This document shows, one piece after another, positions 1 through 64,000 of a DNA stretch of 64,000 nt (its first letter is position 1; every line of letters begins with the position of its first letter). The notes under the pieces are model-generated. The model was not told the DNA's origin. It saw nothing but the letters and a program-made list of their open reading frames with translations, and made no database searches. Origin of the DNA: Halodesulfovibrio spirochaetisodalis. Lineage in GTDB: Bacteria; Desulfobacterota; Desulfovibrionia; Desulfovibrionales; Desulfovibrionaceae. A program made the position numbers and the translations under genes. The stretch is taken from assembly GCF_001672295.1 (NCBI RefSeq), contig NZ_JXMS01000008.1:1-64000 (forward strand), read 5' to 3'.

Positions 1-55
1 CATGCAGGACAGCCCTTTTTCTTTTTTCAAATATATGTAGAGAAGAGTATTCTTA

Positions 56-646
56 CTAGCGTTCGAGCCAGTCTTCGAGAACTTCTTTGTACTCTTCATC
101 TGTGTATGTCGGCTGATCATATTTACCAGCAATCTGGCGCTGTCTGGATGCTTCAGAAAGGATTACAGCAGCAGCTACAGATACGTTAAAGCTCTGGATC
201 ATACCGAACATTGGAATGTACACTTCACCGTCGGCAACTTCCACAAGCTCAGGGTCTGTGCCACGATGCTCATTACCCATAATAATAGCTACAGGCTCTG
301 AAAGATCATAATCGCGGAGCGGTTTAGCACTTGGGGAACAGCTCGTAGCGAGAACCTTCATCCCTTTTGCACGCAAAGACTTCATAAGATCATCAGTATT
401 ATCGTGGCGCTCAGTATCCACCCATTTGCGTGCAGAAGCAGACGATTTATTTCCGAGCTTCGGAAACGGAGTATCTGTGTAGTAGAGATGCACCTTAGGC
501 ACACCAAAAGCATCACAGCTACGCAGGATAGCAGATACGTTGTGGGGGTCATGTACATTTGCCATAACCAGAGTCAGATCTTTCTGACGAAGTTGTAATA
601 CACGCTCAAGCTTTGCAGTTCGTTCAGGAGTTCTTTCTTTTGTCAT
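56..646 (-). CDS. trmH: tRNA (guanosine-2'-O-)-methyltransferase, TrmH/SpoU family
   Basis: 196-residue SpoU-class (SPOUT fold) RNA 2'-O-methyltransferase. Visible family motifs are NVHDPHNVSAILRSCDAFG near residue 30 (motif 1, with the catalytic Arg), IIMGNEHRG (motif 2) and IPMFGMIQSFNVSVAAA (motif 3), which together build the knotted SAM site. Length and motif spacing fit TrmH, which methylates G18 in the D-loop of tRNAs; the exact target is inferred from the family. I chose the ATG at 646 over the in-frame GTG at 652; neither has a strong ribosome binding site. It is a single gene reading toward the left edge of the window. Confidence 0.85.
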   Translation of the reverse strand: MTKERTPERTAKLERVLQLRQKDLTLVMANVHDPHNVSAILRSCDAFGVPKVHLYYTDTPFPKLGNKSSASARKWVDTERHDNTDDLMKSLRAKGMKVLATSCSPSAKPLRDYDLSEPVAIIMGNEHRGTDPELVEVADGEVYIPMFGMIQSFNVSVAAAVILSEASRQRQIAGKYDQPTYTDEEYKEVLEDWLER

Positions 647-1232
647 CTGCACACCATATATCCATGCCCACCGGCATAGTTCCGGCAGCTAGTTTGTTGT
701 TATTGTAATACTGTATGTTGCCGCACAATACACACTGACAACACTTTGTAATCATATGCTCATACGCAGCAATCACAAAAATTTTGTAGACCGTACAATC
801 CAGCAGCACTTCAACCTAATATCCATTTTAGCTGCGGCATACGTTTCTTTCTTGTAATGTTGCGCGAGTTGGGTGTACAGCCTTTTGCAACTCTTGTCAC
901 GTAATGGAAACAAGGTGCATCCGCTGATAATTCGTATAGTTTCAGAAAAAACACTTTGAACACCTAATAAAGCGATTTTCAAAAATAAACAGAGTAACTT
1001 GCTGCAAATTATATTTTTTTGCACTGAATCTATTGAAATATGCATTATGTGCGAGTAAAAGAACCCCTTGTCTTCTAATCTAATCCAAAGAAGTTAGTAG
1101 ATATATCATATCCTATTGAACCCACAAGCAATAGCCGAATGTCGATAGTTGTCTTTGTTTATTGAACATTCTGAAGATATATCTCGCTTTGTATCTTTTT
1201 GATACACAATTTGTATGAAGGAGTCTTACGCT
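647..1232. other. intergenic region between divergent trmH and nhaD
   Basis: About 590 bases with no convincing gene; the short open frames here have no ribosome binding site or recognisable product. It must hold the trmH promoter on the minus strand and the promoter of the first antiporter on the plus strand. The octamer GATATATC occurs twice (about 1101 and 1172) and could be an operator pair, but this is weak. Confidence 0.4.
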
Positions 1233-2750
1233 GTGTTTACCTTTTTGAAATCTAAAGTTTTTTCAAGCCTTAGCCTTGCATTAGCAGGATTGTTGCTTCC
1301 TGCCATGGCTTTTGCTTCTGCTTCTGCAGGCGCACCGCATCTTGATGGTGCTTCTCTTTCCGCGTTATGGGTTGTTCCATTCGCGTGTATGTTGCTTTCC
1401 ATTGCAATCGGTCCAATTGCTGCGCCACACTTCTGGCACAGTCACTTTGGTAAAATTTCTGTATTCTGGGCGCTTTGCTTCCTCGTGCCTTTCACTATGG
1501 CGTACGGTTTCTCCCTTGCGTTATACGAAGCACTGCACGCACTTCTGCTTGAATACATCCCGTTTATCGTACTGCTCCTCGCACTGTTTACAGTAGCAGG
1601 CGGCGTTCGCCTTAAAGGTAGCCTTGTGGGCACTCCGCTTGTGAACACAGTAATCCTGCTCATCGGTACCCTGCTTGCAAGCTGGATGGGTACTACCGGT
1701 GCTGCAATGCTTCTCATTCGTCCACTTCTTCGTGCGAATGCGCATCGTAAATTTAAAGTACACACCGTTGTATTCTTCATCTTCCTCGTAGCAAACATCG
1801 GTGGTTCCCTTACTCCTCTTGGTGACCCACCACTCTTCCTCGGCTTCCTGAAAGGTGTTTCCTTCTTCTGGACCACTACTCACATGCTGCCGCTCATGCT
1901 GTTTGCTGCTACTATCCTTCTTGCTGTTTACTTCGGTCTTGATACTGTTCTCTTCGCTAAAGAAGGCAAGCCAGTACCTGCTACCGAGTGTTGCGAAGAA
2001 GAGACAAAAGAAGCTGTTAAAGGCCGCTGCCGTTTCGAAAACGGTCGTCAGGTATACGACTGCGGTGCAGGTCCTAAACTTGCTCTCGACGGTAAAGTTA
2101 ACCTCATTCTGCTCCTCGGCGTTATCGCAGCTGTACTTATGTCCGGCATGTGGAACCCGCATGTAAGCTTCAACGTCTACCATGTACATGTTGAACTGCA
2201 GAACGTTATCCGTGATATCATTCTCCTGATTATCACAGGTCTTTCCCTTAAACTTACTGACGACGAAAGCCGCCGCCTCAACGACTTCAACTGGTTCCCG
2301 ATTCTTGAAGTTGGCAAACTCTTCATCGGTATCTTCATGTCCATGATTCCAGCTATCGCTATCCTGAAAGCTGGTGAGAATGGTGCTCTTGCTTCTGTAA
2401 TCAACATGGTTACCAGCAACGGCGAGCCTGTAAACGTAATGTACTTCTGGCTCACCGGTATCCTTTCTTCCTTCCTGGACAACGCACCTACCTACCTCGT
2501 GTTCTTTAACACCGCTGGTGGCGACGCAGTTCACCTTATGGGCGACATGGCAAGCACCCTGCTTGCTATCTCCGCTGGTGCTGTATTCATGGGTGCTAAC
2601 ACCTACATCGGTAACGCACCGAACTTCATGGTTCGTTCCATTGCTGAAGATCAGGGCGTAAAAATGCCTAGCTTCTTCGGGTACATGGCATGGTCCTTCG
2701 GTATCCTTATCCCTCTCTTCGTTCTTATCACCTTTGTCTTCATCGCATAG
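1233..2750 (+). CDS. nhaD: NhaD-type sodium/proton antiporter, copy 1
   Basis: 505-residue polytopic membrane protein of the ion-transporter superfamily that includes NhaD and CitMHS. It is expected to expel sodium in exchange for protons. An N-terminal signal-like segment ending in AMAFA precedes PHLDGASLSALW, followed by about a dozen hydrophobic segments. I chose the GTG at 1233 because GAAGGAG lies 9 bases upstream; the ATG at 1215 overlaps that site, and the copies downstream begin at the equivalent place. This copy alone carries a polar loop with four cysteines (about residues 253, 254, 266 and 277), absent from copies 2 and 3. It is the first of three tandem paralogs. The ion specificity is inferred from the family. 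Confidence 0.75.
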   Translation: MFTFLKSKVFSSLSLALAGLLLPAMAFASASAGAPHLDGASLSALWVVPFACMLLSIAIGPIAAPHFWHSHFGKISVFWALCFLVPFTMAYGFSLALYEALHALLLEYIPFIVLLLALFTVAGGVRLKGSLVGTPLVNTVILLIGTLLASWMGTTGAAMLLIRPLLRANAHRKFKVHTVVFFIFLVANIGGSLTPLGDPPLFLGFLKGVSFFWTTTHMLPLMLFAATILLAVYFGLDTVLFAKEGKPVPATECCEEETKEAVKGRCRFENGRQVYDCGAGPKLALDGKVNLILLLGVIAAVLMSGMWNPHVSFNVYHVHVELQNVIRDIILLIITGLSLKLTDDESRRLNDFNWFPILEVGKLFIGIFMSMIPAIAILKAGENGALASVINMVTSNGEPVNVMYFWLTGILSSFLDNAPTYLVFFNTAGGDAVHLMGDMASTLLAISAGAVFMGANTYIGNAPNFMVRSIAEDQGVKMPSFFGYMAWSFGILIPLFVLITFVFIA

Positions 2751-2770
2751 ACTCAGGCTTGAATGATTCT

Positions 2771-2805
2771 AACGCCCCTGCGCACAGCGCAGGGGCGTTT
2801 TTTAT
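2771..2805 (+). terminator. intrinsic terminator after nhaD copy 1
   Basis: A 13-base-pair GC-rich stem (AACGCCCCTGCGC pairing with GCGCAGGGGCGTT) with a 3-base loop, followed by a T run. It lies 20 bases after the stop codon, so this copy is its own transcription unit. Confidence 0.9.
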
Positions 2806-3200
2806 TGCTTTACTATCAGCCGATAGCCATGTTTTTATCCCCGTTAAATCAAAAGCCCGCACCTCTTATCGACCAGAACAAGCACATACTATCTCAACCA
2901 GCCACTGACAGAACTCACGCATCACCAAAATCAAGGCGTCATAACGTCCCATCAGCCTCCTCAATCACTAAGGTAAGCCACTTCCTTTTTATGCATTTTT
3001 TAAAAGCACTTTGTTTGATTGACAAACAATTTCCGTTTAGTTAGAGAATCAAACTGTTCAATTCTGTTCACCTTAACAAACGCGCTCTGCACGTAAAAGT
3101 GAACGCCGAACAGCATGGTACTTTTTTGTTAATGTACCTTACCCACGTAAATTGATTTGATTTTTAATAACGCTTGAATTGCTGAAAGGAATTTCAAAAA
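2806..3200. other. intergenic region upstream of nhaD copy 2
   Basis: About 395 bases without a gene. It contains a perfect 7-base inverted repeat, TTGTTTG at 3011-3017 and CAAACAA at 3023-3029 with a 5-base spacer, which looks like an operator for a dimeric regulator. Nothing else is recognised. Confidence 0.4.
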
Positions 3201-4646
3201 ATGTTGAAGTGTAATCCTTACCTTCTGCTGGTAAAAACGCTCACAGTTATTGCCACGTTACTGCTTCCATGCGCTGTGTTTGCAGCTTCCGCAGGTGCAC
3301 CGCATCTCGACGGAGCAGCGCTTTCCAGCTTGTGGGTTCTGCCATTTGTCTGCATGCTGCTTTCGATTGCAGTATTGCCGTTAGTTGCGCCACACTTCTG
3401 GCACAGCCACTTTGGCAAGATTTCTTTATTCTGGGCTCTTTGTTTTCTTATCCCGTTTACTCTTAAATTCGGCTTCTCGCTTGCTCTATATGAAACATTA
3501 CATGCGCTTTTATTAGAGTATGTTCCGTTCATTATTCTTCTGTTAGCACTCTTTACAGTTGCAGGTGGTGTGCGTCTTACTGGAACTCTGGTAGGCACAC
3601 CAATTGTGAACACACTTCTTTTACTGATCGGAACCGCACTTGCCAGCTGGATGGGAACAACCGGTGCTGCAATGCTTCTCATTCGTCCACTTCTTCGTGC
3701 GAATGCACACCGTAAGTATAAGGTTCACTCTGTTGTTTTCTTCATTTTCCTTGTTGCAAACATCGGTGGTTCCTTAACTCCGCTTGGTGACCCGCCACTC
3801 TTCCTTGGCTTCCTGCAGGGTGTGGACTTCTTCTGGACAACAAGCCATATGCTGCTTCCAATGCTTGTTGCGGCATCAATTCTCACCATCGTATACTTCT
3901 TTATTGATACATACTTGTTCAATAAAGAGGGTCGTCCAGCTCCTGAAAATGTGGATGCTTCCAGCTCTGAAAAGTTAGGTTTGGAAGGCAAAGTAAACCT
4001 TCTTCTCCTGCTCGGTGTCATCGGCGCGGTACTTCTCTCCGGTATGTGGCATCCGAATATTGAATTCAACGTATACTACGTACATGTTGAGTTGCAGAAC
4101 CTTGTCCGAGATCTGCTTCTCCTTTGTATCACTGGCCTTTCCTTAAAACTCACCAGTGATGAAAGCCGCAGATTGAACGATTTTAACTGGTTCCCGATTA
4201 TAGAAGTGGGTAAACTCTTCATCGGCATTTTCCTGTCCATGATTCCAGCAATCGCTATCCTGAAAGCTGGCGAGAACGGTGCTCTTGCTTCTGTAATCAA
4301 CATGGTTACCAGCAACGGCGAGCCTGTAAACGTAATGTACTTCTGGCTCACCGGTATCCTTTCTTCCTTCCTGGACAACGCACCTACCTACCTCGTGTTC
4401 TTTAACACCGCTGGTGGTGATGCTGCACACCTCATGGGCGACATGGCGAGCACCCTGCTTGCTATCTCCGCAGGTGCTGTATTCATGGGTGCTAACACCT
4501 ACATTGGTAACGCACCTAACTTCATGGTTCGAGCCATTGCGGAAGATCAGGGTGTGAAAATGCCTAGCTTCTTCGGCTACATGGCTTGGTCCTTCGGTAT
4601 TCTTATTCCTACCTTCATTCTCATTACCGTTATCTTTATTTCATAA
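3201..4646 (+). CDS. nhaD: NhaD-type sodium/proton antiporter, copy 2
   Basis: 481-residue paralog of the proteins on both sides, colinear with them throughout: signal-like N-terminus ending CAVFA, PHLDGAALSSLW, the block TGAAMLLIRPLLRANAH and the C-terminal block FLDNAPTYLVFFNTAGG. The ATG at 3201 follows a GAAAGGA ribosome binding site. Its 3' half includes 140 bases identical to copy 1 (4278-4417 against 2382-2521), whereas other parts are diverged, which points to gene conversion. The middle loop is short and lacks the cysteine cluster of copy 1. Role is as for copy 1, inferred from family. Confidence 0.75.
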   Translation: MLKCNPYLLLVKTLTVIATLLLPCAVFAASAGAPHLDGAALSSLWVLPFVCMLLSIAVLPLVAPHFWHSHFGKISLFWALCFLIPFTLKFGFSLALYETLHALLLEYVPFIILLLALFTVAGGVRLTGTLVGTPIVNTLLLLIGTALASWMGTTGAAMLLIRPLLRANAHRKYKVHSVVFFIFLVANIGGSLTPLGDPPLFLGFLQGVDFFWTTSHMLLPMLVAASILTIVYFFIDTYLFNKEGRPAPENVDASSSEKLGLEGKVNLLLLLGVIGAVLLSGMWHPNIEFNVYYVHVELQNLVRDLLLLCITGLSLKLTSDESRRLNDFNWFPIIEVGKLFIGIFLSMIPAIAILKAGENGALASVINMVTSNGEPVNVMYFWLTGILSSFLDNAPTYLVFFNTAGGDAAHLMGDMASTLLAISAGAVFMGANTYIGNAPNFMVRAIAEDQGVKMPSFFGYMAWSFGILIPTFILITVIFIS

Positions 4647-4666
4647 CTTCGAGATTGGATGATTGT

Positions 4667-4701
4667 AACGCCCCTGTACTCTGCGCAGGGGCGTTTTTTT
4701 A
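4667..4701 (+). terminator. intrinsic terminator after nhaD copy 2
   Basis: Stem AACGCCCCTG with CAGGGGCGTT, 9-base loop, then a T run. It shares its outer stem with the terminator after copy 1, so the duplication included the downstream region. Confidence 0.9.
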
Positions 4702-5050
4702 TTTGTATAAAAAAGCCTTCTTTTTTCTCAAAAAACATGTATTTCAAGGAATTACACCGAAAGACACCTGCACACCAAAATGATTGACTATTCAAATAAT
4801 ATCAAACCCTTAAAACAAAAAACTGATTGCGCAACATGATCGTTTTTTACAAAAACACAATATTGTGTTTGGATTTCATCAAAATATCCTTTCAAACTTA
4901 CATTTTCATCAAGCTCAGAAAAAACAATCTATCTCCCAAAGCAAGCGCTAACATGCAGAACACGTTGACTCTTTCTCGAAAAGCATAGTATGCGCGAAAG
5001 CTAAATCAGTTTTTATAAAACGCTGGGATTGATAAAAGGAGTTTGAGTTT
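4702..5050. other. intergenic region upstream of nhaD copy 3
   Basis: About 350 bases with no gene. It contains a perfect 18-base palindrome, AAACACAATATTGTGTTT, at 4853-4870, about 180 bases before the start codon. This is a plausible operator; I cannot assign the regulator. Confidence 0.45.
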
Positions 5051-6499
5051 ATGTTGATGGGTAAACCTTCTATGCTGTTTGCAAAATTGCTTACAGTCGT
5101 TGCAACGCTTCTCCTGCCGTGCGTTGCTTTTGCTTCCGCTGCTTCAGGCGGCCCGCACCTTGATGGTGCGTTGCTGTCCGGCTTCTGGGTTATTCCTTTT
5201 GCATGCATGCTGCTTTCTATTGCTGTTTTTCCACTGCTTGCACCGCACTTCTGGCATAGCCACTTTGGTAAAATTTCCATGTTCTGGGCACTGTGTTTTT
5301 TAGTTCCGTTCACTATAAAGTTCGGCTTCTCGCTGGCATTATATGAAACTCTGCATGCGCTGCTGCTCGAATACTTTCCGTTCATCATCCTGCTTTTGGC
5401 ACTCTTTACCGTAGCTGGTGGTGTACGCCTTACAGGCACCCTTGTGGGCACCCCGCTTGTAAACACACTTATCCTTATCATCGGTACTGCTCTTGCCAGC
5501 TGGATGGGAACAACCGGCGCTGCAATGCTGCTCATCCGTCCCCTTTTGCGTGCCAATGCACACCGTAAACACAAAGTTCACACCGTTGTATTTTTCATTT
5601 TCCTTGTGGCAAACATCGGTGGTTCCCTTACTCCACTCGGTGACCCGCCACTCTTCCTCGGTTTCTTGCAGGGTGTTGCCTTCTTCTGGACAACAACCCA
5701 CATGCTTGTACCAATGCTCTTTACCGTAACCATTCTTACAGGCGTCTACTTCCTGCTCGACAACTACTTCTTCGGTAAAGAAGGACGACCGACCCCTGAA
5801 GGACTGGATGCTTCCAACACCGAGAAACTCGGTCTCGAAGGTAAAGTTAACCTTATCCTTCTCCTTGGCGTAATCGGCGCTGTTCTGCTTTCCGGTATGT
5901 GGCATCCGCACGTAACATTCGACGTTTACCATGTTCCTGTTGAACTGCAGAACCTCACCCGTGACGTGCTGCTTCTGGTTATCACCGGTCTTTCTCTCAA
6001 ACTCACAGATGATGAAAGCCGCATTAAAAACGACTTTAACTGGTTCCCTATTGTGGAAGTAGGTAAGCTGTTTATCGGTATCTTCCTCTCCATGATTCCG
6101 GCAATTGCCATCCTCAAAGCAGGTAAAGACGGAGCGCTTGCATCTGTGATCAACCTTGTGACAGGAGCAAACGGCGAGCCTGTAGATGTTATGTACTTCT
6201 GGCTTACCGGTCTGCTTTCCTCATTCCTTGATAACGCGCCGACCTACCTTGTGTTCTTTAACACTGCCGGTGGTGACGCTGTGCACCTCATGGGTGAGAT
6301 GGCAAGCACACTTCTTGCCGTTTCTGCCGGTGCGGTTTTCATGGGAGCCAATACCTACATCGGTAACGCACCAAACTTTATGGTACGTTCCATTGCGGAA
6401 GATCAGGGCGTTACAATGCCTAGTTTCTTCGGTTACATGGCATGGTCCTTTGGTATTCTTATCCCGACCTTTGTTATGGTTACCTTTGTATTCTTCTAA
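5051..6499 (+). CDS. nhaD: NhaD-type sodium/proton antiporter, copy 3
   Basis: 482-residue paralog of copies 1 and 2, with the same signal-like N-terminus (ending CVAFA), the same transmembrane pattern and the conserved blocks TGAAMLLIRPLLRANAH and FLDNAPTYLVFFNTAGG. The ATG at 5051 has AAGGAG 9 bases upstream. It is more diverged in synonymous positions than copies 1 and 2 are from each other in their shared 3' tract, so it escaped the recent conversion. A distinguishing change is LVTGANGEP where copies 1 and 2 have MVTSNGEP. Three separately terminated antiporter genes suggest expression under different salt or pH conditions; this is inference. Confidence 0.75.
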   Translation: MLMGKPSMLFAKLLTVVATLLLPCVAFASAASGGPHLDGALLSGFWVIPFACMLLSIAVFPLLAPHFWHSHFGKISMFWALCFLVPFTIKFGFSLALYETLHALLLEYFPFIILLLALFTVAGGVRLTGTLVGTPLVNTLILIIGTALASWMGTTGAAMLLIRPLLRANAHRKHKVHTVVFFIFLVANIGGSLTPLGDPPLFLGFLQGVAFFWTTTHMLVPMLFTVTILTGVYFLLDNYFFGKEGRPTPEGLDASNTEKLGLEGKVNLILLLGVIGAVLLSGMWHPHVTFDVYHVPVELQNLTRDVLLLVITGLSLKLTDDESRIKNDFNWFPIVEVGKLFIGIFLSMIPAIAILKAGKDGALASVINLVTGANGEPVDVMYFWLTGLLSSFLDNAPTYLVFFNTAGGDAVHLMGEMASTLLAVSAGAVFMGANTYIGNAPNFMVRSIAEDQGVTMPSFFGYMAWSFGILIPTFVMVTFVFF

Positions 6500-6514
6500 A
6501 TCGACCTTAACTTC

Positions 6515-6549
6515 AAAAGCCCTCCGGTATGTCCGGAGGGCTTTTTTTG
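6515..6549 (+). terminator. intrinsic terminator after nhaD copy 3
   Basis: Stem AAAAGCCCTCCGG with CCGGAGGGCTTTT, loop TATGT, then more T residues. It is unrelated in sequence to the terminators of copies 1 and 2. Confidence 0.9.
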
Positions 6550-6618
6550 TTAGCATCCTGCTTGTCACAAGAAAACTGTCGATCACTTTTGTGCCTCTAT
6601 TCCAGTGCTTTTTATCGC

Positions 6619-6644
6619 GTGTCATTTTTTTAAATTCGTAACAC
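6619..6644 (+). promoter_or_regulatory. candidate NikR-like operator upstream of cbiM
   Basis: The inverted repeat GTGTCAT, 12 bases, GTAACAC lies 70 bases before cbiM. The right half is exact and the left half has two mismatches against the GTGTTAC/GTAACAC half-sites that I recall being described for NikR in Desulfovibrio and relatives, where the spacing is 13-14. If genuine, it indicates nickel-responsive repression and a nickel rather than cobalt substrate. This is an inference from one imperfect site. Confidence 0.4.
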
Positions 6645-6713
6645 GTTGACGATACCCTTCCCTGAATGGTATCAAACAGCAATCCAATAACCTTACATCC
6701 ACTGGAAAAGATT

Positions 6714-7370
6714 ATGCACATAGCCGAAGGTGTTCTTCCTCCTGTTATTCTTGCTTCCTGCGCCGCTTTATCCGCAGCCGGAGTCTGTATCGGAGTTAAG
6801 AAACTTGATTACGACCGTCTTATGACTACAGCTATTCTTTCGGCTTCATTCTTTGTGGCTTCGCTTATCCACATTCCCATTGGCCCTGTATCCGGTCATC
6901 TCATACTGAATGGCCTGCTGGGGTTACTTCTTGGATGGGTTGCTTTTCCAGCCATTCTTGTAGCGCTGGTGCTTCAAGCGATTCTCTTTCAATTCGGGGG
7001 CATCACAAGCCTTGGTGTCAATACTCTCAACATGGCATTACCACCGGTAATCTGCTTCTATATTTTCCGACCAATGCTTACTAACGGCTCCACTTCACTA
7101 CGGTTTGCAGCCTTCTTCTGTGGATTTACCGCTGTTGCGCTCTCTGCAATTTTTACATCTGGCACACTGGCACTGGGCGGAGACAACTTTATCAACTCTG
7201 CAAAAATCCTGCTGGCATCAAGCGTTCCTGTCATGATTATTGAAGGGCTTATCACCGCAGTTGTTGTGAGTTTTATTGCTAAAGTCAGCCCGCAATTGTT
7301 CCCGTTTACTATCAATACTCCACAGGCATCTCCAACCACACAATCAGCTGCAAGCTCAACTGCTGAGTAA
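6714..7370 (+). CDS. cbiM: CbiM/NikM-type substrate-binding membrane subunit of an ECF metal transporter
   Basis: 218-residue membrane protein, the specificity (S) component of a cobalt or nickel energy-coupling-factor importer. The ATG at 6714 gives the N-terminus MHIAEGVLPP, whose Met-His start places the metal-coordinating His2 exactly as the family requires; the longer frame from 6666 would bury it. About six to seven hydrophobic segments follow. It is separated by 3 bases from cbiQ, with cbiO after that. No CbiN or NikN gene lies between them and no such domain is fused here. Cobalt versus nickel cannot be settled from the protein alone; the upstream operator candidate favours nickel. 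Confidence 0.85.
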   Translation: MHIAEGVLPPVILASCAALSAAGVCIGVKKLDYDRLMTTAILSASFFVASLIHIPIGPVSGHLILNGLLGLLLGWVAFPAILVALVLQAILFQFGGITSLGVNTLNMALPPVICFYIFRPMLTNGSTSLRFAAFFCGFTAVALSAIFTSGTLALGGDNFINSAKILLASSVPVMIIEGLITAVVVSFIAKVSPQLFPFTINTPQASPTTQSAASSTAE

Positions 7371-7373
7371 TCT

Positions 7374-8141
7374 ATGACGCTTGAATCATTTGCTGAAGGT
7401 ACAAGCCCGCTGCATTCTATGGATGCGGCTGCCAAGCTTGTCGCAGCTACAATATTTTCTGTCTGCACAGCGTTGTTAACAACCATAGAAGCAGCCTGCG
7501 GTGCCTTGCTTATCGGCTTACTGCTACTTGGCATTGCAAAACTGTCTGCACGCACACTGGCAAAACGCTTGCTGTTTGTTAACGCTTTTATCGCATTCCT
7601 TTGGCTTACCCTTCCGGTATCAACAGCCGGAACACCCTTATATTCATGGAATGGATTTACCGTTACCCATGAAGGTATTCACATAGCACTACTGATTACA
7701 CTCAAGTCCAATGCGATTGTTACGGCGTTTATCGCGCTGCTTGCCACATCCAACATTACTGATATTGGTACTGGTCTAGCTAAACTCCGTGTACCACAAA
7801 AACTCAGCTTACTCTTCTTGTTCACATGGCGCTATCTCCACGTTATTCTTGAAGAGTATAAGCGCCTGTCTACCGCCGCAACGCTGCGTGGTTTTGTCCC
7901 TGGAACAAACAGCCATACATATAAAACCTATGCGAATCTTATCGCAATGGTGCTCATTAAAAGCCATGACAGGGCTGAACGGGTTTCCAACGCCATGAAG
8001 CTTCGCGGCTTCAATGGCACATTCCACACTCTGTACACCAGGCAGTCTTCACCTTTTGACTCAATATCAGCCTGTATCATTGCACTTTCCGGCATTGCGC
8101 TGCTCGCAGCCGATCATTTCCAGATTATGGAGTTACTCTAA
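7374..8141 (+). CDS. cbiQ: ECF transporter transmembrane coupling protein CbiQ
   Basis: 255-residue integral membrane T-component that couples ATP hydrolysis by CbiO to metal passage through CbiM. It has several hydrophobic segments and the two characteristic cytoplasmic coupling motifs with Ala-Arg-Gly-type signatures, seen here as TAATLRGFVPG and NAMKLRGFNG. The ATG lies 3 bases after the cbiM stop, and its stop overlaps the cbiO start by one base, so the three subunits are translationally coupled. Confidence 0.85.
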   Translation: MTLESFAEGTSPLHSMDAAAKLVAATIFSVCTALLTTIEAACGALLIGLLLLGIAKLSARTLAKRLLFVNAFIAFLWLTLPVSTAGTPLYSWNGFTVTHEGIHIALLITLKSNAIVTAFIALLATSNITDIGTGLAKLRVPQKLSLLFLFTWRYLHVILEEYKRLSTAATLRGFVPGTNSHTYKTYANLIAMVLIKSHDRAERVSNAMKLRGFNGTFHTLYTRQSSPFDSISACIIALSGIALLAADHFQIMELL

Positions 8142-8863
8142 TGTCTACCCCGCTACTCTCATTGACAGATATTCATTACATATATGCAGGTACTGCAACA
8201 CCTGCACTTTCCGGGGCAGACCTTGAACTGACGTCTTCATCTCGTCTTGGAATGCTTGGACACAACGGCAGCGGCAAAACAACTCTCTTCCTTACAGCTA
8301 TGGGAATACTCAAACCGTCAAAAGGAACTATCACCTATGCCGGAACCCCTCTTGTGCACGAAAAAGACTTCCGCACATTACGGGCTGAAATCGGCTACCT
8401 TTTTCAGCGATCAGATGATCAACTTTTTTCACCAACCGTTATTGATGACATCGCGTTCGGCCCTCTCAACTTAGGAAAAACTCCAGATGAGGCCCTTAGC
8501 ATTGCAGCCGACACGCTCTCCATTGTCGGACTCCAAGGTTTCGAGCACCGGATAACGCACAAGCTTTCAGGCGGTGAAAAAAAAATGGTTGCCCTTGCCT
8601 CTGTTCTGGCAATGCAACCTAAAGCACTTCTTCTGGATGAGCCTACCAACGACCTTGATCCGGCAACACGTGAACGATTAATTACAATCCTTGCCGATCT
8701 CGACCTTGCACTCTGCATTATTTCACACGACTGGGATTTTCTGGATAAAACCTGCACAAGTTTTCTGAATGTAGAAAACGGCACAACCAAGCCTGCAGAA
8801 TGTATCCCGCACACACATGTGCACACACATCAAGGCGGAAATGTAGCTCATAAGCATGACTAG
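8141..8863 (+). CDS. cbiO: ECF transporter ATPase CbiO with histidine-rich tail
   Basis: 240-residue ABC ATPase that powers the CbiMQ importer. Walker A is GHNGSGKTT at residues 40-48, followed by a Q-loop (LFQRSDDQLFSPTV), signature LSGGEKK, Walker B ALLLDEPTNDLD and the switch histidine in IISHD. The ATG overlaps the cbiQ stop (TAATG). The last 17 residues hold HTHVHTH and HKHD, a histidine cluster that could bind nickel or cobalt on the cytoplasmic side; this tail is not part of the ABC fold. Confidence 0.88.
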   Translation: MSTPLLSLTDIHYIYAGTATPALSGADLELTSSSRLGMLGHNGSGKTTLFLTAMGILKPSKGTITYAGTPLVHEKDFRTLRAEIGYLFQRSDDQLFSPTVIDDIAFGPLNLGKTPDEALSIAADTLSIVGLQGFEHRITHKLSGGEKKMVALASVLAMQPKALLLDEPTNDLDPATRERLITILADLDLALCIISHDWDFLDKTCTSFLNVENGTTKPAECIPHTHVHTHQGGNVAHKHD

Positions 8864-8898
8864 CCTTCCGGAGAGTCCTGCACTTTTTTTCTCTCGTC

Positions 8899-8921
8899 AA
8901 AGCCCCTTAGAGGGCTTTTTC
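8899..8921 (+). terminator. intrinsic terminator after cbiMQO
   Basis: AAAGCCC and GGGCTTT arms around a 6-base loop, then a T run, 36 bases after cbiO. Confidence 0.8.
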
Positions 8922-8958
8922 AGACGCTACATTTTACGGCACAGCTCTACTCAAAAGA

Positions 8959-11340
8959 CTACGTAGTTCCTTTCGTCTGCGCTGCGGCATTTTCATCAGC
9001 CATATTCTGTGCTGCGGCAGAAAGCTCTTTCTGTTGTTCAGGGGTTAAATTCGCACCTTCCGGAACATGAACCCCCACTGTCGGCCGTGCGAATTCAATG
9101 CCTTCCTCTTTGAATATCTTGCGCATCTTATCGTAAACAACTTTTCGTATGCTCCACTGCCCGCCCGGTTTTGTCATAAACTTCACGCGCATCCGCAGAC
9201 CGTATTGCTCAATTGACTTAACGCCTTGAGATTTAATGTCATCAAGCAAGAGTGCATCCAGTTCAGGATCCTCACGAACTTCCTTATTAATCCGTTTCAT
9301 TATCTGCTTAATTTTTTTCACATCCGTATCAAAAGGAACAAGATACGGAAGCTTCATTATTGCAAACCCGCGGGACATATTCGTAACAAAGCTGATAGTC
9401 CCAAACGGGATTGTATAGAGTGCCCCACGTGGGTGACGAAGTTTTAAAGCACGTATTGAAATTTCTTCCACAGTACCCATGGACTGCCCGATTTCAATGT
9501 AGTCATTCACACGAAACGCATCGTCCATCAGGAAGAATATGCCCGAGATAATATCTTTGACGAGTGTCTGTGCGCCAAACCCGATGGCAAGACCGAACAC
9601 ACTGGCACCGGCAAGTAACGGAGTTATATCTATCCCCAGTGAAGACAGGATGATGAGCGAGACAACCACCACCAAAAATCCGAACAAAAACTTGCGGAAC
9701 AATTGAAGCAATGTCGCAAACCTGTCTCCGCCAGCACCACCGCCTTCTCCACCGGTCTCAGCCTCTTCAGTACCGTGCGAATTAATTTTACGTTCAATGG
9801 CAACGCTGATGAATGCCCACACCATATACGCAACAACCACTGTAAACAAAATGCCTATAAATGATTGAGCCGTCTGTAATCCTAATCGAACAGGTACCCC
9901 CCACATGAAGAGCAGCCACATGAACAGAACCAGAAAAATGGCAATGCGGAAACTGGTCTTCAAAATATTCTGAAAACGTACTGCAGAAAGAAGGTGTGAA
10001 CCGGAACCATGTATCTCTTCTGCCCCAGCCTGCTCCTTTTCGATGATAAGAGACGCAGTACCACCTGATGCCGCCTCCTCTATACTCCCCGCCTGCACTT
10101 CTTCATCTCCTTGCTCACCTTTCTCAATTTGCGCAGAGTCCAGTGCCGCTCCTTCCACAACTTCCGGCTGACATGAACCAGTCTGCAACGCCATAACACT
10201 CATACAATCAACAAGCTGCTGTGCCAGCCAATTCGCCACACAATACGCCGGAACGCTCAATATGGTTGCAACAGCTGGAATAACAGCACTGGAGCCACGA
10301 ACCATCAGTATAACCAGCCAGAACATCCACCCGATAAATAAAGCCGTTATCAGCATAACATGCCAGATGCCTGCAAGCTGATAACGTAAAGAGCCTTCCT
10401 GCGTATTCTTACGCAAAGTTTCAGTACCGTTACGGGCTTCCCATATAATCAGCAGTGAGATGCCACACAGGACTAAAAAGCTGGTAATAGCAAGGGACAA
10501 CAGATACCAGCGTTCTGCTTCTCCTTGTAAAAGAATGAGAAAGGAAATCAGTAAGCCTAGTGCACCTATACGACTTATCCATTGCGTCCATGTATACACC
10601 GTCATGGCTGTCTGATTTGAAAGAGGAAGGTACCGGAGACCTTCTGCCTTCGGAACCAGAACAAAACGTGAAAGCAAACCCACAAGGTCAACAATGACCA
10701 CTGCGATAAACCATGAGATGATAATCGGCTTGGCTTCGCTGCTTTGCTCGTAATAGATAAGATACACAACCAAAATTACAACACTTGAAAGCACAATGCC
10801 CATCAAGTCGATACCTGCCCGCATGCCAAGGCGCGATATCTTTCTAAAAAATCCCCATTCTCTAGGTGTCGTCTCTATTATACCGCGTAACTTTCGTGTC
10901 TTGCGTCGATACGCAAGGCGTACTCCAAGCCATAGAAGGGATAAAAAGAGCAGCCCCCTGGCAAGACCCGCAAGTGGTACTTTTCCGCTGCCGCTGACTG
11001 CGTCGTACAACACATCAGGCATATCCTGCACTGTCTTTGCTGCATCGCCAAACAGGTATTCGTATCTGTCATGCACTCTTGCGAGCATTGCAGAAAAGGA
11101 TGCAGCAAAGGTTATATCCGGTTTTGCCGCAGCAGTAGCTGCAGCTTCTTTTCTGAGTTCATTGATAAGCAATGCACGCACCTGTTCATCACTCATTCCC
11201 GCAAGGATGGCGTCCACCTGCTCACTTGTCGCATTGGCAGGAATCTGCGGTGTCGGCTCCGCTGCCCTACTGATATTCACAAGCAGGCACCCAAGAATAA
11301 TTAGAACCAGCGCAATAACAATTTGATTACGTATACTCAC
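8959..11340 (-). CDS. large MscS-family mechanosensitive channel
   Basis: 793-residue channel of the MscS superfamily that opens on membrane tension to release solutes during osmotic downshock. An N-terminal signal peptide (ends near SRAAEP) leads to a periplasmic region, then many transmembrane helices, an acidic linker of about 60 residues (around residues 395-455), and the C-terminal MscS core: the pore-lining helix ITPLLAGASVFGLAIGFGA, the beta domain with DYIEIGQSMGTVEEI, and a C-terminal alpha/beta domain. It is much longer than MscS (286 residues), resembling the YbiO/MscK size class. The start is a GTG with AGGAGAG 4 bases upstream. Confidence 0.85.
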   Translation of the reverse strand: MSIRNQIVIALVLIILGCLLVNISRAAEPTPQIPANATSEQVDAILAGMSDEQVRALLINELRKEAAATAAAKPDITFAASFSAMLARVHDRYEYLFGDAAKTVQDMPDVLYDAVSGSGKVPLAGLARGLLFLSLLWLGVRLAYRRKTRKLRGIIETTPREWGFFRKISRLGMRAGIDLMGIVLSSVVILVVYLIYYEQSSEAKPIIISWFIAVVIVDLVGLLSRFVLVPKAEGLRYLPLSNQTAMTVYTWTQWISRIGALGLLISFLILLQGEAERWYLLSLAITSFLVLCGISLLIIWEARNGTETLRKNTQEGSLRYQLAGIWHVMLITALFIGWMFWLVILMVRGSSAVIPAVATILSVPAYCVANWLAQQLVDCMSVMALQTGSCQPEVVEGAALDSAQIEKGEQGDEEVQAGSIEEAASGGTASLIIEKEQAGAEEIHGSGSHLLSAVRFQNILKTSFRIAIFLVLFMWLLFMWGVPVRLGLQTAQSFIGILFTVVVAYMVWAFISVAIERKINSHGTEEAETGGEGGGAGGDRFATLLQLFRKFLFGFLVVVVSLIILSSLGIDITPLLAGASVFGLAIGFGAQTLVKDIISGIFFLMDDAFRVNDYIEIGQSMGTVEEISIRALKLRHPRGALYTIPFGTISFVTNMSRGFAIMKLPYLVPFDTDVKKIKQIMKRINKEVREDPELDALLLDDIKSQGVKSIEQYGLRMRVKFMTKPGGQWSIRKVVYDKMRKIFKEEGIEFARPTVGVHVPEGANLTPEQQKELSAAAQNMADENAAAQTKGTT

Positions 11341-11402
11341 GGTACTCTCCTGATCATTATCCTGTAATCATACTCCTTTTTCAGCTTTTATTCCCATGAC
11401 AT

Positions 11403-11437
11403 AAAAAAAGAGCAGAATCTGAGATTCTACTCTTTTT
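11403..11437. terminator. bidirectional hairpin terminator
   Basis: AAAAAGAGCAGAATC paired with GATTCTACTCTTTTT, flanked by A and T runs. It lies 65 bases upstream of the mscS-like start and downstream of the Cys-rich gene, so it ends the minus-strand heptose transcript before the channel gene. Confidence 0.8.
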
Positions 11438-11509
11438 ACCGTCCCATGGTTACGTTGCTATGAACTCAGCATGACGTAATCCATATTTATTGTACGGAAT
11501 GCGACAACA

Positions 11510-11674
11510 TTATTTCTTTTTTAACGGCTTACCACAGCACTGTAACGGCACAGAGCAGTGCTGATCCATCTCACCGTCATTTTTGCAAGCACATGTCTTT
11601 TCCACCTTGATTTCCAGATGGCATGAACTGCAATAGTAAATGTCGCCTTTCTTCATTTCATTACAAATTGCCAT
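11510..11674 (-). CDS. Cys-rich desulforedoxin-like mini-protein
   Basis: 54-residue protein with eight cysteines (positions 4, 15, 18, 28, 30, 40, 46, 47). The arrangement GDIYYCSSC near the start and LQCCGKPL at the end matches the CxxC plus CC metal site of desulforedoxin and of the N-terminal desulfoferrodoxin domain, but about 12 extra residues with CAC and a further Cys sit between them. The ATG at 11674 has a perfect AGGAGG 5 bases upstream, which excludes the longer frame starting at 11710. It probably binds iron or zinc; redox role unknown. It lies 62 bases after waaF and may be co-transcribed. Confidence 0.6.
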   Translation of the reverse strand: MAICNEMKKGDIYYCSSCHLEIKVEKTCACKNDGEMDQHCSVPLQCCGKPLKKK

Positions 11675-11736
11675 AAAATCCTCCTTGGAATTGTGAGCAG
11701 TGTAGCACAATCAAGGGGACAATGGAGTGTATACTT

Positions 11737-12768
11737 TTACGTTGTAAACAGCTTTTTGCTTGCATCCGCCCATACCATTTCAGGGGTAATGGAATGCATG
11801 CATTTAAAATGGCCTTCAGGACATGTCTTTGGCCCGTGCAAACCACATGGACGACACTCCAAGGAAGTTTCAAGAACAGTCGAAGATTCACCACGCGGAT
11901 AGAATCCAAGTTCACGAACTGTCGGGCCAAAAATGGCAGTCACCGGTGTACGCTGTGCCCATGCAATATGCATCGGCCCTGAATCATTTGTGACATAACA
12001 GTTCAGCTTATTAAGAAAGGCAGCAAGATTAACCAACGTCAGTGCACCGGAAAGGTCAATAAGCCTATCAGAATCCTCTACACCGCTTTTGGTAATTACC
12101 TCCTGCGCCATGGACTCTTCGCCCGGCCCTGCAAACACCATGACCTGCGCTCCAGCATCAATAGCTTTTGCTACAACCTCTGAGTAATATTCAGCAGGCC
12201 AGCGTTTAGTTGCCCATACAGAACCAGGATGCACGCCAAGAACTGGTGCCGTAATATGCTTTTCCCAAAACGCATCTGCTTCGTCATATCCTGCCTGAGG
12301 CAATACCATTTCCGGCCATTCGAGCGTGTCAGTAATAGACAGAGGCTTCACCAGCTGCATAAGCCTGTCTATTTCTTCCAGCTCTGAAAATTTTCTATCT
12401 ACGGTTGTGGTGTAGAGCCAGTTATTAAACAACGGTCTGTTATACCCGATACGGGTATGCGCTGAAGTCCAACGCGCAATCACACCGCTCCGCAAACTGG
12501 TATGGGCAGAAATCCACAGGGAATACTTTTTCTTTGCCAGTTCCCGTCCATAGCTCATTGCAGCAAAAATAGATTTCTGTGAACCGCGTTTATCGTACGC
12601 ATATACGTTATCCAGTTCCGGCTGAGCAGAAAAAAGAGACTCCACACCTTTGCGGACATAAAAATCAACCGGAGAATCAGGAAATGCAGCTTTAACCGTA
12701 CGGATGAGCGGCAACGTGAGAACTGCATCTCCTAAAAAGGCAGTATTCCAGATTCCTATTCTGCCCAT
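11737..12768 (-). CDS. waaF: ADP-heptose:LPS heptosyltransferase
   Basis: 343-residue GT-B glycosyltransferase of family GT9 that adds L-glycero-D-manno-heptose to the lipopolysaccharide inner core. Visible features are the N-terminal nucleotide-fold start IWNTAFLGDAVLTLPL, HPGSVWATKRWP in the C-terminal domain, VTNDSGPMHIAWA, and a Cys-rich tail (CRPCGLHGPKTCPEGHFKC) typical of this subgroup. It starts directly after the gmhB stop codon with no spacing, so the two heptose genes are coupled. Heptosyltransferase II is the most likely assignment; I or a later transferase is possible. Confidence 0.8.
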   Translation of the reverse strand: MGRIGIWNTAFLGDAVLTLPLIRTVKAAFPDSPVDFYVRKGVESLFSAQPELDNVYAYDKRGSQKSIFAAMSYGRELAKKKYSLWISAHTSLRSGVIARWTSAHTRIGYNRPLFNNWLYTTTVDRKFSELEEIDRLMQLVKPLSITDTLEWPEMVLPQAGYDEADAFWEKHITAPVLGVHPGSVWATKRWPAEYYSEVVAKAIDAGAQVMVFAGPGEESMAQEVITKSGVEDSDRLIDLSGALTLVNLAAFLNKLNCYVTNDSGPMHIAWAQRTPVTAIFGPTVRELGFYPRGESSTVLETSLECRPCGLHGPKTCPEGHFKCMHSITPEMVWADASKKLFTT

Positions 12769-13380
12769 TTAGACAGCCCCTTTTGCAAACTCATCTGTAA
12801 TCCACCGGGATGCTGCAGAAAGATCTTTCGCCACAGCAAGAGTCCAGCCATTTTCTGTGGATACTGTTATGTAGCCTGTGGTCTCATCAACTTCCGGCAA
12901 TTCGAGTTTTTGACGTTCTTTTTCACCTTTACCGGTGAGAACAAGAATAGAGGCGGCTAATCCAGCATTTTTACCAAGATCAACATCTGCCTGCTTATCA
13001 CCGATCATGACAGATTCTTCTGCCGCCAATCCGTACATGTCTTTCAACTGATTCCACATGCCGATGTTTGGCTTACGACAATCACATTCGTCCTCAGGAG
13101 CGTGCGGACAGTACACAGTATCTTCAATCATGGCACCAAACAGCTCTGCAAGTTCATCTAATCGCACTGTGCAGGCATGCAGATCATCTTCTGAAAAATA
13201 CCCGCGACCTATACCGGACTGATTCGTCAAAACATACAGGCGCATTCCAGCCTGCTGCAATGCAGCCAGCGCTCTGCCTCCGTCAGGAACAAGCTCCACT
13301 CCTTCAGGGTCAGATAAGTAATGTTTATCTACAATCACAGTGCCGTCACGATCGAGCAGTATATTTTTAATCTGCGCCAT
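12769..13380 (-). CDS. gmhB: D-glycero-beta-D-manno-heptose-1,7-bisphosphate 7-phosphatase
   Basis: 203-residue HAD-superfamily phosphatase in ADP-heptose synthesis for LPS. It shows the HAD motif LLDRDGTVI with both nucleophile aspartates, TNQSGIGRG (motif II), the structural zinc site CPHAPEDECDCRKP, and the MIGDKQADVDLGKNAG motif. It is first in the pair with waaF. Short in-frame C-terminal residues after the HAD core (about 165-203) are variable and not assigned. Confidence 0.88.
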   Translation of the reverse strand: MAQIKNILLDRDGTVIVDKHYLSDPEGVELVPDGGRALAALQQAGMRLYVLTNQSGIGRGYFSEDDLHACTVRLDELAELFGAMIEDTVYCPHAPEDECDCRKPNIGMWNQLKDMYGLAAEESVMIGDKQADVDLGKNAGLAASILVLTGKGEKERQKLELPEVDETTGYITVSTENGWTLAVAKDLSAASRWITDEFAKGAV

Positions 13381-13762
13381 TTATTTTTTCCCTGAGTTTC
13401 TGTTATCAGTTATACTGGATTAGCGTTCGCGACTCTTTCGCACGGCATTCTATTTTTTGCAAGAAAATGAGGCGCAGATCACATTTTGCATCACTATTTC
13501 ATGGTAGAATCTGCTACCTTCGAGAAACATAACATGAATCTCAGACAGTTTTTACACCGTAAGTATATTGCTATCTCCCCAGTAAGTTAATAATAATAAC
13601 ATGTACCGGAGCCAATAGGCCACTCCTGTCAGCGCTTAGGAGTCACTTCCGAGTCCCTGCGCGACAACGTCTGCTGGACTGAAAACGCTTCCTACGCATC
13701 GCATCACCAGTCGCAGACAGACCAATATCCGATACTGTTTTTACTTTATCCGAAGGAACTAC
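13381..13762 (+). other. intergenic region with a structured leader upstream of the CNNM/CBS gene
   Basis: About 380 bases between divergent genes. Two hairpins are visible on the plus strand: ACTCCT/AGGAGT at 13622-13643, and a longer one at 13669-13718 pairing GTCTGC with GCAGAC and GACTG with CAGTC around a 26-base loop. They lie within 140 bases of the downstream start codon and may be an mRNA leader. I could not match them to a known riboswitch class. Confidence 0.35.
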
Positions 13763-14806
13763 ATGTTTGAGTTAATCACCGCCGTAACATTTTCAATCAT
13801 AATTTCGGCAACGTGCTCTATTACTGAGGCAATTTTATATTCTGTTCCGTGGAGCCATATAGAGCAGCTCCGAAACTCCGGCTCAAAAGTCGGTAGTACT
13901 CTTTTTAAACTCCGCAGCGATGTTGAACGCCCTATTACGGCGATTCTTACACTTAATACTGTTGCTAACACTGCTGGTGCAACTCTGGCAGGTGCCGCGT
14001 TCACAAAGGTCTACGGCCCTGACCTTATGCCGTATTTTGCCATATGTTTTACCATCAGCATCCTGCTTTTTTCAGAGATTCTGCCTAAAACAATCGGCGT
14101 ATCTTACGCACGGCAGCTCAGCTCGTTCATCGCAAAGCCATTAAGTTTTCTGGTGTTCATGCTCACTCCTGTCATTTATGTCTGCTCATGGATGACACGA
14201 AAACTCACTCCGTCGCACACGGAACCAAATGCAACAGAAGAAGATATCCGCGCCATTGTAAGCATGTCCAAGCGCGCCGGTGAAATCGAGCAGAGTGAAG
14301 CTGATTCCATCCAGAATATTCTCTCACTTGATAACAAGCACGTGCACGAGGTCATGACTCCCCGCACGGTTATCTTTACCCTACCTGTTGCGCTCAGCGT
14401 CAAAGAAGCGCAGCAAGAACTGGATATTAAACATTACAGTCGTATTCCTGTGTACGCTGATGACAACGAAGATATTGTCGGCATTGTCATGCGTCGCAGA
14501 ATATTTGAAGAACTTGCCGCAGGCCGCACCGAAACAAAACTGTCGGAACTCATGCGACCGGTACATTTTGTCCTTGATTCTGTTACACTTGATAAAGTGC
14601 TCAGAAACTTTCTCGAACGGCGGGATCACCTTTTTGTAGCCATTGATGAATATGGTGGCGTCAGCGGGGTCGTTTCGCTTGAGGACGTTCTTGAGGAAAT
14701 TCTGGGTAAAGAAATTGTGGATGAAACGGACAGAGTTGATGACATGCAGCTTCTTGCAAGGAACAAAAGAAAACAACTTGGTAAGAGCAAATTGCCTAAA
14801 CACTAA
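13763..14806 (+). CDS. CNNM-domain protein with CBS pair (HlyC/CorC family)
   Basis: 347-residue membrane protein. The N-terminal CNNM domain (about residues 1-150, three to four transmembrane segments, with FSEILPKTIGVSYA) is followed by a helical linker and two CBS domains (about 185-330, including VMTPRTVIF and AIDEYGGVSGVVSLEDVLEEILG). It ends soon after the CBS pair and lacks the CorC/HlyC domain found in longer members. CNNM proteins are linked to magnesium or cobalt export and sensing; specificity here is inferred. The ATG follows GAAGGAAC. Confidence 0.75.
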   Translation: MFELITAVTFSIIISATCSITEAILYSVPWSHIEQLRNSGSKVGSTLFKLRSDVERPITAILTLNTVANTAGATLAGAAFTKVYGPDLMPYFAICFTISILLFSEILPKTIGVSYARQLSSFIAKPLSFLVFMLTPVIYVCSWMTRKLTPSHTEPNATEEDIRAIVSMSKRAGEIEQSEADSIQNILSLDNKHVHEVMTPRTVIFTLPVALSVKEAQQELDIKHYSRIPVYADDNEDIVGIVMRRRIFEELAAGRTETKLSELMRPVHFVLDSVTLDKVLRNFLERRDHLFVAIDEYGGVSGVVSLEDVLEEILGKEIVDETDRVDDMQLLARNKRKQLGKSKLPKH

Positions 14807-15013
14807 TAGTAATATATAGCAAATAAGACAAACTACTGTGCCTGATTTCCCTTTTTCTGCTGAAGAACGGAAAAGGTACGGCATATGTCCAAAACTATTT
14901 GTTGCAATGAAGCACCAAACCAATTATTCGGAAAAGGCATCTGAACCGGGGGAGAAAGGCTCAGATTGCACGGACATTTTCAGTCCATAAACCCGACACT
15001 GTCAGGAGACACT

Positions 15014-15427
15014 ATGGCCAAGAAAAACGGAAAAAGCGTATATATTGCTGCCCTACTGCTTTTTTTAGGCGGTTTGGGGTATTTGCTTTTCACCGGTTTT
15101 TCACAGAACAGCGTATACTTCCTCGAAGTTTCCGAGGCTTTGGCAATGACACCGGATCAGCTTGGTTCTGCCCGCCTTTTCGGCACCGTTAAGGCAGACA
15201 ATATCAAGCGTCATGAGGAGGGTCTGGGAGTCAACTTCATTCTTGAAGATGCCAATGACAAGAGTCTTGTATTACCTGTTGTGTTCAAAGGCGCCGTACC
15301 GGATACATTTAAAGCCGGTGCCGAAGTCATTGTTGAAGGTAATATTGATGACGCCACAAAGGCGTTTCAAGCTCGTACGCTTATGACTAAATGTCCATCG
15401 AAGTACGAAAAGAAAAACAGGGAATAA
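15014..15427 (+). CDS. ccmE: cytochrome c maturation heme chaperone CcmE (CxxxY variant)
   Basis: 137-residue membrane-anchored OB-fold heme chaperone that carries heme from CcmC to CcmF in the periplasm. One N-terminal transmembrane helix (about residues 8-25) precedes the beta barrel. The C-terminal heme-binding site reads CPSKY: cysteine replaces the HxxxY histidine of E. coli CcmE. This CxxxY form is established for Desulfovibrio and archaea and goes with the absence of CcmG and CcmH. The ATG at 15014 has AGGAGAC 4 bases upstream; the frame open from 14966 has no such site. First gene of the ccm operon. Confidence 0.9.
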   Translation: MAKKNGKSVYIAALLLFLGGLGYLLFTGFSQNSVYFLEVSEALAMTPDQLGSARLFGTVKADNIKRHEEGLGVNFILEDANDKSLVLPVVFKGAVPDTFKAGAEVIVEGNIDDATKAFQARTLMTKCPSKYEKKNRE

Positions 15428-15500
15428 CCGGCTGCACACCGGTATTACATTCTCTGGTACTACTTCCCCCATCTTGCCGTATATCGGCTGAAGGAGCATT

Positions 15501-17411
15501 ATGCATCTCTTAGCATTTTTGCTGCTGGTGGCGTCTTTGCTGTTTGCCATTGGCTTCGGCGCTGCCGCTGCATTGCAGATTTGGCAGGGACGCTCTACCC
15601 TGCTGCACTGGATTGAAAAATCACAGATGATGATCACAACGCTCATCACTGTCAGTTCTTTTATCCTGTTATGGGCACTGGTTAACTTTGATTTTTCAAA
15701 CTACTATGTTGCAAGTTACACCAGTCTCGATCTTCCTCTTTTCTACCGCGTTACTGCTTTCTGGGCAGGACAGGCAGGGTCTTTGCTTTTCTGGGCATGG
15801 TCTGTTGCTCTGTGCGGTATCATTTTCCTTTACACCAACGCGTATCAAGCGCTTTCAGACGGCACAAAAATGTGGTTCTGGATGCTCTTTCTTACGTTTA
15901 TCGGCTTCTTCTTATTCCTGTTGACCACATGGTCCAACCCGTTTCTCCTCATCAGTCCGGTTCCGGCTGATGGTAACGGCTTGAACCCGCTCCTGCAGAA
16001 TCCGGGTATGATTTTCCCCCCGCCGCTTCTGTTCCTTGGTTATGGTGGATTCACTATTCCAAGCTGCCTTGCACTTGCACAGGCTCTTAACAGAAAGCAA
16101 CCAAATGAAGGCAGTTGGACAGACGCTTCCCGCAACATGATCCTGTTTGCGTGGCTTAACCTTACCGCAGGTATTATTCTCGGTTGCTGGTGGTCATACA
16201 TGGAACTGGGCTGGGGTGGCTACTGGGCATGGGATCCTGTGGAGAACGCATCCCTTATCCCATGGCTCGTAGGGTCTGCATTCCTGCACACCTCTGTTAT
16301 CGAATCCCGCCGTGGTAAGCTGCACAGAACAAACACATTCCTTGTAGCGCTCACTACCATTTCTGCTGTATTTGCAACGTACCTTGTACGCAGTGGCGTA
16401 GTTGAATCGCTGCATGCTTTCGGTGACGGTGGCGTTGGCACACCGCTGCTCATTTTTGTTCTCTTCTTTACAGCGTTATCCTTGTTTGCTTCGATCACCA
16501 GCAAAAATCCTAATGCACGACCAATGGCAGAGCTCTTCAGCCGTGAAGGTCTCTTACTGGTTGCTGCATGGTTCCTTATTGCGCTTGGCGTTATCATCCT
16601 CATTGCGACAATGTGGCCAGTATTCTCCAAGTTCTTTACAGAAAACCCGCAAGGACTTGATCAGCAATTCTACAACAAAGTCTGTATGCCGCTGGCAGCT
16701 ATCATTTCAGTACTGTTAATGATCTGCCCGTGGATGAAATGGAAAGGTGGCGTTAAAAGCGGCATCATGCTTGGTGTAGTAACCGCTGTATTTATCGCTA
16801 CTGGTGCCGCAATGTATTTTGCCGGTTACCAGATTCCTGTTTCCATTCTTGCTGTCGGCTCTGCTGCCGGGTGTATTGCAGGCATTGTTCTTCTGTTTGC
16901 AACTGACCCTGCCGCCCGTAACAACCGAGCTATCGGCGCGTATGGTGTACACCTTGGTGTCGCACTTATCGTTATCGGCATCGCATTTTCAGGTCCGTAC
17001 AAAAAAGAAATTCAGACGCAGATCAGCCGTGGCGAAACCGCGACTCTCGAAGAATACACGTTCAAGTACAAACAGCTGTACGAAGGTGAAGCACGAGAAT
17101 ACATTTTCCTTCAGGCTGAGATCGACGTCTATGAAGACGGCAAGTTGCTAGGCACACTTGAGCCGCAGCGCCGTCTGTATCATAAATTCGGTAAAAACAG
17201 ATCCTTTGCAGAAGTATCCCTGATCCCGTCCCTTGGTGAAGAGATTTACTCTTCCCTCCTTGGTGCAGATGCCAACGGTAACATCACTGTGACCCTGAGC
17301 ATTGAGCCGATGGTTAACTGGTTCTGGATTGGCGGTACCCTTATGTGTCTCTTCCCGTTCATCGGGTTCACCCGATTCCGCAAATCTGAAAAGGTAACGG
17401 ATGCTGCTTAA
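15501..17411 (+). CDS. ccmF: cytochrome c heme lyase CcmF
   Basis: 636-residue polytopic inner-membrane protein that takes heme from CcmE and attaches it to apocytochrome CxxCH motifs in the periplasm. The heme-handling WWD signature is present as GWGGYWAWDPVENASLIPW, with periplasmic histidines in LHTSVIESRRGKLHRT. About 13-15 hydrophobic segments and a C-terminal periplasmic domain before the last helix are visible. The ATG follows AAGGAG. Its last 11 bases overlap the ccmA start. Confidence 0.92.
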   Translation: MHLLAFLLLVASLLFAIGFGAAAALQIWQGRSTLLHWIEKSQMMITTLITVSSFILLWALVNFDFSNYYVASYTSLDLPLFYRVTAFWAGQAGSLLFWAWSVALCGIIFLYTNAYQALSDGTKMWFWMLFLTFIGFFLFLLTTWSNPFLLISPVPADGNGLNPLLQNPGMIFPPPLLFLGYGGFTIPSCLALAQALNRKQPNEGSWTDASRNMILFAWLNLTAGIILGCWWSYMELGWGGYWAWDPVENASLIPWLVGSAFLHTSVIESRRGKLHRTNTFLVALTTISAVFATYLVRSGVVESLHAFGDGGVGTPLLIFVLFFTALSLFASITSKNPNARPMAELFSREGLLLVAAWFLIALGVIILIATMWPVFSKFFTENPQGLDQQFYNKVCMPLAAIISVLLMICPWMKWKGGVKSGIMLGVVTAVFIATGAAMYFAGYQIPVSILAVGSAAGCIAGIVLLFATDPAARNNRAIGAYGVHLGVALIVIGIAFSGPYKKEIQTQISRGETATLEEYTFKYKQLYEGEAREYIFLQAEIDVYEDGKLLGTLEPQRRLYHKFGKNRSFAEVSLIPSLGEEIYSSLLGADANGNITVTLSIEPMVNWFWIGGTLMCLFPFIGFTRFRKSEKVTDAA

Positions 17412-18048
17412 ACTGGACAAGGTTGCCAAATTGTATGGCAACCGTCTGATTATCAAGGATGTTTCCTGCACTATAGAACCGGCCACTGTAACATTGCTTG
17501 CCGGTCCTAACGGTGCGGGTAAATCAACCTTGCTGAAGATTATGGCAGGACTTTCCGAGCCTACTGCTGGAAAAGTCGAGCTGAATGTAGAAAATGACAA
17601 CATCGGGTATGTCGGTCACCAGACTTTCATCTATCCGGACTTGTCTGCCATTGAAAACTTGTCTTTCTGGTCTTCCCTGCATGGAAAGAAAACAGATGAA
17701 AAGACACTGCTTGCCGCACTCGACCGTGTTGAGTTGAAACGCTTTGCGTTTGAACGTGCTGGTTGCTTTTCCCGCGGCATGGCACAGCGACTGAATCTTG
17801 CTCGCGTCTTCTTGCTCCAGCCTTCCCTTATCCTGCTTGATGAGCCGGGTACAGGGCTTGATGTCCGCTCAATGGGTATCTTGCATAATGAAATCGCTGC
17901 TGCAAAAAAACGTGGTGCAGGACTCGTATGGATCAGCCACTCTGTTGCTTCCGACCTTGTGCGCGCAGATATGGTACTTGCAATCCGCGACAAGCAGGTT
18001 GAGTACTTTGGCGAAGCACAGGACTACACACCGGAGGCAGTATGCTAA
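17401..18048 (+). CDS. ccmA: heme exporter ATPase CcmA
   Basis: 215-residue ABC ATPase of the CcmABCD complex, which releases holo-CcmE from CcmC. Walker A is LAGPNGAGKSTLL, the signature SRGMAQRLNLA is atypical (SRGMAQR rather than LSGGQ, as usual for CcmA), Walker B is LILLDEPGTGLD, and the switch histidine is in VWISHS. It overlaps ccmF by 11 bases and ccmB by 7. Confidence 0.9.
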   Translation: MLLKLDKVAKLYGNRLIIKDVSCTIEPATVTLLAGPNGAGKSTLLKIMAGLSEPTAGKVELNVENDNIGYVGHQTFIYPDLSAIENLSFWSSLHGKKTDEKTLLAALDRVELKRFAFERAGCFSRGMAQRLNLARVFLLQPSLILLDEPGTGLDVRSMGILHNEIAAAKKRGAGLVWISHSVASDLVRADMVLAIRDKQVEYFGEAQDYTPEAVC

Positions 18049-18719
18049 AGGCTGCTGTTTCAATCGCTGCAAAAGACCTTAAGCTTGTGCTTGCACGAGG
18101 CACAGGTCTTATTCAGGCTCTCCTACTCGGCTTGCTGCTTATCTTTGTTTTCAGCTTGTCCCAGCAAATTGGTGAAAAAATGAGTGCACAGGCTGCGGCC
18201 GCCATTTTCTGGCTGGCATCAGTCTTCTGTCAGGTACTTGTTTTCAATACATTATTCAGCCTCGAAGAACAAAACGGCGCTCGTTTTGGCCTACTCCTTT
18301 CACCTGCACCGGTGCAGGCTGTCTGGATAGGCAAAGCGCTTGGCGGATTTGTTCTTCTGCTCTGTGCACAGGCAGTATTTTTACCGGCAACAATTGTCTT
18401 CCTTGGTCAATCTGTATCCCACCTGTGGCATATCGGACTGGCAATGCTCATTGCCATTGATCTTGGACTGATATTGCTCGGTGCTCTGCTTGGCGCACTT
18501 TCACAGGGACAGGCAGCAAAAGAGTCTTTACTCTCCATTATCCTGTTCCCGTTGCTTATTCCTATTCTTCTTGCAGGCGTACGTATCGGCTCCGCTACAT
18601 TTTCCGGTATTATTCCGGAAGGTTTCGGCGACTGGCTGGGTATAGCCTGTGCGTTTGACGCACTGTTCGGTGCTGCGGGGCTCTTGCTCTTCGGCTTTAT
18701 CTACAGTGGCGAAGAATAA
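18042..18719 (+). CDS. ccmB: heme exporter membrane subunit CcmB
   Basis: 225-residue membrane subunit with six predicted helices. It partners CcmA in the ABC part of the CcmABCD complex. The N-terminal segment AAKDLKLVLARGTGLIQALLL and the loop SLEEQNGARFGLLLSPAP match the family. It overlaps ccmA by 7 bases and is 93 bases from ccmC. Confidence 0.9.
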   Translation: MLKAAVSIAAKDLKLVLARGTGLIQALLLGLLLIFVFSLSQQIGEKMSAQAAAAIFWLASVFCQVLVFNTLFSLEEQNGARFGLLLSPAPVQAVWIGKALGGFVLLLCAQAVFLPATIVFLGQSVSHLWHIGLAMLIAIDLGLILLGALLGALSQGQAAKESLLSIILFPLLIPILLAGVRIGSATFSGIIPEGFGDWLGIACAFDALFGAAGLLLFGFIYSGEE

Positions 18720-18812
18720 TAACGCAACACATACTATAAAGACATTGTCAGTAACTGAAGGTTGTTATTATACAAACCTCAGATACACAGATAAACAGTT
18801 ACAGAGGATATG

Positions 18813-19487
18813 ATGCGAACAAAATGGATAGCACCAGTGGCACTTGCAGCCGCACCGGCAATGGCATTCTGCCAGTACCTCATCTACGAGTATGCCCCTG
18901 TCGAACAGGTTATGGGCATTGTACAAAAGGTGTTCTACACTCATTTGCCGCTGGCGTGGTGGTCACTCTTCAGCTTCTTCTGCGTATTCATTGCCTCCAT
19001 CCTGTACTTGAAAACCCGCAACCGCTTCTGGGATAATTTCGCAGCAGCATCCGCTGAAGTAGGTGTTCTTCTCAGCGGGCTGGCTCTTGTTACAGGTATG
19101 ATCTGGGGACGCCACAGTTGGGGTGTCTGGTGGACATGGGACCCGCGTCTTACCACAACTCTTGTTATGTGGTTTGTTTACGCTGGCTACCTTATTCTAC
19201 GCTCCATGTCGCTCTCAGCCGAACGCAAAGCTGTTGTCAGCTCTGTTGTCGGCATTGCAGCATTCATTGACGTCCCTCTCGTATTCCTTTCCGCCCGCCT
19301 CTGGCGCTCCATCCACCCAGCCGTTTTCAACAGCAAAACAGGGGGACTGGAGCCGGAAATGAAATTGACTGTTATCACATGTGTTATCTGCTTTGGTCTT
19401 GTATGGGCTGTTCTTGTGGGACTTCGTTCCTCACAGATGGCGCTGTCAGACCGTATAGACAACCTGACAACACACGACGAAATATAA
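18813..19487 (+). CDS. ccmC: heme handling protein CcmC
   Basis: 224-residue six-helix membrane protein that loads heme onto CcmE. The WWD signature reads WGVWWTWDPRLTTTL, with conserved periplasmic histidines in THLPLAWW and SIHPAV. Two adjacent ATG codons (18810 and 18813) are possible starts; I chose the second because GAGG then lies 5 bases upstream. Followed by two CcmD-like micro-genes. Confidence 0.9.
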   Translation: MRTKWIAPVALAAAPAMAFCQYLIYEYAPVEQVMGIVQKVFYTHLPLAWWSLFSFFCVFIASILYLKTRNRFWDNFAAASAEVGVLLSGLALVTGMIWGRHSWGVWWTWDPRLTTTLVMWFVYAGYLILRSMSLSAERKAVVSSVVGIAAFIDVPLVFLSARLWRSIHPAVFNSKTGGLEPEMKLTVITCVICFGLVWAVLVGLRSSQMALSDRIDNLTTHDEI

Positions 19488-19522
19488 CTATCTGTCTGAA
19501 CTGAGTTACAACGGTACTACCA

Positions 19523-19678
19523 ATGAACATGCCTAGCTGGTTATTCATGACGAACATTGCAGTTATTATCAGCACAATTTGCTTCGGCTTTATTTGTGCC
19601 GCATTGATCGGTATCCGTTCATCAAAGGTTGCCAGAGCAGATAGAATAGAAGAATTAACACCTCAATATAAAAAATAA
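19523..19678 (+). CDS. CcmD-like micro-protein 1
   Basis: 51-residue protein, starting MNMPSWLFMTN and ending LTPQYKK. It has one transmembrane helix (about residues 10-31) followed by a short charged cytoplasmic tail with RADRIEEL, the architecture of CcmD. It lies 35 bases after ccmC and 35 bases before a second protein that shares the pattern S-x-W-L-x-M-x-N-x-A-V. The tail also resembles the end of CcmC (SDRIDNL), so a CcmC-tail or CcmD origin are both possible. Confidence 0.65.
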   Translation: MNMPSWLFMTNIAVIISTICFGFICAALIGIRSSKVARADRIEELTPQYKK

Positions 19679-19713
19679 CTGCCTGAATTTAGCAGGCACC
19701 AAGGAGATTCATC

Positions 19714-19848
19714 ATGGAAAGCTCCAACTGGCTCCTCATGGCTAACGTTGCAGTTTGGGTTGGCATTGCAGGCTACCTCTTCGTTATCGCTCGCAAACAC
19801 TGTGAGTTGAGCAAACGTGTCCGCCAAATGGAGATCATTAATGACTAA
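19714..19848 (+). CDS. ccmD: CcmD-like micro-protein 2
   Basis: 44-residue protein starting MESSNWLLMAN with one helix (about residues 7-26) and a basic tail (RKHCELSKRVRQ). Size, position directly after ccmC and topology fit CcmD, the small subunit that holds CcmC and CcmE together for holo-CcmE release. AAGGAG lies 7 bases before the ATG. Its last 8 bases overlap the next gene. Confidence 0.7.
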   Translation: MESSNWLLMANVAVWVGIAGYLFVIARKHCELSKRVRQMEIIND

Positions 19849-20416
19849 TGCTCCAGGAAAGCAGCCGAATACGGCTGCAAAAATAGTCCTCGCAGCAATC
19901 CTGCTGGGATTTGTTGCAATGCTTGTGACATCGGGTATCTACCGTACCAGCAACCCGAGCCTCACTAAATTTGTCCAGTCCCGTAATGCCGGTTCCGGCG
20001 AAGCTAAGACTGACAACTCAGCACACATTGCGGATCTTATGGGTAAACTCAAAACAGATCCGAACAACGTAAAGCTGATTGAAGAAATCGCCCAACACTT
20101 TATGGAAGACGGCGAATACAGTCAGGCGCGAAAATTTATTCAGCGTGGCATAACAGCCAAGCCGGGTAATGCACACCTGTTCTATATGCTTGGCATGGCA
20201 AACTTTAAGCTGGAAAGTTACACAAAGGCCGCCAAAGCATTTGAAACATCATTGTCTCTGGAAGACGACCCTTCTGCCCGATACAATCTCGGTGTACTGC
20301 TTAAGTACTATCTGGATAAACCTGCTGAAGGCAAAATACAGTTCCAGAAAATTCTCGAGTCCGGTGCCGGAAGTGATCTTAAAGCTGCAGCACAAAAAGA
20401 GCTCGACGAGAAATAA
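19841..20416 (+). CDS. TPR protein of the ccm operon (CcmI/NrfG-like)
   Basis: 191-residue protein with one N-terminal transmembrane helix (about residues 15-35) and tetratricopeptide repeats facing the periplasm (about 70-185, for example GNAHLFYMLGMANFKLESY). TPR modules of CcmI/NrfG type hold apocytochrome for heme attachment. There is no CxxC CcmH domain. I chose the ATG at 19841, overlapping the ccmD stop, with GGAG 8 bases upstream; a GTG at 19817 is also in frame. Last gene of the operon. Confidence 0.75.
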   Translation: MTNAPGKQPNTAAKIVLAAILLGFVAMLVTSGIYRTSNPSLTKFVQSRNAGSGEAKTDNSAHIADLMGKLKTDPNNVKLIEEIAQHFMEDGEYSQARKFIQRGITAKPGNAHLFYMLGMANFKLESYTKAAKAFETSLSLEDDPSARYNLGVLLKYYLDKPAEGKIQFQKILESGAGSDLKAAAQKELDEK

Positions 20417-20440
20417 TATGCTTATGTTACCGTAAGATAC

Positions 20441-20472
20441 AAAGCGCATTGCACCTGCAATGCGCTTTTTTT
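20441..20472 (+). terminator. intrinsic terminator of the ccm operon
   Basis: AAAGCGCATTGC paired with GCAATGCGCTTT around a short loop, then seven T residues. Confidence 0.9.
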
Positions 20473-20595
20473 ATAGCAGGCACAAAACAGCTCTGAACGT
20501 ATCTGTCTCATGCTGTATCAGAGTATATTTTCTGACTATTATGCTATAGTGCCTGTGAGATCGGTTTCACTAGCAATAAAAAATATAATCAACCG

Positions 20596-20624
20596 TTGAC
20601 ATAGCACCCAAGGGCGCATACGCT
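20596..20624 (+). promoter_or_regulatory. candidate sigma-70 promoter of guaBA
   Basis: A perfect TTGACA at 20596-20601, a 17-base spacer and TACGCT at 20619-20624 as a weak -10. The predicted start is near 20631, giving a leader of about 130 bases before guaB. The GC-rich bases after the -10 (AACGGG) would fit stringent control. Confidence 0.5.
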
Positions 20625-20637
20625 AACGGGATTACCT

Positions 20638-20727
20638 AAAGTACTATCCGCCTATGTGAATAGGAAAGAAAGTACTGTACCTCCAGGCCGGTTAAATGCG
20701 TGAATTTACGCTACTGTGGCCTTTTTT
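20638..20727 (+). promoter_or_regulatory. guaB leader: hairpin plus intrinsic terminator (candidate riboswitch or attenuator)
   Basis: Hairpin 1 pairs AGTACT (20640-20645) with AGTACT (20671-20676), then an asymmetric internal loop, then CCTAT/ATAGG capped by a GTGA tetraloop. Terminator: AGGCC (20685-20689) pairs with GGCCT (20718-20722), plus GCGT/ACGC inside, and a run of six T residues begins at 20722, only about 35 bases before the guaB start. Bases 20646-20653 (ATCCGCCT) can instead pair with 20685-20692 (AGGCCGGT) at 7 of 8 positions, which would disrupt both hairpins. No known class recognised. Confidence 0.5.
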
Positions 20728-20732
20728 AATAG

Positions 20733-22220
<1,488 letters not shown>

Positions 22221-22241
22221 TTTCTCTTTTTAGAGGACATT

Positions 22242-23792
22242 ATGGACGCACTTAGCAAAGTCATTATTGTTGACTACGGCTCTCAGTTTACTCAGCTTAT
22301 CGCACGCCGCGTACGTGAAGCGGGCGTATACTCTGAGATTCACCCTTGCATCGTAACAGCTGAAGAAGTCAAGGCAATGAACCCTTCCGCTGTGATTCTT
22401 TCCGGCGGTCCTTCCAGTGTAGGTGACGAAGACGCTCCTGCTCTCGATATGGGTCTGCTCGAACTTGGCGTACCAGTACTCGGTATCTGCTACGGTATGC
22501 AGCTGCTCGCCCACAACCTTGGTGGCGAACTCGCAAGCTCTGAGACCCGTGAGTACGGCCCTGCAGACTTCAACATGACTGCAGACTGCCCGCTGTTTGC
22601 TGACCTCAACCGTGAAGATTCCTTACGTGTATGGATGTCCCACGGCGATAAGGTTAAATCTGTACCGCCTTCTTTCGAGATCATCGGTTCTACAGAAACT
22701 CTTGAAGTTGCTGCTATGGCGTGTGTAGAAAAAAATATTTACGCACTCCAGTATCATCCGGAAGTTCACCACTCCGAGGGTGGCGACATTATGATCAACA
22801 ACTTCCTCTTCAAGATTGCAGGCATAAAACCGGACTGGACCATGTCCGGCTTCATTGACGCTGTAATTAAAGATTGTCAGGAAACTGTTGGTCCTGAAGG
22901 CAACGTTGTTTGCGGCCTCTCCGGTGGCATCGACTCCACTGTTGTTGCTGTTCTTCTGAACCAAGCAATCGGTCATCGCCTCCACTGCATCTTTGTAGAC
23001 AACGGCCTGATGCGTCAGAACGAAGTTGAAGAAGTTTCCAGCTACCTGCGCGAACACTTCGACCTCAACCTTACTGTTGTTGATGCACGCGACCGTTTCC
23101 TTTCCAAGCTTGAAGGCGTGGAAGATCCAGAAGAAAAACGTAAGATCATCGGCTACGAATTCATCGAGGTATTCGATGCAGAAGCAGCACGTATTGAAAA
23201 CGTTAAATTCCTCGCACAGGGCACCCTGTACCCTGATGTGATCGAATCCATCTCCCACAAAGGGCCTTCTGCTGTAATTAAAAGCCACCACAACGTTGGC
23301 GGTCTGCCTGAAGATATGGAACTTGAACTCATCGAACCTCTTCGTGAACTGTTCAAAGATGAAGTGCGTAAAGTTGCTATCGAACTCGGCATGCCTGACT
23401 CCGTAGTATGGCGTCATCCTTTCCCTGGTCCTGGCCTTGCTATCCGTATTATTGGTGAAATCACTGATGAACGCCTTACTATTTTGAGAAAAGCAGACAA
23501 AATCGTACAGAACGAGTTGACTGCATCCGGATGGTATCGCAAAGTGTGGCAGGGCTTTGCTGTTCTGCTGCCGCTTAAGACTGTTGGGGTTATGGGTGAC
23601 GGCAGAACCTACGAAAACGTTATTGCCCTACGTATTGTTGATAGTGTAGATGCTATGACAGCGGATTGGGCACGTCTTCCTTCCGAGCTGCTTGAAAAAA
23701 TCTCAAGCCGCATCATCAACGAAGTTGTTGGCGTGAACCGCGTTGTTTATGACATCTCCTCCAAGCCACCGAGCACTATCGAGTGGGAATAA
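22242..23792 (+). CDS. guaA: GMP synthase (glutamine-hydrolysing)
   Basis: 516-residue cytosolic enzyme converting XMP to GMP with ATP and glutamine. The class I glutaminase domain (residues 1-190) has the nucleophile elbow GICYGMQ and catalytic [12 protein letters not shown]. The ATP pyrophosphatase domain has the P-loop [13 protein letters not shown], and the C-terminal dimerisation domain ends KPPSTIEWE as in most GuaA. The ATG follows AGAGGAC. Confidence 0.96.
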
Positions 23793-23821
23793 GCCAACCT
23801 TAGCTAATTGGGCGTGACTGC

Positions 23822-24199
23822 ATGTTTGGAATCGGTACTACAGAAATACTGGTTATTCTTGTTGTAGCACTTATTGTGCTGGGTCCTAAGAGCTTGCCGA
23901 AAGTGGCAAGAACTCTCGGGAAAGGTCTTGCGGAATTCCGCCGCGTATCTACTGATTTTCAGCGTACTATCAACACTGAAATCGCATTAGATGAGCACGA
24001 AAAAGAGAAAAAAGCTGCTGAAAAGAAAATTTTCGGTGACGAAAACTCGAAAGCGGAAGCAAAATCTTCCCCTGAAACGGCTGAAGCACAGCCTGTTCAG
24101 GAACCGACCGGAAACCTTGCTGTAGCACCGGATAATGCAGAACCACAACCTGCAGCTGAACCTGTTGCTTCCACTAAGACCGAGAAGGAACCGGCATAA
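23822..24199 (+). CDS. tatB: twin-arginine translocase subunit TatB
   Basis: 125-residue protein: a single N-terminal helix (MFGIGTTEILVILVVALIVLGP), the conserved Pro-hinge, an amphipathic helix (LPKVARTLGKGLAEFRR) and a charged, disordered tail. TatB with TatC forms the receptor for twin-arginine signal peptides. Glu at position 8 and the longer amphipathic region favour TatB over TatA; TatA is not in this window. Its stop overlaps the tatC start by one base. Confidence 0.88.
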   Translation: MFGIGTTEILVILVVALIVLGPKSLPKVARTLGKGLAEFRRVSTDFQRTINTEIALDEHEKEKKAAEKKIFGDENSKAEAKSSPETAEAQPVQEPTGNLAVAPDNAEPQPAAEPVASTKTEKEPA

Positions 24200-25314
24200 T
24201 GAGCGGCGATAAAAAAACAGACGCTCAGCCTTCTGAAGCAGACGAAAACGTATCTGAAAACGAACGCGGCAACGAAACAGACTCCGCTGAAGAAAGCCAA
24301 TCTGCTGATACCGCACGTAATGAAGGTAACGATGACTCTGACCCTTCTGCTGAGATGGACTTCTCAGACGGTCCCCGTCCTGATCGTATCGAAGATTTCG
24401 ACGAAGAAGATATAGATAACACCGCGTCCGGAGCACACGATGCTCCGGACAGCGGTGATTCTGAAGATACAGAGCAAGATGCTTCCACTGCTGTCACTCT
24501 CACCGACCGTATTGATGCGATGGATGAGGAGGAAGACGAGGAAGAGGAAGAAGAGTCCATGACCCTTCTTCAGCATCTTGATGAGCTTCGTGTGCGTTTA
24601 AAGCGCATCAGCTTTGCCATCATTCTCGGTTGTCTTGCCTGTTACAGTTTTGCTGAAAAGCTCTTTGATTATCTGGTAATGCCGATGGTTGCAGTTATGC
24701 CGGATCAAAGTTCTTTCATCTACACAGCGCCGCACGAGGCGTTTGTGACCTACCTTAAAGTCGCTGCTCTGGCAGGTTTTTTTGCTGCCAGTCCATATAT
24801 TTTCTATCAAGTCTGGGCATTTATTGCCCCTGGGCTCTATGAAGAAGAGCGAAAGTACATTGTACCTATAGCATTCTTCTCTGCCGCCTGCTTTATCGGC
24901 GGCGGCGCATTTGCCTACTTTATTGTATTCCCGTTTGCTTTTGAGTTCTTCATGAGCTTTAATACAGGGAATATTCAGGCTATGCTTAAGCTCAATGAAT
25001 ATCTGAGCTTCTCCATGAAGCTGATTTTTGCCTTCGGACTTGTATTTGAGATGCCACTATTTGCTCTTTTCTTGAGCAGATTGGGAATTGTAACAGCAAC
25101 CATGATGCGTAAAGCACGTAAATTTGCTATTCTTTTTTCATTCATTCTGGCTGCTATTCTTACACCACCGGATGTTGTCTCCCAGCTCCTCATGGCAGGC
25201 CCATTGATGATTCTGTATGAAATCTCAATCATCATCGCTGCCCTCTTCGGCAAGCGTAAGGCTTCTGAGGAAACTGAAGAAGATAACGAAGGCGAAGAAG
25301 CAATGGCAGAGTAA
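24199..25314 (+). CDS. tatC: twin-arginine translocase subunit TatC with a long acidic N-terminal extension
   Basis: 371 residues. The TatC core starts at MTLLQHLDELRVRLKR (residue 121) and has six transmembrane helices with the conserved PxP-type periplasmic regions and LTPPDV near the end. Residues 1-120 form an extension very rich in Asp, Glu and Ser, ending in an unbroken run of acidic residues (about 109-119). A typical TatC is about 250 residues. The core-initiating ATG at 24559 is preceded by GGAAGAAG-type purines, so internal initiation of a normal TatC is possible. Coupled to tatB by TAATG. Confidence 0.9.
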   Translation: MSGDKKTDAQPSEADENVSENERGNETDSAEESQSADTARNEGNDDSDPSAEMDFSDGPRPDRIEDFDEEDIDNTASGAHDAPDSGDSEDTEQDASTAVTLTDRIDAMDEEEDEEEEEESMTLLQHLDELRVRLKRISFAIILGCLACYSFAEKLFDYLVMPMVAVMPDQSSFIYTAPHEAFVTYLKVAALAGFFAASPYIFYQVWAFIAPGLYEEERKYIVPIAFFSAACFIGGGAFAYFIVFPFAFEFFMSFNTGNIQAMLKLNEYLSFSMKLIFAFGLVFEMPLFALFLSRLGIVTATMMRKARKFAILFSFILAAILTPPDVVSQLLMAGPLMILYEISIIIAALFGKRKASEETEEDNEGEEAMAE

Positions 25315-25340
25315 GACCGCTGGCAACTTTGTTTTTTCTA

Positions 25341-25403
25341 AAGTTGTCATCTATCTTACCAACACTCTTAGGTGTACACAGGCCGGGCTTTTGCCCGGCT
25401 TTT
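25341..25403 (+). terminator. terminator region after tatC
   Basis: GCCGGGC and GCCCGGC arms around TTTT at 25382-25400, followed by TTTTA. The T run is short, so this may only partly stop transcription before hisB, 35 bases on. Confidence 0.6.
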
Positions 25404-25436
25404 AACCATCTACCTGACGAAACTTGAGGAAGAAGT

Positions 25437-26027
25437 ATGACTCAACGTACCGCAACCATTTCAAGAGACACCAGTGAAACTAAAATATCACTTTCTCTTA
25501 CTCTGGACGGAGCCAGTAATGTAGACGTGAAAACAGGTTGGGGCTTTGCCGACCATATGCTCACTCTCATCGCATTCTGGGGCGGATTTGATCTCCAAAT
25601 TCACTGTGACGGAGATTTACACGTTGATGCACATCATACACTCGAAGACATTGGTATCTGCCTTGGCAACGCGCTTCGTGAAGCCCTTGGAGACCGAAAA
25701 GGTATCAACCGTATCGGCATGGCAAAAGTACCAATGGATGAATCCATCTCTGAAGTGAACATCGATATTTCCGGACGTCCTTATCTTGTTTATCGTGGCG
25801 ATGATCTACTGCCACCTGTTATTGCCGGTGATGAATCCGACCTTTGGCGTGAGTTTTTCAAATCTGTATGCTACGGTGCAAGAATAAACATGCATATTTC
25901 TTACCTTTATGGTAAAAATGGGCACCACCTGCTCGAATCAGCATGCAAGGGTCTCGGGCTTGCACTGCGCATGGCTGCTTCCTGCGATAGAAATCAACTA
26001 CTCAGCACCAAAGGGAGTCTAGATTAA
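25437..26027 (+). CDS. hisB: imidazoleglycerol-phosphate dehydratase
   Basis: 196-residue monofunctional HisB, catalysing the dehydration of imidazole glycerol phosphate to imidazole acetol phosphate in histidine synthesis. Metal-binding motifs [18 protein letters not shown] and [18 protein letters not shown] are intact. The ATG follows GAGGAAG. Its stop overlaps the start of a lipoprotein gene (TAATG), which in turn overlaps hisA. Confidence 0.94.
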
Positions 26028-26677
26028 TGCAAAAAACATTTCGCCATACCGGACTTATTCTTTGCGTTCTCGGCCTGTTTCTTATTGCCGGATGCGGCAA
26101 ATCAAAAACAACGGCACAATTACCTCCGCTGACTATGGGTGTGGCTATGTTTACCCAGCCAACCAATACCGGCGAACTGCTTGCAGGGTACATCCCTTCT
26201 GACCAGTTCAGAGTTTCTCCTGAGACACTGGATACATTGAATGCTGATTTCGAAAAACTTTTGTTAACAGAAACTAAACGTATCTACCTGCGCGGTGCAG
26301 CTGCTCGTCAGTGCTTTGAAATCACGACAGCGCAGCGCAGCGAAGATCCGGTAAATGCGTTACAGTTCTGGAATCAGGTTGGCTTATGCATGAAGGTTGA
26401 CGTTCTTATTATTCCTCAGGTCATCGACTGGACCCCTCGTCAGGGTGGCGAAATGGGTGCATTCCAGTCTGCCGGTGTTAATATGGACTTCTATGCATTG
26501 CGCGTAAGTGCTAATGAACCTTCTCTTTCACGTTTTCACTTTGAAGAAACTCAAGAAAGTCTTTCTGCAAATCTTCTTAATATAGACAAGTGGTTCCAAC
26601 GCAAGGGTAAGTGGATTACTGCGGAACAGCTTGCTGAAGAAGGAATGCGTCAGGCTATAACGGAGCTTGGTCTGTGA
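26027..26677 (+). CDS. conserved-type lipoprotein embedded between hisB and hisA
   Basis: 216-residue predicted lipoprotein with an N-terminal signal peptide and lipobox LIAGC (cysteine at about residue 24). The mature part is alpha/beta in appearance, with [12 protein letters not shown] and [12 protein letters not shown]; it could belong to the group of small outer-membrane-associated lipoproteins, but I do not recognise the family. It overlaps both histidine genes, so it is translated with them, although a lipoprotein has no known role in histidine synthesis. Confidence 0.7.
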
Positions 26678-27408
26678 TAATTTTTCCTGCTGTAGACATT
26701 AAAGGCGGACAGGCAGTTCGTCTTAAACAGGGTAAAGCCGATCAGGAAACAGTATTTTCCTCTGATCCGGTAGCAATGGCAAAGAAATGGCAGGAACAAG
26801 GCGGTAAATGGCTCCATGTAATCGATCTCGATGGTGCTTTTTCCGGTGAACCAGTCAACCGCGATCTTATTAAAAACATCTGCTCAAGTGTAGATATGCC
26901 AGTTCAGCTCGGCGGAGGAATCCGCGATCTGGAAACTGCGAAGGCATACCTTGATGCCGGTGTTTCCCGTCTCATCATCGGTACAATTGCTCTTACAGAA
27001 CCGGAACTTTTCGGCTCTATTTGTAAAGCATTTCCGGGAAAAATCGGTGTCTCTCTTGATGCTGAAGGCGGCGTACTTAAAACCAAAGGCTGGGTAGAAG
27101 ACAGCGGCCTCACTATTTATGATGTTCTCCCGCGCATGGAAGAACAGGGTGTAGCGTTTATCATCTACACAGACATTGACCGCGACGGTATGCAGACAGG
27201 TGTTAACCTGCCGGCACTTACCAAACTGGCACAGACATCATCTGTTCCAGTAATCGCAGCAGGCGGTGTTGCAACACTTGAGGATATTAAGGCACTCTAC
27301 CCGCTGACCAAAGAAGCCAACCTTGAAGGTGCTATCTCCGGTAAAGCTATCTACACTGGAACTCTTGATCTTAAAGAAGCTTCCGACTGGATTGCGACGC
27401 AGAACTAG
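26674..27408 (+). CDS. hisA: phosphoribosylformimino-5-aminoimidazole carboxamide ribotide isomerase
   Basis: 244-residue TIM-barrel isomerase (ProFAR to PRFAR) of histidine synthesis. Typical elements are [27 protein letters not shown] with the first catalytic Asp, [17 protein letters not shown] with the second catalytic Asp, and [12 protein letters not shown]. It begins with GTG overlapping the lipoprotein stop (GTGA). Confidence 0.93.
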
Positions 27409-27430
27409 TTCTTCTTTCTATACAACGCTG

Positions 27431-27465
27431 AAGGCGAACCCGATTCAAGGGTTCGCCTTTTTTTA
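27431..27465 (+). terminator. intrinsic terminator after hisA
   Basis: AAGGCGAACCC paired with GGGTTCGCCTT around a 7-base loop, then a T run. Confidence 0.92.
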
Positions 27466-27586
27466 TGCTTTCAGCCTCCCGACATTACTTGTAGACTAAG
27501 TTCCAGATTGTATAACAGTCCATTGCTGCTCTACTGCGTATACTGGGGAAGTCATCGAATTACTCTGAACTGGACAGATACAGCCT

Positions 27587-28570
27587 ATGAAAAAAATCTT
27601 AGCCGCTGATATCGGCGGGACAAACAGCCGTTTTGCAGCCTTTACACTCCAAGGTACTACGTTGCGTCATGAGAGAAGCATCTGGCTTTCCACCAATGCT
27701 GCTGACAGCTTTGAGCACTTGCTGGATCTGTTATCCAACTCCAATTTTGAATTGCAGCCACCTAAGGCGGATGCTGCTGTCTTTGGTGTTGCTGGCCCTG
27801 TTGTGGACGGACTGCGCAGCTCCCCTCCGAATATTCAGTGGGATATTGACCTGACAGCCCTTCCTAAAAAATTTCAATGCGCCAGTACACTTCTTATCAA
27901 CGATTTTCTTGCACAAGCATATGCAGCCTTCACTCCAGCTTTTGAAGACGCTACAGAAGTTGTTTCGGGCACCGCCGCCACGAATTGTCCTGTGGCGATT
28001 CTTGGAGCCGGTACAGGACTTGGCAAATCAATTCTTGTACCTGACGGTAAAGGAAAATACATCCCTGTTCCCTCAGAGGGCGGCCATAGTTTTTTCCCGT
28101 TCATGACAAAAGAAGAACTTGAATATGCTGATTTTATACGTAAAAAAACAGGATCAGCAAAGGTCATTCAGGAGCACGTCCTTTCAGGCTCAGGACTTGA
28201 ACATCTTTTCGAATTTCATACCGGCGAGAAAGCCACTTCACACAAAGTTGTTTCACATTTTACCGAATACCCGATTGTACTGGAATGGTTCGCACGGTTT
28301 TACGGACGAGTTTGCCACAACTTTGTGCTGGATACATTTGCCCTCGGTGGCCTTTACATCACTGGCGGTATCGCAGCAGGTAACCCCATAGTCATTCAAC
28401 AAAAAGAGTTTGAAGAGTCGTTCCGTAACTGTGAACAGTATGGAAATATCCTCTGTAATGTGCCAATAAAAATTAATGAGAACGAAGAATCAGGTCTATG
28501 GGGCGCAGCCCGTTACGCAGCAGACCACCTCATACACAAGACCGCTTCCCGTACGGAACGAAAAGGATAA
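27587..28570 (+). CDS. glk: glucokinase
   Basis: 327-residue cytosolic ROK-unrelated Glk-type glucokinase (family COG0837) making glucose-6-phosphate. It has the phosphate-binding start LAADIGGTNSRFA, LINDFLAQAYA with the catalytic Asp, GAGTGLGKS for ATP, EGGH and LGGLYITGGIA. Sugar specificity is inferred. Four bases separate it from the TVP38-family gene, which suggests a shared transcript. Confidence 0.85.
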   Translation: MKKILAADIGGTNSRFAAFTLQGTTLRHERSIWLSTNAADSFEHLLDLLSNSNFELQPPKADAAVFGVAGPVVDGLRSSPPNIQWDIDLTALPKKFQCASTLLINDFLAQAYAAFTPAFEDATEVVSGTAATNCPVAILGAGTGLGKSILVPDGKGKYIPVPSEGGHSFFPFMTKEELEYADFIRKKTGSAKVIQEHVLSGSGLEHLFEFHTGEKATSHKVVSHFTEYPIVLEWFARFYGRVCHNFVLDTFALGGLYITGGIAAGNPIVIQQKEFEESFRNCEQYGNILCNVPIKINENEESGLWGAARYAADHLIHKTASRTERKG

Positions 28571-28574
28571 GGTT

Positions 28575-29270
28575 ATGACAGCAATTCAAGCAAAGCGTCT
28601 CGCAATTGTAACCACTATTGCCCTACTGTTTTTCATCGTCTGGTACTTTAATCTGACGGAATACCTTACTCTTGAATATATTAAAATGAAGCAGGACGCT
28701 TTCAGAATGCTGCATCAGGATCATATGTTTCTTGTCGTCGGCGGTTTTATTTTGATCTACATACTTGTTACCGCATTATCCATACCCGGTGCTGCTATTA
28801 TGACACTGGCAGCCGGTGGACTGTTCGGCTTCTGGACGGCTCTTATTGCAGTATCCTTTGCCTCGACAATCGGGGCTACCCTCGCCTGTTTTGTTTCACG
28901 TTATATCCTGAAGGACTGGGTGCAAAAATCGTTTGGCAGCAAAATTAAAAAAATTGATGATGGAATAAAAAAAGAAGGTGCTTTCTATCTCTTCACAGTC
29001 CGTCTTGTACCTATTTTTCCATTCTTCGCTGTTAACCTTGTCATGGGAATCACCAGCCTGCCGCTGCATACATTCTTCTGGGTATCGCAACTTGGTATGC
29101 TTCCGGGCACAGCAGTATTCGTTAACGCTGGCAAGCAGCTTGCCACGATAAACGACGTGGCCGATGTTCTTCAGCCAGTACACCTTATCTCGTTTGCCCT
29201 GCTGGGCATATTCCCTCTCATTGCTAAATTTCTGTTAAAATTTATCCGCAAAATTAAAGAGAGCAATTGA
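28575..29270 (+). CDS. TVP38/TMEM64-family membrane protein
   Basis: 231-residue polytopic protein of the VTT (SNARE-associated/DedA-like) fold. Characteristic segments are LSIPGAAIMTLAAGGLFGFWTAL, STIGATLACFVSRYIL and VRLVPIFPFFAVNLVMG. The start used is the ATG at 28575 after AAAGGATAAGG; the frame extends upstream into glk but without reason to start there. Substrate unknown; family members are proposed lipid or small-molecule transporters. Gene order TVP38 followed by a disulfide oxidoreductase is a recurrent pairing. Confidence 0.8.
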   Translation: MTAIQAKRLAIVTTIALLFFIVWYFNLTEYLTLEYIKMKQDAFRMLHQDHMFLVVGGFILIYILVTALSIPGAAIMTLAAGGLFGFWTALIAVSFASTIGATLACFVSRYILKDWVQKSFGSKIKKIDDGIKKEGAFYLFTVRLVPIFPFFAVNLVMGITSLPLHTFFWVSQLGMLPGTAVFVNAGKQLATINDVADVLQPVHLISFALLGIFPLIAKFLLKFIRKIKESN

Positions 29271-29271
29271 T

Positions 29272-30732
29272 ATGGCTACATATGATTTTGACCTCATCAT
29301 CATAGGCAGTGGAGCGGCAGGACTTACCATTGCATCCGGCGCAGCACAGCTCGGGGTAAAAGTCCTGTTGATAGAAAAAGATGAACACATGGGCGGCGAC
29401 TGTCTGCACTATGGCTGTGTACCAAGCAAGACACTCATAAAATGTGCTAAAGTACGCCACCAGATGGCAACGGCAGAACAGTACGGCCTCCCTGCTCCAA
29501 AACTTGAGCCAGTAGACTTTTCCAAGATCGCGAAACACATCAAGTCAGTTATCGAAACCATTCAGCCACATGACTCTCCAGAACGTTTTGAAGGACTTGG
29601 CGCTACTGTTCGTTTCGGCACTGCCTCTTTCAGAGATCCAAATACGATTTCTCTGGTGCCGCGCGATGGGAGCAGGCCGGAACATATTTCAGCAAAAAGC
29701 ATTGTCATTGCTGCTGGTTCGACTCCCTCTTCACCACCTTTTAAAGGGCTGAATCAAGTCGAATACCTCACTAACGAAACAGTCTTTTTTCAAGACACAC
29801 TGCCCCAAAAACTTACAGTCATTGGTGGAGGCCCTATAGCTGTTGAGATGGCACAATCCTTCCAAAGACTGGGGGCGGAGGTGACATTACTCCAACGCTC
29901 TGCACATATTCTGTCCAAAGAAGACGCCGACATGGCGGAAATTATTGAAACATCCCTTCGCAATGACGGCATCAATGTCATCACCAACACCAGCATTGAA
30001 GAGATAACACAGAATACTGATGGAATATCTGTTCATTTTGGAACTGCTGAACACCCTACGCAAAAAGTAACCAGCGACAAACTGCTTATAGCTCTTGGCA
30101 GGGCACCTTCCGTCGAAGCACTTAACCTGCAAAACGCAGACGTAGAATATTCTGCTAAAGGCATCCCTGTTGATTCCCGCATGCGCACCAATGTTCCACA
30201 CATTTATGCAGTGGGCGACATTACCGGCCAATACCAGTTTACCCATGCAGCTGGATACGAGGGAGGGATCGTTATCGCTAATGCCGTATTCAAACTCCCT
30301 CGCAAAGCTGACTACACGTTTCTTCCGTGGGTTACATATTGTGAACCGGAGCTGGCTTCCGTCGGCTACAATGAAAAGCGTGCTCAAGCTGCTGGTATTG
30401 AATACACCGTCCACACAGAGTATTTTGCACAAAACGACAGGGCTCTTGCTGAAAATCAGCCGGAGGGAAAGCTCAAGCTTCTGCTGGACAAAAAAGAACG
30501 CATCCTCGGCGTTCAAATTGCAGGAATCCATGCTGGTGAATTGATCAACGAATGGATCGCGGTGCTTGGTGGAAAAGTATCGCTTGCTACACTTGCTGGT
30601 GCTGTTCACCCGTATCCGACCGTCAGTGAAATCAATAAAAAAGTAGCTGGAACGCTCCTCAGTAAAAAAGTGTTCTCGCCACTGACGCGTAAGGTACTCC
30701 GTACCCTTTTCCGTTACCGCGGAGACGTGTAG
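29272..30732 (+). CDS. FAD-dependent pyridine nucleotide-disulfide oxidoreductase (mercuric reductase-like)
   Basis: 486-residue flavoenzyme. FAD fold GSGAAGLTIASGAAQLG, redox pair GGDCLHYGCVPSKTL (CxxxxC), NAD(P) fold VIGGGPIAVEMAQSFQRLG, FAD motif YAVGDITG and C-terminal dimer domain with HPYPTVSEI. It lacks an N-terminal heavy-metal-binding domain and a C-terminal Cys pair, so mercury detoxification is unlikely. Related proteins fused to or paired with TVP38 are annotated only generically. It lies one base after the TVP38 stop. Confidence 0.82.
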   Translation: MATYDFDLIIIGSGAAGLTIASGAAQLGVKVLLIEKDEHMGGDCLHYGCVPSKTLIKCAKVRHQMATAEQYGLPAPKLEPVDFSKIAKHIKSVIETIQPHDSPERFEGLGATVRFGTASFRDPNTISLVPRDGSRPEHISAKSIVIAAGSTPSSPPFKGLNQVEYLTNETVFFQDTLPQKLTVIGGGPIAVEMAQSFQRLGAEVTLLQRSAHILSKEDADMAEIIETSLRNDGINVITNTSIEEITQNTDGISVHFGTAEHPTQKVTSDKLLIALGRAPSVEALNLQNADVEYSAKGIPVDSRMRTNVPHIYAVGDITGQYQFTHAAGYEGGIVIANAVFKLPRKADYTFLPWVTYCEPELASVGYNEKRAQAAGIEYTVHTEYFAQNDRALAENQPEGKLKLLLDKKERILGVQIAGIHAGELINEWIAVLGGKVSLATLAGAVHPYPTVSEINKKVAGTLLSKKVFSPLTRKVLRTLFRYRGDV

Positions 30733-30733
30733 T

Positions 30734-30769
30734 AAAAAGGCTGCATCCAGATGGATGCAGCCTTTTTAT
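30734..30769. terminator. bidirectional terminator between the flavoprotein and chemoreceptor genes
   Basis: AAAAAGGCTGCATCC with GGATGCAGCCTTTTT around a 4-base loop, flanked by A and T runs, between convergent genes. Confidence 0.92.
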
Positions 30770-30815
30770 TTTCTTATTTCAATCTCTATTGTGCAATACA
30801 ACAACGTTTAAATTG

Positions 30816-32540
30816 CTACTGTTTCAACTCAGCCATAAGAGACTCCAGCTCCACAGCCTGTGTTCGAACATCATGCACAGATCGGCTGAATACGCTCATA
30901 GAATCAGTCGTGCTGGTTGCGATATCACTTACTTCCAGCACTGCAGTGCTTATCTGTTCACTGGTTGCAGACTGCTGTTCAGAGGCAGTTGCAATGGAAC
31001 GAATACTGTCTGCCGTTTCAATAGCCATTGCATTAATCTCTGTGAGTACCACAAGAGCCTTATCTGAACCGCTGGTCGTAATTTCGACAGATTTATCCAT
31101 CTCATTAGCAACAGAGGTTGTCCCCTCTACACCACGCTGAATGCCGCCCACCTGATCGATAACCTCTCGGGTTGCCACCATAGTCTTTTCTGCCAGCTTA
31201 CGTACTTCGTCGGCTACAACAGCAAAACCACGTCCTGCTTCGCCTGCTCGTGCCGCTTCAATAGCAGCGTTCAGTGCAAGCAGGTTAGTCTGGTCTGCGA
31301 TATCTGAAATAGTCGAAATAACGCCGCCAATGCTTTCGGCCTGAACACCGAGATCTGTAATAACGCCTCGCAGGTCTTCTGCACTCTGTGCTACGGAACC
31401 AATGGCATCTTTAAGTTCAGCAATAACAACAGCACCTTCATCGGAACGCCCACGAGTCTCATCTGCCTTATGTGCAGCATCACTGGCGTTACGTGCAATA
31501 TCCAGAACAGTAGAGTTCATTTCATCAATGGACATAGCAGTATCAGAAATTCGAGAACGCTGCTCATTGGCACCCTCTTCAATCTGACTGATCTGGTCAG
31601 TCAAAGACTCCGTAGTAGCCACAACTGACCTCATGGTTACGCTGGACTTATTGGCAGTTGCAATAATGCGTGAAGATATTTTTTGAATATCTTCCTCACG
31701 TGCTTCAACTTGTGCACGGGCGCTTTGTGCTTCATTGGTGCTGCGTTCTGCAATTGTGGTCTTTTCTTCTGCTTCCTGAATCTGCTTACGCAAGCTTTGC
31801 ACCATAGAATTCAATGCACGGGCAAGCAAACCAAGCTCATCTACCCGCCTAATATCAAGATCAGACACAGCATCAGGATCATGTCCCACACGCTCTGCAA
31901 CGCCGGACACTATACTCAGTTCACGAGCAGTTTTAGCGTACCCAAGACAAACAGTAATAAGAAGTGAAATAACAACAAGAATGGTCGCAATAACAGCGTA
32001 GTAAAGAGTACTGAATGCTTCATCAAACTCTGCTGCGGACTGCGCTTTTACTTCTTCATAATATTTTTCAACAACAGCGAACCCTTCAAATGCAGGTTTA
32101 TCGCTGATTTTTACTACAGCATCTATCTGAGCAGGTGTTTTCCCCTCGCTCCACAATCGTTTAACAAGCTTAACGTTTTCAAAATAGTTATCCATTACCC
32201 CTTCGATCTTATCGAGGGCTTCCTTTTCCGCAGGGGTAATATCACGAAGTTTTTCGTACCTGTTTACTGCGTCAGAAATTGCCTGCTGGTTTCCTGTAAC
32301 ACGGTCATAGTATTTATTAGTCCCTCGCAATACATAGTTTTTAAAGTTATGGATAATACCACCATAACCAAATTGGGACTTCATCGTCAGCAGCAATTCC
32401 TGACGGGTTGCTACACGTTCAGAAAAATCATCATAGGCAGCACCGAGATGTTGCAGCGTATAATACAAGACAGGGGCAGAAATAAGAACTGTAACCACCC
32501 CCACTAACAGAAAATTAGATGCCTTACGTTTAATATTCAT
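30816..32540 (-). CDS. methyl-accepting chemotaxis protein
   Basis: 574-residue chemoreceptor. First transmembrane helix at about 9-31, a helical periplasmic domain to about 180, second helix about 180-203, HAMP (205-260), then the long cytoplasmic coiled-coil with the signalling tip [38 protein letters not shown]-type sequence (recognised by its invariant core EAARAGE). No C-terminal CheR-docking pentapeptide is visible. The periplasmic domain resembles a helical-bundle sensor; its ligand is unknown. A sigma-28-like promoter lies about 210 bases upstream. Confidence 0.9.
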
Positions 32541-32835
32541 AAGCCCTGAAAGCCCCCATGATTTTACCTGATCAAATGACAGAACAGCAGAAAATATCTG
32601 CTTCCCCTACATTTATCATGTTAAATAACTTGCTAAAACGTTCCACAGCATTGCGATAATAATATTATTGCCGACCACAAATGCTGTGCTTTTAATGGCG
32701 CAGTCTCTGACTCCAGCGTAACGAGCCATCACCTAAAAAAATTCCGACACAGTCTTATCGGCATTTTTGTATAGACTTTAGCGATAAATTTTATAACGGC
32801 ACCACTACAAGCTGTTGTACTGATGACCACAAAAC
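32541..32835. other. intergenic region upstream of the chemoreceptor
   Basis: About 295 bases without a gene. Besides the sigma-28-like promoter at 32755-32780 I see nothing else identifiable; the resulting mRNA leader of about 200 bases is long. Confidence 0.4.
32755..32780 (-). promoter_or_regulatory. candidate sigma-28 (FliA) promoter
   Basis: Read on the minus strand: TAAAGTCT, 10 bases, GCCGATAA. The -10 box is a perfect match and the -35 differs by one base from TAAAGTTT; the spacer is one base shorter than the usual 11. Sigma-28 drives late flagellar and chemotaxis genes, so its place before a chemoreceptor is sensible. Confidence 0.5.
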
Positions 32836-32862
32836 AAAAAAGCCGACATTTGTCGGCTTTTT
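32836..32862. terminator. intrinsic terminator downstream of the binding-protein/deaminase fusion
   Basis: AAAAAGCCGACA and TGTCGGCTTTTT arms with a 2-3 base loop, symmetrical, 27 bases after the stop of the minus-strand gene. Confidence 0.88.
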
Positions 32863-32888
32863 ATATTCAATATATGAGTAACGCTTGG

Positions 32889-34049
32889 TTATTCGTAAGT
32901 AAAACCTTTGTTACCCGACAAAATAGGATATGGGAGCAATTGCGATACCATGATCATTTTCACATCCCCCTTATCCGGCTCCACAGCAGCAAGAATGCCA
33001 CGTCCGAACTCGAATAAGAACTGTCTGTCTTCTGCAGTAGGAGCTACAACGGAACCATCAGCAGCTAATGCCGCAACTGCACGGAAATCGTACTCACCAT
33101 CAGCAATCGCTTTCAGCACGGCTGTTTTGATAGCTGAAATATTTTCCTTTGCTGTCTCAACATTACATCCAACATACATTTTACCGGAGCGCGTAAGCAC
33201 TGCAGCGCCCACAGGAGATTTAGTATATGGAGCATAGGCGTTCACGGCTGCTTTAGAAGCTTCATCAAACAAATTGCTCAGTTCATCTTCCTGAAGCTCC
33301 GGCACAAACCATTTACGGTAAATTCTGTCATATTCGCCTGTAGCAACTACACGCTGAAAACCCTTATTAACCATCTCCAGAATGCGGCCTTTATCACGGT
33401 TAACCGCAATGTAGGAATCTGTAATGCGCAGCAAGCTGCCAACCGGACTGATTTTTCCATATCTAAAGCGCTTCAGGTAATAGTATGCTGTCTGCTCAGG
33501 CCCGCAGTAGGCTTGAACCTGATCACGGCCAAGTGCATGAATTGCATCTACTTTACTTGGGAATGCTTTAACATTCATACCGCCGAACTCTTCCAGAACA
33601 CGTTGCTGGAAAGAACCGCGCTTTACTGAAACGGATTGTCCGCGAAGTAAGGTAATATTACCAACTCTGTTGGTAGCTTTCGTGAAAAGACGTACCTTCA
33701 TTGGAAGCGTTGGTTTTTCACTGAAATTAAAAAGCAGGCTGCGCTGTTTAGTCTTTGCCATCCCTGTAGATAAATCAATTGCACCGGAAGAAAGTTCCAT
33801 CAACACATGATCCCAGACAAGCGGTCTGGTCACCAGTTTAACATTCTGTCCTTTAAAAATAGCGCGAATAAGGTCAACATCGAACCCGACAGCTTTCCCT
33901 TTTGCTTCCTCAAATGAAAACGGCGGGAATTCTCTGTCAAACCCATACACAACCTTAATTGGCGCTTCTGCGTATGCATGCGGCACAACAACAAAAGAAC
34001 ATACACTCAGGGCAATGCCCATAAACACAGCTAAAAATCGACAGCGCAT
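32889..34049 (-). CDS. periplasmic solute-binding protein (family 3) fused to a degenerate cytidine deaminase domain
   Basis: 386 residues with a signal peptide ending near AYAEA. Residues about 25-250 form a family 3 solute-binding domain (VVYGFDREFPPFSFEEAKGK-type start; GQSVSVKRGSFQQRVLEE in lobe 2). From about residue 258 the chain is cytidine-deaminase-like: NAYAPYTKSPVGAAVLTRSG, GCNVET (294-299) and a C-terminal LLPYPI. The catalytic residues are gone: the CAER motif is replaced by SAIK (305-308), and the PCGACRQ zinc loop by PTAEDRQ (337-343). No deaminase activity is expected. I chose the ATG at 34049 because CAGGAGATAGGA precedes it. It stands alone, without ABC permease genes nearby. 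Confidence 0.8.
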   Translation of the reverse strand: MRCRFLAVFMGIALSVCSFVVVPHAYAEAPIKVVYGFDREFPPFSFEEAKGKAVGFDVDLIRAIFKGQNVKLVTRPLVWDHVLMELSSGAIDLSTGMAKTKQRSLLFNFSEKPTLPMKVRLFTKATNRVGNITLLRGQSVSVKRGSFQQRVLEEFGGMNVKAFPSKVDAIHALGRDQVQAYCGPEQTAYYYLKRFRYGKISPVGSLLRITDSYIAVNRDKGRILEMVNKGFQRVVATGEYDRIYRKWFVPELQEDELSNLFDEASKAAVNAYAPYTKSPVGAAVLTRSGKMYVGCNVETAKENISAIKTAVLKAIADGEYDFRAVAALAADGSVVAPTAEDRQFLFEFGRGILAAVEPDKGDVKMIMVSQLLPYPILSGNKGFTYE

Positions 34050-34234
34050 TCCTATCTCCTGAAAAAACATGCTTCGCGGTAAGCCTGTATCGCTTTCTTT
34101 AACAATAGTAGTTTCACCCTCTCACTGCCTGTATTGGCATACAAAAAGGCAGTCTCCATACTCTTCGGCATGATCACAAAAAACTGTAATTAATGCCTGA
34201 AGGGTCGTAAGACTACCTTTAGTATATTGGTTCG

Positions 34235-35026
34235 CTAATTCTGTTTCAGAATACGGATTATTTGTTTAACTTTTTCCGGTTCCCGTTTATACACTGCGCC
34301 TGCATAACGTTTAATCGTTTCAGCAACGGTTTCTCCACTGGTAAGAGTTGTTTCAAGATCTGGCAATTCTGGCAATTCCATCTCCTGCAACTCTTCACGC
34401 GGTAACAGCAAAATACACAGATCATCTCCCGGAATACATCCGGCTTCGCTATTTACGGTACCTACTGCGCGCTGTTTAGCCGTTTTCTCCACATCCATCT
34501 CTCGCACAACACTGAGTACCTGTGTTGGGGAATGGTCACGATTCACCTTTTTGATGCGTTCATTCAACTCATCGCACCACTCAAGATATCTATAATACCC
34601 TGTTGTCTTTCCGTATTTCTCCGCAGTATTTTTCCTGTAAGTTATGCCGTGCAGAAAGAAATCAAAAGCATTCAGCATGCGGGTATACGTTTCAAGGACG
34701 CACTTTCTATAACGCCCCTCAGTCGTAAGAGCGAATGGCACAGGCATACTCAACCACGGATCTGACTCTTCTATACGTGACACAAACTCCGGTGAAACAC
34801 CTATTGCGCGCAGCATATTTTCCAGATCCTCTCTGGAGGTAAGCAGTGCCTGCAGTTGACCACAAATATTGAGTGCACGTTGTTCAGAAAGCCTGATGTC
34901 ACTTTCTACAAACTCAAAAAGTGCACGTTCATCATCAATTGCTATACGCGCCCCAAAAAAATTACTCGCTATATCTGTCATCACTTCCCCCCGTAGGGCG
35001 GAAGAAAGAGTATCAAAGTCTGCCAC
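34235..35026 (-). CDS. protein of unknown function
   Basis: 263-residue soluble, mainly helical and acidic protein without signal peptide or membrane segment. The start is GTG with AGGAGG 8 bases upstream. Distinct stretches are IEESDPWLSMPVPFALT, NAFDFFLHGITYRKNTAEKYGKTTGYYRYLEW, and a C-terminal ETIKRYAGAVYKREPEKV. I recognise no domain. It is divergent from pncC. The strong ribosome binding site and even codon use indicate a real gene. Confidence 0.75.
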   Translation of the reverse strand: MADFDTLSSALRGEVMTDIASNFFGARIAIDDERALFEFVESDIRLSEQRALNICGQLQALLTSREDLENMLRAIGVSPEFVSRIEESDPWLSMPVPFALTTEGRYRKCVLETYTRMLNAFDFFLHGITYRKNTAEKYGKTTGYYRYLEWCDELNERIKKVNRDHSPTQVLSVVREMDVEKTAKQRAVGTVNSEAGCIPGDDLCILLLPREELQEMELPELPDLETTLTSGETVAETIKRYAGAVYKREPEKVKQIIRILKQN

Positions 35027-35137
35027 TGGTACTGCCTCCTGTTATTATTCTATTCTACCCTGCGCACTGACAATCTAGCAAGGACTGCTTGCTATGCCTT
35101 TACTGCAATGGTAGCGAAGGCAAAGGGAGTACATCAT

Positions 35138-35626
35138 ATGCATATTCCAGAATTATCAGCTGAAATATCAGAACTTGGCGAAGTTCTGCGTCAAAAAAAA
35201 TACATGCTCGGCACTGCAGAGTCCTGCACCGGTGGACTTATCTCCATGCTGCTGACTGAAGTTTCCGGTTCCTCTGACTGGTTTTCAGGCGCTATTGTCT
35301 CATACGCAAATGAAATAAAAGAAAAGATTGTACATGTACCGCACGAAACGCTTGTTCAATACGGCGCTGTAAGCAAAGAAACTGCTTTGGCCATGGCACA
35401 GGGAGTACAGTCCGCTTTGGATGTGGATGTCGCGGTCTCGGTAACCGGAATTGCAGGCCCTACTGGCGGTTCAGCAGAAAAGCCCGTGGGAACAGTATGG
35501 ATTGGGTACGCCATTGGCACACAGTTATTTACTCAACACCATGTGTTCAGTGGTGACAGAGCTGATGTGCGATACCAGACAGCTATGGCAGCGATTACAA
35601 CACTGCTGCATGAATTAACGCGCTAA
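35138..35626 (+). CDS. pncC: nicotinamide-nucleotide amidase (CinA C-terminal family)
   Basis: 162-residue stand-alone CinA C-terminal domain, converting nicotinamide mononucleotide to nicotinate mononucleotide in NAD salvage. Visible motifs are GTAESCTGGLISMLLTEVSGSS with the catalytic serine region, GAIVSYANEIKEKI, YGAVSKETALAMA and VTGIAGPTGGSAEKPVGTVW. I chose the ATG at 35138, with GGGAG 8 bases upstream, over the ATG at 35108. Confidence 0.88.
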   Translation: MHIPELSAEISELGEVLRQKKYMLGTAESCTGGLISMLLTEVSGSSDWFSGAIVSYANEIKEKIVHVPHETLVQYGAVSKETALAMAQGVQSALDVDVAVSVTGIAGPTGGSAEKPVGTVWIGYAIGTQLFTQHHVFSGDRADVRYQTAMAAITTLLHELTR

Positions 35627-35643
35627 CCACTAGTTTAAAAAAG

Positions 35644-35672
35644 AAAAAGGCAGTCAAAAGACTGCCTTTTTC
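35644..35672. terminator. bidirectional terminator after pncC
   Basis: AAAAAGGCAGTC with GACTGCCTTTTT around AAAA, between convergent genes. Confidence 0.9.
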
Positions 35673-35769
35673 TTTACAATTCTATCCTGCAATTGCCCAT
35701 TGCTGTCTGTATACAGTGCTGGCTGCACACAGCTTGTTCTTTCAGGATAAGAACGGCTCACCGTAGATA

Positions 35770-36255
35770 CTATACGAGGTAGTCACCACGGTTAATTTTA
35801 AACTGTTCGGTCACGGTCATAACCTCAAGCTCATTGCGTACGTCATCCAGCTCAGGGAAGTCGGCTTTCAGAGACGGTGCAGTCTGTTTGAGTGTTGCAA
35901 GGTTATGTGCAAGCTCCTTAAGGGTTCCAAAGGCGCCTTTAAGATCCGGTGTACCCTGTGAACTGATCTGTGTGGAATATTTTTCCCATTGGTTCAGGAT
36001 TCCTTCCAGATCATCAGCTACTTTTTTCGGATCTACAGCTGCCGGAGCAACGTCCTTCTGCTCTGCATTCAAACGCGGGTCAAACGCTATGGAGCGAGTA
36101 CCGGGAGGCAACATTGCCTCTGTTGCAGACTTACTCTGCAACTCAAGTTCCTGTGAAAGCAGATTGTGAAAACCGTCTGCAGCCCGTTTAGGAGCTTTGG
36201 TTGCCTGACTCTGCTTCGCTATCGATGTGATGTGTTCTGTAGTATTAATTCTCAT
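35770..36255 (-). CDS. unknown protein behind a sigma-54 promoter, possibly flagellar
   Basis: 161-residue soluble protein without signal peptide. Residues 1-40 are polar and Ala/Lys/Gln-rich, then FHNLLSQELELQ, a Pro-rich linker, and a helical C-terminal half (DLEGILNQWEKYSTQIS to LEVMTVTEQFKINRGDYLV). The ATG at 36255 gives the N-terminus MRINTTEHITSI. I do not recognise the family. The sigma-54-type promoter 38 bases upstream and the F-x-x-L-L-x-x-E-L pattern, seen in some flagellar rod or hook-length proteins, suggest a motility role; this is inference. Confidence 0.65.
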   Translation of the reverse strand: MRINTTEHITSIAKQSQATKAPKRAADGFHNLLSQELELQSKSATEAMLPPGTRSIAFDPRLNAEQKDVAPAAVDPKKVADDLEGILNQWEKYSTQISSQGTPDLKGAFGTLKELAHNLATLKQTAPSLKADFPELDDVRNELEVMTVTEQFKINRGDYLV

Positions 36256-36292
36256 AACAATATCCCCGGCGATTAGGATTTGCTGTGAATGA

Positions 36293-36310
36293 AGCAAAGA
36301 GCTTGCCAAA
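36293..36310 (-). promoter_or_regulatory. candidate sigma-54 promoter
   Basis: On the minus strand TTGGCAAGCTCTTTGCTT: the GG and GC dinucleotides are exactly 10 bases apart, as in TGGCAC-N5-TTGC. It lies about 38 bases upstream of the ATG at 36255, a good distance for a start near 36282. Confidence 0.6.
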
Positions 36311-36522
36311 ACTCACGAACCCTTGAAAACAGTATATTTTTATTTTCCGGACTATTTTTGCACGGAATTTTCTGCCCATTATCCGGAAGCAAATGCATGC
36401 AACTGCTGCAAAGTACATAAGAACGTTATCCTTGTCTATCTTCGCAGAGTATGTGTATATGAAGTATAAAACAACGTAGATAACCGCTTTAGACAGATAC
36501 TCGAGATCCTTCAGGAGGCAGT

Positions 36523-36972
36523 ATGGTTGCTATTAAAAAAGCTGTTGTGGCTGTTGATTTTTCTGACGAAAGTACCTACATCGCAGAATATGCAAAACTT
36601 TTTGCTGAGAAATTTGACGCTGAACTTATTGTTGTTTACGCGGCTCCTTCACTTAACCAGTACGTCGGCTTCCATGTGCCGCCGAATACAATCGAATCTT
36701 TTGTAGGTGAAATTGTTACCGGTGCTGAAAAAAGCATGGGTGACTTTTTAGAAAAACATTTTGCAGGCATAAAAACCACCGGTAAAGTTGTTACCGGCTT
36801 TGCTGCTGAAGAGATTCTGGAAATTGCTGCCGACGAAAATGCTGATCTTATCATTATGGGCACACACGGAAGAACGGGTATAGACAGACTCCTGTTCGGC
36901 TCCGTAGCTGCCAAAATTGTTCGCGGTGCAGATATTCCGGTACTTACAGTACGACCGGATTTTGACAAGTAA
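36523..36972 (+). CDS. universal stress protein, UspA family
   Basis: 149-residue cytosolic protein of the ATP-binding Usp class: VVAVDFSDES at the N-terminus and GTHGRTGIDRLLFGSVA, the G-2x-G-9x-G-S/T nucleotide motif, near the C-terminus. AGGAGG precedes the ATG by 6 bases. Expected to help survival under stress or growth arrest; the exact signal is unknown. Single gene with its own terminator. Confidence 0.88.
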   Translation: MVAIKKAVVAVDFSDESTYIAEYAKLFAEKFDAELIVVYAAPSLNQYVGFHVPPNTIESFVGEIVTGAEKSMGDFLEKHFAGIKTTGKVVTGFAAEEILEIAADENADLIIMGTHGRTGIDRLLFGSVAAKIVRGADIPVLTVRPDFDK

Positions 36973-37011
36973 CGCACTGGTACTTGCGGTATACATTTTA
37001 GTAGTCTATTC

Positions 37012-37045
37012 AAAAGGACGACTCTGGACGGGTCGTCCTTTTTTG
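37012..37045 (+). terminator. intrinsic terminator after the universal stress gene
   Basis: AAAAGGACGAC paired with GTCGTCCTTTT around a 9-base loop, then T residues. Confidence 0.9.
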
Positions 37046-37202
37046 TTATGCGACAATAATCCGTCCATAACGTGCTCAACTATTGTCCGGCAAACCGGCA
37101 ACTGCGTTCATTTTCTACTGTATATAATTAGAGATAACAGAGAAATACGGTACACGCAGTATGTCAGAACGTATTGAAGAAACATTGGGAAAGGGGCAAT
37201 AC

Positions 37203-38324
37203 ATGAGCTCGAAACTATGTGTATGTGAAGCAATCCGTGATGAGGTTAAAGGATTTTCTCCGTATACAGCGGGAAAATCTATTGATGAGGTAAAACAGGC
37301 ATACGGTCTGGACACCATTATCAAACTTGCGAGTAACGAGAATCCGCTGGGAACATCCCCGCGCGTTCAGGATGCCATCAAACTGTATGCAGACTACGCA
37401 TTCCGCTACGGTCAGGTAGGTACTCCGAATCTTATCTCTGCAATTGCACAGCATTTCCATATTCACGAAGACTCCATTGTCACCGGAAACGGTTCTGATG
37501 AAGTCATCGACATGCTCATTCGCGTAAAAGCGACCCCGGGTAAAAGCAACATTGTCGCTTTTGATCCTTGTTTTTCCATGTATCAGGTACTGTCCAACCT
37601 CTGCGCTGTGGAGTTTCGTCAAGCTCAGCTTAAAACAGACTTCACGTTTGACTGGGATGCTCTTCTCAATCTCGTAGACGACAATACCTCCATTGTATTC
37701 ATCACCACACCGGACAACCCTTCCGGCTATGCGCCTCCGGTAGAGGAAATTCTTTCCCTCCACTCCAAACTGCCTGAGTCCTGCCTTTTAGTGGTAGACG
37801 AAGCTTATATGGATTTTGCTGAAGATCTTGAGACATACTCTATGCTGCCACGCCTTGCTGAGTATGAAAATATATGCGTTCTGCGCACCTTCTCAAAATG
37901 CTTCGGACTGGCAGGCCTGCGACTCGGTTTTGGTGCCATGCATCCAAACCTTGCAGAATATCTGCGCCGCATCCGCGCACCGTTCAGCGTAAACGTACTT
38001 GCTGAGCAAGCCGGCATTGCCGTACTGAGCGATACACCTTTCATTGAAGAAACCCTGCGCGTAACCCGCGAAGGACGAGAATATCTTACGAATGAACTCC
38101 GTGCGTTAGACTTTACGGTTTACCCGTCACTAGCAAACTTTATTATGGTGGAAGCCCCTGTTGACGGCAGCTACCTTAATGAAGAGCTGCTTAAGCGCGG
38201 ACTTATTATCCGCCCTCTCGTAAAGGGCTACAATCTTCCTAAACACTTGCGTATTACCATCGGCACTGCCCATGAAAACCAAGTGCTTATTTCTGCTCTC
38301 AAGGAGATTCTTAATGCAGAATAA
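37203..38324 (+). CDS. hisC: histidinol-phosphate aminotransferase
   Basis: 373-residue PLP-dependent aminotransferase (fold type I) making histidinol phosphate. ASNENPLGTSP near the start, TPDNPSGY, VVDEAYMDF and the PLP-lysine motif RTFSKCFGLAGLRLG are all present. I chose the ATG at 37203, preceded by AAAGGGG; the ATG at 37161 has no ribosome binding site. It overlaps cmk by 11 bases, and is separate from the hisB/hisA locus 10 kb away. Confidence 0.88.
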   Translation: MSSKLCVCEAIRDEVKGFSPYTAGKSIDEVKQAYGLDTIIKLASNENPLGTSPRVQDAIKLYADYAFRYGQVGTPNLISAIAQHFHIHEDSIVTGNGSDEVIDMLIRVKATPGKSNIVAFDPCFSMYQVLSNLCAVEFRQAQLKTDFTFDWDALLNLVDDNTSIVFITTPDNPSGYAPPVEEILSLHSKLPESCLLVVDEAYMDFAEDLETYSMLPRLAEYENICVLRTFSKCFGLAGLRLGFGAMHPNLAEYLRRIRAPFSVNVLAEQAGIAVLSDTPFIEETLRVTREGREYLTNELRALDFTVYPSLANFIMVEAPVDGSYLNEELLKRGLIIRPLVKGYNLPKHLRITIGTAHENQVLISALKEILNAE

Positions 38325-38979
38325 CCTGCGCGTCGTAACTCTCGACGGCCCTGCCGGTGTTGGCAAAACCACTCTTGCCAAACGTGTTGCACAGGAACTT
38401 TCCATCGCGTACCTCGATACCGGAGCCATGTTCCGCATTTTTGGCTGGAAGTTCGGCGAAGCTGCTCCTACCATGACTGAAGAAGAACTCGAAGCGCACA
38501 TTGCTCAATACACCTTCTCTCTTTCAGGCTTCGGGTTCGATTCTGTCCTTTCTGTTAACGGCACACCGGTAGGTGATGAAATTCGCACAGAAGAAGTAGC
38601 AGCCCTTGCCTCTTCCGTTGCCAAACTGCCTGTTGTGCGTACTGCACTTAAGCGGGTTCAGCGGGAAATCAGCACTAACACTTCGCTCGTTGCTGAAGGA
38701 AGAGACATGGGGACTGTGGTGTTCCCTTCTGCAAAATACAAGTTCTTCCTTGATGCAACCGCAGAAGAGCGCGGTGCACGCCGTTTCAAACAGTTGCAGG
38801 AACTGGGGCAGCCAGCAGACCTTGAGCTCATCATTTCCCAGATTAAAGAGCGTGATAAGCAGGACAGAACCCGCACCATTGCACCTCTTATTCCTGCTGA
38901 AGATGCGCATATTATTGACACCACCGAACTTGATATTGATGGCGTCTTCACTGCCATCATGCAATTTTTTGCTGACTAA
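38314..38979 (+). CDS. cmk: cytidylate kinase
   Basis: 221-residue CMP/dCMP kinase. Walker A is LDGPAGVGKTTLAKRVA, followed by YLDTGAMFRIFGWKFGE, where family members usually have YLDTGAMYR, and AEGRDMGTVVFP, which holds the conserved Arg and Asp. AAGGAG lies 8 bases before the ATG inside the hisC coding region. The histidine-to-pyrimidine gene coupling is positional only. Confidence 0.85.
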   Translation: MQNNLRVVTLDGPAGVGKTTLAKRVAQELSIAYLDTGAMFRIFGWKFGEAAPTMTEEELEAHIAQYTFSLSGFGFDSVLSVNGTPVGDEIRTEEVAALASSVAKLPVVRTALKRVQREISTNTSLVAEGRDMGTVVFPSAKYKFFLDATAEERGARRFKQLQELGQPADLELIISQIKERDKQDRTRTIAPLIPAEDAHIIDTTELDIDGVFTAIMQFFAD

Positions 38980-39002
38980 CTAAAAACAACACAACCTATT
39001 AA

Positions 39003-39036
39003 AAACTCGTACGGAATATTTTTCTGTACGAGTTTT
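39003..39036 (+). terminator. intrinsic terminator after cmk
   Basis: AAACTCGTAC with GTACGAGTTT around a 13-base loop, then a T run. Confidence 0.88.
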
Positions 39037-39357
39037 TTTAATGCCTCCTCTCATGCTCCCCACTCAGACACTGTACGCATAATGTAATAGTATTCTTTAC
39101 GTGCATTAACTGGTTACTAACCATAAATACTCTATACTTCACGAAAGCTGCGCAGCATGCATCTAGCAGCAACCTTAACCATTTTATAGCACACTCAATG
39201 CCAACAGGCTGAATAACACCAGCCAAGATGCAACAAACATCTTTTTACACATGACAACATACAGATATGGCATACTTCACTCATGGAATGCACACGACAC
39301 CTCTTTACCTACTCTACAACTCATTCCTCATCACTACACAAACAACAACCATATAGT
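39037..39357. other. intergenic region before the FxsA-like gene
   Basis: About 320 AT-rich bases. The downstream frame stays open back to 39283, but there is no ribosome binding site there. I see no RNA gene, repeat or clear promoter. Confidence 0.35.
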
Positions 39358-39861
39358 ATGAAACCCATTCTCACAGAAGCAGAACTACGCTTTCTGCTCA
39401 CCAAAAAAGAAATCAGCGAGACACAGCTACGGCAGGTCGAACGTCTCGAGATGTGCGCATCTGTTCTCAGGGCGCTCCGAGTCCTGTACCCAGAAAAAGT
39501 ACAGACATACATCGCCCTGTTCATTTTTTTCTCAATACTCAATCCGCTGGAGCACAAACTTATTACCCCACTAAACCCGCAGATGCTTCTTCTCAGCGTA
39601 ACGCTCCTTACCAACTGTATCGGGCTGGTCGTGTTAAAGACAAACGGCGCTGAATGGATCACAACCAGCCTCACAAGCGTTCAAACTGGAATGCTTCCCC
39701 CAGCATCTGCGTGCCGCTCTGCCATAATTACTCTAGCAGCATCACTGTTTCTGCTGCCCGGCATTGTTTTCAGCATAATGGCCACAATACTTATTGTCCC
39801 GCCCGTAACAACGTTATTAGCTAACACACTGCATCAGCACCTTCTCGGTAAATTTGAATAA
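39358..39861 (+). CDS. FxsA-like membrane protein
   Basis: 167-residue protein with a polar N-terminus (about 45 residues, helical and charged), then three hydrophobic segments. The order of a first helix with PLEHKLI, a short second helix ending in VVLKTNG, and a third (TLAASLFLLPGIVFSIMATILIVPPV) resembles FxsA, whose C-terminal helix has the pattern LLLLPGxxTDxxGxxLLxPP. The charged N-terminal extension is unlike FxsA. The start is uncertain: ATG at 39358 or 39283, neither with a good ribosome binding site. Function unknown. Confidence 0.5.
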   Translation: MKPILTEAELRFLLTKKEISETQLRQVERLEMCASVLRALRVLYPEKVQTYIALFIFFSILNPLEHKLITPLNPQMLLLSVTLLTNCIGLVVLKTNGAEWITTSLTSVQTGMLPPASACRSAIITLAASLFLLPGIVFSIMATILIVPPVTTLLANTLHQHLLGKFE

Positions 39862-39862
39862 A

Positions 39863-39893
39863 AAAAGCCCCTGTCGTTGACAGGGGCTTTACT
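39863..39893. terminator. terminator between convergent FxsA-like and uraA genes
   Basis: AAAGCCCCTGTC and GACAGGGGCTTT around GTT. Its best U-tract is on the minus strand, so it mainly ends the upp-uraA transcript. Confidence 0.92.
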
Positions 39894-39914
39894 CTTTCTG
39901 GACGGCAACTCAGG

Positions 39915-41156
39915 TTATGCACGGCTTTTCGGTAGAATGAGGTTAAGAATAATACCGATGATACCGGCAAGGCCGATACCTTTGAGGCTAAATGCACCAG
40001 CATGGAATGCCATACCGCCAACACCGAACACCAAGATAACTGCCATGATCGCAAGGTTACGTGGCTCCATGAGATCCTGACCAGCACGAACAAGGGAGTT
40101 CATACCTACAACTACGATTGTACCAAAAAGCAGTACAAGAATACCGCCCATTACAGGAACAGGAATAGTTGAAAGTACAGCACCGAGCTTACCCACGAAT
40201 GCAAGACAGATTGCAACAATCGCTGCCCATGTCATGATACCCGGGTTAAAAGATTTGGTCAGCGCAACAGCACCGGTTACTTCAGAGTAGGTAGTGTTTG
40301 GAGGACCACCAAGCATAGACGCAAAGGTAGTCGCAATACCGTCACCGAACATGGTACGATGAATACCCGGTTCTTTAATGTAGTTCTTGCCGGTAACAGC
40401 ACCAATGGCCAGAACGTCACCAACGTGCTCAATTGCAGGGGCAATTGCAACAGGCACAATGAATAAAATAGCTTCCCAATTCCACTCAGGCGCTACGAAA
40501 TCCGGTACGGCAAACCATGGTGCATTGATAACCGGAGAAAAATCTACGATGCCGTAAAAGAGACTTAATGTGTACCCTACTACGATACCGCTAAGAATAG
40601 GGATAAGTCTGAGCATTCCCTTACCGCACAATGACACCAGAATCGTTGTACCAAGAGATGCCATGGAAATAATAAGCGCGGTTGGTTCTGGAATAAGCTG
40701 AATAGCACCGTCACCTGTTTTTCCAAGTGCGTTGAATACAGCTACCGGTGCGAGCATAAGGCCGATAACCATAACAACCGGACCAGTAACAATCGTTGGC
40801 AGCACGCGTTCGAGAATCTGCGGCCCCTGAACTTTAATCAGTACTGAAAGCCCCATGTAGAGGAAGCCGGAAGCAGCAAGACCACACATGGTCGCCGGAA
40901 TTCCCCAAGTCTGTACGCCAAAAATAATCGGCGCAATAAAAGCAAAAGAAGATGCAAGAAAGATTGGTACTGAACGTTTGGTAACAAGCTGGAACAGCAA
41001 GGTACCTGCACCGGCGGTAAAGAACGCCACGTTCGGGTTAAGACCTGTGAGCAACGGAACCAGTACAAGAGCACCAAATGCTACAAACAGCATCTGTGCA
41101 CCAAGCAGGCAGTCTTTAAGCCTGAAAGAATATTCCGTATTTACGTTTGACACCAT
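39915..41156 (-). CDS. uraA: uracil permease (NCS2 family)
   Basis: 413-residue polytopic nucleobase:proton symporter. It shows the N-terminal LLGAQMLFVAFGALVLVPLLTGL, the QxPxxE-type region ending PAIEHVGDV in transmembrane 8, and GGPPNTTYSEVTGAVALTKSF in transmembrane 10, typical of UraA and its relatives. The neighbour upp supports uracil as substrate. AGGAGGGA precedes the ATG at 41156; the GTG at 41153 is the alternative start. Confidence 0.9.
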   Translation of the reverse strand: MVSNVNTEYSFRLKDCLLGAQMLFVAFGALVLVPLLTGLNPNVAFFTAGAGTLLFQLVTKRSVPIFLASSFAFIAPIIFGVQTWGIPATMCGLAASGFLYMGLSVLIKVQGPQILERVLPTIVTGPVVMVIGLMLAPVAVFNALGKTGDGAIQLIPEPTALIISMASLGTTILVSLCGKGMLRLIPILSGIVVGYTLSLFYGIVDFSPVINAPWFAVPDFVAPEWNWEAILFIVPVAIAPAIEHVGDVLAIGAVTGKNYIKEPGIHRTMFGDGIATTFASMLGGPPNTTYSEVTGAVALTKSFNPGIMTWAAIVAICLAFVGKLGAVLSTIPVPVMGGILVLLFGTIVVVGMNSLVRAGQDLMEPRNLAIMAVILVFGVGGMAFHAGAFSLKGIGLAGIIGIILNLILPKSRA

Positions 41157-41256
41157 TCCCTCCTACATTGAGTTTCATACAACTCTTTTTTCAATCTAAA
41201 GTACAACATATTGATTTTAAACAACATAGATGTACTACCCACTATCCTGACCGCCC

Positions 41257-41322
41257 AAAAAAAGAGCACCCTTCCCCGAGTTCAAACCTTCATAGAAGGC
41301 AGGAACAGGGGGTCAAATGCTC
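41257..41322 (-). terminator. long hairpin terminator or attenuator between upp and uraA
   Basis: On the minus strand three stacked helices (GAGCA/TGCTC outermost, GGGG/CCCC, and CCTTC/GAAGG at the tip) span 59 bases and are followed by seven T residues. It lies 27 bases after upp and 100 bases before uraA, so uraA needs readthrough or its own promoter. Confidence 0.65.
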
Positions 41323-41348
41323 TTCCCGTTCAAAAACGGATCGAAACT

Positions 41349-41975
41349 CTACTTGGTTCCGAAAATCTTATCACCGGCGTCGCCGAGACCCGGTAAAATA
41401 TATCCTTGCTCATTGAGTCGTTCATCCACAGATGCAGTGTAAATATCTACGTCAGGATGTGCTGCAACAACGCGTTCAACACCTTCTGGTGCTGCCACGA
41501 GGAACAGACCGATGATTTTTTTGCATCCAGCTTTTTTAAGCAGATCGATGGTAGCGATAAGGGTACCACCGGTTGCAAGCATAGGATCCAGAATAATCGC
41601 GGTACGCTCTTCAATGTTTTTTGCGAGCTTAACGTAGTATTCTTCAGGCTCAAGAGTTTCTTCATTACGGAACATACCCACAACGCTAACTTTAACGCCA
41701 GGGATCATATCCATAATTCCGTCAAGCATACCAATGCCTGCACGGAGAATTGGAACTACGGTAGCTTTCTTTCCTTTAATCTGGTCTACTTCTACAGAGC
41801 CAGCCCATCCTTCGATGGTGCATTTCTCAGTTTCGAGACTTTTAGTAGCTTCGTAGGTAAGAAGACGACAAATTTCATTGGAAAGTGCACGGAATTCTGC
41901 AACAGAAATATCTGCTTCACGAATTCGTCCGAGTTTATGTTTGACCAGCGGATGGTCAACCACGTAAACAGCCAC
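41349..41975 (-). CDS. upp: uracil phosphoribosyltransferase
   Basis: 208-residue PRTase making UMP from uracil and PRPP. N-terminal [27 protein letters not shown], the PRPP loop [13 protein letters not shown] and C-terminal [17 protein letters not shown] are diagnostic. AAGGAGG precedes the ATG. It is followed by uraA, giving a uracil uptake and salvage pair, and is preceded by a promoter with an immediate terminator. Confidence 0.95.
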
Positions 41976-42000
41976 ATCGGCCTCCTTGAGCGATTGCTTG

Positions 42001-42023
42001 AAAAAAGCGGCCTAAAAGACCGC
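42001..42023 (-). terminator. terminator in the upp leader (attenuator candidate)
   Basis: On the minus strand GCGGTC, TTTTA, GGCCGC and then TTTTTT. It lies between two divergent genes, so there is no upstream minus-strand gene for it to end; it sits about 8 bases after the predicted upp transcription start and 25 bases before the start codon. Confidence 0.6.
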
Positions 42024-42037
42024 GCCTAAACGAATGA

Positions 42038-42067
42038 CATATACTCCAAATAATTGTCAGTGGTCAA
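42038..42067 (-). promoter_or_regulatory. candidate upp promoter
   Basis: On the minus strand TTGACC at 42062-42067, an 18-base spacer and TATATG at 42038-42043. The start would fall near 42031, just ahead of the leader terminator. Confidence 0.5.
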
Positions 42068-42095
42068 GAAACAATAACAACAAGCTAGAAATATT

Positions 42096-43697
42096 ATGAC
42101 AACACCCGAAGAATACAGCGAATTTTCAGAAAATGAACACCTTGTCCCTGAGCATTTCAACGGCATCAGACTCGACAAATATTTAGGAGATATCCTTAAA
42201 GATGAAGGCATTAGCAGAGAAAAAGTTAAAAAACTCATCAAGGACGGTCTGGTCAAGATAGACGAAAAAAAATGCGCAAAGCCGAACACAAAAATTTTTT
42301 CCGGCATGCGCCTGTCTGTTTCCATTCCTGTTGTGCAAACGTGCATTGTGCCTGAAGAAGGACACATAGAAATTCTGCACCGCGATGAAGACCTCATTGT
42401 ACTTAACAAAGAAGCCGGCCTCACTGTACATCCATGCCCTAGCTGTCCAGAAGGTACACTGGTGCACCGCCTCGCGCATGTCATTCCTGAAATCACGCAG
42501 ATGGAAGGCTTCCGCCCTGGCATTGTACACCGAATAGATAAAGACACGTCCGGCCTGCTTATTGTCGCACTCAACGAGAAAACACGCCTCGCCCTTTCTG
42601 AAGAATTTGCAGCACGCACTATTTCTAAAGAATATCTGGCACTTGTACATGGCACACCGCCGCAATCAGGCGAAATCAAGGAACCGATCGGGCGCGACCC
42701 GAAAATGAAAATTCGCATGGCTGTTGTCCCCAATGCCAAAGAAGCTCACTCTGAATTCCGAACTCTGTATTCCGACCCGAAAGGAAAATTTTCACTGGTC
42801 GCTGTAAAGATTTACACAGGCAGAACACATCAGATCCGTGTACACATGAGCCACATCGGGTATCCATTATGGGGCGACACCCTTTACGGAGGCGGTGTTA
42901 AAGAAAACTCCCCACTTGCACCATTTGCCAACCGCCAGATGCTGCATGCATGGAAGCTCGACTTTGAACACCCGACAACCCAGAAGCACATGTCCTTTAC
43001 CTGTCAACCACCGGAAGACTTCACCGCACTCATTGAACGACTGACACTGTCTGTGCAGCGTGTAGCGCTTACCGGAATGCCGGGCTGCGGCAAATCTGCT
43101 GTCCTTTCCGCCCTCACGGAGAAAGGTATCGCCACATGGAGTGCGGATTCCATTGTTCATGATCTTTATAAAAATGGCGCTGACGGCTGGTATGTACTCA
43201 GAGGCAGATTCGGCTCTGAAGTGGCACCGGATGATGAACCGGTCAACCGCAAAGCCCTTTTCGCCAAAATGCAGGAAAAAACATCAAGCAGAAAAGAAGT
43301 TGAACAACTCATCCACCCTTTGATCCTGCATGACCTCAACCTCTTCTGGCAAAAACATGCAGCAGACCCGTTTGCTGTGGCAGAGATTCCGCTACTCCAT
43401 GAATCACACTGGGATCGGGAAGTGGATATTATTGCCGGAGTTCGCTGCGATAAAGCAGCTCGTCAGGGAAGACTACAGAGCACCAGAGGCTGGAGTGACG
43501 ATCTCATTGCTACCATGGACTCGTGGCAATGGGCTGAAGATGATAAGATGAACGCATGTCATATTATTCTTGAGAACAACGGTTCTCTTGAGGAACTCAA
43601 CAACTCGGTGGATAAATTTATTGAAGCTGTCATGCGTGTGCGCGCTAAAAAATTACAGCAGACTGTTGAGGCAATTACTGTTTTGTGGAGTAATTAG
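42096..43697 (+). CDS. RluD-type pseudouridine synthase fused to dephospho-CoA kinase
   Basis: 533 residues. S4-like RNA-binding region (about 20-75), then an RluA/RluD-family pseudouridine synthase (90-315) with the catalytic Asp in VHRIDKDTSGLL (D148) and the conserved KIYTGRTHQIRVHM. From about residue 320 a dephospho-CoA kinase domain starts, with Walker A GMPGCGKS (327-334), ATWSADSIVHDLY, HPLI and AEIPLLHES, matching CoaE. Both active sites look intact, so one chain would modify 23S rRNA uridines and perform the last step of coenzyme A synthesis. The reading frame is continuous with no sign of sequencing error. Confidence 0.85.
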   Translation: MTTPEEYSEFSENEHLVPEHFNGIRLDKYLGDILKDEGISREKVKKLIKDGLVKIDEKKCAKPNTKIFSGMRLSVSIPVVQTCIVPEEGHIEILHRDEDLIVLNKEAGLTVHPCPSCPEGTLVHRLAHVIPEITQMEGFRPGIVHRIDKDTSGLLIVALNEKTRLALSEEFAARTISKEYLALVHGTPPQSGEIKEPIGRDPKMKIRMAVVPNAKEAHSEFRTLYSDPKGKFSLVAVKIYTGRTHQIRVHMSHIGYPLWGDTLYGGGVKENSPLAPFANRQMLHAWKLDFEHPTTQKHMSFTCQPPEDFTALIERLTLSVQRVALTGMPGCGKSAVLSALTEKGIATWSADSIVHDLYKNGADGWYVLRGRFGSEVAPDDEPVNRKALFAKMQEKTSSRKEVEQLIHPLILHDLNLFWQKHAADPFAVAEIPLLHESHWDREVDIIAGVRCDKAARQGRLQSTRGWSDDLIATMDSWQWAEDDKMNACHIILENNGSLEELNNSVDKFIEAVMRVRAKKLQQTVEAITVLWSN

Positions 43698-43719
43698 CTG
43701 CTACTCATAGATAATAATC

Positions 43720-43909
43720 GTGCAAGAGACATTTAAAAGAAACTGTTGATAACGTCCCTGCCGGCCAAATTGAAACAACGCATTGCAGCATAAGGGATAC
43801 AAAAATTCAGGGACAACACACATCGCAATATATGCGAGCGCCAGACTTTTTTGAAATAATGCTGTAAGGTGCGGGGTTGTCATCAATCTGGTTTAAAAGT
43901 CTCTTGCAC
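43720..43909. repeat. 190-base imperfect inverted-repeat element upstream of trkH
   Basis: Ends GTGCAAGAGAC (43720-43730) and GTCTCTTGCAC (43899-43909) are perfect inverted repeats, extended by TTTAAA on each side (17 of 18 positions) and more weakly by TTGAT-n-AC-nn-CCC for a total of about 40 bases per arm. No target-site duplication or protein was found. It could be a miniature transposable element or a long cruciform/leader RNA. Confidence 0.55.
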
Positions 43910-43938
43910 ACAACAACATGTAGGCGTATTGCACCCTC

Positions 43939-45267
43939 ATGGCTAAAAAGACGTTACTTCCTTTTGTGCTTCCTGTTGCAGCCTTCGGCACCACCATAGT
44001 TGTTGGTGCAATACTATTGTACGAATTTTCTGCAACAGGAGCTATGAGCTGGATTGATGCACTCTTCACTGCTACGTCCGCAGTATGCGTAACAGGGCTT
44101 TCCGTGCTTGACCCTGCATCCTCACTGACTGATGGGGGACAAATTACGCTGCTAACCCTTATCCAGCTGGGTGGGCTGGGCATTATGACTTACTCAAGTC
44201 TTGCCCTGTTTCTATTAAGAAGACGGGTTACCCTCACAGACAGACTCGCTGTAGGTCAGGCACTCCTGCACAACACGTCCTTTGACCTTGGACGCTTTTT
44301 GCTTCGGCTTGCTGCCATGACCTTCACCATTGAAATTGCAGGAGCTATCTCTCTATACTTTTTCGGAGATGGCAGGTTCACTGTTTTTTCCTCCATCTTT
44401 CATGCAATTTCAGCATTCTGCAATGCGGGCTTTTCCCTCTTCCCTGACAGCCTCATGAGCATGGCAACAAACACAGGGGTAAACCTTACTGTCATGCTGT
44501 TGATTATTCTGGGCGGACTGGGATTTGCCGTTCTTGATGAAATTGCCCTCTGGATACGTCAAGGACGCAGAAAGCAACTTTCCTTTATTACCAAGATAAT
44601 TCTTTCTACTTCCGCTATCCTTATCGTGGGCGGAACTGCAGCACTGTTAGTCTCCCGCATTTCGTACGCACCTGACGAATCCTTTGTAACAACGCTGCTT
44701 ACCTCTTTGTTTCAATCCGTTTCTGCCCGTACAGCCGGTTTCAACACTGTAAACATGGCAGAGATGACGAATCTGTACCTACTTTTTATGATTTTTTTAA
44801 TGGTCATAGGCGGGGCACCGGGTTCATGTGCAGGCGGGATAAAGGTTACAACATTCCGTGCTCTGTGTGCCTTCATGATGGCTCAGGTGCGAGGAAGAGA
44901 ACAAGTCGCAATAGGAAACAAGGCACTGGATTCGAAAACAATCAACAAGGTTGTGACACTTGTTTTCGGTGTCACTATGATTATTGCTCTTGCCACAATA
45001 GCCTTGAACCTGACCGAGGGAGGCAATCTGTCCCACTCAGAATTGCGCGGACAGTTTTTAGAAATATTTTTTGAAGTTATCTCAGCATTTGGTACAGTAG
45101 GACTTAGTCTTGGGCTGACTGCCAAGCTCACAACGGCAGGTAAATGCATCATCATTGCTCTGATGTTTATTGGACGCATTGGTCCCATCTGGCTGCTGAC
45201 AATGTTGCAACAATTCCAATCAAATATCCGGTATCGAATTCCGGAAACAGACATCCCTATCGGCTAG
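43939..45267 (+). CDS. TrkH/KtrB-family potassium uptake channel subunit
   Basis: 442-residue membrane protein with four selectivity-filter repeats: TSAVCVTGLSV, ISAFCNAGFSLF, VSARTAGFNTV and ISAFGTVGLSLG, each followed by a second helix. The 442-residue length fits KtrB more than TrkH. It forms the potassium pore; the TrkA/KtrA partner follows after 12 bases. The ATG lacks an obvious ribosome binding site. Marine lifestyle fits a sodium-assisted KtrB, by inference. Confidence 0.88.
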   Translation: MAKKTLLPFVLPVAAFGTTIVVGAILLYEFSATGAMSWIDALFTATSAVCVTGLSVLDPASSLTDGGQITLLTLIQLGGLGIMTYSSLALFLLRRRVTLTDRLAVGQALLHNTSFDLGRFLLRLAAMTFTIEIAGAISLYFFGDGRFTVFSSIFHAISAFCNAGFSLFPDSLMSMATNTGVNLTVMLLIILGGLGFAVLDEIALWIRQGRRKQLSFITKIILSTSAILIVGGTAALLVSRISYAPDESFVTTLLTSLFQSVSARTAGFNTVNMAEMTNLYLLFMIFLMVIGGAPGSCAGGIKVTTFRALCAFMMAQVRGREQVAIGNKALDSKTINKVVTLVFGVTMIIALATIALNLTEGGNLSHSELRGQFLEIFFEVISAFGTVGLSLGLTAKLTTAGKCIIIALMFIGRIGPIWLLTMLQQFQSNIRYRIPETDIPIG

Positions 45268-45279
45268 GAGCGTTGAATA

Positions 45280-45930
45280 ATGAAAAAAGCAGAAGTCGGC
45301 ATTATCGGACTGGGGAAATTCGGCAGTGCACTTGCTGAGTTTTTGTCCGAACTCGGACACACAGTTATCGGCGTGGACAGCTCCTCCAACGCCACCAAGA
45401 AAACAGAAGAATTCCTGTCACAGACATATCAGGCTGACGCAACAGACGATAATGTTCTCAAGCAGCTACGTTTCATGGATCTGGATGAAGTCATCGTCAG
45501 CGTCGGCAAATCAATGGAAACATCTATCCTCATTGTGCTGAACCTTCAGGAAATGGGAATAAAACGTCTTGCGGTAAAGGCTATCAGCCACGAGCATGCT
45601 GTTGTGTTGCGCAGACTTGGTGTTCACACAGTCATCCAACCGGAAAGAGATGCAGCAAGTCAATTTGCGCACCGCATTGCAAATCCGGGCATGCTTGACT
45701 TGCTACCTCTGGGCGGAAATATCCTTCTTCAAGAACTGGAAGTTAACAACTGGGTCGGAAAAAGCCTGATTGATCTTGGACTAACAAGCTTCGGGGTTAT
45801 GGTTGTTGCCATCAAACGAAAAGGTGAAAAAGAATACGAATTCGTTCCGGCAGCGGACAGGACTCTGGAGGAAGGTGATATCCTTGTCGCCATCGGCAAA
45901 GAGTCTGACCTGTTAAAGCTCGACTCGTAG
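45280..45930 (+). CDS. TrkA/KtrA-family potassium channel gating protein
   Basis: 216-residue cytosolic regulator with an N-terminal RCK-N Rossmann domain (GIIGLGKFGSALAEFL, then the acidic end VIGVDSS) and a C-terminal RCK-C domain (about 135-216). It binds nucleotides and gates the TrkH/KtrB pore encoded just upstream. GGAG lies 8 bases before the ATG. One RCK module, as in KtrA, not the double module of E. coli TrkA. Confidence 0.88.
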   Translation: MKKAEVGIIGLGKFGSALAEFLSELGHTVIGVDSSSNATKKTEEFLSQTYQADATDDNVLKQLRFMDLDEVIVSVGKSMETSILIVLNLQEMGIKRLAVKAISHEHAVVLRRLGVHTVIQPERDAASQFAHRIANPGMLDLLPLGGNILLQELEVNNWVGKSLIDLGLTSFGVMVVAIKRKGEKEYEFVPAADRTLEEGDILVAIGKESDLLKLDS

Positions 45931-45957
45931 TCCGCAGCACCTGAAGCGTAACATACC

Positions 45958-46015
45958 AATACAAAACAACCCGAACAACAGAGTCTAAACTCAGTCGTTC
46001 GGGTTGTTTTGTATT
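45958..46015. terminator. bidirectional terminator with a 19-base-pair perfect stem
   Basis: AATACAAAACAACCCGAAC pairs perfectly with its complement at 45997-46015, around a loop that has an inner GAGT/ACTC stem. It lies between convergent genes. Confidence 0.85.
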
Positions 46016-46050
46016 CAAAATATATTCAGCAGAGCAATGAATGAATACAG

Positions 46051-47121
46051 CTACTCTGCACCAAACACATTGTAAAATGCTTCCGCATTATCCCCGGGAA
46101 TCTCTGCATACAGCTTTTTGATTTCAAGAATAGCAGGTAACTGCTGGACAAAAATATCTACAAGTTCCGGATCAAAATGCTTACCGGAATTTTCCTTAAT
46201 AAACGTTACAGCATCGTCCACTTCCCATGCTTTCTTGTACGGACGTTCTGTTGTCAGCGCATCAAAGACATCTGCCACCGCAACGACACGTCCCGAAAGT
46301 GGAATATCTTCTCCAGAAAGATTGTACGGATAGCCTGTTCCGTCCCATTTTTCATGGTGCGTCAGAGCAATTTCCCGTGCCATGGAAAGTAAACGGGACG
46401 GATGGTTTCCTATAATTTCAGCACCATATTCAGGATGCTTACGCATTATTCTCCACTCTTCATCAGTCAGCTTTCCACGCTTACTCAAGATTGAGTCAGG
46501 AATACCAATCTTTCCGACATCATGCATCGGTGCCGCCTGAAAAACTAGCTGCACCCAATCGCTGTCTGCATCCAGCTGCTGAGCAATGATTCGAGTGTAG
46601 TGGCTCATGCGGATAACATGCAAACCGGTTTCGTTGTCCTTATATTCAGCAGCCTGTCCAAGACAACGAATTAGCTCCAGCCGAGTATTCTCCAGTTCCC
46701 GTGTCCGTAACAGGACAAGTTCTTCCAGATGATGTTTCTGGTCTCTGAGCGCAAGGTGTGTACTCACTCTTGCATTTACTATAGCAGGAAGCACCGGCTT
46801 GGTGATGTAATCTACTGCACCAAGCTCCAGCCCACGGGTCTCATTATCTGCCGAATTCTTAGCCGTAATAAATATGACTGGAATATCTGCAGTTGAAACA
46901 TCTGCTTTAAGCTGCCGACATACCTCATACCCATCCACATCCGGCATAACAACATCAAGCAACACCATGTCAGGTTGCGGAACGGTTCGGGCTATCTTTA
47001 ACGCCCTTTCGCCTGTACGCGCAGCCTTTACCCTATACTGCGGGTGCAGAATAGTACGCAATATCTCGATATTTTCCGGTGCATCATCAACAACCAGAAC
47101 CGTTAATTTGTCTTGAGTCAC
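46051..47121 (-). CDS. response regulator with HD-GYP domain
   Basis: 356 residues. Receiver domain (about 5-125) with the acidic pair VVDDAPENIEI, phosphorylated Asp in MVLLDVVMPDVDG and conserved Lys in YITKPV. A coiled linker leads to an HD-GYP domain with HDVGKIGIPD and HHEKWDGTGYP, the motif of cyclic-di-GMP phosphodiesterases. Starts with GTG after GGGGG. It lies 122 bases after the giant hybrid kinase on the same strand, and may be its output partner by phosphotransfer through the HPt domain; this is inferred from position. Confidence 0.87.
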   Translation of the reverse strand: MTQDKLTVLVVDDAPENIEILRTILHPQYRVKAARTGERALKIARTVPQPDMVLLDVVMPDVDGYEVCRQLKADVSTADIPVIFITAKNSADNETRGLELGAVDYITKPVLPAIVNARVSTHLALRDQKHHLEELVLLRTRELENTRLELIRCLGQAAEYKDNETGLHVIRMSHYTRIIAQQLDADSDWVQLVFQAAPMHDVGKIGIPDSILSKRGKLTDEEWRIMRKHPEYGAEIIGNHPSRLLSMAREIALTHHEKWDGTGYPYNLSGEDIPLSGRVVAVADVFDALTTERPYKKAWEVDDAVTFIKENSGKHFDPELVDIFVQQLPAILEIKKLYAEIPGDNAEAFYNVFGAE

Positions 47122-47243
47122 AGAACAACCCCCATAACTTGCCTACGTTCAACACATACCAATCGGCTAACTTACTGCTGATACTTACTCACAGCACAAC
47201 ATTACTCATCATACCCATATGTAATACACAACACGCACATTAG

Positions 47244-50200
47244 CTACGATGCTATTGCAGAGACTTCTGCTTCAAACTGATCTAGCAGTGCAAGTGCATT
47301 TTCAAAATCATAATCACGCACCATTTCAACCATGCTTTCCACAAGCTCCTGAACCTCAGGCTCAGCGCCAACAGTATGCTGTATATTCTCTATTACATCA
47401 ACAGCTTCTGCATCATCATCGTGTAACAATTTACGCAGTTTTGCTAACGCTCCCTGCATATCTTTTTTACTCAGCAACGACTCATATGTTATCGAAGACA
47501 ACATAAGCTGCTGTCGTATGTCAGTCACTGTAACAGCAAGCAGGCTTCCCAGTGTATTCACCAGCTTCCGCTGAACAGAATGTGGCTTCTCAGCCTGAAT
47601 ACTGGATTCAAGGTCAGCAGCGATATGTTGAATGTCACTTGCACCAACATTCCCTGCAACACCTTTTAACGTATGTGCATGCCGTATTGCGGCCTCGCTA
47701 TCTCCTTCCTGCAACACTTCATTCATTACAACACTAAAATCTGCCTGTGTTTCTGCAAAACGGACAAGCAGTCTGCGGAGCAAAGCCTTATTCTGCTGAC
47801 AGGTGCGTAACCCTTTTTCTACATCGATTCCTGCAATCTCTGGAAAATCTTCCTCAAGCATACCAGCATGTTTTAATAACTTTGCAGAGAATTTCGGAGT
47901 AATCCATCGAGCCATTTTACTAAACATGTCAGAGAGTTCGAGCGGCTTTGCAATGTGATCATTCATCCCGGCTTCCAGAACTTTTTCTCTATCAGAAACC
48001 ATCGCATTCGCTGTCATAGCTATGATCGGTAAATCTACAAACCTGCTGTCTTCCCGAAGCCTGCGGGTTGCTTCATACCCATCCATTACCGGCATCTGAC
48101 AATCCATCAGCACACCATCAAATGTTCTTTCTTCCAGAAGGGCAATCGCTTCTTCGCCATTTTCCGCCACGGCCACAGTCATTCCGTTAGCTTCCATCAA
48201 CTCAACAGCAAGCTCCTGATTCACTTCATTATCTTCAACAAGCAGCACTGTAGCACCTGCAAGTTTACGCACTGACGAATCTACCCTATTTTGCCGATCA
48301 GCATCACGGGTTGGTAAAGCTACCTCTTCTCCATCAGAAGAAGCCAACACTCGCAATAACGATTTTTGGGTCAACGGCTTCATAACAAAAGCATCGATAA
48401 TTCCATTCTGTGTTGCATGCTGCGCAACTTCACGCCCGAATGCCGTTACCATTATGACCTCAGGACAAATCCTGTCTGCATACTGCTCTTTAATAAGAGT
48501 AGCCGTTGTAATACCGTCCATATCCGGCATTCGCCAGTCCAGGAAGATTGTTGTGTACTGATCTATAGCTTCAGGACGCTGCACCTTCTCCACCGCATCT
48601 CTTCCGTTTTCCGCAACATCAACAATGTAGCCGAGCTCAATGAGCATTGCAGATAAGATTTCTCGTGAAGTTTTACTGTCATCAACAACAAGTGCTCTGC
48701 CACCAGCAGCAGACAGTTTTGGCAAAAGCACTGCTGAGTTGTCATCAACATCCAGCTGAACCGTAAAGGAAAATGTAGTGCCAGCCTTAAACTCACTCTC
48801 AACCCAAATTTCACCGCCCATCAGCGTTACCAGCCTGCGGGCAATAACAAGACCGAGGCCGGTACCACCGTAGCGTCTGGTCGTTGATGCGTCTCCCTGC
48901 GAAAAAGATTTGAATAATTTTTCTACTTGCTCCTGCTTCATCCCTATTCCGGTATCCTTCACAGCAAACAGTAATAAAATTTCACTGCCGGAAACACGCT
49001 CAACATTCACAGAAACGACAACCTCACCCTCTTCTGTAAATTTAACAGCATTATTTCCGATATTGACGAGAACCTGAGTCAATCGGAGCGGATCTCCCAC
49101 AAGCTCGTGTGGAACATCGGGAGCAACGTTAAAAAGTAACTCAAGCCCCTGCTCTTCCGCCTTCAAGCCGACAATTCCAGCCACGTCCTGCATTACATCA
49201 TCAAGAGTGAACGGCACTCCCTCCAATTGCATTTTCCCTGCTTCAATTTTTGAAAAATCCAAAATATCGTTGATAATTCCTAGTAACGAATATGCCGCCC
49301 TATGCACCTTTTCAATAAAGTTACGCTGGCGATCATCTAACTCTGACTGCAAGGCCAAGTGCGACATACCCAAAATGGCATTCATCGGAGTACGAATTTC
49401 GTGGCTCATATTGGCAAGAAATTCACTTTTTGCATTAGAGGCTTCTTCAGCTGTAACTCTGGCAGACTCCAGTTCCATTTCCATGCGCTTACGTTCTGTA
49501 ATATCGGTAAAGACAATAACGCACCCTTGGATACCATCTTCACTCACAATCGAACGCGATGTGTATTCCACAGGGAAGACTACACCATATTTTGTGACAA
49601 AAAATTCGTTCCTGTTTGTCGCGGTGTATCCTTGATTCAATGCTTCATAAATTGGCGAGGCGGATGTTTGCTCTGCCAGTACAGCTTCTTTATCAACTAA
49701 AATTTGACCAAGAATTTTTTTACCGACGATTTCACTGCTGGAATACCCCAATAAAGACAGAGCAGCGTCATTGGCGAACATAACCTTTCCGCGGTTATCC
49801 AGACCAAGCAGCCCCTGCCCGACAGATTTCAAAATAAGACGCCACTGCTTTTCAAGCTCCTCAAGTTCGTTCGTACGCTCCTGAACCATGTTCTCCAACT
49901 TATCCTTGGACTGCCTCAAGGTGCGGTTTGCTTTTCGCCCTAGGCTCAACGTGAACAAAATTGAAGGAATAGTAAAAGAAAGCATGAGGATCATCATGGC
50001 AATGACACTATACTTAAAACGCGTAAACTGACTCAGAACCTCTGAAGCACGAGCTTCACTGACCAGACCTATATTCAACCCCTCGATCCAGCGGGCAACA
50101 CCTACTACCAGTTCGCCTTTCTTATTTTTATATTCAACGAGTCGCATACCTGGCTGCACTTTAACATCTTCGTAGGAACTAAGCACAAACGGCACATCCA

Positions 50201-52235
50201 TATCTACAAAAGCACTCAGGTGTGATCGATGCTGCTCGGGCGGTAAAAAGCACTGGTCATAGATAATCCTTCCTCTGGCATCGACAGCAAACACATTGCC
50301 ACGGCGCTCCAAGCTTCCATTACGAATAGGCATATGAAAGTTATCGTCCACATCCAACTCTGCTGCGAGCACTGCAATAGGTCTCCGTGTGTTATCTACA
50401 ATAGGCATCAGTAGGTACATCACGTGCTCATCAGTGCCGGAAGCAGTTAGCCTGAAATGGCAGGGAGGAACAAACACAGTCTGGCCGGCTAACACTTTTT
50501 GGAATAATGCAGGATGGTTCTGGGCAATGGTGCTTCCGCCGCTTTTTCCTGACCCGATAATCACATCTCCCTTTATGGACAGCAACATACGGGACTGGTC
50601 ACCTGATAGCACATTGTATTGTTCCCAGTAGGTTTTCAGTTTTTTCAATGCAGCCTGATACTCGCTGGACTCTTTCTTACCGGATAAAGAGGTCACCTGA
50701 TCCACAAACGTAAAAAAGACTTTTCTTCCGGCTATGTACTGAAGAATTCGCGAATGTGAATCCACCATGCGCAATAACCGAGTTTCAGTTACTTTTAAGG
50801 CTGTTTCCAATGCCTGCTCTTCTTTCTGAAGAATATCTTTCTTGCTTTCTGAAAGGATAAACCACGACGTTCCAATACAAAACAGCACAAATAGTGCAAT
50901 GGCCAGCATCAACAGCCTTGCAAAGCTGAAAGACCCAAATGCAAGCCCTTCATCTTCCTCCGACCCTTCATTCAGAGTTCGAACAATCTGATACAGAATC
51001 AAAAGGACAATAATAAATAGCAAGATCAGCAGCGCGATATTTCGCCCAAAAGTATCCTCCCCCTTTGTAGCTTGCGAACTGGTCTCCTGCGCCAGAAGAT
51101 ATTGCTTTGTCAGTTCGTCTTTTTCTGCTTCTGTTATGGAATTAAGTGTCTTTTCGAGAATTGAATTAAGGTAAGGATTCTTTTTTGTTGTAAAGAAATG
51201 TAGCGACTGCGAAGGGAATTCATTTTGTGGAACAGCCTTGATACCGGTCACCCCGCTTTCTCTTTGCGTATACAGCACTGCCATATGTGCATCAATTAAC
51301 GCATCAACTTCATTGTTCAATAACATCGCAATAGAATCGATAAGAGACGGAGTATTCACAATCGTTATGTCAGGATAGCGGGAATTAAGTAAGGTTGTCA
51401 TAATATACCCTTTAACAATGGCAACCTTCTTACCTCTGAGATCACTAACCTTTTTTATTGAGGTATTATCATCCCGTACAAAAATAAAATCCCGCACGCT
51501 CATAAATGGAGAAGTAAAATTTCCCAGTTTGTCGCGTGAAGGATGGTAGTAGATATTAGGAAGCAGATCTATTTCACCACTGGAAAACTGCTCCATCAGA
51601 TCAGAAAATTCTCCCTGTATAAACTCAAACCGAACCGGAACACGCGCACTGATCTTCTCCAACAGATCAATAACAATTCCTCGCGCCTTTCCTTCAGACA
51701 AGAAGTAATTAAAGGGGGGCCACTGTTCGATCCCCACTCGAACTACCGGATTTCTCTCAATCCATTCCTGCTCTTTGTCTGTCAGCCATACTTCTCTATT
51801 AGCTCCCTCCTTTGCCAAGGGATCATCATAAAAAAGTTCAAGTCGTCCAATGTTTATGTCATCGTAAAAAATAGAGGCTGTAAACTTAGGATATTGCTGA
51901 GCTGTTAACGGAATGGTTTTATTAAAAAAACCAATAGTTCGGGTTCTATGGTATGTGAAAAAAGGCGTATTTGAGGTTGTATCAACAATGCGCAATGCTT
52001 TAATTTCGGGTGTTTTCTTTATGATAACGGAGAGAGTTTCTTCTAGTTGGGCTCTATCAAGATTATACAAAAAAACTGCACTTAAATGCGATAACTCTGT
52101 CGCAAGTGCAGAACCTGTTTGCCCAAATCGAGCGTGCCCACCAGTACTTTCTCCGAAAGCCACTGTCTTCACAGCAACAATCAGCAGTACGGTAGCGATT
52201 ATCATAAATACAGTTCGCAGCAGCTTCATCACCAC
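47244..52235 (-). CDS. giant hybrid sensor histidine kinase with periplasmic binding-protein domain, PAS, two receivers and HPt
   Basis: 1663 residues. N-terminal membrane anchor (about 5-25); an extracytoplasmic region; a family 3 solute-binding domain (about 160-390, PVVRVGIEQWPPFNYF); two transmembrane segments (about 400 and 440); a Cache-like domain (about 465-750); a further helix; PAS (about 795-910); HisKA with phospho-His in MSHEIRTPMNA (H945); HATPase; receiver 1 (Asp1233 in FLDWRMPDMDG); receiver 2 (Asp1378 in LMDCQMPVMDG); and an HPt module with HTLKG (H1521). Two periplasmic sensor modules in one chain are unusual. The GTG at 52235 has AAAGGG 8 bases upstream. It lies 111 bases after a free solute-binding protein. 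Confidence 0.88.
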   Translation of the reverse strand: MVMKLLRTVFMIIATVLLIVAVKTVAFGESTGGHARFGQTGSALATELSHLSAVFLYNLDRAQLEETLSVIIKKTPEIKALRIVDTTSNTPFFTYHRTRTIGFFNKTIPLTAQQYPKFTASIFYDDINIGRLELFYDDPLAKEGANREVWLTDKEQEWIERNPVVRVGIEQWPPFNYFLSEGKARGIVIDLLEKISARVPVRFEFIQGEFSDLMEQFSSGEIDLLPNIYYHPSRDKLGNFTSPFMSVRDFIFVRDDNTSIKKVSDLRGKKVAIVKGYIMTTLLNSRYPDITIVNTPSLIDSIAMLLNNEVDALIDAHMAVLYTQRESGVTGIKAVPQNEFPSQSLHFFTTKKNPYLNSILEKTLNSITEAEKDELTKQYLLAQETSSQATKGEDTFGRNIALLILLFIIVLLILYQIVRTLNEGSEEDEGLAFGSFSFARLLMLAIALFVLFCIGTSWFILSESKKDILQKEEQALETALKVTETRLLRMVDSHSRILQYIAGRKVFFTFVDQVTSLSGKKESSEYQAALKKLKTYWEQYNVLSGDQSRMLLSIKGDVIIGSGKSGGSTIAQNHPALFQKVLAGQTVFVPPCHFRLTASGTDEHVMYLLMPIVDNTRRPIAVLAAELDVDDNFHMPIRNGSLERRGNVFAVDARGRIIYDQCFLPPEQHRSHLSAFVDMDVPFVLSSYEDVKVQPGMRLVEYKNKKGELVVGVARWIEGLNIGLVSEARASEVLSQFTRFKYSVIAMMILMLSFTIPSILFTLSLGRKANRTLRQSKDKLENMVQERTNELEELEKQWRLILKSVGQGLLGLDNRGKVMFANDAALSLLGYSSSEIVGKKILGQILVDKEAVLAEQTSASPIYEALNQGYTATNRNEFFVTKYGVVFPVEYTSRSIVSEDGIQGCVIVFTDITERKRMEMELESARVTAEEASNAKSEFLANMSHEIRTPMNAILGMSHLALQSELDDRQRNFIEKVHRAAYSLLGIINDILDFSKIEAGKMQLEGVPFTLDDVMQDVAGIVGLKAEEQGLELLFNVAPDVPHELVGDPLRLTQVLVNIGNNAVKFTEEGEVVVSVNVERVSGSEILLLFAVKDTGIGMKQEQVEKLFKSFSQGDASTTRRYGGTGLGLVIARRLVTLMGGEIWVESEFKAGTTFSFTVQLDVDDNSAVLLPKLSAAGGRALVVDDSKTSREILSAMLIELGYIVDVAENGRDAVEKVQRPEAIDQYTTIFLDWRMPDMDGITTATLIKEQYADRICPEVIMVTAFGREVAQHATQNGIIDAFVMKPLTQKSLLRVLASSDGEEVALPTRDADRQNRVDSSVRKLAGATVLLVEDNEVNQELAVELMEANGMTVAVAENGEEAIALLEERTFDGVLMDCQMPVMDGYEATRRLREDSRFVDLPIIAMTANAMVSDREKVLEAGMNDHIAKPLELSDMFSKMARWITPKFSAKLLKHAGMLEEDFPEIAGIDVEKGLRTCQQNKALLRRLLVRFAETQADFSVVMNEVLQEGDSEAAIRHAHTLKGVAGNVGASDIQHIAADLESSIQAEKPHSVQRKLVNTLGSLLAVTVTDIRQQLMLSSITYESLLSKKDMQGALAKLRKLLHDDDAEAVDVIENIQHTVGAEPEVQELVESMVEMVRDYDFENALALLDQFEAEVSAIAS

Positions 52236-52345
52236 ACCAACAACCCTTTTACTCCAGTCAAGTAACCCCTGTTATGCCCCACAGGCTGTTCTAAAAAACA
52301 TTTGCTGTCACAACACAATACGCAAAGACCAATCTAGTCCTATTT

Positions 52346-53092
52346 TCAAGTTCCAGCATGCTCCTTACTATACCTATCCAGCAAGGCAGCAAGACGTCCG
52401 TCCTCTTTCATTCTGACGAGAGCAGCATCAAGTCTCGGTAGCAGTTCTAGGTTTCGCTTGTGTAGACGCAGGCGCATATTGTGTGTCGAAATAGGTTGAG
52501 AGGCTGCAATATGGTACAACTGTCCCTGCGCCAAATAGCGGTAAATATCCAAGGGCATTATGGTGTAATCACACCGTTTTTTATCAATCATTTTAAGCAG
52601 CTGAGCTTCACAAAGAAAATCTTGACGATTTATGTTCCCGCTAACAGCAGGTTTACTGAAACCAATCACACCGCAAAATTTATCACCGGACGGGACGTTT
52701 TTCTGTGCATCAAAACTTCCTTTTGCTGCACTCGTTACATACACCTCTTCGGAAAGCATAAATGGTACAGAATAAACAGAATTTTCAACTTCACCCTTCT
52801 CTCTTCTCCATTGCGGCGCTATCCCCATTTCAACATCCAGCTTACCGGCAACCATGTATAGTCTTAACCGTGCCTTTGGCAGTGCTTTAAATGTAAAATG
52901 AATTTCGGTGTCTTTTTCCAGTTCGTGCAACACCTCAATAAAAATACCGTGATACTCTCCTGCACTGTCTTTCCAAAAATATGGTGGGCGATCGACGTTC
53001 ATTAAACCGACCACAAGTGAGTCAGCACTTGCATTTACACAAGTACTCAACACACAGCATACAACTGCAATACACAGCAAAAAACGGTTCAT
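52346..53092 (-). CDS. periplasmic solute-binding protein, family 3-like
   Basis: 248 residues with an N-terminal signal peptide (ending near NASAD). Mature protein has LVVGLMNVDRPPYFW, AGKLDVEMGIAPQ and LPRLDAALVRMKEDG, typical of the SBP_bac_3 fold. No ABC permease or ATPase genes are nearby; instead it precedes a hybrid kinase with its own family 3 domain, so it may be a signal-presenting partner of that kinase. I chose the ATG at 53092; the in-frame ATG at 53101 abuts the ribosome binding site. Confidence 0.8.
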   Translation of the reverse strand: MNRFLLCIAVVCCVLSTCVNASADSLVVGLMNVDRPPYFWKDSAGEYHGIFIEVLHELEKDTEIHFTFKALPKARLRLYMVAGKLDVEMGIAPQWRREKGEVENSVYSVPFMLSEEVYVTSAAKGSFDAQKNVPSGDKFCGVIGFSKPAVSGNINRQDFLCEAQLLKMIDKKRCDYTIMPLDIYRYLAQGQLYHIAASQPISTHNMRLRLHKRNLELLPRLDAALVRMKEDGRLAALLDRYSKEHAGT

Positions 53093-53544
53093 TACACCCA
53101 TCCCCCGTCTTATCGGCTCATTTCAACAGTTCTTCAGGTCATGAACTAAAAACATCTTTCGCAACTCATACCCTCTATACTCAGTGTTGTTGTCTTTTCT
53201 ATAAAAGTAACCACTGCAAAAAATTCACTCGTCGCTATGCAAAACTTTTTTGCACTCTGCTTTCTCTGCTGGAACAAATTAGCTCAGGCTATATGTATAT
53301 ACATAAAGACACGCAGCTAGCCATTGCTCAAAATTGGACTGCACCATACTGTTTCATACAGAGTTTTACTGAATTATCAAAGCACTAATCGTTTTTTTCT
53401 GCACAATATTTTTCAATAAAAAAACACACTGTAGCTTTATTCCCGACTATCGCTTGCACCTTTTATTCACAATCGACACAGTATAGCCTCTGCAGAATTT
53501 TCTATTGTACTAGGCAACACAGTTTGAATAGTTTACCGTAAGGC
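53093..53544. other. intergenic region between the sensor cassette and the rhomboid gene
   Basis: About 450 AT-rich bases between divergent genes, with no supportable gene, RNA or repeat. It must hold promoters on both sides. Confidence 0.4.
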
Positions 53545-54312
53545 ATGATCCCACTCCATGACTCAATCCCCCGTGTTCACAAGCCTTACATGCTGTATGC
53601 CATAATGACTGCATGCTTTGCTGTCTTTTTATTTGAAAAAACATTGCCTCAGGATTACCTGACAGAATTTTTTTATTTATACGGTGTAGTTCCGGCAAGG
53701 TTCACGAATCCCGAGTGGGCTGTGCGGATGCACTTTCCCCCCGACGCAGACTATGTATTCATTACACATCTATTTATCCACGGGGGTTGGCTGCACATCA
53801 TATTCAACATGTGGTTTTTATGGATATTCGGAGATAATATTGAAGATGTAATGGGCCCAGTGCGGTTTCTTCTCTTCTATCTGACCTGCGGCATCGCTGC
53901 CATAGGGATCAATATATTGTTCACACCTACCAGCATGACTCCAGTGGTAGGTGCCTCCGGTGCCATAGCGGGAGTCATGGGCGCATACTTTCTGCTTTAC
54001 CCGCACGCCAGAGTTCTTACACTCATTCCCGTAGTCATTATTCCGTTCTTCTTTAACCTTCCGGCAGTATTCTTCTTACTGCTTTGGGTTGTCATCCAGT
54101 TGATATTCGGCATCATTTCGCTGGGTGGCCATGCAGAAACATCAATTGCATGGTGGGCGCACGCAGGCGGGTTTGCATGCGGCTTCATCCTGCTTCCGCT
54201 TTTCAGAAAAAAGAACCGCTGCTACTACTGTATAGTGCCCGAAGGTACCCCGCCGGTTCGCCCGGAAGTTCTCTCTCCTAAACCGGGAGACATCCCTCCT
54301 TCAGAAGAGTGA
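53545..54312 (+). CDS. rhomboid-family intramembrane serine protease
   Basis: 255-residue membrane protein with six or more helices. The signature is complete: HGGWLHIIFNMWFLWIFG (L1 loop and helix 2 with His and Asn), VVGASGAIAGVMGAYF with the catalytic serine, and WWAHAGGFACGF with the catalytic histidine. The short C-terminal tail is Pro-rich. Substrates unknown. The ribosome binding site (TAAGG) is very close to the ATG. Confidence 0.88.
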   Translation: MIPLHDSIPRVHKPYMLYAIMTACFAVFLFEKTLPQDYLTEFFYLYGVVPARFTNPEWAVRMHFPPDADYVFITHLFIHGGWLHIIFNMWFLWIFGDNIEDVMGPVRFLLFYLTCGIAAIGINILFTPTSMTPVVGASGAIAGVMGAYFLLYPHARVLTLIPVVIIPFFFNLPAVFFLLLWVVIQLIFGIISLGGHAETSIAWWAHAGGFACGFILLPLFRKKNRCYYCIVPEGTPPVRPEVLSPKPGDIPPSEE

Positions 54313-54450
54313 TTAGCCACCGCTTACCAACTGCTGGTGATCTATTCCTCACGCAAAACACGATTGACTTGAGCCGATTGATACCGCATAACGGGACGTC
54401 CAGTTACACTTAAGATGACTGAAAAAGAATCCCGTAAGGACGGTTCTCTC

Positions 54451-55248
54451 ATGCTTGAAATTAAAAACCTTCACGTTAACATCGGCGATAAAGAGGTTCT
54501 TAAAGGAATTGACCTTATTATCGAAGACGGTGAAACGTTTATTCTGTTCGGCCCAAACGGCTCCGGTAAAACAACACTGCTTATGACCCTTATGGGCTTC
54601 GGTAACTACACTGTTACTGAAGGGCAGATCATTTATAAGGGACAAGACATCACCTACGCTCCAATGTATGAGCGCGCCCGCCTCGGTATCGGTATGTCTT
54701 TCCAGCGCCCTCCTACAATTCACGGCCTCAAGACCAGCCACCTTGTAAAGATGTGCGGACAGGGACGTGACGTTGATGTTGAAGGTCTTGCAAAGAAAGT
54801 GAACTTCAGCAGTTTCCTCGACCGTGACATTAACGCAGGTTTTTCCGGCGGCGAAATTAAACGCTCCGAAATGCTCCAGCTGATGGCTCAGCGCCCGGAC
54901 CTGATCTTATTCGACGAGCCTGAATCCGGTGTTGACCTTGAAAACATGGCTCTTATCGGTAAAACCGCTAAGAACCTTCTTGATGGTCTGACTGAAGGCT
55001 GCACTATGAAAAAAGCAATGCAGCGTTCCAGCACTTCCGGTCTCATCATCACCCACACTGGTCACATTCTCGAATACGTTAATGCTGACCGTGGTCAGGT
55101 CATGTACAACGGCAAGCTTTGCTGCGAAGCAAACCCACGTGACATTCTTGATCATATTTCCAACCACGGATATCAGGAATGCCTGCGCTGTCTTTCCGCT
55201 GAAACCGGTGAGATTCTTGATCTCTCCAGCTTTAACGAGGCTTCCTAG
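54451..55248 (+). CDS. sufC: Fe-S cluster assembly ATPase SufC
   Basis: 265-residue ABC-type ATPase of the SUF system, cytosolic. Walker A FGPNGSGKTTLLM, signature FSGGEIKRSEMLQL, Walker B LILFDEPESGVDLE and switch His in IITHTGHI. I chose the ATG at 54451 (AAGGAC upstream), giving MLEIKNLHVN, which matches the normal SufC start; the frame opens at 54415. It precedes sufB by 2 bases. No SufA, SufD, SufS, SufE or SufU is nearby. Confidence 0.9.
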   Translation: MLEIKNLHVNIGDKEVLKGIDLIIEDGETFILFGPNGSGKTTLLMTLMGFGNYTVTEGQIIYKGQDITYAPMYERARLGIGMSFQRPPTIHGLKTSHLVKMCGQGRDVDVEGLAKKVNFSSFLDRDINAGFSGGEIKRSEMLQLMAQRPDLILFDEPESGVDLENMALIGKTAKNLLDGLTEGCTMKKAMQRSSTSGLIITHTGHILEYVNADRGQVMYNGKLCCEANPRDILDHISNHGYQECLRCLSAETGEILDLSSFNEAS

Positions 55249-55250
55249 AT

Positions 55251-56411
55251 ATGAAAAAAATCGATCTTTCCCAGTACCGTGCAGATGGTGCTACCGAAGC
55301 TGCCATTGAAGATTTCTCCGGCTTTTCTGCTGAAGATAAAGAACGCCTGCTGTTTGCAGGTATCGATGTAGAAAATCCAAGTGAATCCGGCGCATTCATG
55401 CACCTGAACCACTCTGGAGTCCATTGCAAGACCAAGCGAGAAGGTCTTGAAGTTATGGATATTAAGAGTGCCCTCGAAGAATTCGACGGCCTTCCAGACT
55501 ACTACTGGCAGCTTGTTGATAAAGATAAAGACGAATTTACCAAAGCAGCGCATGACAACCTGCATGGCGGTTACTTCATCCGTGCTAAAGCCGGTGCAAA
55601 AATCACCGAACCAGTTCAGTCATGTCTGTTCATCGATAAAGCGGGTATCTCCCAGAACGTACACAACATCGTTGTTGTCGAGGAAGGTGCAGAGCTTCAC
55701 ATTATCTCCGGCTGTGCAACTGCGCACGGTGCTAAAGAATCTGCTCATCTCGGTATCTCAGAGTTTTACGTTCACAAAGGCGGCAAGCTCACCTTCACCA
55801 TGATTCACAACTGGAGCGAAGATACAGCTGTACGTCCACGCTCCGCAGGTGTTCTGGAAGAAGATGCGGTATTTCTCAGCAACTATGTACTGCTCAAGCC
55901 GGTAAAAGATTTGCAAATGTACCCTAAGCTTACTCTGAAAGGTGAAAACTCCGTTGCACGATTCAACTCCGTTATCGTTGCACCGGAAGGCTCCTACATT
56001 GACTGCGGTAACCGCATTGAAATGCAGGCTCCAAACACCCGTGCGGAGATTATTGCGCGTACCCTTACCACCGGTGGTACTATCATCAACCGTGGTTATA
56101 TTGGTGCCGATGCTGTTCCTGCACGCGGTCACCTCGAGTGTAAAGGTCTTATCCTCGGTGGCGGACGTATTCATGCAATCCCTGAACTTGATTCCGATCA
56201 GGACGGCGTAGAGCTTTCTCACGAAGCTGCCGTTGGCAAAATTGCTCAGGAAGAAATTGAATACCTTATGGCTCGCGGTCTCGATGAAGACGAAGCAACA
56301 TCCACCATTGTTCGCGGATTCCTTAACGTGGACATGGAAGGACTTCCTAAAGAACTGCAGGAAGCAATTGAGCAGCAGATTGATGAACTTGATGCAGGCG
56401 ATGCAATGTAG
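55251..56411 (+). CDS. sufB: SufB/SufD-family Fe-S cluster scaffold
   Basis: 386-residue SUF core protein with the long right-handed beta-helix (about 130-300), for example VVVEEGAELHIISGC, and a C-terminal helical part, IVRGFLNVDME. It pairs with SufC. Together they look like the minimal two-gene SUF-like (SMS) system described in archaea and some anaerobes, where one SufB-like protein acts as a homodimer instead of SufB plus SufD. Whether this is the sole cluster factory cannot be said from this window. Confidence 0.87.
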   Translation: MKKIDLSQYRADGATEAAIEDFSGFSAEDKERLLFAGIDVENPSESGAFMHLNHSGVHCKTKREGLEVMDIKSALEEFDGLPDYYWQLVDKDKDEFTKAAHDNLHGGYFIRAKAGAKITEPVQSCLFIDKAGISQNVHNIVVVEEGAELHIISGCATAHGAKESAHLGISEFYVHKGGKLTFTMIHNWSEDTAVRPRSAGVLEEDAVFLSNYVLLKPVKDLQMYPKLTLKGENSVARFNSVIVAPEGSYIDCGNRIEMQAPNTRAEIIARTLTTGGTIINRGYIGADAVPARGHLECKGLILGGGRIHAIPELDSDQDGVELSHEAAVGKIAQEEIEYLMARGLDEDEATSTIVRGFLNVDMEGLPKELQEAIEQQIDELDAGDAM

Positions 56412-56431
56412 ACTGCCCTGAGTTCAGCTAG

Positions 56432-56479
56432 TATATATATCCCTCTGATGCACTGCTTCAGAGGGATTTTTATATATAA
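56432..56479 (+). terminator. intrinsic terminator after sufCB
   Basis: TATATATATCCCTCTGA with TCAGAGGGAT followed by TTTTTATATATA; 10 perfect base pairs around a 9-base loop, extended by the AT arms. Confidence 0.88.
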
Positions 56480-56573
56480 CGGCATGAGAAACTATTTTAA
56501 AATACAATATGATGACTATGGTTAGGCTATGCATTCAGTGCCAACCTATACCACGAGCTCAGGGAGGCCTATT

Positions 56574-57023
56574 GTGAAACGTGTTACCATCATTTTTTCA
56601 GCAGTTCTATTCACATTCATGCTCTGCTTAACCCAGACGGCAATGGCAAATGACAAATGCCTTGACTATGCGACCCCACTGGCCACTTCTGCAAAACTGC
56701 TTGCAAAATCCATCGCTGCCACAACAGAAGCTCTTGTCGCTGTCAATGAACGTGCAAATGCTAATGAAATCACTTCATTTAACGACTTTGTTGCCTCCGC
56801 ACAAGAACGCTCAGAGCAAATGGTACGCGACCTGAATGAAAAGCAACAGAGAATTATGGAGCGCGCAGAATCCAGTAAAGACTACACGCTTTGCAAAGAA
56901 GACATGCAAGACGAGCTTGATGAATTGAAAGAACTTTCAGCGCAGGCTAAAGACCTGCTGGTAGAACTGAAAGATTCCATTAAAGACATGCTTAGCGAAC
57001 TAAAGGGAGCTTTCTTCGGATAA
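56574..57023 (+). CDS. secreted coiled-coil protein of unknown function
   Basis: 149-residue protein with a clear signal peptide ending TQTAMA, then a long helical region (about 30-149) with heptad-like charge patterns (ERANANEI, AQERSEQMVRDLNEKQQRIMERAE). Only two cysteines in the mature protein (near DKC and TLCKED), which could form a disulfide. The GTG start at 56574 is preceded by GGGAGG; the longer frame begins at 56529. Function unknown; it lies before an FMN reductase. Confidence 0.7.
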   Translation: MKRVTIIFSAVLFTFMLCLTQTAMANDKCLDYATPLATSAKLLAKSIAATTEALVAVNERANANEITSFNDFVASAQERSEQMVRDLNEKQQRIMERAESSKDYTLCKEDMQDELDELKELSAQAKDLLVELKDSIKDMLSELKGAFFG

Positions 57024-57051
57024 CCTCCCTCTTCAACCACAGGAAGGAGCT

Positions 57052-57621
57052 ATGAAAGTTCTAGGCATTCTCGGCAGTCCGCGTCCTGATGGGAACAGCT
57101 CTACGCTGGCAAAACGGTTTTTAAAAACTGCAAAGGGGCGCGGTGCTGCTACGCGTATATTTTATCTGAATGACCTCGAATATAAAGGATGTCAGGGCTG
57201 TTACTCCTGCAAAGGAGACCTGCGGCACTGTATTCTGGAAGACGGGTTGCAGCCTGTCCTGAATGCAATGCACGAGGCCAACATTATTGTACTGTCCTCT
57301 CCGAATTATTACGGAGATGTGAGCGGTCAAATGAAGAAATTCATTGACCGTACTTTTTCTCATCTCACTGTAGACTTTATCAAAAGCGATAAAAAAAGCA
57401 GGCTTCCAAGCGGGAAACATGCTGTATTTATTGTGACTCAGGCCTCTGGAGAAGACACGTCCAAAGATATTCTGGACAGATATTACAAGCTCAAACACTA
57501 TCTGGAGTTTGAGGCTATGCATTTTTTGCTAGGCTCAGAGCTTACATATACCAAACGGGTGCAGGAACGTCCGGAGTTACTTGCAGAGGCAGCAAACCTT
57601 GCACATGCCCTTATCCGATAG
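57052..57621 (+). CDS. NADPH-dependent FMN reductase / flavodoxin-like iron-sulfur flavoprotein
   Basis: 189-residue flavodoxin-fold protein. GILGSPRPDGNSSTLAKRF binds the FMN phosphate, and SSPNYYGDVSGQMKKFIDRTF binds the isoalloxazine. The cysteines in GCQGCYSCKGDLRHC (C-x2-C-x2-C-x6-C) match the compact motif of iron-sulfur flavoproteins. Ends 11 bases inside the tail of the convergent reductase gene. AGGAAGG precedes the ATG. Confidence 0.82.
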   Translation: MKVLGILGSPRPDGNSSTLAKRFLKTAKGRGAATRIFYLNDLEYKGCQGCYSCKGDLRHCILEDGLQPVLNAMHEANIIVLSSPNYYGDVSGQMKKFIDRTFSHLTVDFIKSDKKSRLPSGKHAVFIVTQASGEDTSKDILDRYYKLKHYLEFEAMHFLLGSELTYTKRVQERPELLAEAANLAHALIR

Positions 57622-58576
57622 TCAGCACTCTGCGTCCGGCAATTTTTTTATTGCGCTGCATAAACTCATCCAGCGCATTGTCAAACAAAGACACACTCCC
57701 TACAACGGGCTCAAGTCTGTCATTGGAAAAAAGCCCCGCAATCTTTGCTAACATTGCTGTTTCTCCATGAGGAACAGACAAGAGCTTCGATTTTTTAGCG
57801 GTAAAGTAAGATGAAACTATCCCGAGGCGATCGCGTTCAGGATGCGTTGTGATATAGATACCCTTTGAGGTCAGATGCGGGCACATACTTTCCAGATTCC
57901 AGATGCCTGCCACATCAAAAATAACATCAAAGACACTTTCTGAATGCAGAATCTCTTCCTGCGTATATTCGATAAAAGTATTAACTCCCAGTCGGAGCAG
58001 TTCATGCCGCTGCCATGAACGCCCCTGTGCAGTTATCTCCGCACCAAGCATTCTTGCAACCTGCACGGCATACATGCCCACGCCTCCGGTAGCTCCGCTC
58101 AATAGAATCCGTTGCCCTTCTTCGAGCCCGGCCAGCTCTTGCAAAGCACGCATGGCTGTCATGCAGCCTACGGGAACTGTTGCAGCCTGTACGTGCGTCA
58201 ACATCGAAGGCTTGTGCCCGATAACGAGCTCTGAAACTGCAATAAACTCCGCATGAGTCACTCCTCCTTCATCCACAGGAGTGTATCCGAAGACCGCATC
58301 GCCTTCTGAAAAATGCGCGCTACTCGAGACAACAGTGCCGGAAAATTCATATCCGGTAATAACACCACGTTCAGAGCGGCGTCTTTTTGTCCGCCAGTTC
58401 AGCTCCGGTGTCTCAAAAAGCCGCTTATCCCGTCCGTCAATGGAGGCAGCATGAACACGCACCAGTACTTCGCCCTTTTCAGGAACAGGTACTGGGCGTT
58501 CTTCAAAAACAATCCGTTCTTCTGGCTTGCGCTCTGGATATAAGACCAGAACATTCATTTGCTGCTGAGGTGACAT
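57611..58576 (-). CDS. zinc-independent MDR-family reductase (quinone oxidoreductase-like)
   Basis: 321-residue medium-chain dehydrogenase/reductase. GroES-like N-terminal domain (about 20-125), Rossmann fold with LLSGATGGVGMYAVQVARMLGA, and a C-terminal return to the catalytic domain. It lacks the cysteine and histidine zinc ligands of alcohol dehydrogenases, so it belongs with zeta-crystallin/quinone-reductase-type enzymes using NADPH. AGGAGG lies 10 bases before the ATG at 58576; the TTG at 58582 is also in frame. Substrate unknown. Confidence 0.8.
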   Translation of the reverse strand: MSPQQQMNVLVLYPERKPEERIVFEERPVPVPEKGEVLVRVHAASIDGRDKRLFETPELNWRTKRRRSERGVITGYEFSGTVVSSSAHFSEGDAVFGYTPVDEGGVTHAEFIAVSELVIGHKPSMLTHVQAATVPVGCMTAMRALQELAGLEEGQRILLSGATGGVGMYAVQVARMLGAEITAQGRSWQRHELLRLGVNTFIEYTQEEILHSESVFDVIFDVAGIWNLESMCPHLTSKGIYITTHPERDRLGIVSSYFTAKKSKLLSVPHGETAMLAKIAGLFSNDRLEPVVGSVSLFDNALDEFMQRNKKIAGRRVLTIG

Positions 58577-58698
58577 GGGCAAAGCGCCTCCTTGCTACAT
58601 GCTCTTCGCACCGCACTTCTAACAGCTTACCCAAGGTTTGAAAGTATAAGCAGTATTCTTTACGAAGCCTGACCGTTCTGCAGCACCAGATATCTCAA

Positions 58699-60297
58699 TC
58701 AAATACCTGAGCGCAGAGTTTCTTCAAGTTCAGGCTCGAGCTTTACAAGCAGGGAACCCTCCGCTTCAGCACGAACTTTACCAGCAGCTGCCCCTTTAAT
58801 TTTCCGGACATTTTTGACACGTGCAAACATGATTCGAGCCTGTTCATCTTCACGCTGCCAGCTTTTTATCCCCACAAGCACAGCGGCTTCACGCAACGTC
58901 TGCTCGGGAATCTCCTGATCAGGATAATCAAGATGCAACACAAGGTGCGCACTAGGGCCGTCCTCTGCATGGAACCACAAATCATACGAAGAAACTCTGT
59001 TCAAAATTTCATGATTGCCTTGTGCATTACGTCCACGCAGCAATAAAAAGCCGTCAGAACTTCGGAACCGCTGAATAAATTTATCTTTTGCCTGCCGCTT
59101 CTGCTGCCTTTTAAGAGCTCCACCGGAAAGTTTTTTCTCTGTCTGCAACTTAGGCACTTCACCTTCACCGCGCTGCAAACGCGCATACTGCATCTCTAAA
59201 ATATGACGACGTTCTGCAAGCATATCCACCCCGCGCTTACCACGGGTAGCCTGCTTAAACATGTGCGCCATATTTTCTCGGATAGTCTTGCGGGGATCTA
59301 AAGTAATTGAAACAGCATCACCCGCCTGCATGCCTTCAATACCGTCCGGTACGGTAAGTGTGACAGAAGGCATTTTCCGATCAGCGTCTATCTGCCACAA
59401 ACATGCTTGCAGCAGCATCGCTTGCTGTTGCCCTGCTATCATTCTTTCAAGACGATCTTCTTCCTGAGTAAGTCGGGCAAGTGTTTTTTTTGTACGCTTC
59501 AACGCCGCTGCTACAGGTTTTGCTGCAATTGAAGCTTCAGCCTGCGCCAACTCTGCAAAAAGACGCGTTTCACCAACCATAGTTGCAGCTTCAATTGCGG
59601 TAGCAACAGTACGCTCTTCACGATGTCCGCGAATGCTTTCAGGTAAAGCCCAGACAAAAGCTTCCGCCGGCTTACCGTTTTTTGCGTATACATACACATT
59701 ACCAAGCTCGCTGATGTCCTCTTCAGATGCCACAGAGCCGTACCCGTATTCCAGATCAACGAACAACGCCTGTGCATCCATCGGATCTTCACCGAGTAAT
59801 GTTGTCAGTACATTTCGTAAAGGAGGGGTCAGCTGAGGATATTTACTCCAGACCTCACTGCTTGCCAGAACTTGTGGCAGATCTTCAGGTTCACACCATG
59901 CAGGCTCAAAACCGGCCCACTCAGGTTCTTCCTTGGCTATGAAGACACCGTTGCACAAATCAAGCACAAGCCATGTGACAGGAGTTGTAGAAAGAGGAAA
60001 GGCAATACGTCGATTACACCAGTCAACAACAGGCGCACCAAGACGCTTACCTGCAGCGTATTTACGCAACCACATTGACTTTGCAGAAGGGGTGTCAGGA
60101 TTTACAGGACGTTTGTCACTGAGAAACAGGAGGGGAAAACGGCGACCGGCCTGAAGCAGAATATTCTGCTTCCGGCCGGTGCGGTGTATTACTATTGTAG
60201 TGGTGTCGGGAGCCGGTTCAAAAAACTTTTCTATACGTGCACCGATAAGATGCACAGAAAGTTCCACACACAGCCGCCGAAAAAAGTGTGCTTCCAT
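58699..60297 (-). CDS. NFACT-domain protein (RqcH/FbpA family, divergent)
   Basis: 532 residues: NFACT-N (about 1-180), coiled coil (270-400) and NFACT-R (430-520). RqcH orthologs tag stalled nascent chains with alanine, and typically have an Asp-Arg pair in NFACT-N. Here the corresponding place reads CNRRIAF (Arg-Arg at 96-97). NFACT-R is degenerate too: GRNAQGNHEILNRV where the consensus is GRNNxQNDxLTxK, and DLWFHAEDGPSAHLVL where it is DLWFHxxxxPGSHV. It follows dksA by 6 bases, in an operon. Confidence 0.75.
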   Translation of the reverse strand: MEAHFFRRLCVELSVHLIGARIEKFFEPAPDTTTIVIHRTGRKQNILLQAGRRFPLLFLSDKRPVNPDTPSAKSMWLRKYAAGKRLGAPVVDWCNRRIAFPLSTTPVTWLVLDLCNGVFIAKEEPEWAGFEPAWCEPEDLPQVLASSEVWSKYPQLTPPLRNVLTTLLGEDPMDAQALFVDLEYGYGSVASEEDISELGNVYVYAKNGKPAEAFVWALPESIRGHREERTVATAIEAATMVGETRLFAELAQAEASIAAKPVAAALKRTKKTLARLTQEEDRLERMIAGQQQAMLLQACLWQIDADRKMPSVTLTVPDGIEGMQAGDAVSITLDPRKTIRENMAHMFKQATRGKRGVDMLAERRHILEMQYARLQRGEGEVPKLQTEKKLSGGALKRQQKRQAKDKFIQRFRSSDGFLLLRGRNAQGNHEILNRVSSYDLWFHAEDGPSAHLVLHLDYPDQEIPEQTLREAAVLVGIKSWQREDEQARIMFARVKNVRKIKGAAAGKVRAEAEGSLLVKLEPELEETLRSGI

Positions 60298-60303
60298 TAT
60301 TCG

Positions 60304-60666
60304 CTAGTCAGCGCGCTGGCGCTCGTCCTCTTCCTGCTTGCTTTTGCAGTTAATGCAAAGCTTAGTTACAGGACGTGCTTCAAGTCGGGCAACACCGATA
60401 TCTTCGCCACATTCATCACAAATGCCATAAGAACCTTCATCAAGGCGGGCAATTGCAGAGCGAATCTTTTTAATGAGCTTACGCTCGCGATCACGAATAC
60501 GTAACGTAAAGGCGCGATCAGATTCTGCGGTTGCACGGTCAGCTGGATCTGCAAACATTTCACTGTTGTCAGTCAAATCATCCAGAGTTGCGTCGCCCTT
60601 TTGCTGGGCTTCTTCGAGCATTTCGTTCAGAAGCTTACGGAAGTGATCAAGATCTTTCTGTTCCAT
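60304..60666 (-). CDS. dksA: RNA polymerase-binding regulator DksA
   Basis: 120-residue DksA/TraR protein that binds the RNA polymerase secondary channel and mediates the stringent response. Coiled-coil with DPADRATAE near the tip (the DxxDxA motif), and a C4 zinc finger CDECG ... CINCK. The ATG at 60666 has GAGGAGG 8 bases upstream; the frame opens at 60684. Upstream of the NFACT gene in the same transcript. Confidence 0.92.
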   Translation of the reverse strand: MEQKDLDHFRKLLNEMLEEAQQKGDATLDDLTDNSEMFADPADRATAESDRAFTLRIRDRERKLIKKIRSAIARLDEGSYGICDECGEDIGVARLEARPVTKLCINCKSKQEEDERQRAD

Positions 60667-61188
60667 GTATGTCCTCCTCGGCATCTTTCAAACTGCGGCT
60701 GCTAATTTTTATAGCAGCCAAAACTACACTGCAAATAACGCCAAGAGTATGGTCGTATGCGCATTACCATAAAGAAGAACAACCCAATAAACTAAAATAT
60801 CTTAAAAAGCAAAGCTCTCGTGAGGAGTTATAATCCATTTGGTAACATTGTGTTGTATCAGGACAAATGTAGCCCCAAAAAACAAGGTTACCATGATTAT
60901 TAGATACTTCAACCACATTCGTATAGTTAATCATATATACCACCAGACAAATTCCCTCTGTTTTTTATTTTCCACAAACAGGAATACATTCTTTTTTGTA
61001 AGCTTCGCCCTTATTCTTCCCATGCAACAGCACCTCACACTCACTTCATAAGAGTGCACACCTATTTCCCAGTCCATTTTGCAGTACTTTGCAGAAAAAA
61101 AGATTTTTTTTGCCTTTTTTGCTTGACCGGTGGAGAGCCTCTGCGTATACACCTCCCCCGTTGGGACGAACAAGTCCCTGCGTAACGA
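60667..61188. other. intergenic region between dksA and the tRNA cluster
   Basis: About 520 AT-rich bases containing the tRNA promoter near its right end. No other gene or repeat is supportable. Confidence 0.4.
61123..61151 (+). promoter_or_regulatory. tRNA cluster promoter
   Basis: TTGACC at 61123-61128, a 17-base spacer, TATACA at 61146-61151 and then CCTCCCCCG, a GC-rich discriminator typical of stably-controlled RNA operons that respond to ppGpp and DksA. The first tRNA begins about 30 bases after the predicted start. Confidence 0.65.
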
Positions 61189-61263
61189 GCGGGAATAACT
61201 CAGTGGTAGAGTACAACCTTGCCAAGGTTGGAGTCGCGAGTTCAAATCTCGTTTCCCGCTCCA
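61189..61263 (+). tRNA. tRNA-Gly (anticodon GCC), copy 1
   Basis: 75 bases including the encoded CCA. Acceptor stem GCGGGAA/TTCCCGC with discriminator T; anticodon loop TTGCCAA; T-loop TTCAAAT. Identical to the three other copies. Confidence 0.97.
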
Positions 61264-61350
61264 TTAAAAAACAAAATAGCAGTCGCTTTTAGCTTGATTA
61301 TACCAAAAAAGTTCCTTAAAAGCTGTCTGCATTGCTCATAAGCATTATGA

Positions 61351-61425
61351 GCGGGAATAACTCAGTGGTAGAGTACAACCTTGCCAAGGTTGGAGTCGCG
61401 AGTTCAAATCTCGTTTCCCGCTCCA
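61351..61425 (+). tRNA. tRNA-Gly (anticodon GCC), copy 2
   Basis: Identical in sequence to copy 1, with encoded CCA. Separated from it by 87 bases of unrelated DNA. Confidence 0.97.
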
Positions 61426-61470
61426 AAAATTTACTTTCCTTTCAGTTTATTTTATACTGTCTGGATATGA

Positions 61471-61545
61471 GCGGGAATAACTCAGTGGTAGAGTACAACC
61501 TTGCCAAGGTTGGAGTCGCGAGTTCAAATCTCGTTTCCCGCTCCA
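61471..61545 (+). tRNA. tRNA-Gly (anticodon GCC), copy 3
   Basis: Identical to copies 1 and 2, CCA encoded. The five bases before copies 2 and 3 (TATGA) also match. Confidence 0.97.
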
Positions 61546-61573
61546 CTTAAAAATTAGTTTTTTCTCTTTTTGA

Positions 61574-61648
61574 GGCGACATGGCCAAGCGGTAAGGCAGA
61601 GGTCTGCAAAATCTCCATTCTCCGGTTCAAATCCGGATGTCGCCTCCA
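61574..61648 (+). tRNA. tRNA-Cys (anticodon GCA)
   Basis: 75 bases with acceptor stem GGCGACA/TGTCGCC, anticodon loop TCTGCAAA, T-loop GTTCAAATC and encoded CCA. It is placed between Gly copies 3 and 4. Confidence 0.97.
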
Positions 61649-61654
61649 TCAAGA

Positions 61655-61729
61655 GCGGGAATAACTCAGTGGTAGAGTACAACCTTGCCAAGGTTGGAGT
61701 CGCGAGTTCAAATCTCGTTTCCCGCTCCA
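61655..61729 (+). tRNA. tRNA-Gly (anticodon GCC), copy 4
   Basis: Identical to the other three, CCA encoded, six bases after tRNA-Cys and followed by a terminator. Confidence 0.97.
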
Positions 61730-61738
61730 AAAGATTAT

Positions 61739-61768
61739 AAAGCCAGTTCATTGAACTGGCTTTTTTTG
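61739..61768 (+). terminator. terminator of the tRNA cluster
   Basis: AAAGCCAGTTCA with TGAACTGGCTTT and a T run of seven. Confidence 0.92.
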
Positions 61769-61843
61769 TATCCTCTGTACTCCCTCTTCTATTTCAGTAT
61801 CAACATTTCTCTGTGCCGAGCACACATTCTTTTTGTAAGACAA

Positions 61844-61884
61844 AAAACACTCTCCTACACAGTTGCGTAGGAGAGTGTTTTATA
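61844..61884. terminator. terminator of the zinc-knuckle gene
   Basis: AAAACACTCTCCTAC with GTAGGAGAGTGTTTT around a 9-base loop; on the minus strand it is followed by a T run 55 bases after the gene's stop. Confidence 0.9.
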
Positions 61885-61938
61885 TTCACAAGAGTAATTT
61901 TGTAAGACCAACTTACTTACAAAAGACAATTAATGCTA

Positions 61939-64000
61939 TCAGGCTATTCCACGAGCCTTATTAAAGTACTTTTCACGCACCTTATCAAAAACAATTACCG
62001 TTCTGAAACATGAGGCAATTATTGCAAACACAGAGAATCCAAGAATCAGTTGCTTTTGGATATCCCATTTTTCTTTAAACAAAAGCCCTTGCGCCCATTC
62101 CATACCAGTCTGTTGGCCGTAGAACATTGAAAGCGGCAACGCAACGACAACAATGCACATAAACGCCACCTCGATCCAGAAAAACGTTCGGGACATTATG
62201 AGCATAAACAGCGTAGAGTCACGCACTACCTTTAAAAACTTCAAACGTTTTTCAAGCCTTTCAAGACGCCTCTCTTCTGTATCTGCAAGAAGTTGCGCTT
62301 TTTTAAAGATATCAGCGACCTGAAAATGTGTTTTTAACGCCCAAGCAATGTTGGCTGCACATAAATTATAGTTCTTATTAAATTCCACAAGCGCTCTCGG
62401 AAATGGGAACCAAGCAGCCTCCTCCCTGATATATCGCAAACGTTCCCGCTGATCTTGAAATCTTTTTTTCAAAATACCAGCTTCTTTTGTCACATACCTA
62501 TCCAAATCTTTTGCAAGTCGTTTACAGCCTTGCAGGATAAGCATGTAGGACACGTAGTTTTTGATATCTGTTGCGGCATTCATTCTGTCAATCTGCTTCA
62601 TGCTTTTGATAAAGAAAGGACTTCCCTCATCAAACCACTCGTGCACTTCTTTTTTCAGATTACCAAGTTCTTCAATGGCTTTTTCAACCTGACTTTCCGC
62701 TTCTACCCACGGAGTATAAAGAGCTGACAACACCTGAATGTGACCACGCTCCATCTCTGGGTCTATAAGTACCCTGTTAAAGAAATGCGGTGTACTTTCT
62801 ACAAGCGAAATTAACGATGACATTGCCTGTTCTGCAAAGCCGATTTTCACCTGACACACAGACTTGCGGTATTGGGCGTCTGTCATAGTCGGACACATGC
62901 GAAGCACACGGCTATATAGATCTGAAGCCTTCTGATACTGGGCAGTGTATTCAAGCAATCGAGCCTGAAGGAATACACAATATGCCTGCTTCAACATGGT
63001 GTTAGAAAGAATCTCTGCCTCTTTCCACATCATCATTGCCTTGTGGTCATCGCCCCGCTCCATTGCGACAAAACCGGCAAGCATTCTCGGCCGCGGATCA
63101 CGCGGAGCACGGATACAAATATTAGCCAACTCCTTATCTGCCACATGGTAGTCACCGGACATAAGGTAGCTGAGTGTCCCCCATACCGGGTTACTGTCAC
63201 GCGGCACAACCTCTTCAAGCCCCTTCGCAAAGTCTTTCCCGCGACAAACCCACATGTGTTGCATCATACGCAGCTGTGAAAGTTCATTCACGCCATACAC
63301 AGCATTTAATAAAATACCATCATGATCTTTTGAGGCCTGAATCTTCTTTAACGCTTCAGCATCCTTTTTACCCAATTGGGACTCAATGAGATCAAAGCCT
63401 TTGTTAAATTCATCGAAACTCAATGTAGAGAGCTGCTGCCACACTTTGGGAGTCAACTTGGTAAGGGAGCGGGTCGGGCATTCTGCTGATGTATGAGAGC
63501 GCATACCGCAGTAGAAGCAATGATCATGCGTTCCGGCAATCAAATGCTTGGAAGTCCTGATTGGAAGCATCCCGTTTTCTACAGAATGGTCCACTGCCAT
63601 GGTCACCTTGCACCAGTCATCTACGCTATTTGAATCCAGTGAAAAATTCACATCGTGCACTTCAAAAGAACGTCCGAGTAAATAGCCGGAGCGATAACTC
63701 ATATGCGGAAAATCAGGAACAAGCTGGTTCCAGTCCAACCCCATTTTTTTTGGTAAATCAGGTGTAAAGTTTAAACCGCGTTTATTGGTTACAGCAACAA
63801 CAGCAGGCCAGTATAGATCACGATTGCTTGCTTTCAATTCATCAACAAGCATCAAATGTTCACGAGTCCACTGCCGCAACATCTGTAAGTTTTCCAAATG
63901 GAAAACAAGATATGAATCCTGAACAATAAATTTGATATTCAAGCGCTCAAGCAAGTCTTTAATTTCTGAAGAATAGCTCCGCCATCCTTCAAGAAAATTC
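61939..64000 (-). CDS. TPR membrane protein with a CCHC zinc knuckle (5' end beyond the window)
   Basis: At least 686 residues; the frame stays open to the window edge, so the start is outside. After an N-terminal domain the chain has CFYCGMRSHTSAEC (63478-63519), an exact C-x2-C-x4-H-x4-C zinc knuckle. A helical TPR-like region follows (for example RPRMLAGFVAMERGDDHKAMMMWKEAE and ASDLYSRVLRMCPTMTDAQYRKS), then long coiled helices and two C-terminal transmembrane segments (MLIMSRTFFWIEVAFMCIVV and LILGFSVFAIIASCF). The knuckle is therefore tied to the inner membrane. I know no function. Confidence 0.75.
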   Translation of the reverse strand, partial: NFLEGWRSYSSEIKDLLERLNIKFIVQDSYLVFHLENLQMLRQWTREHLMLVDELKASNRDLYWPAVVAVTNKRGLNFTPDLPKKMGLDWNQLVPDFPHMSYRSGYLLGRSFEVHDVNFSLDSNSVDDWCKVTMAVDHSVENGMLPIRTSKHLIAGTHDHCFYCGMRSHTSAECPTRSLTKLTPKVWQQLSTLSFDEFNKGFDLIESQLGKKDAEALKKIQASKDHDGILLNAVYGVNELSQLRMMQHMWVCRGKDFAKGLEEVVPRDSNPVWGTLSYLMSGDYHVADKELANICIRAPRDPRPRMLAGFVAMERGDDHKAMMMWKEAEILSNTMLKQAYCVFLQARLLEYTAQYQKASDLYSRVLRMCPTMTDAQYRKSVCQVKIGFAEQAMSSLISLVESTPHFFNRVLIDPEMERGHIQVLSALYTPWVEAESQVEKAIEELGNLKKEVHEWFDEGSPFFIKSMKQIDRMNAATDIKNYVSYMLILQGCKRLAKDLDRYVTKEAGILKKRFQDQRERLRYIREEAAWFPFPRALVEFNKNYNLCAANIAWALKTHFQVADIFKKAQLLADTEERRLERLEKRLKFLKVVRDSTLFMLIMSRTFFWIEVAFMCIVVVALPLSMFYGQQTGMEWAQGLLFKEKWDIQKQLILGFSVFAIIASCFRTVIVFDKVREKYFNKARGIA

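Follow-up and report, generated by a model that had tools for sequence, protein, structure and literature searches.

A predicted exported fusion of a family 3 solute-binding domain with a catalytically dead cytidine deaminase domain in Desulfovibrionaceae

The closest described systems to the protein reported here are the family 3 solute-binding proteins (SBPs) and the cytidine deaminases (CDAs), of which those of the tetrameric type are homotetramers. The CDA fold also occurs without zinc in the C-terminal domain of the dimeric E. coli-type CDA (PF08211, part of TIGR01355), where the dead domain is part of an active cytosolic enzyme. The AICAR transformylase domain of PurH, as well as FdhD, likewise has the CDA fold without the zinc deaminase site, and both are distant and cytosolic. 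A preliminary description of the present gene, made from the sequence, had named no described system that joins an SBP to such a domain. In agreement with this, searches of one open-access library turned up no description of the fusion as a conserved exported pseudoenzyme; a retrieved passage (PMC8209720) concerns a TRAP transporter and is not relevant to the fusion. Both component families are known, and, within this library, their combination as a conserved exported pseudoenzyme appears to be new.

We analysed a stretch of 64,000 nucleotides from Halodesulfovibrio spirochaetisodalis (the window), in which the following features were located.

32889..34049, minus strand: gene for the fusion of an SBP_bac_3 domain and a dead cytidine deaminase domain, 386 aa plus stop
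33969..34049, minus strand: signal peptide, residues 1-27, with cleavage expected after AYA (25-27), from hydropathy and the AxA motif
33303..33965, minus strand: SBP_bac_3 domain, residues 29-249 (Pfam match 34-248), with D38, W79, T100 and R103 conserved and Pro at 184
32922..33281, minus strand: dead tetrameric-type cytidine deaminase domain, residues 257-376, from sequence matches and a model
33153..33167, minus strand: CNVET, residues 295-299, equivalent to the ribose-contact motif CN[VI]EN, with Glu298 kept in 38 of 40 members
33123..33137, minus strand: SAIKT, residues 305-309, equivalent to C-A-E-R/Q of active CDAs, with the first zinc Cys and the catalytic Glu lost
33021..33041, minus strand: PTAEDRQ, residues 337-343, equivalent to PCGACRQ of active CDAs, with two zinc Cys lost
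32837..32862, minus strand: intrinsic-terminator-like hairpin of 11 pairs with a T-rich tail, directly after the fusion gene

We then investigated the distribution of the fusion, using a search profile (A1) built from 19 of its relatives, across genomes sampled from this phylum, and also in viral contigs, plasmids and one named genome collection, the last with a single protein as the query. As a result, the fusion was found in 47 of the 288 genomes of the family Desulfovibrionaceae, in which NCBI places Halodesulfovibrio, and in 16 of its 44 genera, with relatives down to 35% identity; these searches scored only 4-9 candidates per genome, and weak relatives can be missed. The 47 include one genome (G023) in which the gene lies in two pieces on two contigs. 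An order sample of 199 genomes and a class sample of 297 genomes afforded 19 and 43 matches, respectively (E 1e-45 or better), all of them in Desulfovibrionaceae, and G059, present in both samples, carried the SBP half only. A phylum sample of 395 genomes yielded two matches besides the window's genome: G362, from another family, has the full fusion, and G462 has the SBP half only. The "TGA" inside the G362 match is its own stop codon, as the frame comprises 390 residues and the match extends nine bases beyond it. The SBP-half relatives without a CDA half lie at L098:3675-4556 (minus strand) and L099:6393-7718 (minus strand), in G462 and G059, and are candidates for the pre-fusion state.

The named collection held one locus, from "Halodesulfovibrio sp. 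isolate N3", with 88% identity to the window protein, and no fusion was found in the viral contigs. Among the 60 plasmid records listed out of 628, no match ended past residue 338. The five listed records with coverage of at least 80% showed 22% identity (four from Enterococcus raffinosus and one from Kozakia); one of the E. raffinosus records was rejected as a fusion of a binding protein and a permease on reading, and the Kozakia match was rejected since it runs from a binding protein into the neighbouring TetR gene. For the residue counts below, we aligned 40 fused members, namely those from 39 of the 47 family genomes together with G362; G023, G167, G168, G172, G176, G179, G180 and G307 were left out, and the row of G170 is cut by a contig end.

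The start codon at 34049 stands behind AGGAGATAG, which is common to the window and five near relatives, and an alternative in-frame ATG lies at 34070, 21 bases upstream. The N-terminus consists of a basic n-region, a hydrophobic stretch and AYA followed by EAP, with AYA at residues 25-27, and thus bears out the signal peptide proposed in the preliminary description, as judged by hydropathy and the AxA motif and not by a dedicated predictor. Across 42 rows, the hydrophobic stretch was present in 40, the AxA motif in 38 and a lipobox in none, and 40 rows had no membrane-like stretch beyond the signal peptide. The fusion protein is thus predicted to be exported and soluble, with a periplasmic location suggested by this motif-level export signal. 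In the six near genomes, third positions of codons 1-28 (33966-34049) had a mean pairwise identity of 0.79, as compared with 0.50-0.58 in the rest of the gene, and this likeness perhaps reflects selection on the RNA structure or sequence at the translation start. In the vicinity of the gene, promoter-like sites were not in excess (8, versus 7.3 in shuffled sequences), and terminator-like sites of any strength numbered 8 in the stretch, versus 3.5 expected.

The binding half matched SBP_bac_3 (PF00497) over residues 34-248 with an E-value of 5.6e-28 and 97.8 bits, against a Pfam cut-off of 26.4, in accordance with the family 3 assignment made earlier, and one of its solved relatives is AncQR (PDB 4zv1, E 2.1e-27). 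The whole-chain model had a mean pLDDT of 47.8, with residues 17-249 below 50, and the description of this half accordingly comes from sequence. In the 40 aligned members, D38 and W79 are invariant, and T100 and R103 are kept in 38 and 39, respectively; the Thr/Arg pair presumably binds the α-carboxylate of the ligand, as we take it to do in family 3 SBPs. The Asp that we take to bind the ligand's α-amino group (D157 in GlnBP) corresponds to position 184, where Asp occurs in none of the 40 members and P, A, L, M, Q or T is found instead, and the surrounding stretch aligns with AncQR without gaps. Since the carboxylate Arg is kept and the amino-group Asp is absent, the ligand is probably a carboxylate without the standard amino-acid head, a conclusion drawn from one aligned position. 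Of the two SBP-only relatives (G462 and G059), one has Ser and the other Thr at the same position, suggesting that the loss of the Asp may predate the fusion.

The C-terminal half matched the cytidine deaminase model NF004064 over residues 256-374 (E 1.5e-21, 76.8 bits, above the cut-off of 74) and TIGR01354 over residues 259-376 (E 2.5e-19, 69.8 bits, below the cut-off of 113.65), and the last 138 residues alone matched the B. subtilis CDA 1jtk with an E-value of 1.3e-18. The best Pfam match of this half is PF08211, and TIGR01355 matches it over model positions 170-238. The CDA motifs YAPYTKSPVGAA, GCNVET and LLPYPI, on which the homology had originally been proposed, are present in the window protein, and the profile matches confirm that proposal. 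Modelled alone, the half gave a mean pLDDT of 83.7, and its best solved match was the M. smegmatis CDA 3mpz (Z 19.7, rmsd 1.6 over 119 residues), so that the model has a CDA fold, rather than lacking one. However, the modelled fold was partly put in by hand, because the model's alignment took eight of its ten rows from viral contigs, in the form of CDAs whose motifs are intact; the independent evidence for the homology is therefore in the sequence matches and not in the model. The sequences L131-L135 and L137-L139, on IMG/VR viral contigs, are cytidine deaminases with intact zinc motifs. It should also be noted that NF004064 presents a naming trap, in that a dead protein with an export signal scores above a "cytidine deaminase" cut-off (76.8 versus 74 bits).

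In the window protein, CAER has become SAIK and PCGACRQ has become PTAEDRQ, the replacements from which a dead site had been inferred before, and the aligned members bear this out throughout the family. The roles of the CDA residues (ribose contact, zinc ligands and catalytic Glu) at the aligned positions are taken to be those in the active enzymes. The first zinc Cys and the catalytic Glu were found in none of the 40 aligned fused members, including L097 of another family, and each of the other two zinc Cys (PCxxC) in none of 39, one row being cut by a contig end. Across the rows, the CAE positions are occupied by S, T, G or Q, then by A or P, and then by L, I, V, M, T, P or F. The C-terminal piece of G023, aligned separately, has likewise lost the zinc Cys and the catalytic Glu. 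With the zinc ligands and the catalytic Glu all gone, the cytidine deaminase domain is, as far as its sequence tells, catalytically dead.

The preliminary description had proposed a receptor for extracellular nucleosides, with oligomerisation as the other option. A nucleoside or nucleotide receptor would bind its ligand in the dead CDA pocket without turnover, while the SBP half would report a second ligand or couple to a partner. In line with this, 38 of 40 members retain Glu298, which is the ribose-contact Glu of the NxE motif and corresponds to B. subtilis E44, 24 of 40 retain Asn296, and all ten members of the window's genus keep both. However, the equivalent of B. subtilis Phe24 is Phe in only 1 of 40 members, and every member has lost the metal ligands as well as the catalytic Glu. 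Moreover, nine nucleoside-pocket columns had a mean entropy of 1.62, against 1.80 in random column sets, 28% of which were as low, and the seven pocket columns that remain without the Glu and one Ala had a mean entropy of 2.00. Taken as a set, the columns of the former nucleoside pocket thus show no more conservation than columns drawn at random from the domain. The nucleoside receptor thus fared poorly and is, in our estimate, unlikely, and the oligomerisation alternative, itself a proposal, fits better.

Other positions of the dead domain are newly conserved, namely R323 (32 of 40), an acidic residue at 341 (37 of 39) and R350 (32 of 39). The acid at 341 stands where the third zinc Cys was, and its conservation might point to a novel site for binding or catalysis. 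One reading of the sequence is that the former zinc site has turned into a different catalytic or metal centre, built from Ser or Thr at the first Cys position (305, in 35 of 40) and the Asp or Glu at the third. Against such a centre, the residue at the second Cys position (338) is variable (S, T, A, G and others), the catalytic Glu is replaced by Leu, Ile or Val in 34 of 40 members, and position 308 retains Arg or Lys in 25 of 40; we consider it very improbable. A 341-308 salt bridge as a stand-in for zinc was rejected, as the two positions showed no association in 29 non-redundant rows.

We also surveyed the other deaminases of the family. TIGR01354 scored above its cut-off in 32 of the 288 genomes, and a tetrameric-type CDA above the curated cut-off was found in none of the 47 fusion genomes. 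This would be in favour of the nucleoside receptor, although weakly, because 31 of the 32 above-cut-off genomes belong to one genus, g5, and the exclusion is accordingly weak. In 44 of the 47 fusion genomes, the only TIGR01354 match was the fusion itself, and G080, G081 and G082 gave none. The fusion as a replacement of a lost CDA was rejected, since the dead domain cannot replace the enzyme. Sub-cut-off TIGR01354 matches occurred in nine further genomes without the fusion; the three that were read (G099, G159 and G203) keep CAE and PCGxC and, by these motifs, are a different, active-type group. Two of them, L146 and L147 (G099 and G159), represent a second kind of CDA-type fusion, from a different genus of Desulfovibrionaceae, in which a domain that looks GrpB-like precedes a CDA-like part whose CAE and PCGAC motifs are intact. 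The window's genome has three other PF00383 matches, the fusion not being listed by that search, and no dimeric-type CDA above cut-off was found in this genome.

Both halves of the fusion, including the dead CDA, are under purifying selection. Among the six near genomes, the SBP half had dN/dS values of 0.010-0.050 and the CDA half values of 0.013-0.058 (14 of 15 pairs usable each), and in a second clade of four genomes it was 0.025-0.16 for the SBP half (6 of 6 pairs) and 0.057-0.10 for the CDA half (4 of 6 usable); as dS was mostly >1, with synonymous sites near saturation, all of these values are rough. In the 29 non-redundant rows, the mean column entropy was 1.59 for the SBP half, 1.80 for the CDA half and 2.59 for the signal peptide, so that, within the family, the dead CDA half varies slightly more than the SBP half does. 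These data also bear on the view that the domain is vestigial or an assembly artefact, either a decaying remnant or two genes joined by a sequencing error. Decay would be consistent with the disappearance of every catalytic residue, but the dead domain is under the purifying selection described, within the roughness of dN/dS, and none of the 46 unsplit family matches, one of which (G170) is cut by a contig end, contains an internal stop codon. The sequencing-error join, a concern already raised in the preliminary description, did not occur, given the recurrence of the fusion in the 47 genomes. We therefore regard this view as exceedingly improbable.

When 39 dead and 15 active-type CDAs were placed in one tree by a quick method, a branch with an SH-aLRT value of 99 had all the dead domains on one side, and the G362 row adjoins the dead-CDA branch. 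The simplest reading is one fusion and one loss of activity: a tetrameric-type CDA would have been fused to the C-terminus of an SBP in a single event that preceded the split from at least one related family, although the fusion may instead have been passed between families later. The fused CDA would then have lost zinc binding and catalysis and been kept as a folded, non-catalytic module.

We next turned to the gene neighbourhood. No ABC transporter part or permease was found among the ten window neighbours scanned, nor is the gene for the methyl-accepting chemotaxis protein (MCP) or the CinA-type gene one; partners that are not linked may exist. The protein might be an unlinked ABC transporter subunit, that is, an ordinary family 3 SBP with its permease elsewhere and a dead CDA tail of little importance. 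Such a reading agrees with the strong SBP_bac_3 match, and permeases can be unlinked, but no permease gene adjoins the fusion gene in the window, and purifying selection acts on the CDA half as it does on the SBP half. The CDA half is also complete in 39 of the 40 aligned members, and a contig end truncates the remaining one. We hold this reading to be quite unlikely.

A CinA-type gene (PF02464; window 35108-35626, plus strand) is divergent from the fusion. Such a gene lies divergently upstream within 1.3 kb in 23 of the 40 fused loci by listed distance and overlaps an over-extended reading frame in three more (L115, L117 and L118), in a count for which G177, G175, G241 and G027 offer little or no upstream sequence. 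A glucokinase gene is directly downstream on the same strand, at 12-127 bases, in 10 of the 40 fused loci (L095, L100, L101, L102, L104, L105, L106, L112, L113 and L114). We take CinA and glucokinase to be old neighbours, and not proof of a shared function. The gene for a 263-aa protein with no Pfam match (34235-35026, minus strand) separates CinA from the fusion in the window and has the orientation of the fusion, and relatives stand in the same place in nine of the ten genomes of the genus as well as in G024 and G242, from two other genera. A 179-aa protein (35770-36309, minus strand), also with no Pfam match, is kept near CinA in many relatives. The MCP gene (30816-32540) lies 296-367 bases downstream of the fusion in four of the ten genus genomes and is absent from that place in five, one of the ten contigs being too short to tell. 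A partnership with this chemoreceptor was rejected, in view of the four genomes and of the terminator-like hairpin between the two genes.

Taken together, we propose an exported orphan receptor for a non-amino-acid carboxylate, in which the dead CDA serves as a scaffold or oligomerisation module, and give this proposal an even chance of being right. The SBP half, a derived family 3 Venus-flytrap domain, would close on a small acid, probably not a standard α-amino acid. The dead CDA would most likely be structural, holding several binding domains together, since CDAs of this type are homotetramers, and/or it would offer a docking surface (R323, D/E341 and R350) through which a partner in the membrane would sense whether ligand is bound. 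Three observations count against this proposal: the greater variability of the CDA half (entropy 1.80 versus 1.59), the conserved acid at 341, with the new site that it might indicate, and the retention of Glu298 in 38 of 40 members, which argues against a pure scaffold unless that Glu is structural. A further-reaching reading, which we find conceivable but doubtful, is that the proteins are a class of periplasmic pseudoenzyme receptors, in which a dead CDA tetramer bearing four Venus-flytrap domains would be a signalling hub gated by ligand, and the relic pocket might hold a second site for a nucleoside-like ligand. Such a class would so far be confined to Desulfovibrionaceae and one related family.

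The fusion clearly exemplifies how, in nature, an enzyme can acquire an export signal and lose its chemistry while staying under selection, and an old enzyme has seemingly been reused for a non-enzymatic job. This suggests that the CDA fold can function beyond the cytoplasm, as a receptor component without catalytic activity. It is also of practical concern that profile-based naming can call such dead proteins "cytidine deaminase". Apart from the signal peptide, no membrane segment is predicted in this moderately sized protein, which makes its function open to direct experiment.

Finally, the fusion can be set against the known systems. With the family 3 SBPs (PF00497; GlnH, ArtJ, HisJ and AncQR, 4zv1), it shares homology, the Thr/Arg motif, the aromatic position and the signal peptide, whereas it differs from them in the absence of the α-amino Asp (0 of 40), in the absence of ABC transporter genes among the neighbours scanned and in the additional C-terminal domain. 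With the homotetrameric Cdd (TIGR01354, NF004064; 1jtk, 3mpz), it shares sequence homology, the modelled fold and the NxE motif, but it has neither the zinc ligands nor the catalytic Glu, carries an export signal and is joined to a binding protein. In contrast to the dimeric E. coli-type CDA, the dead domain of the fusion has a receptor domain as its sole companion, and it obtains higher scores with tetrameric-CDA models.
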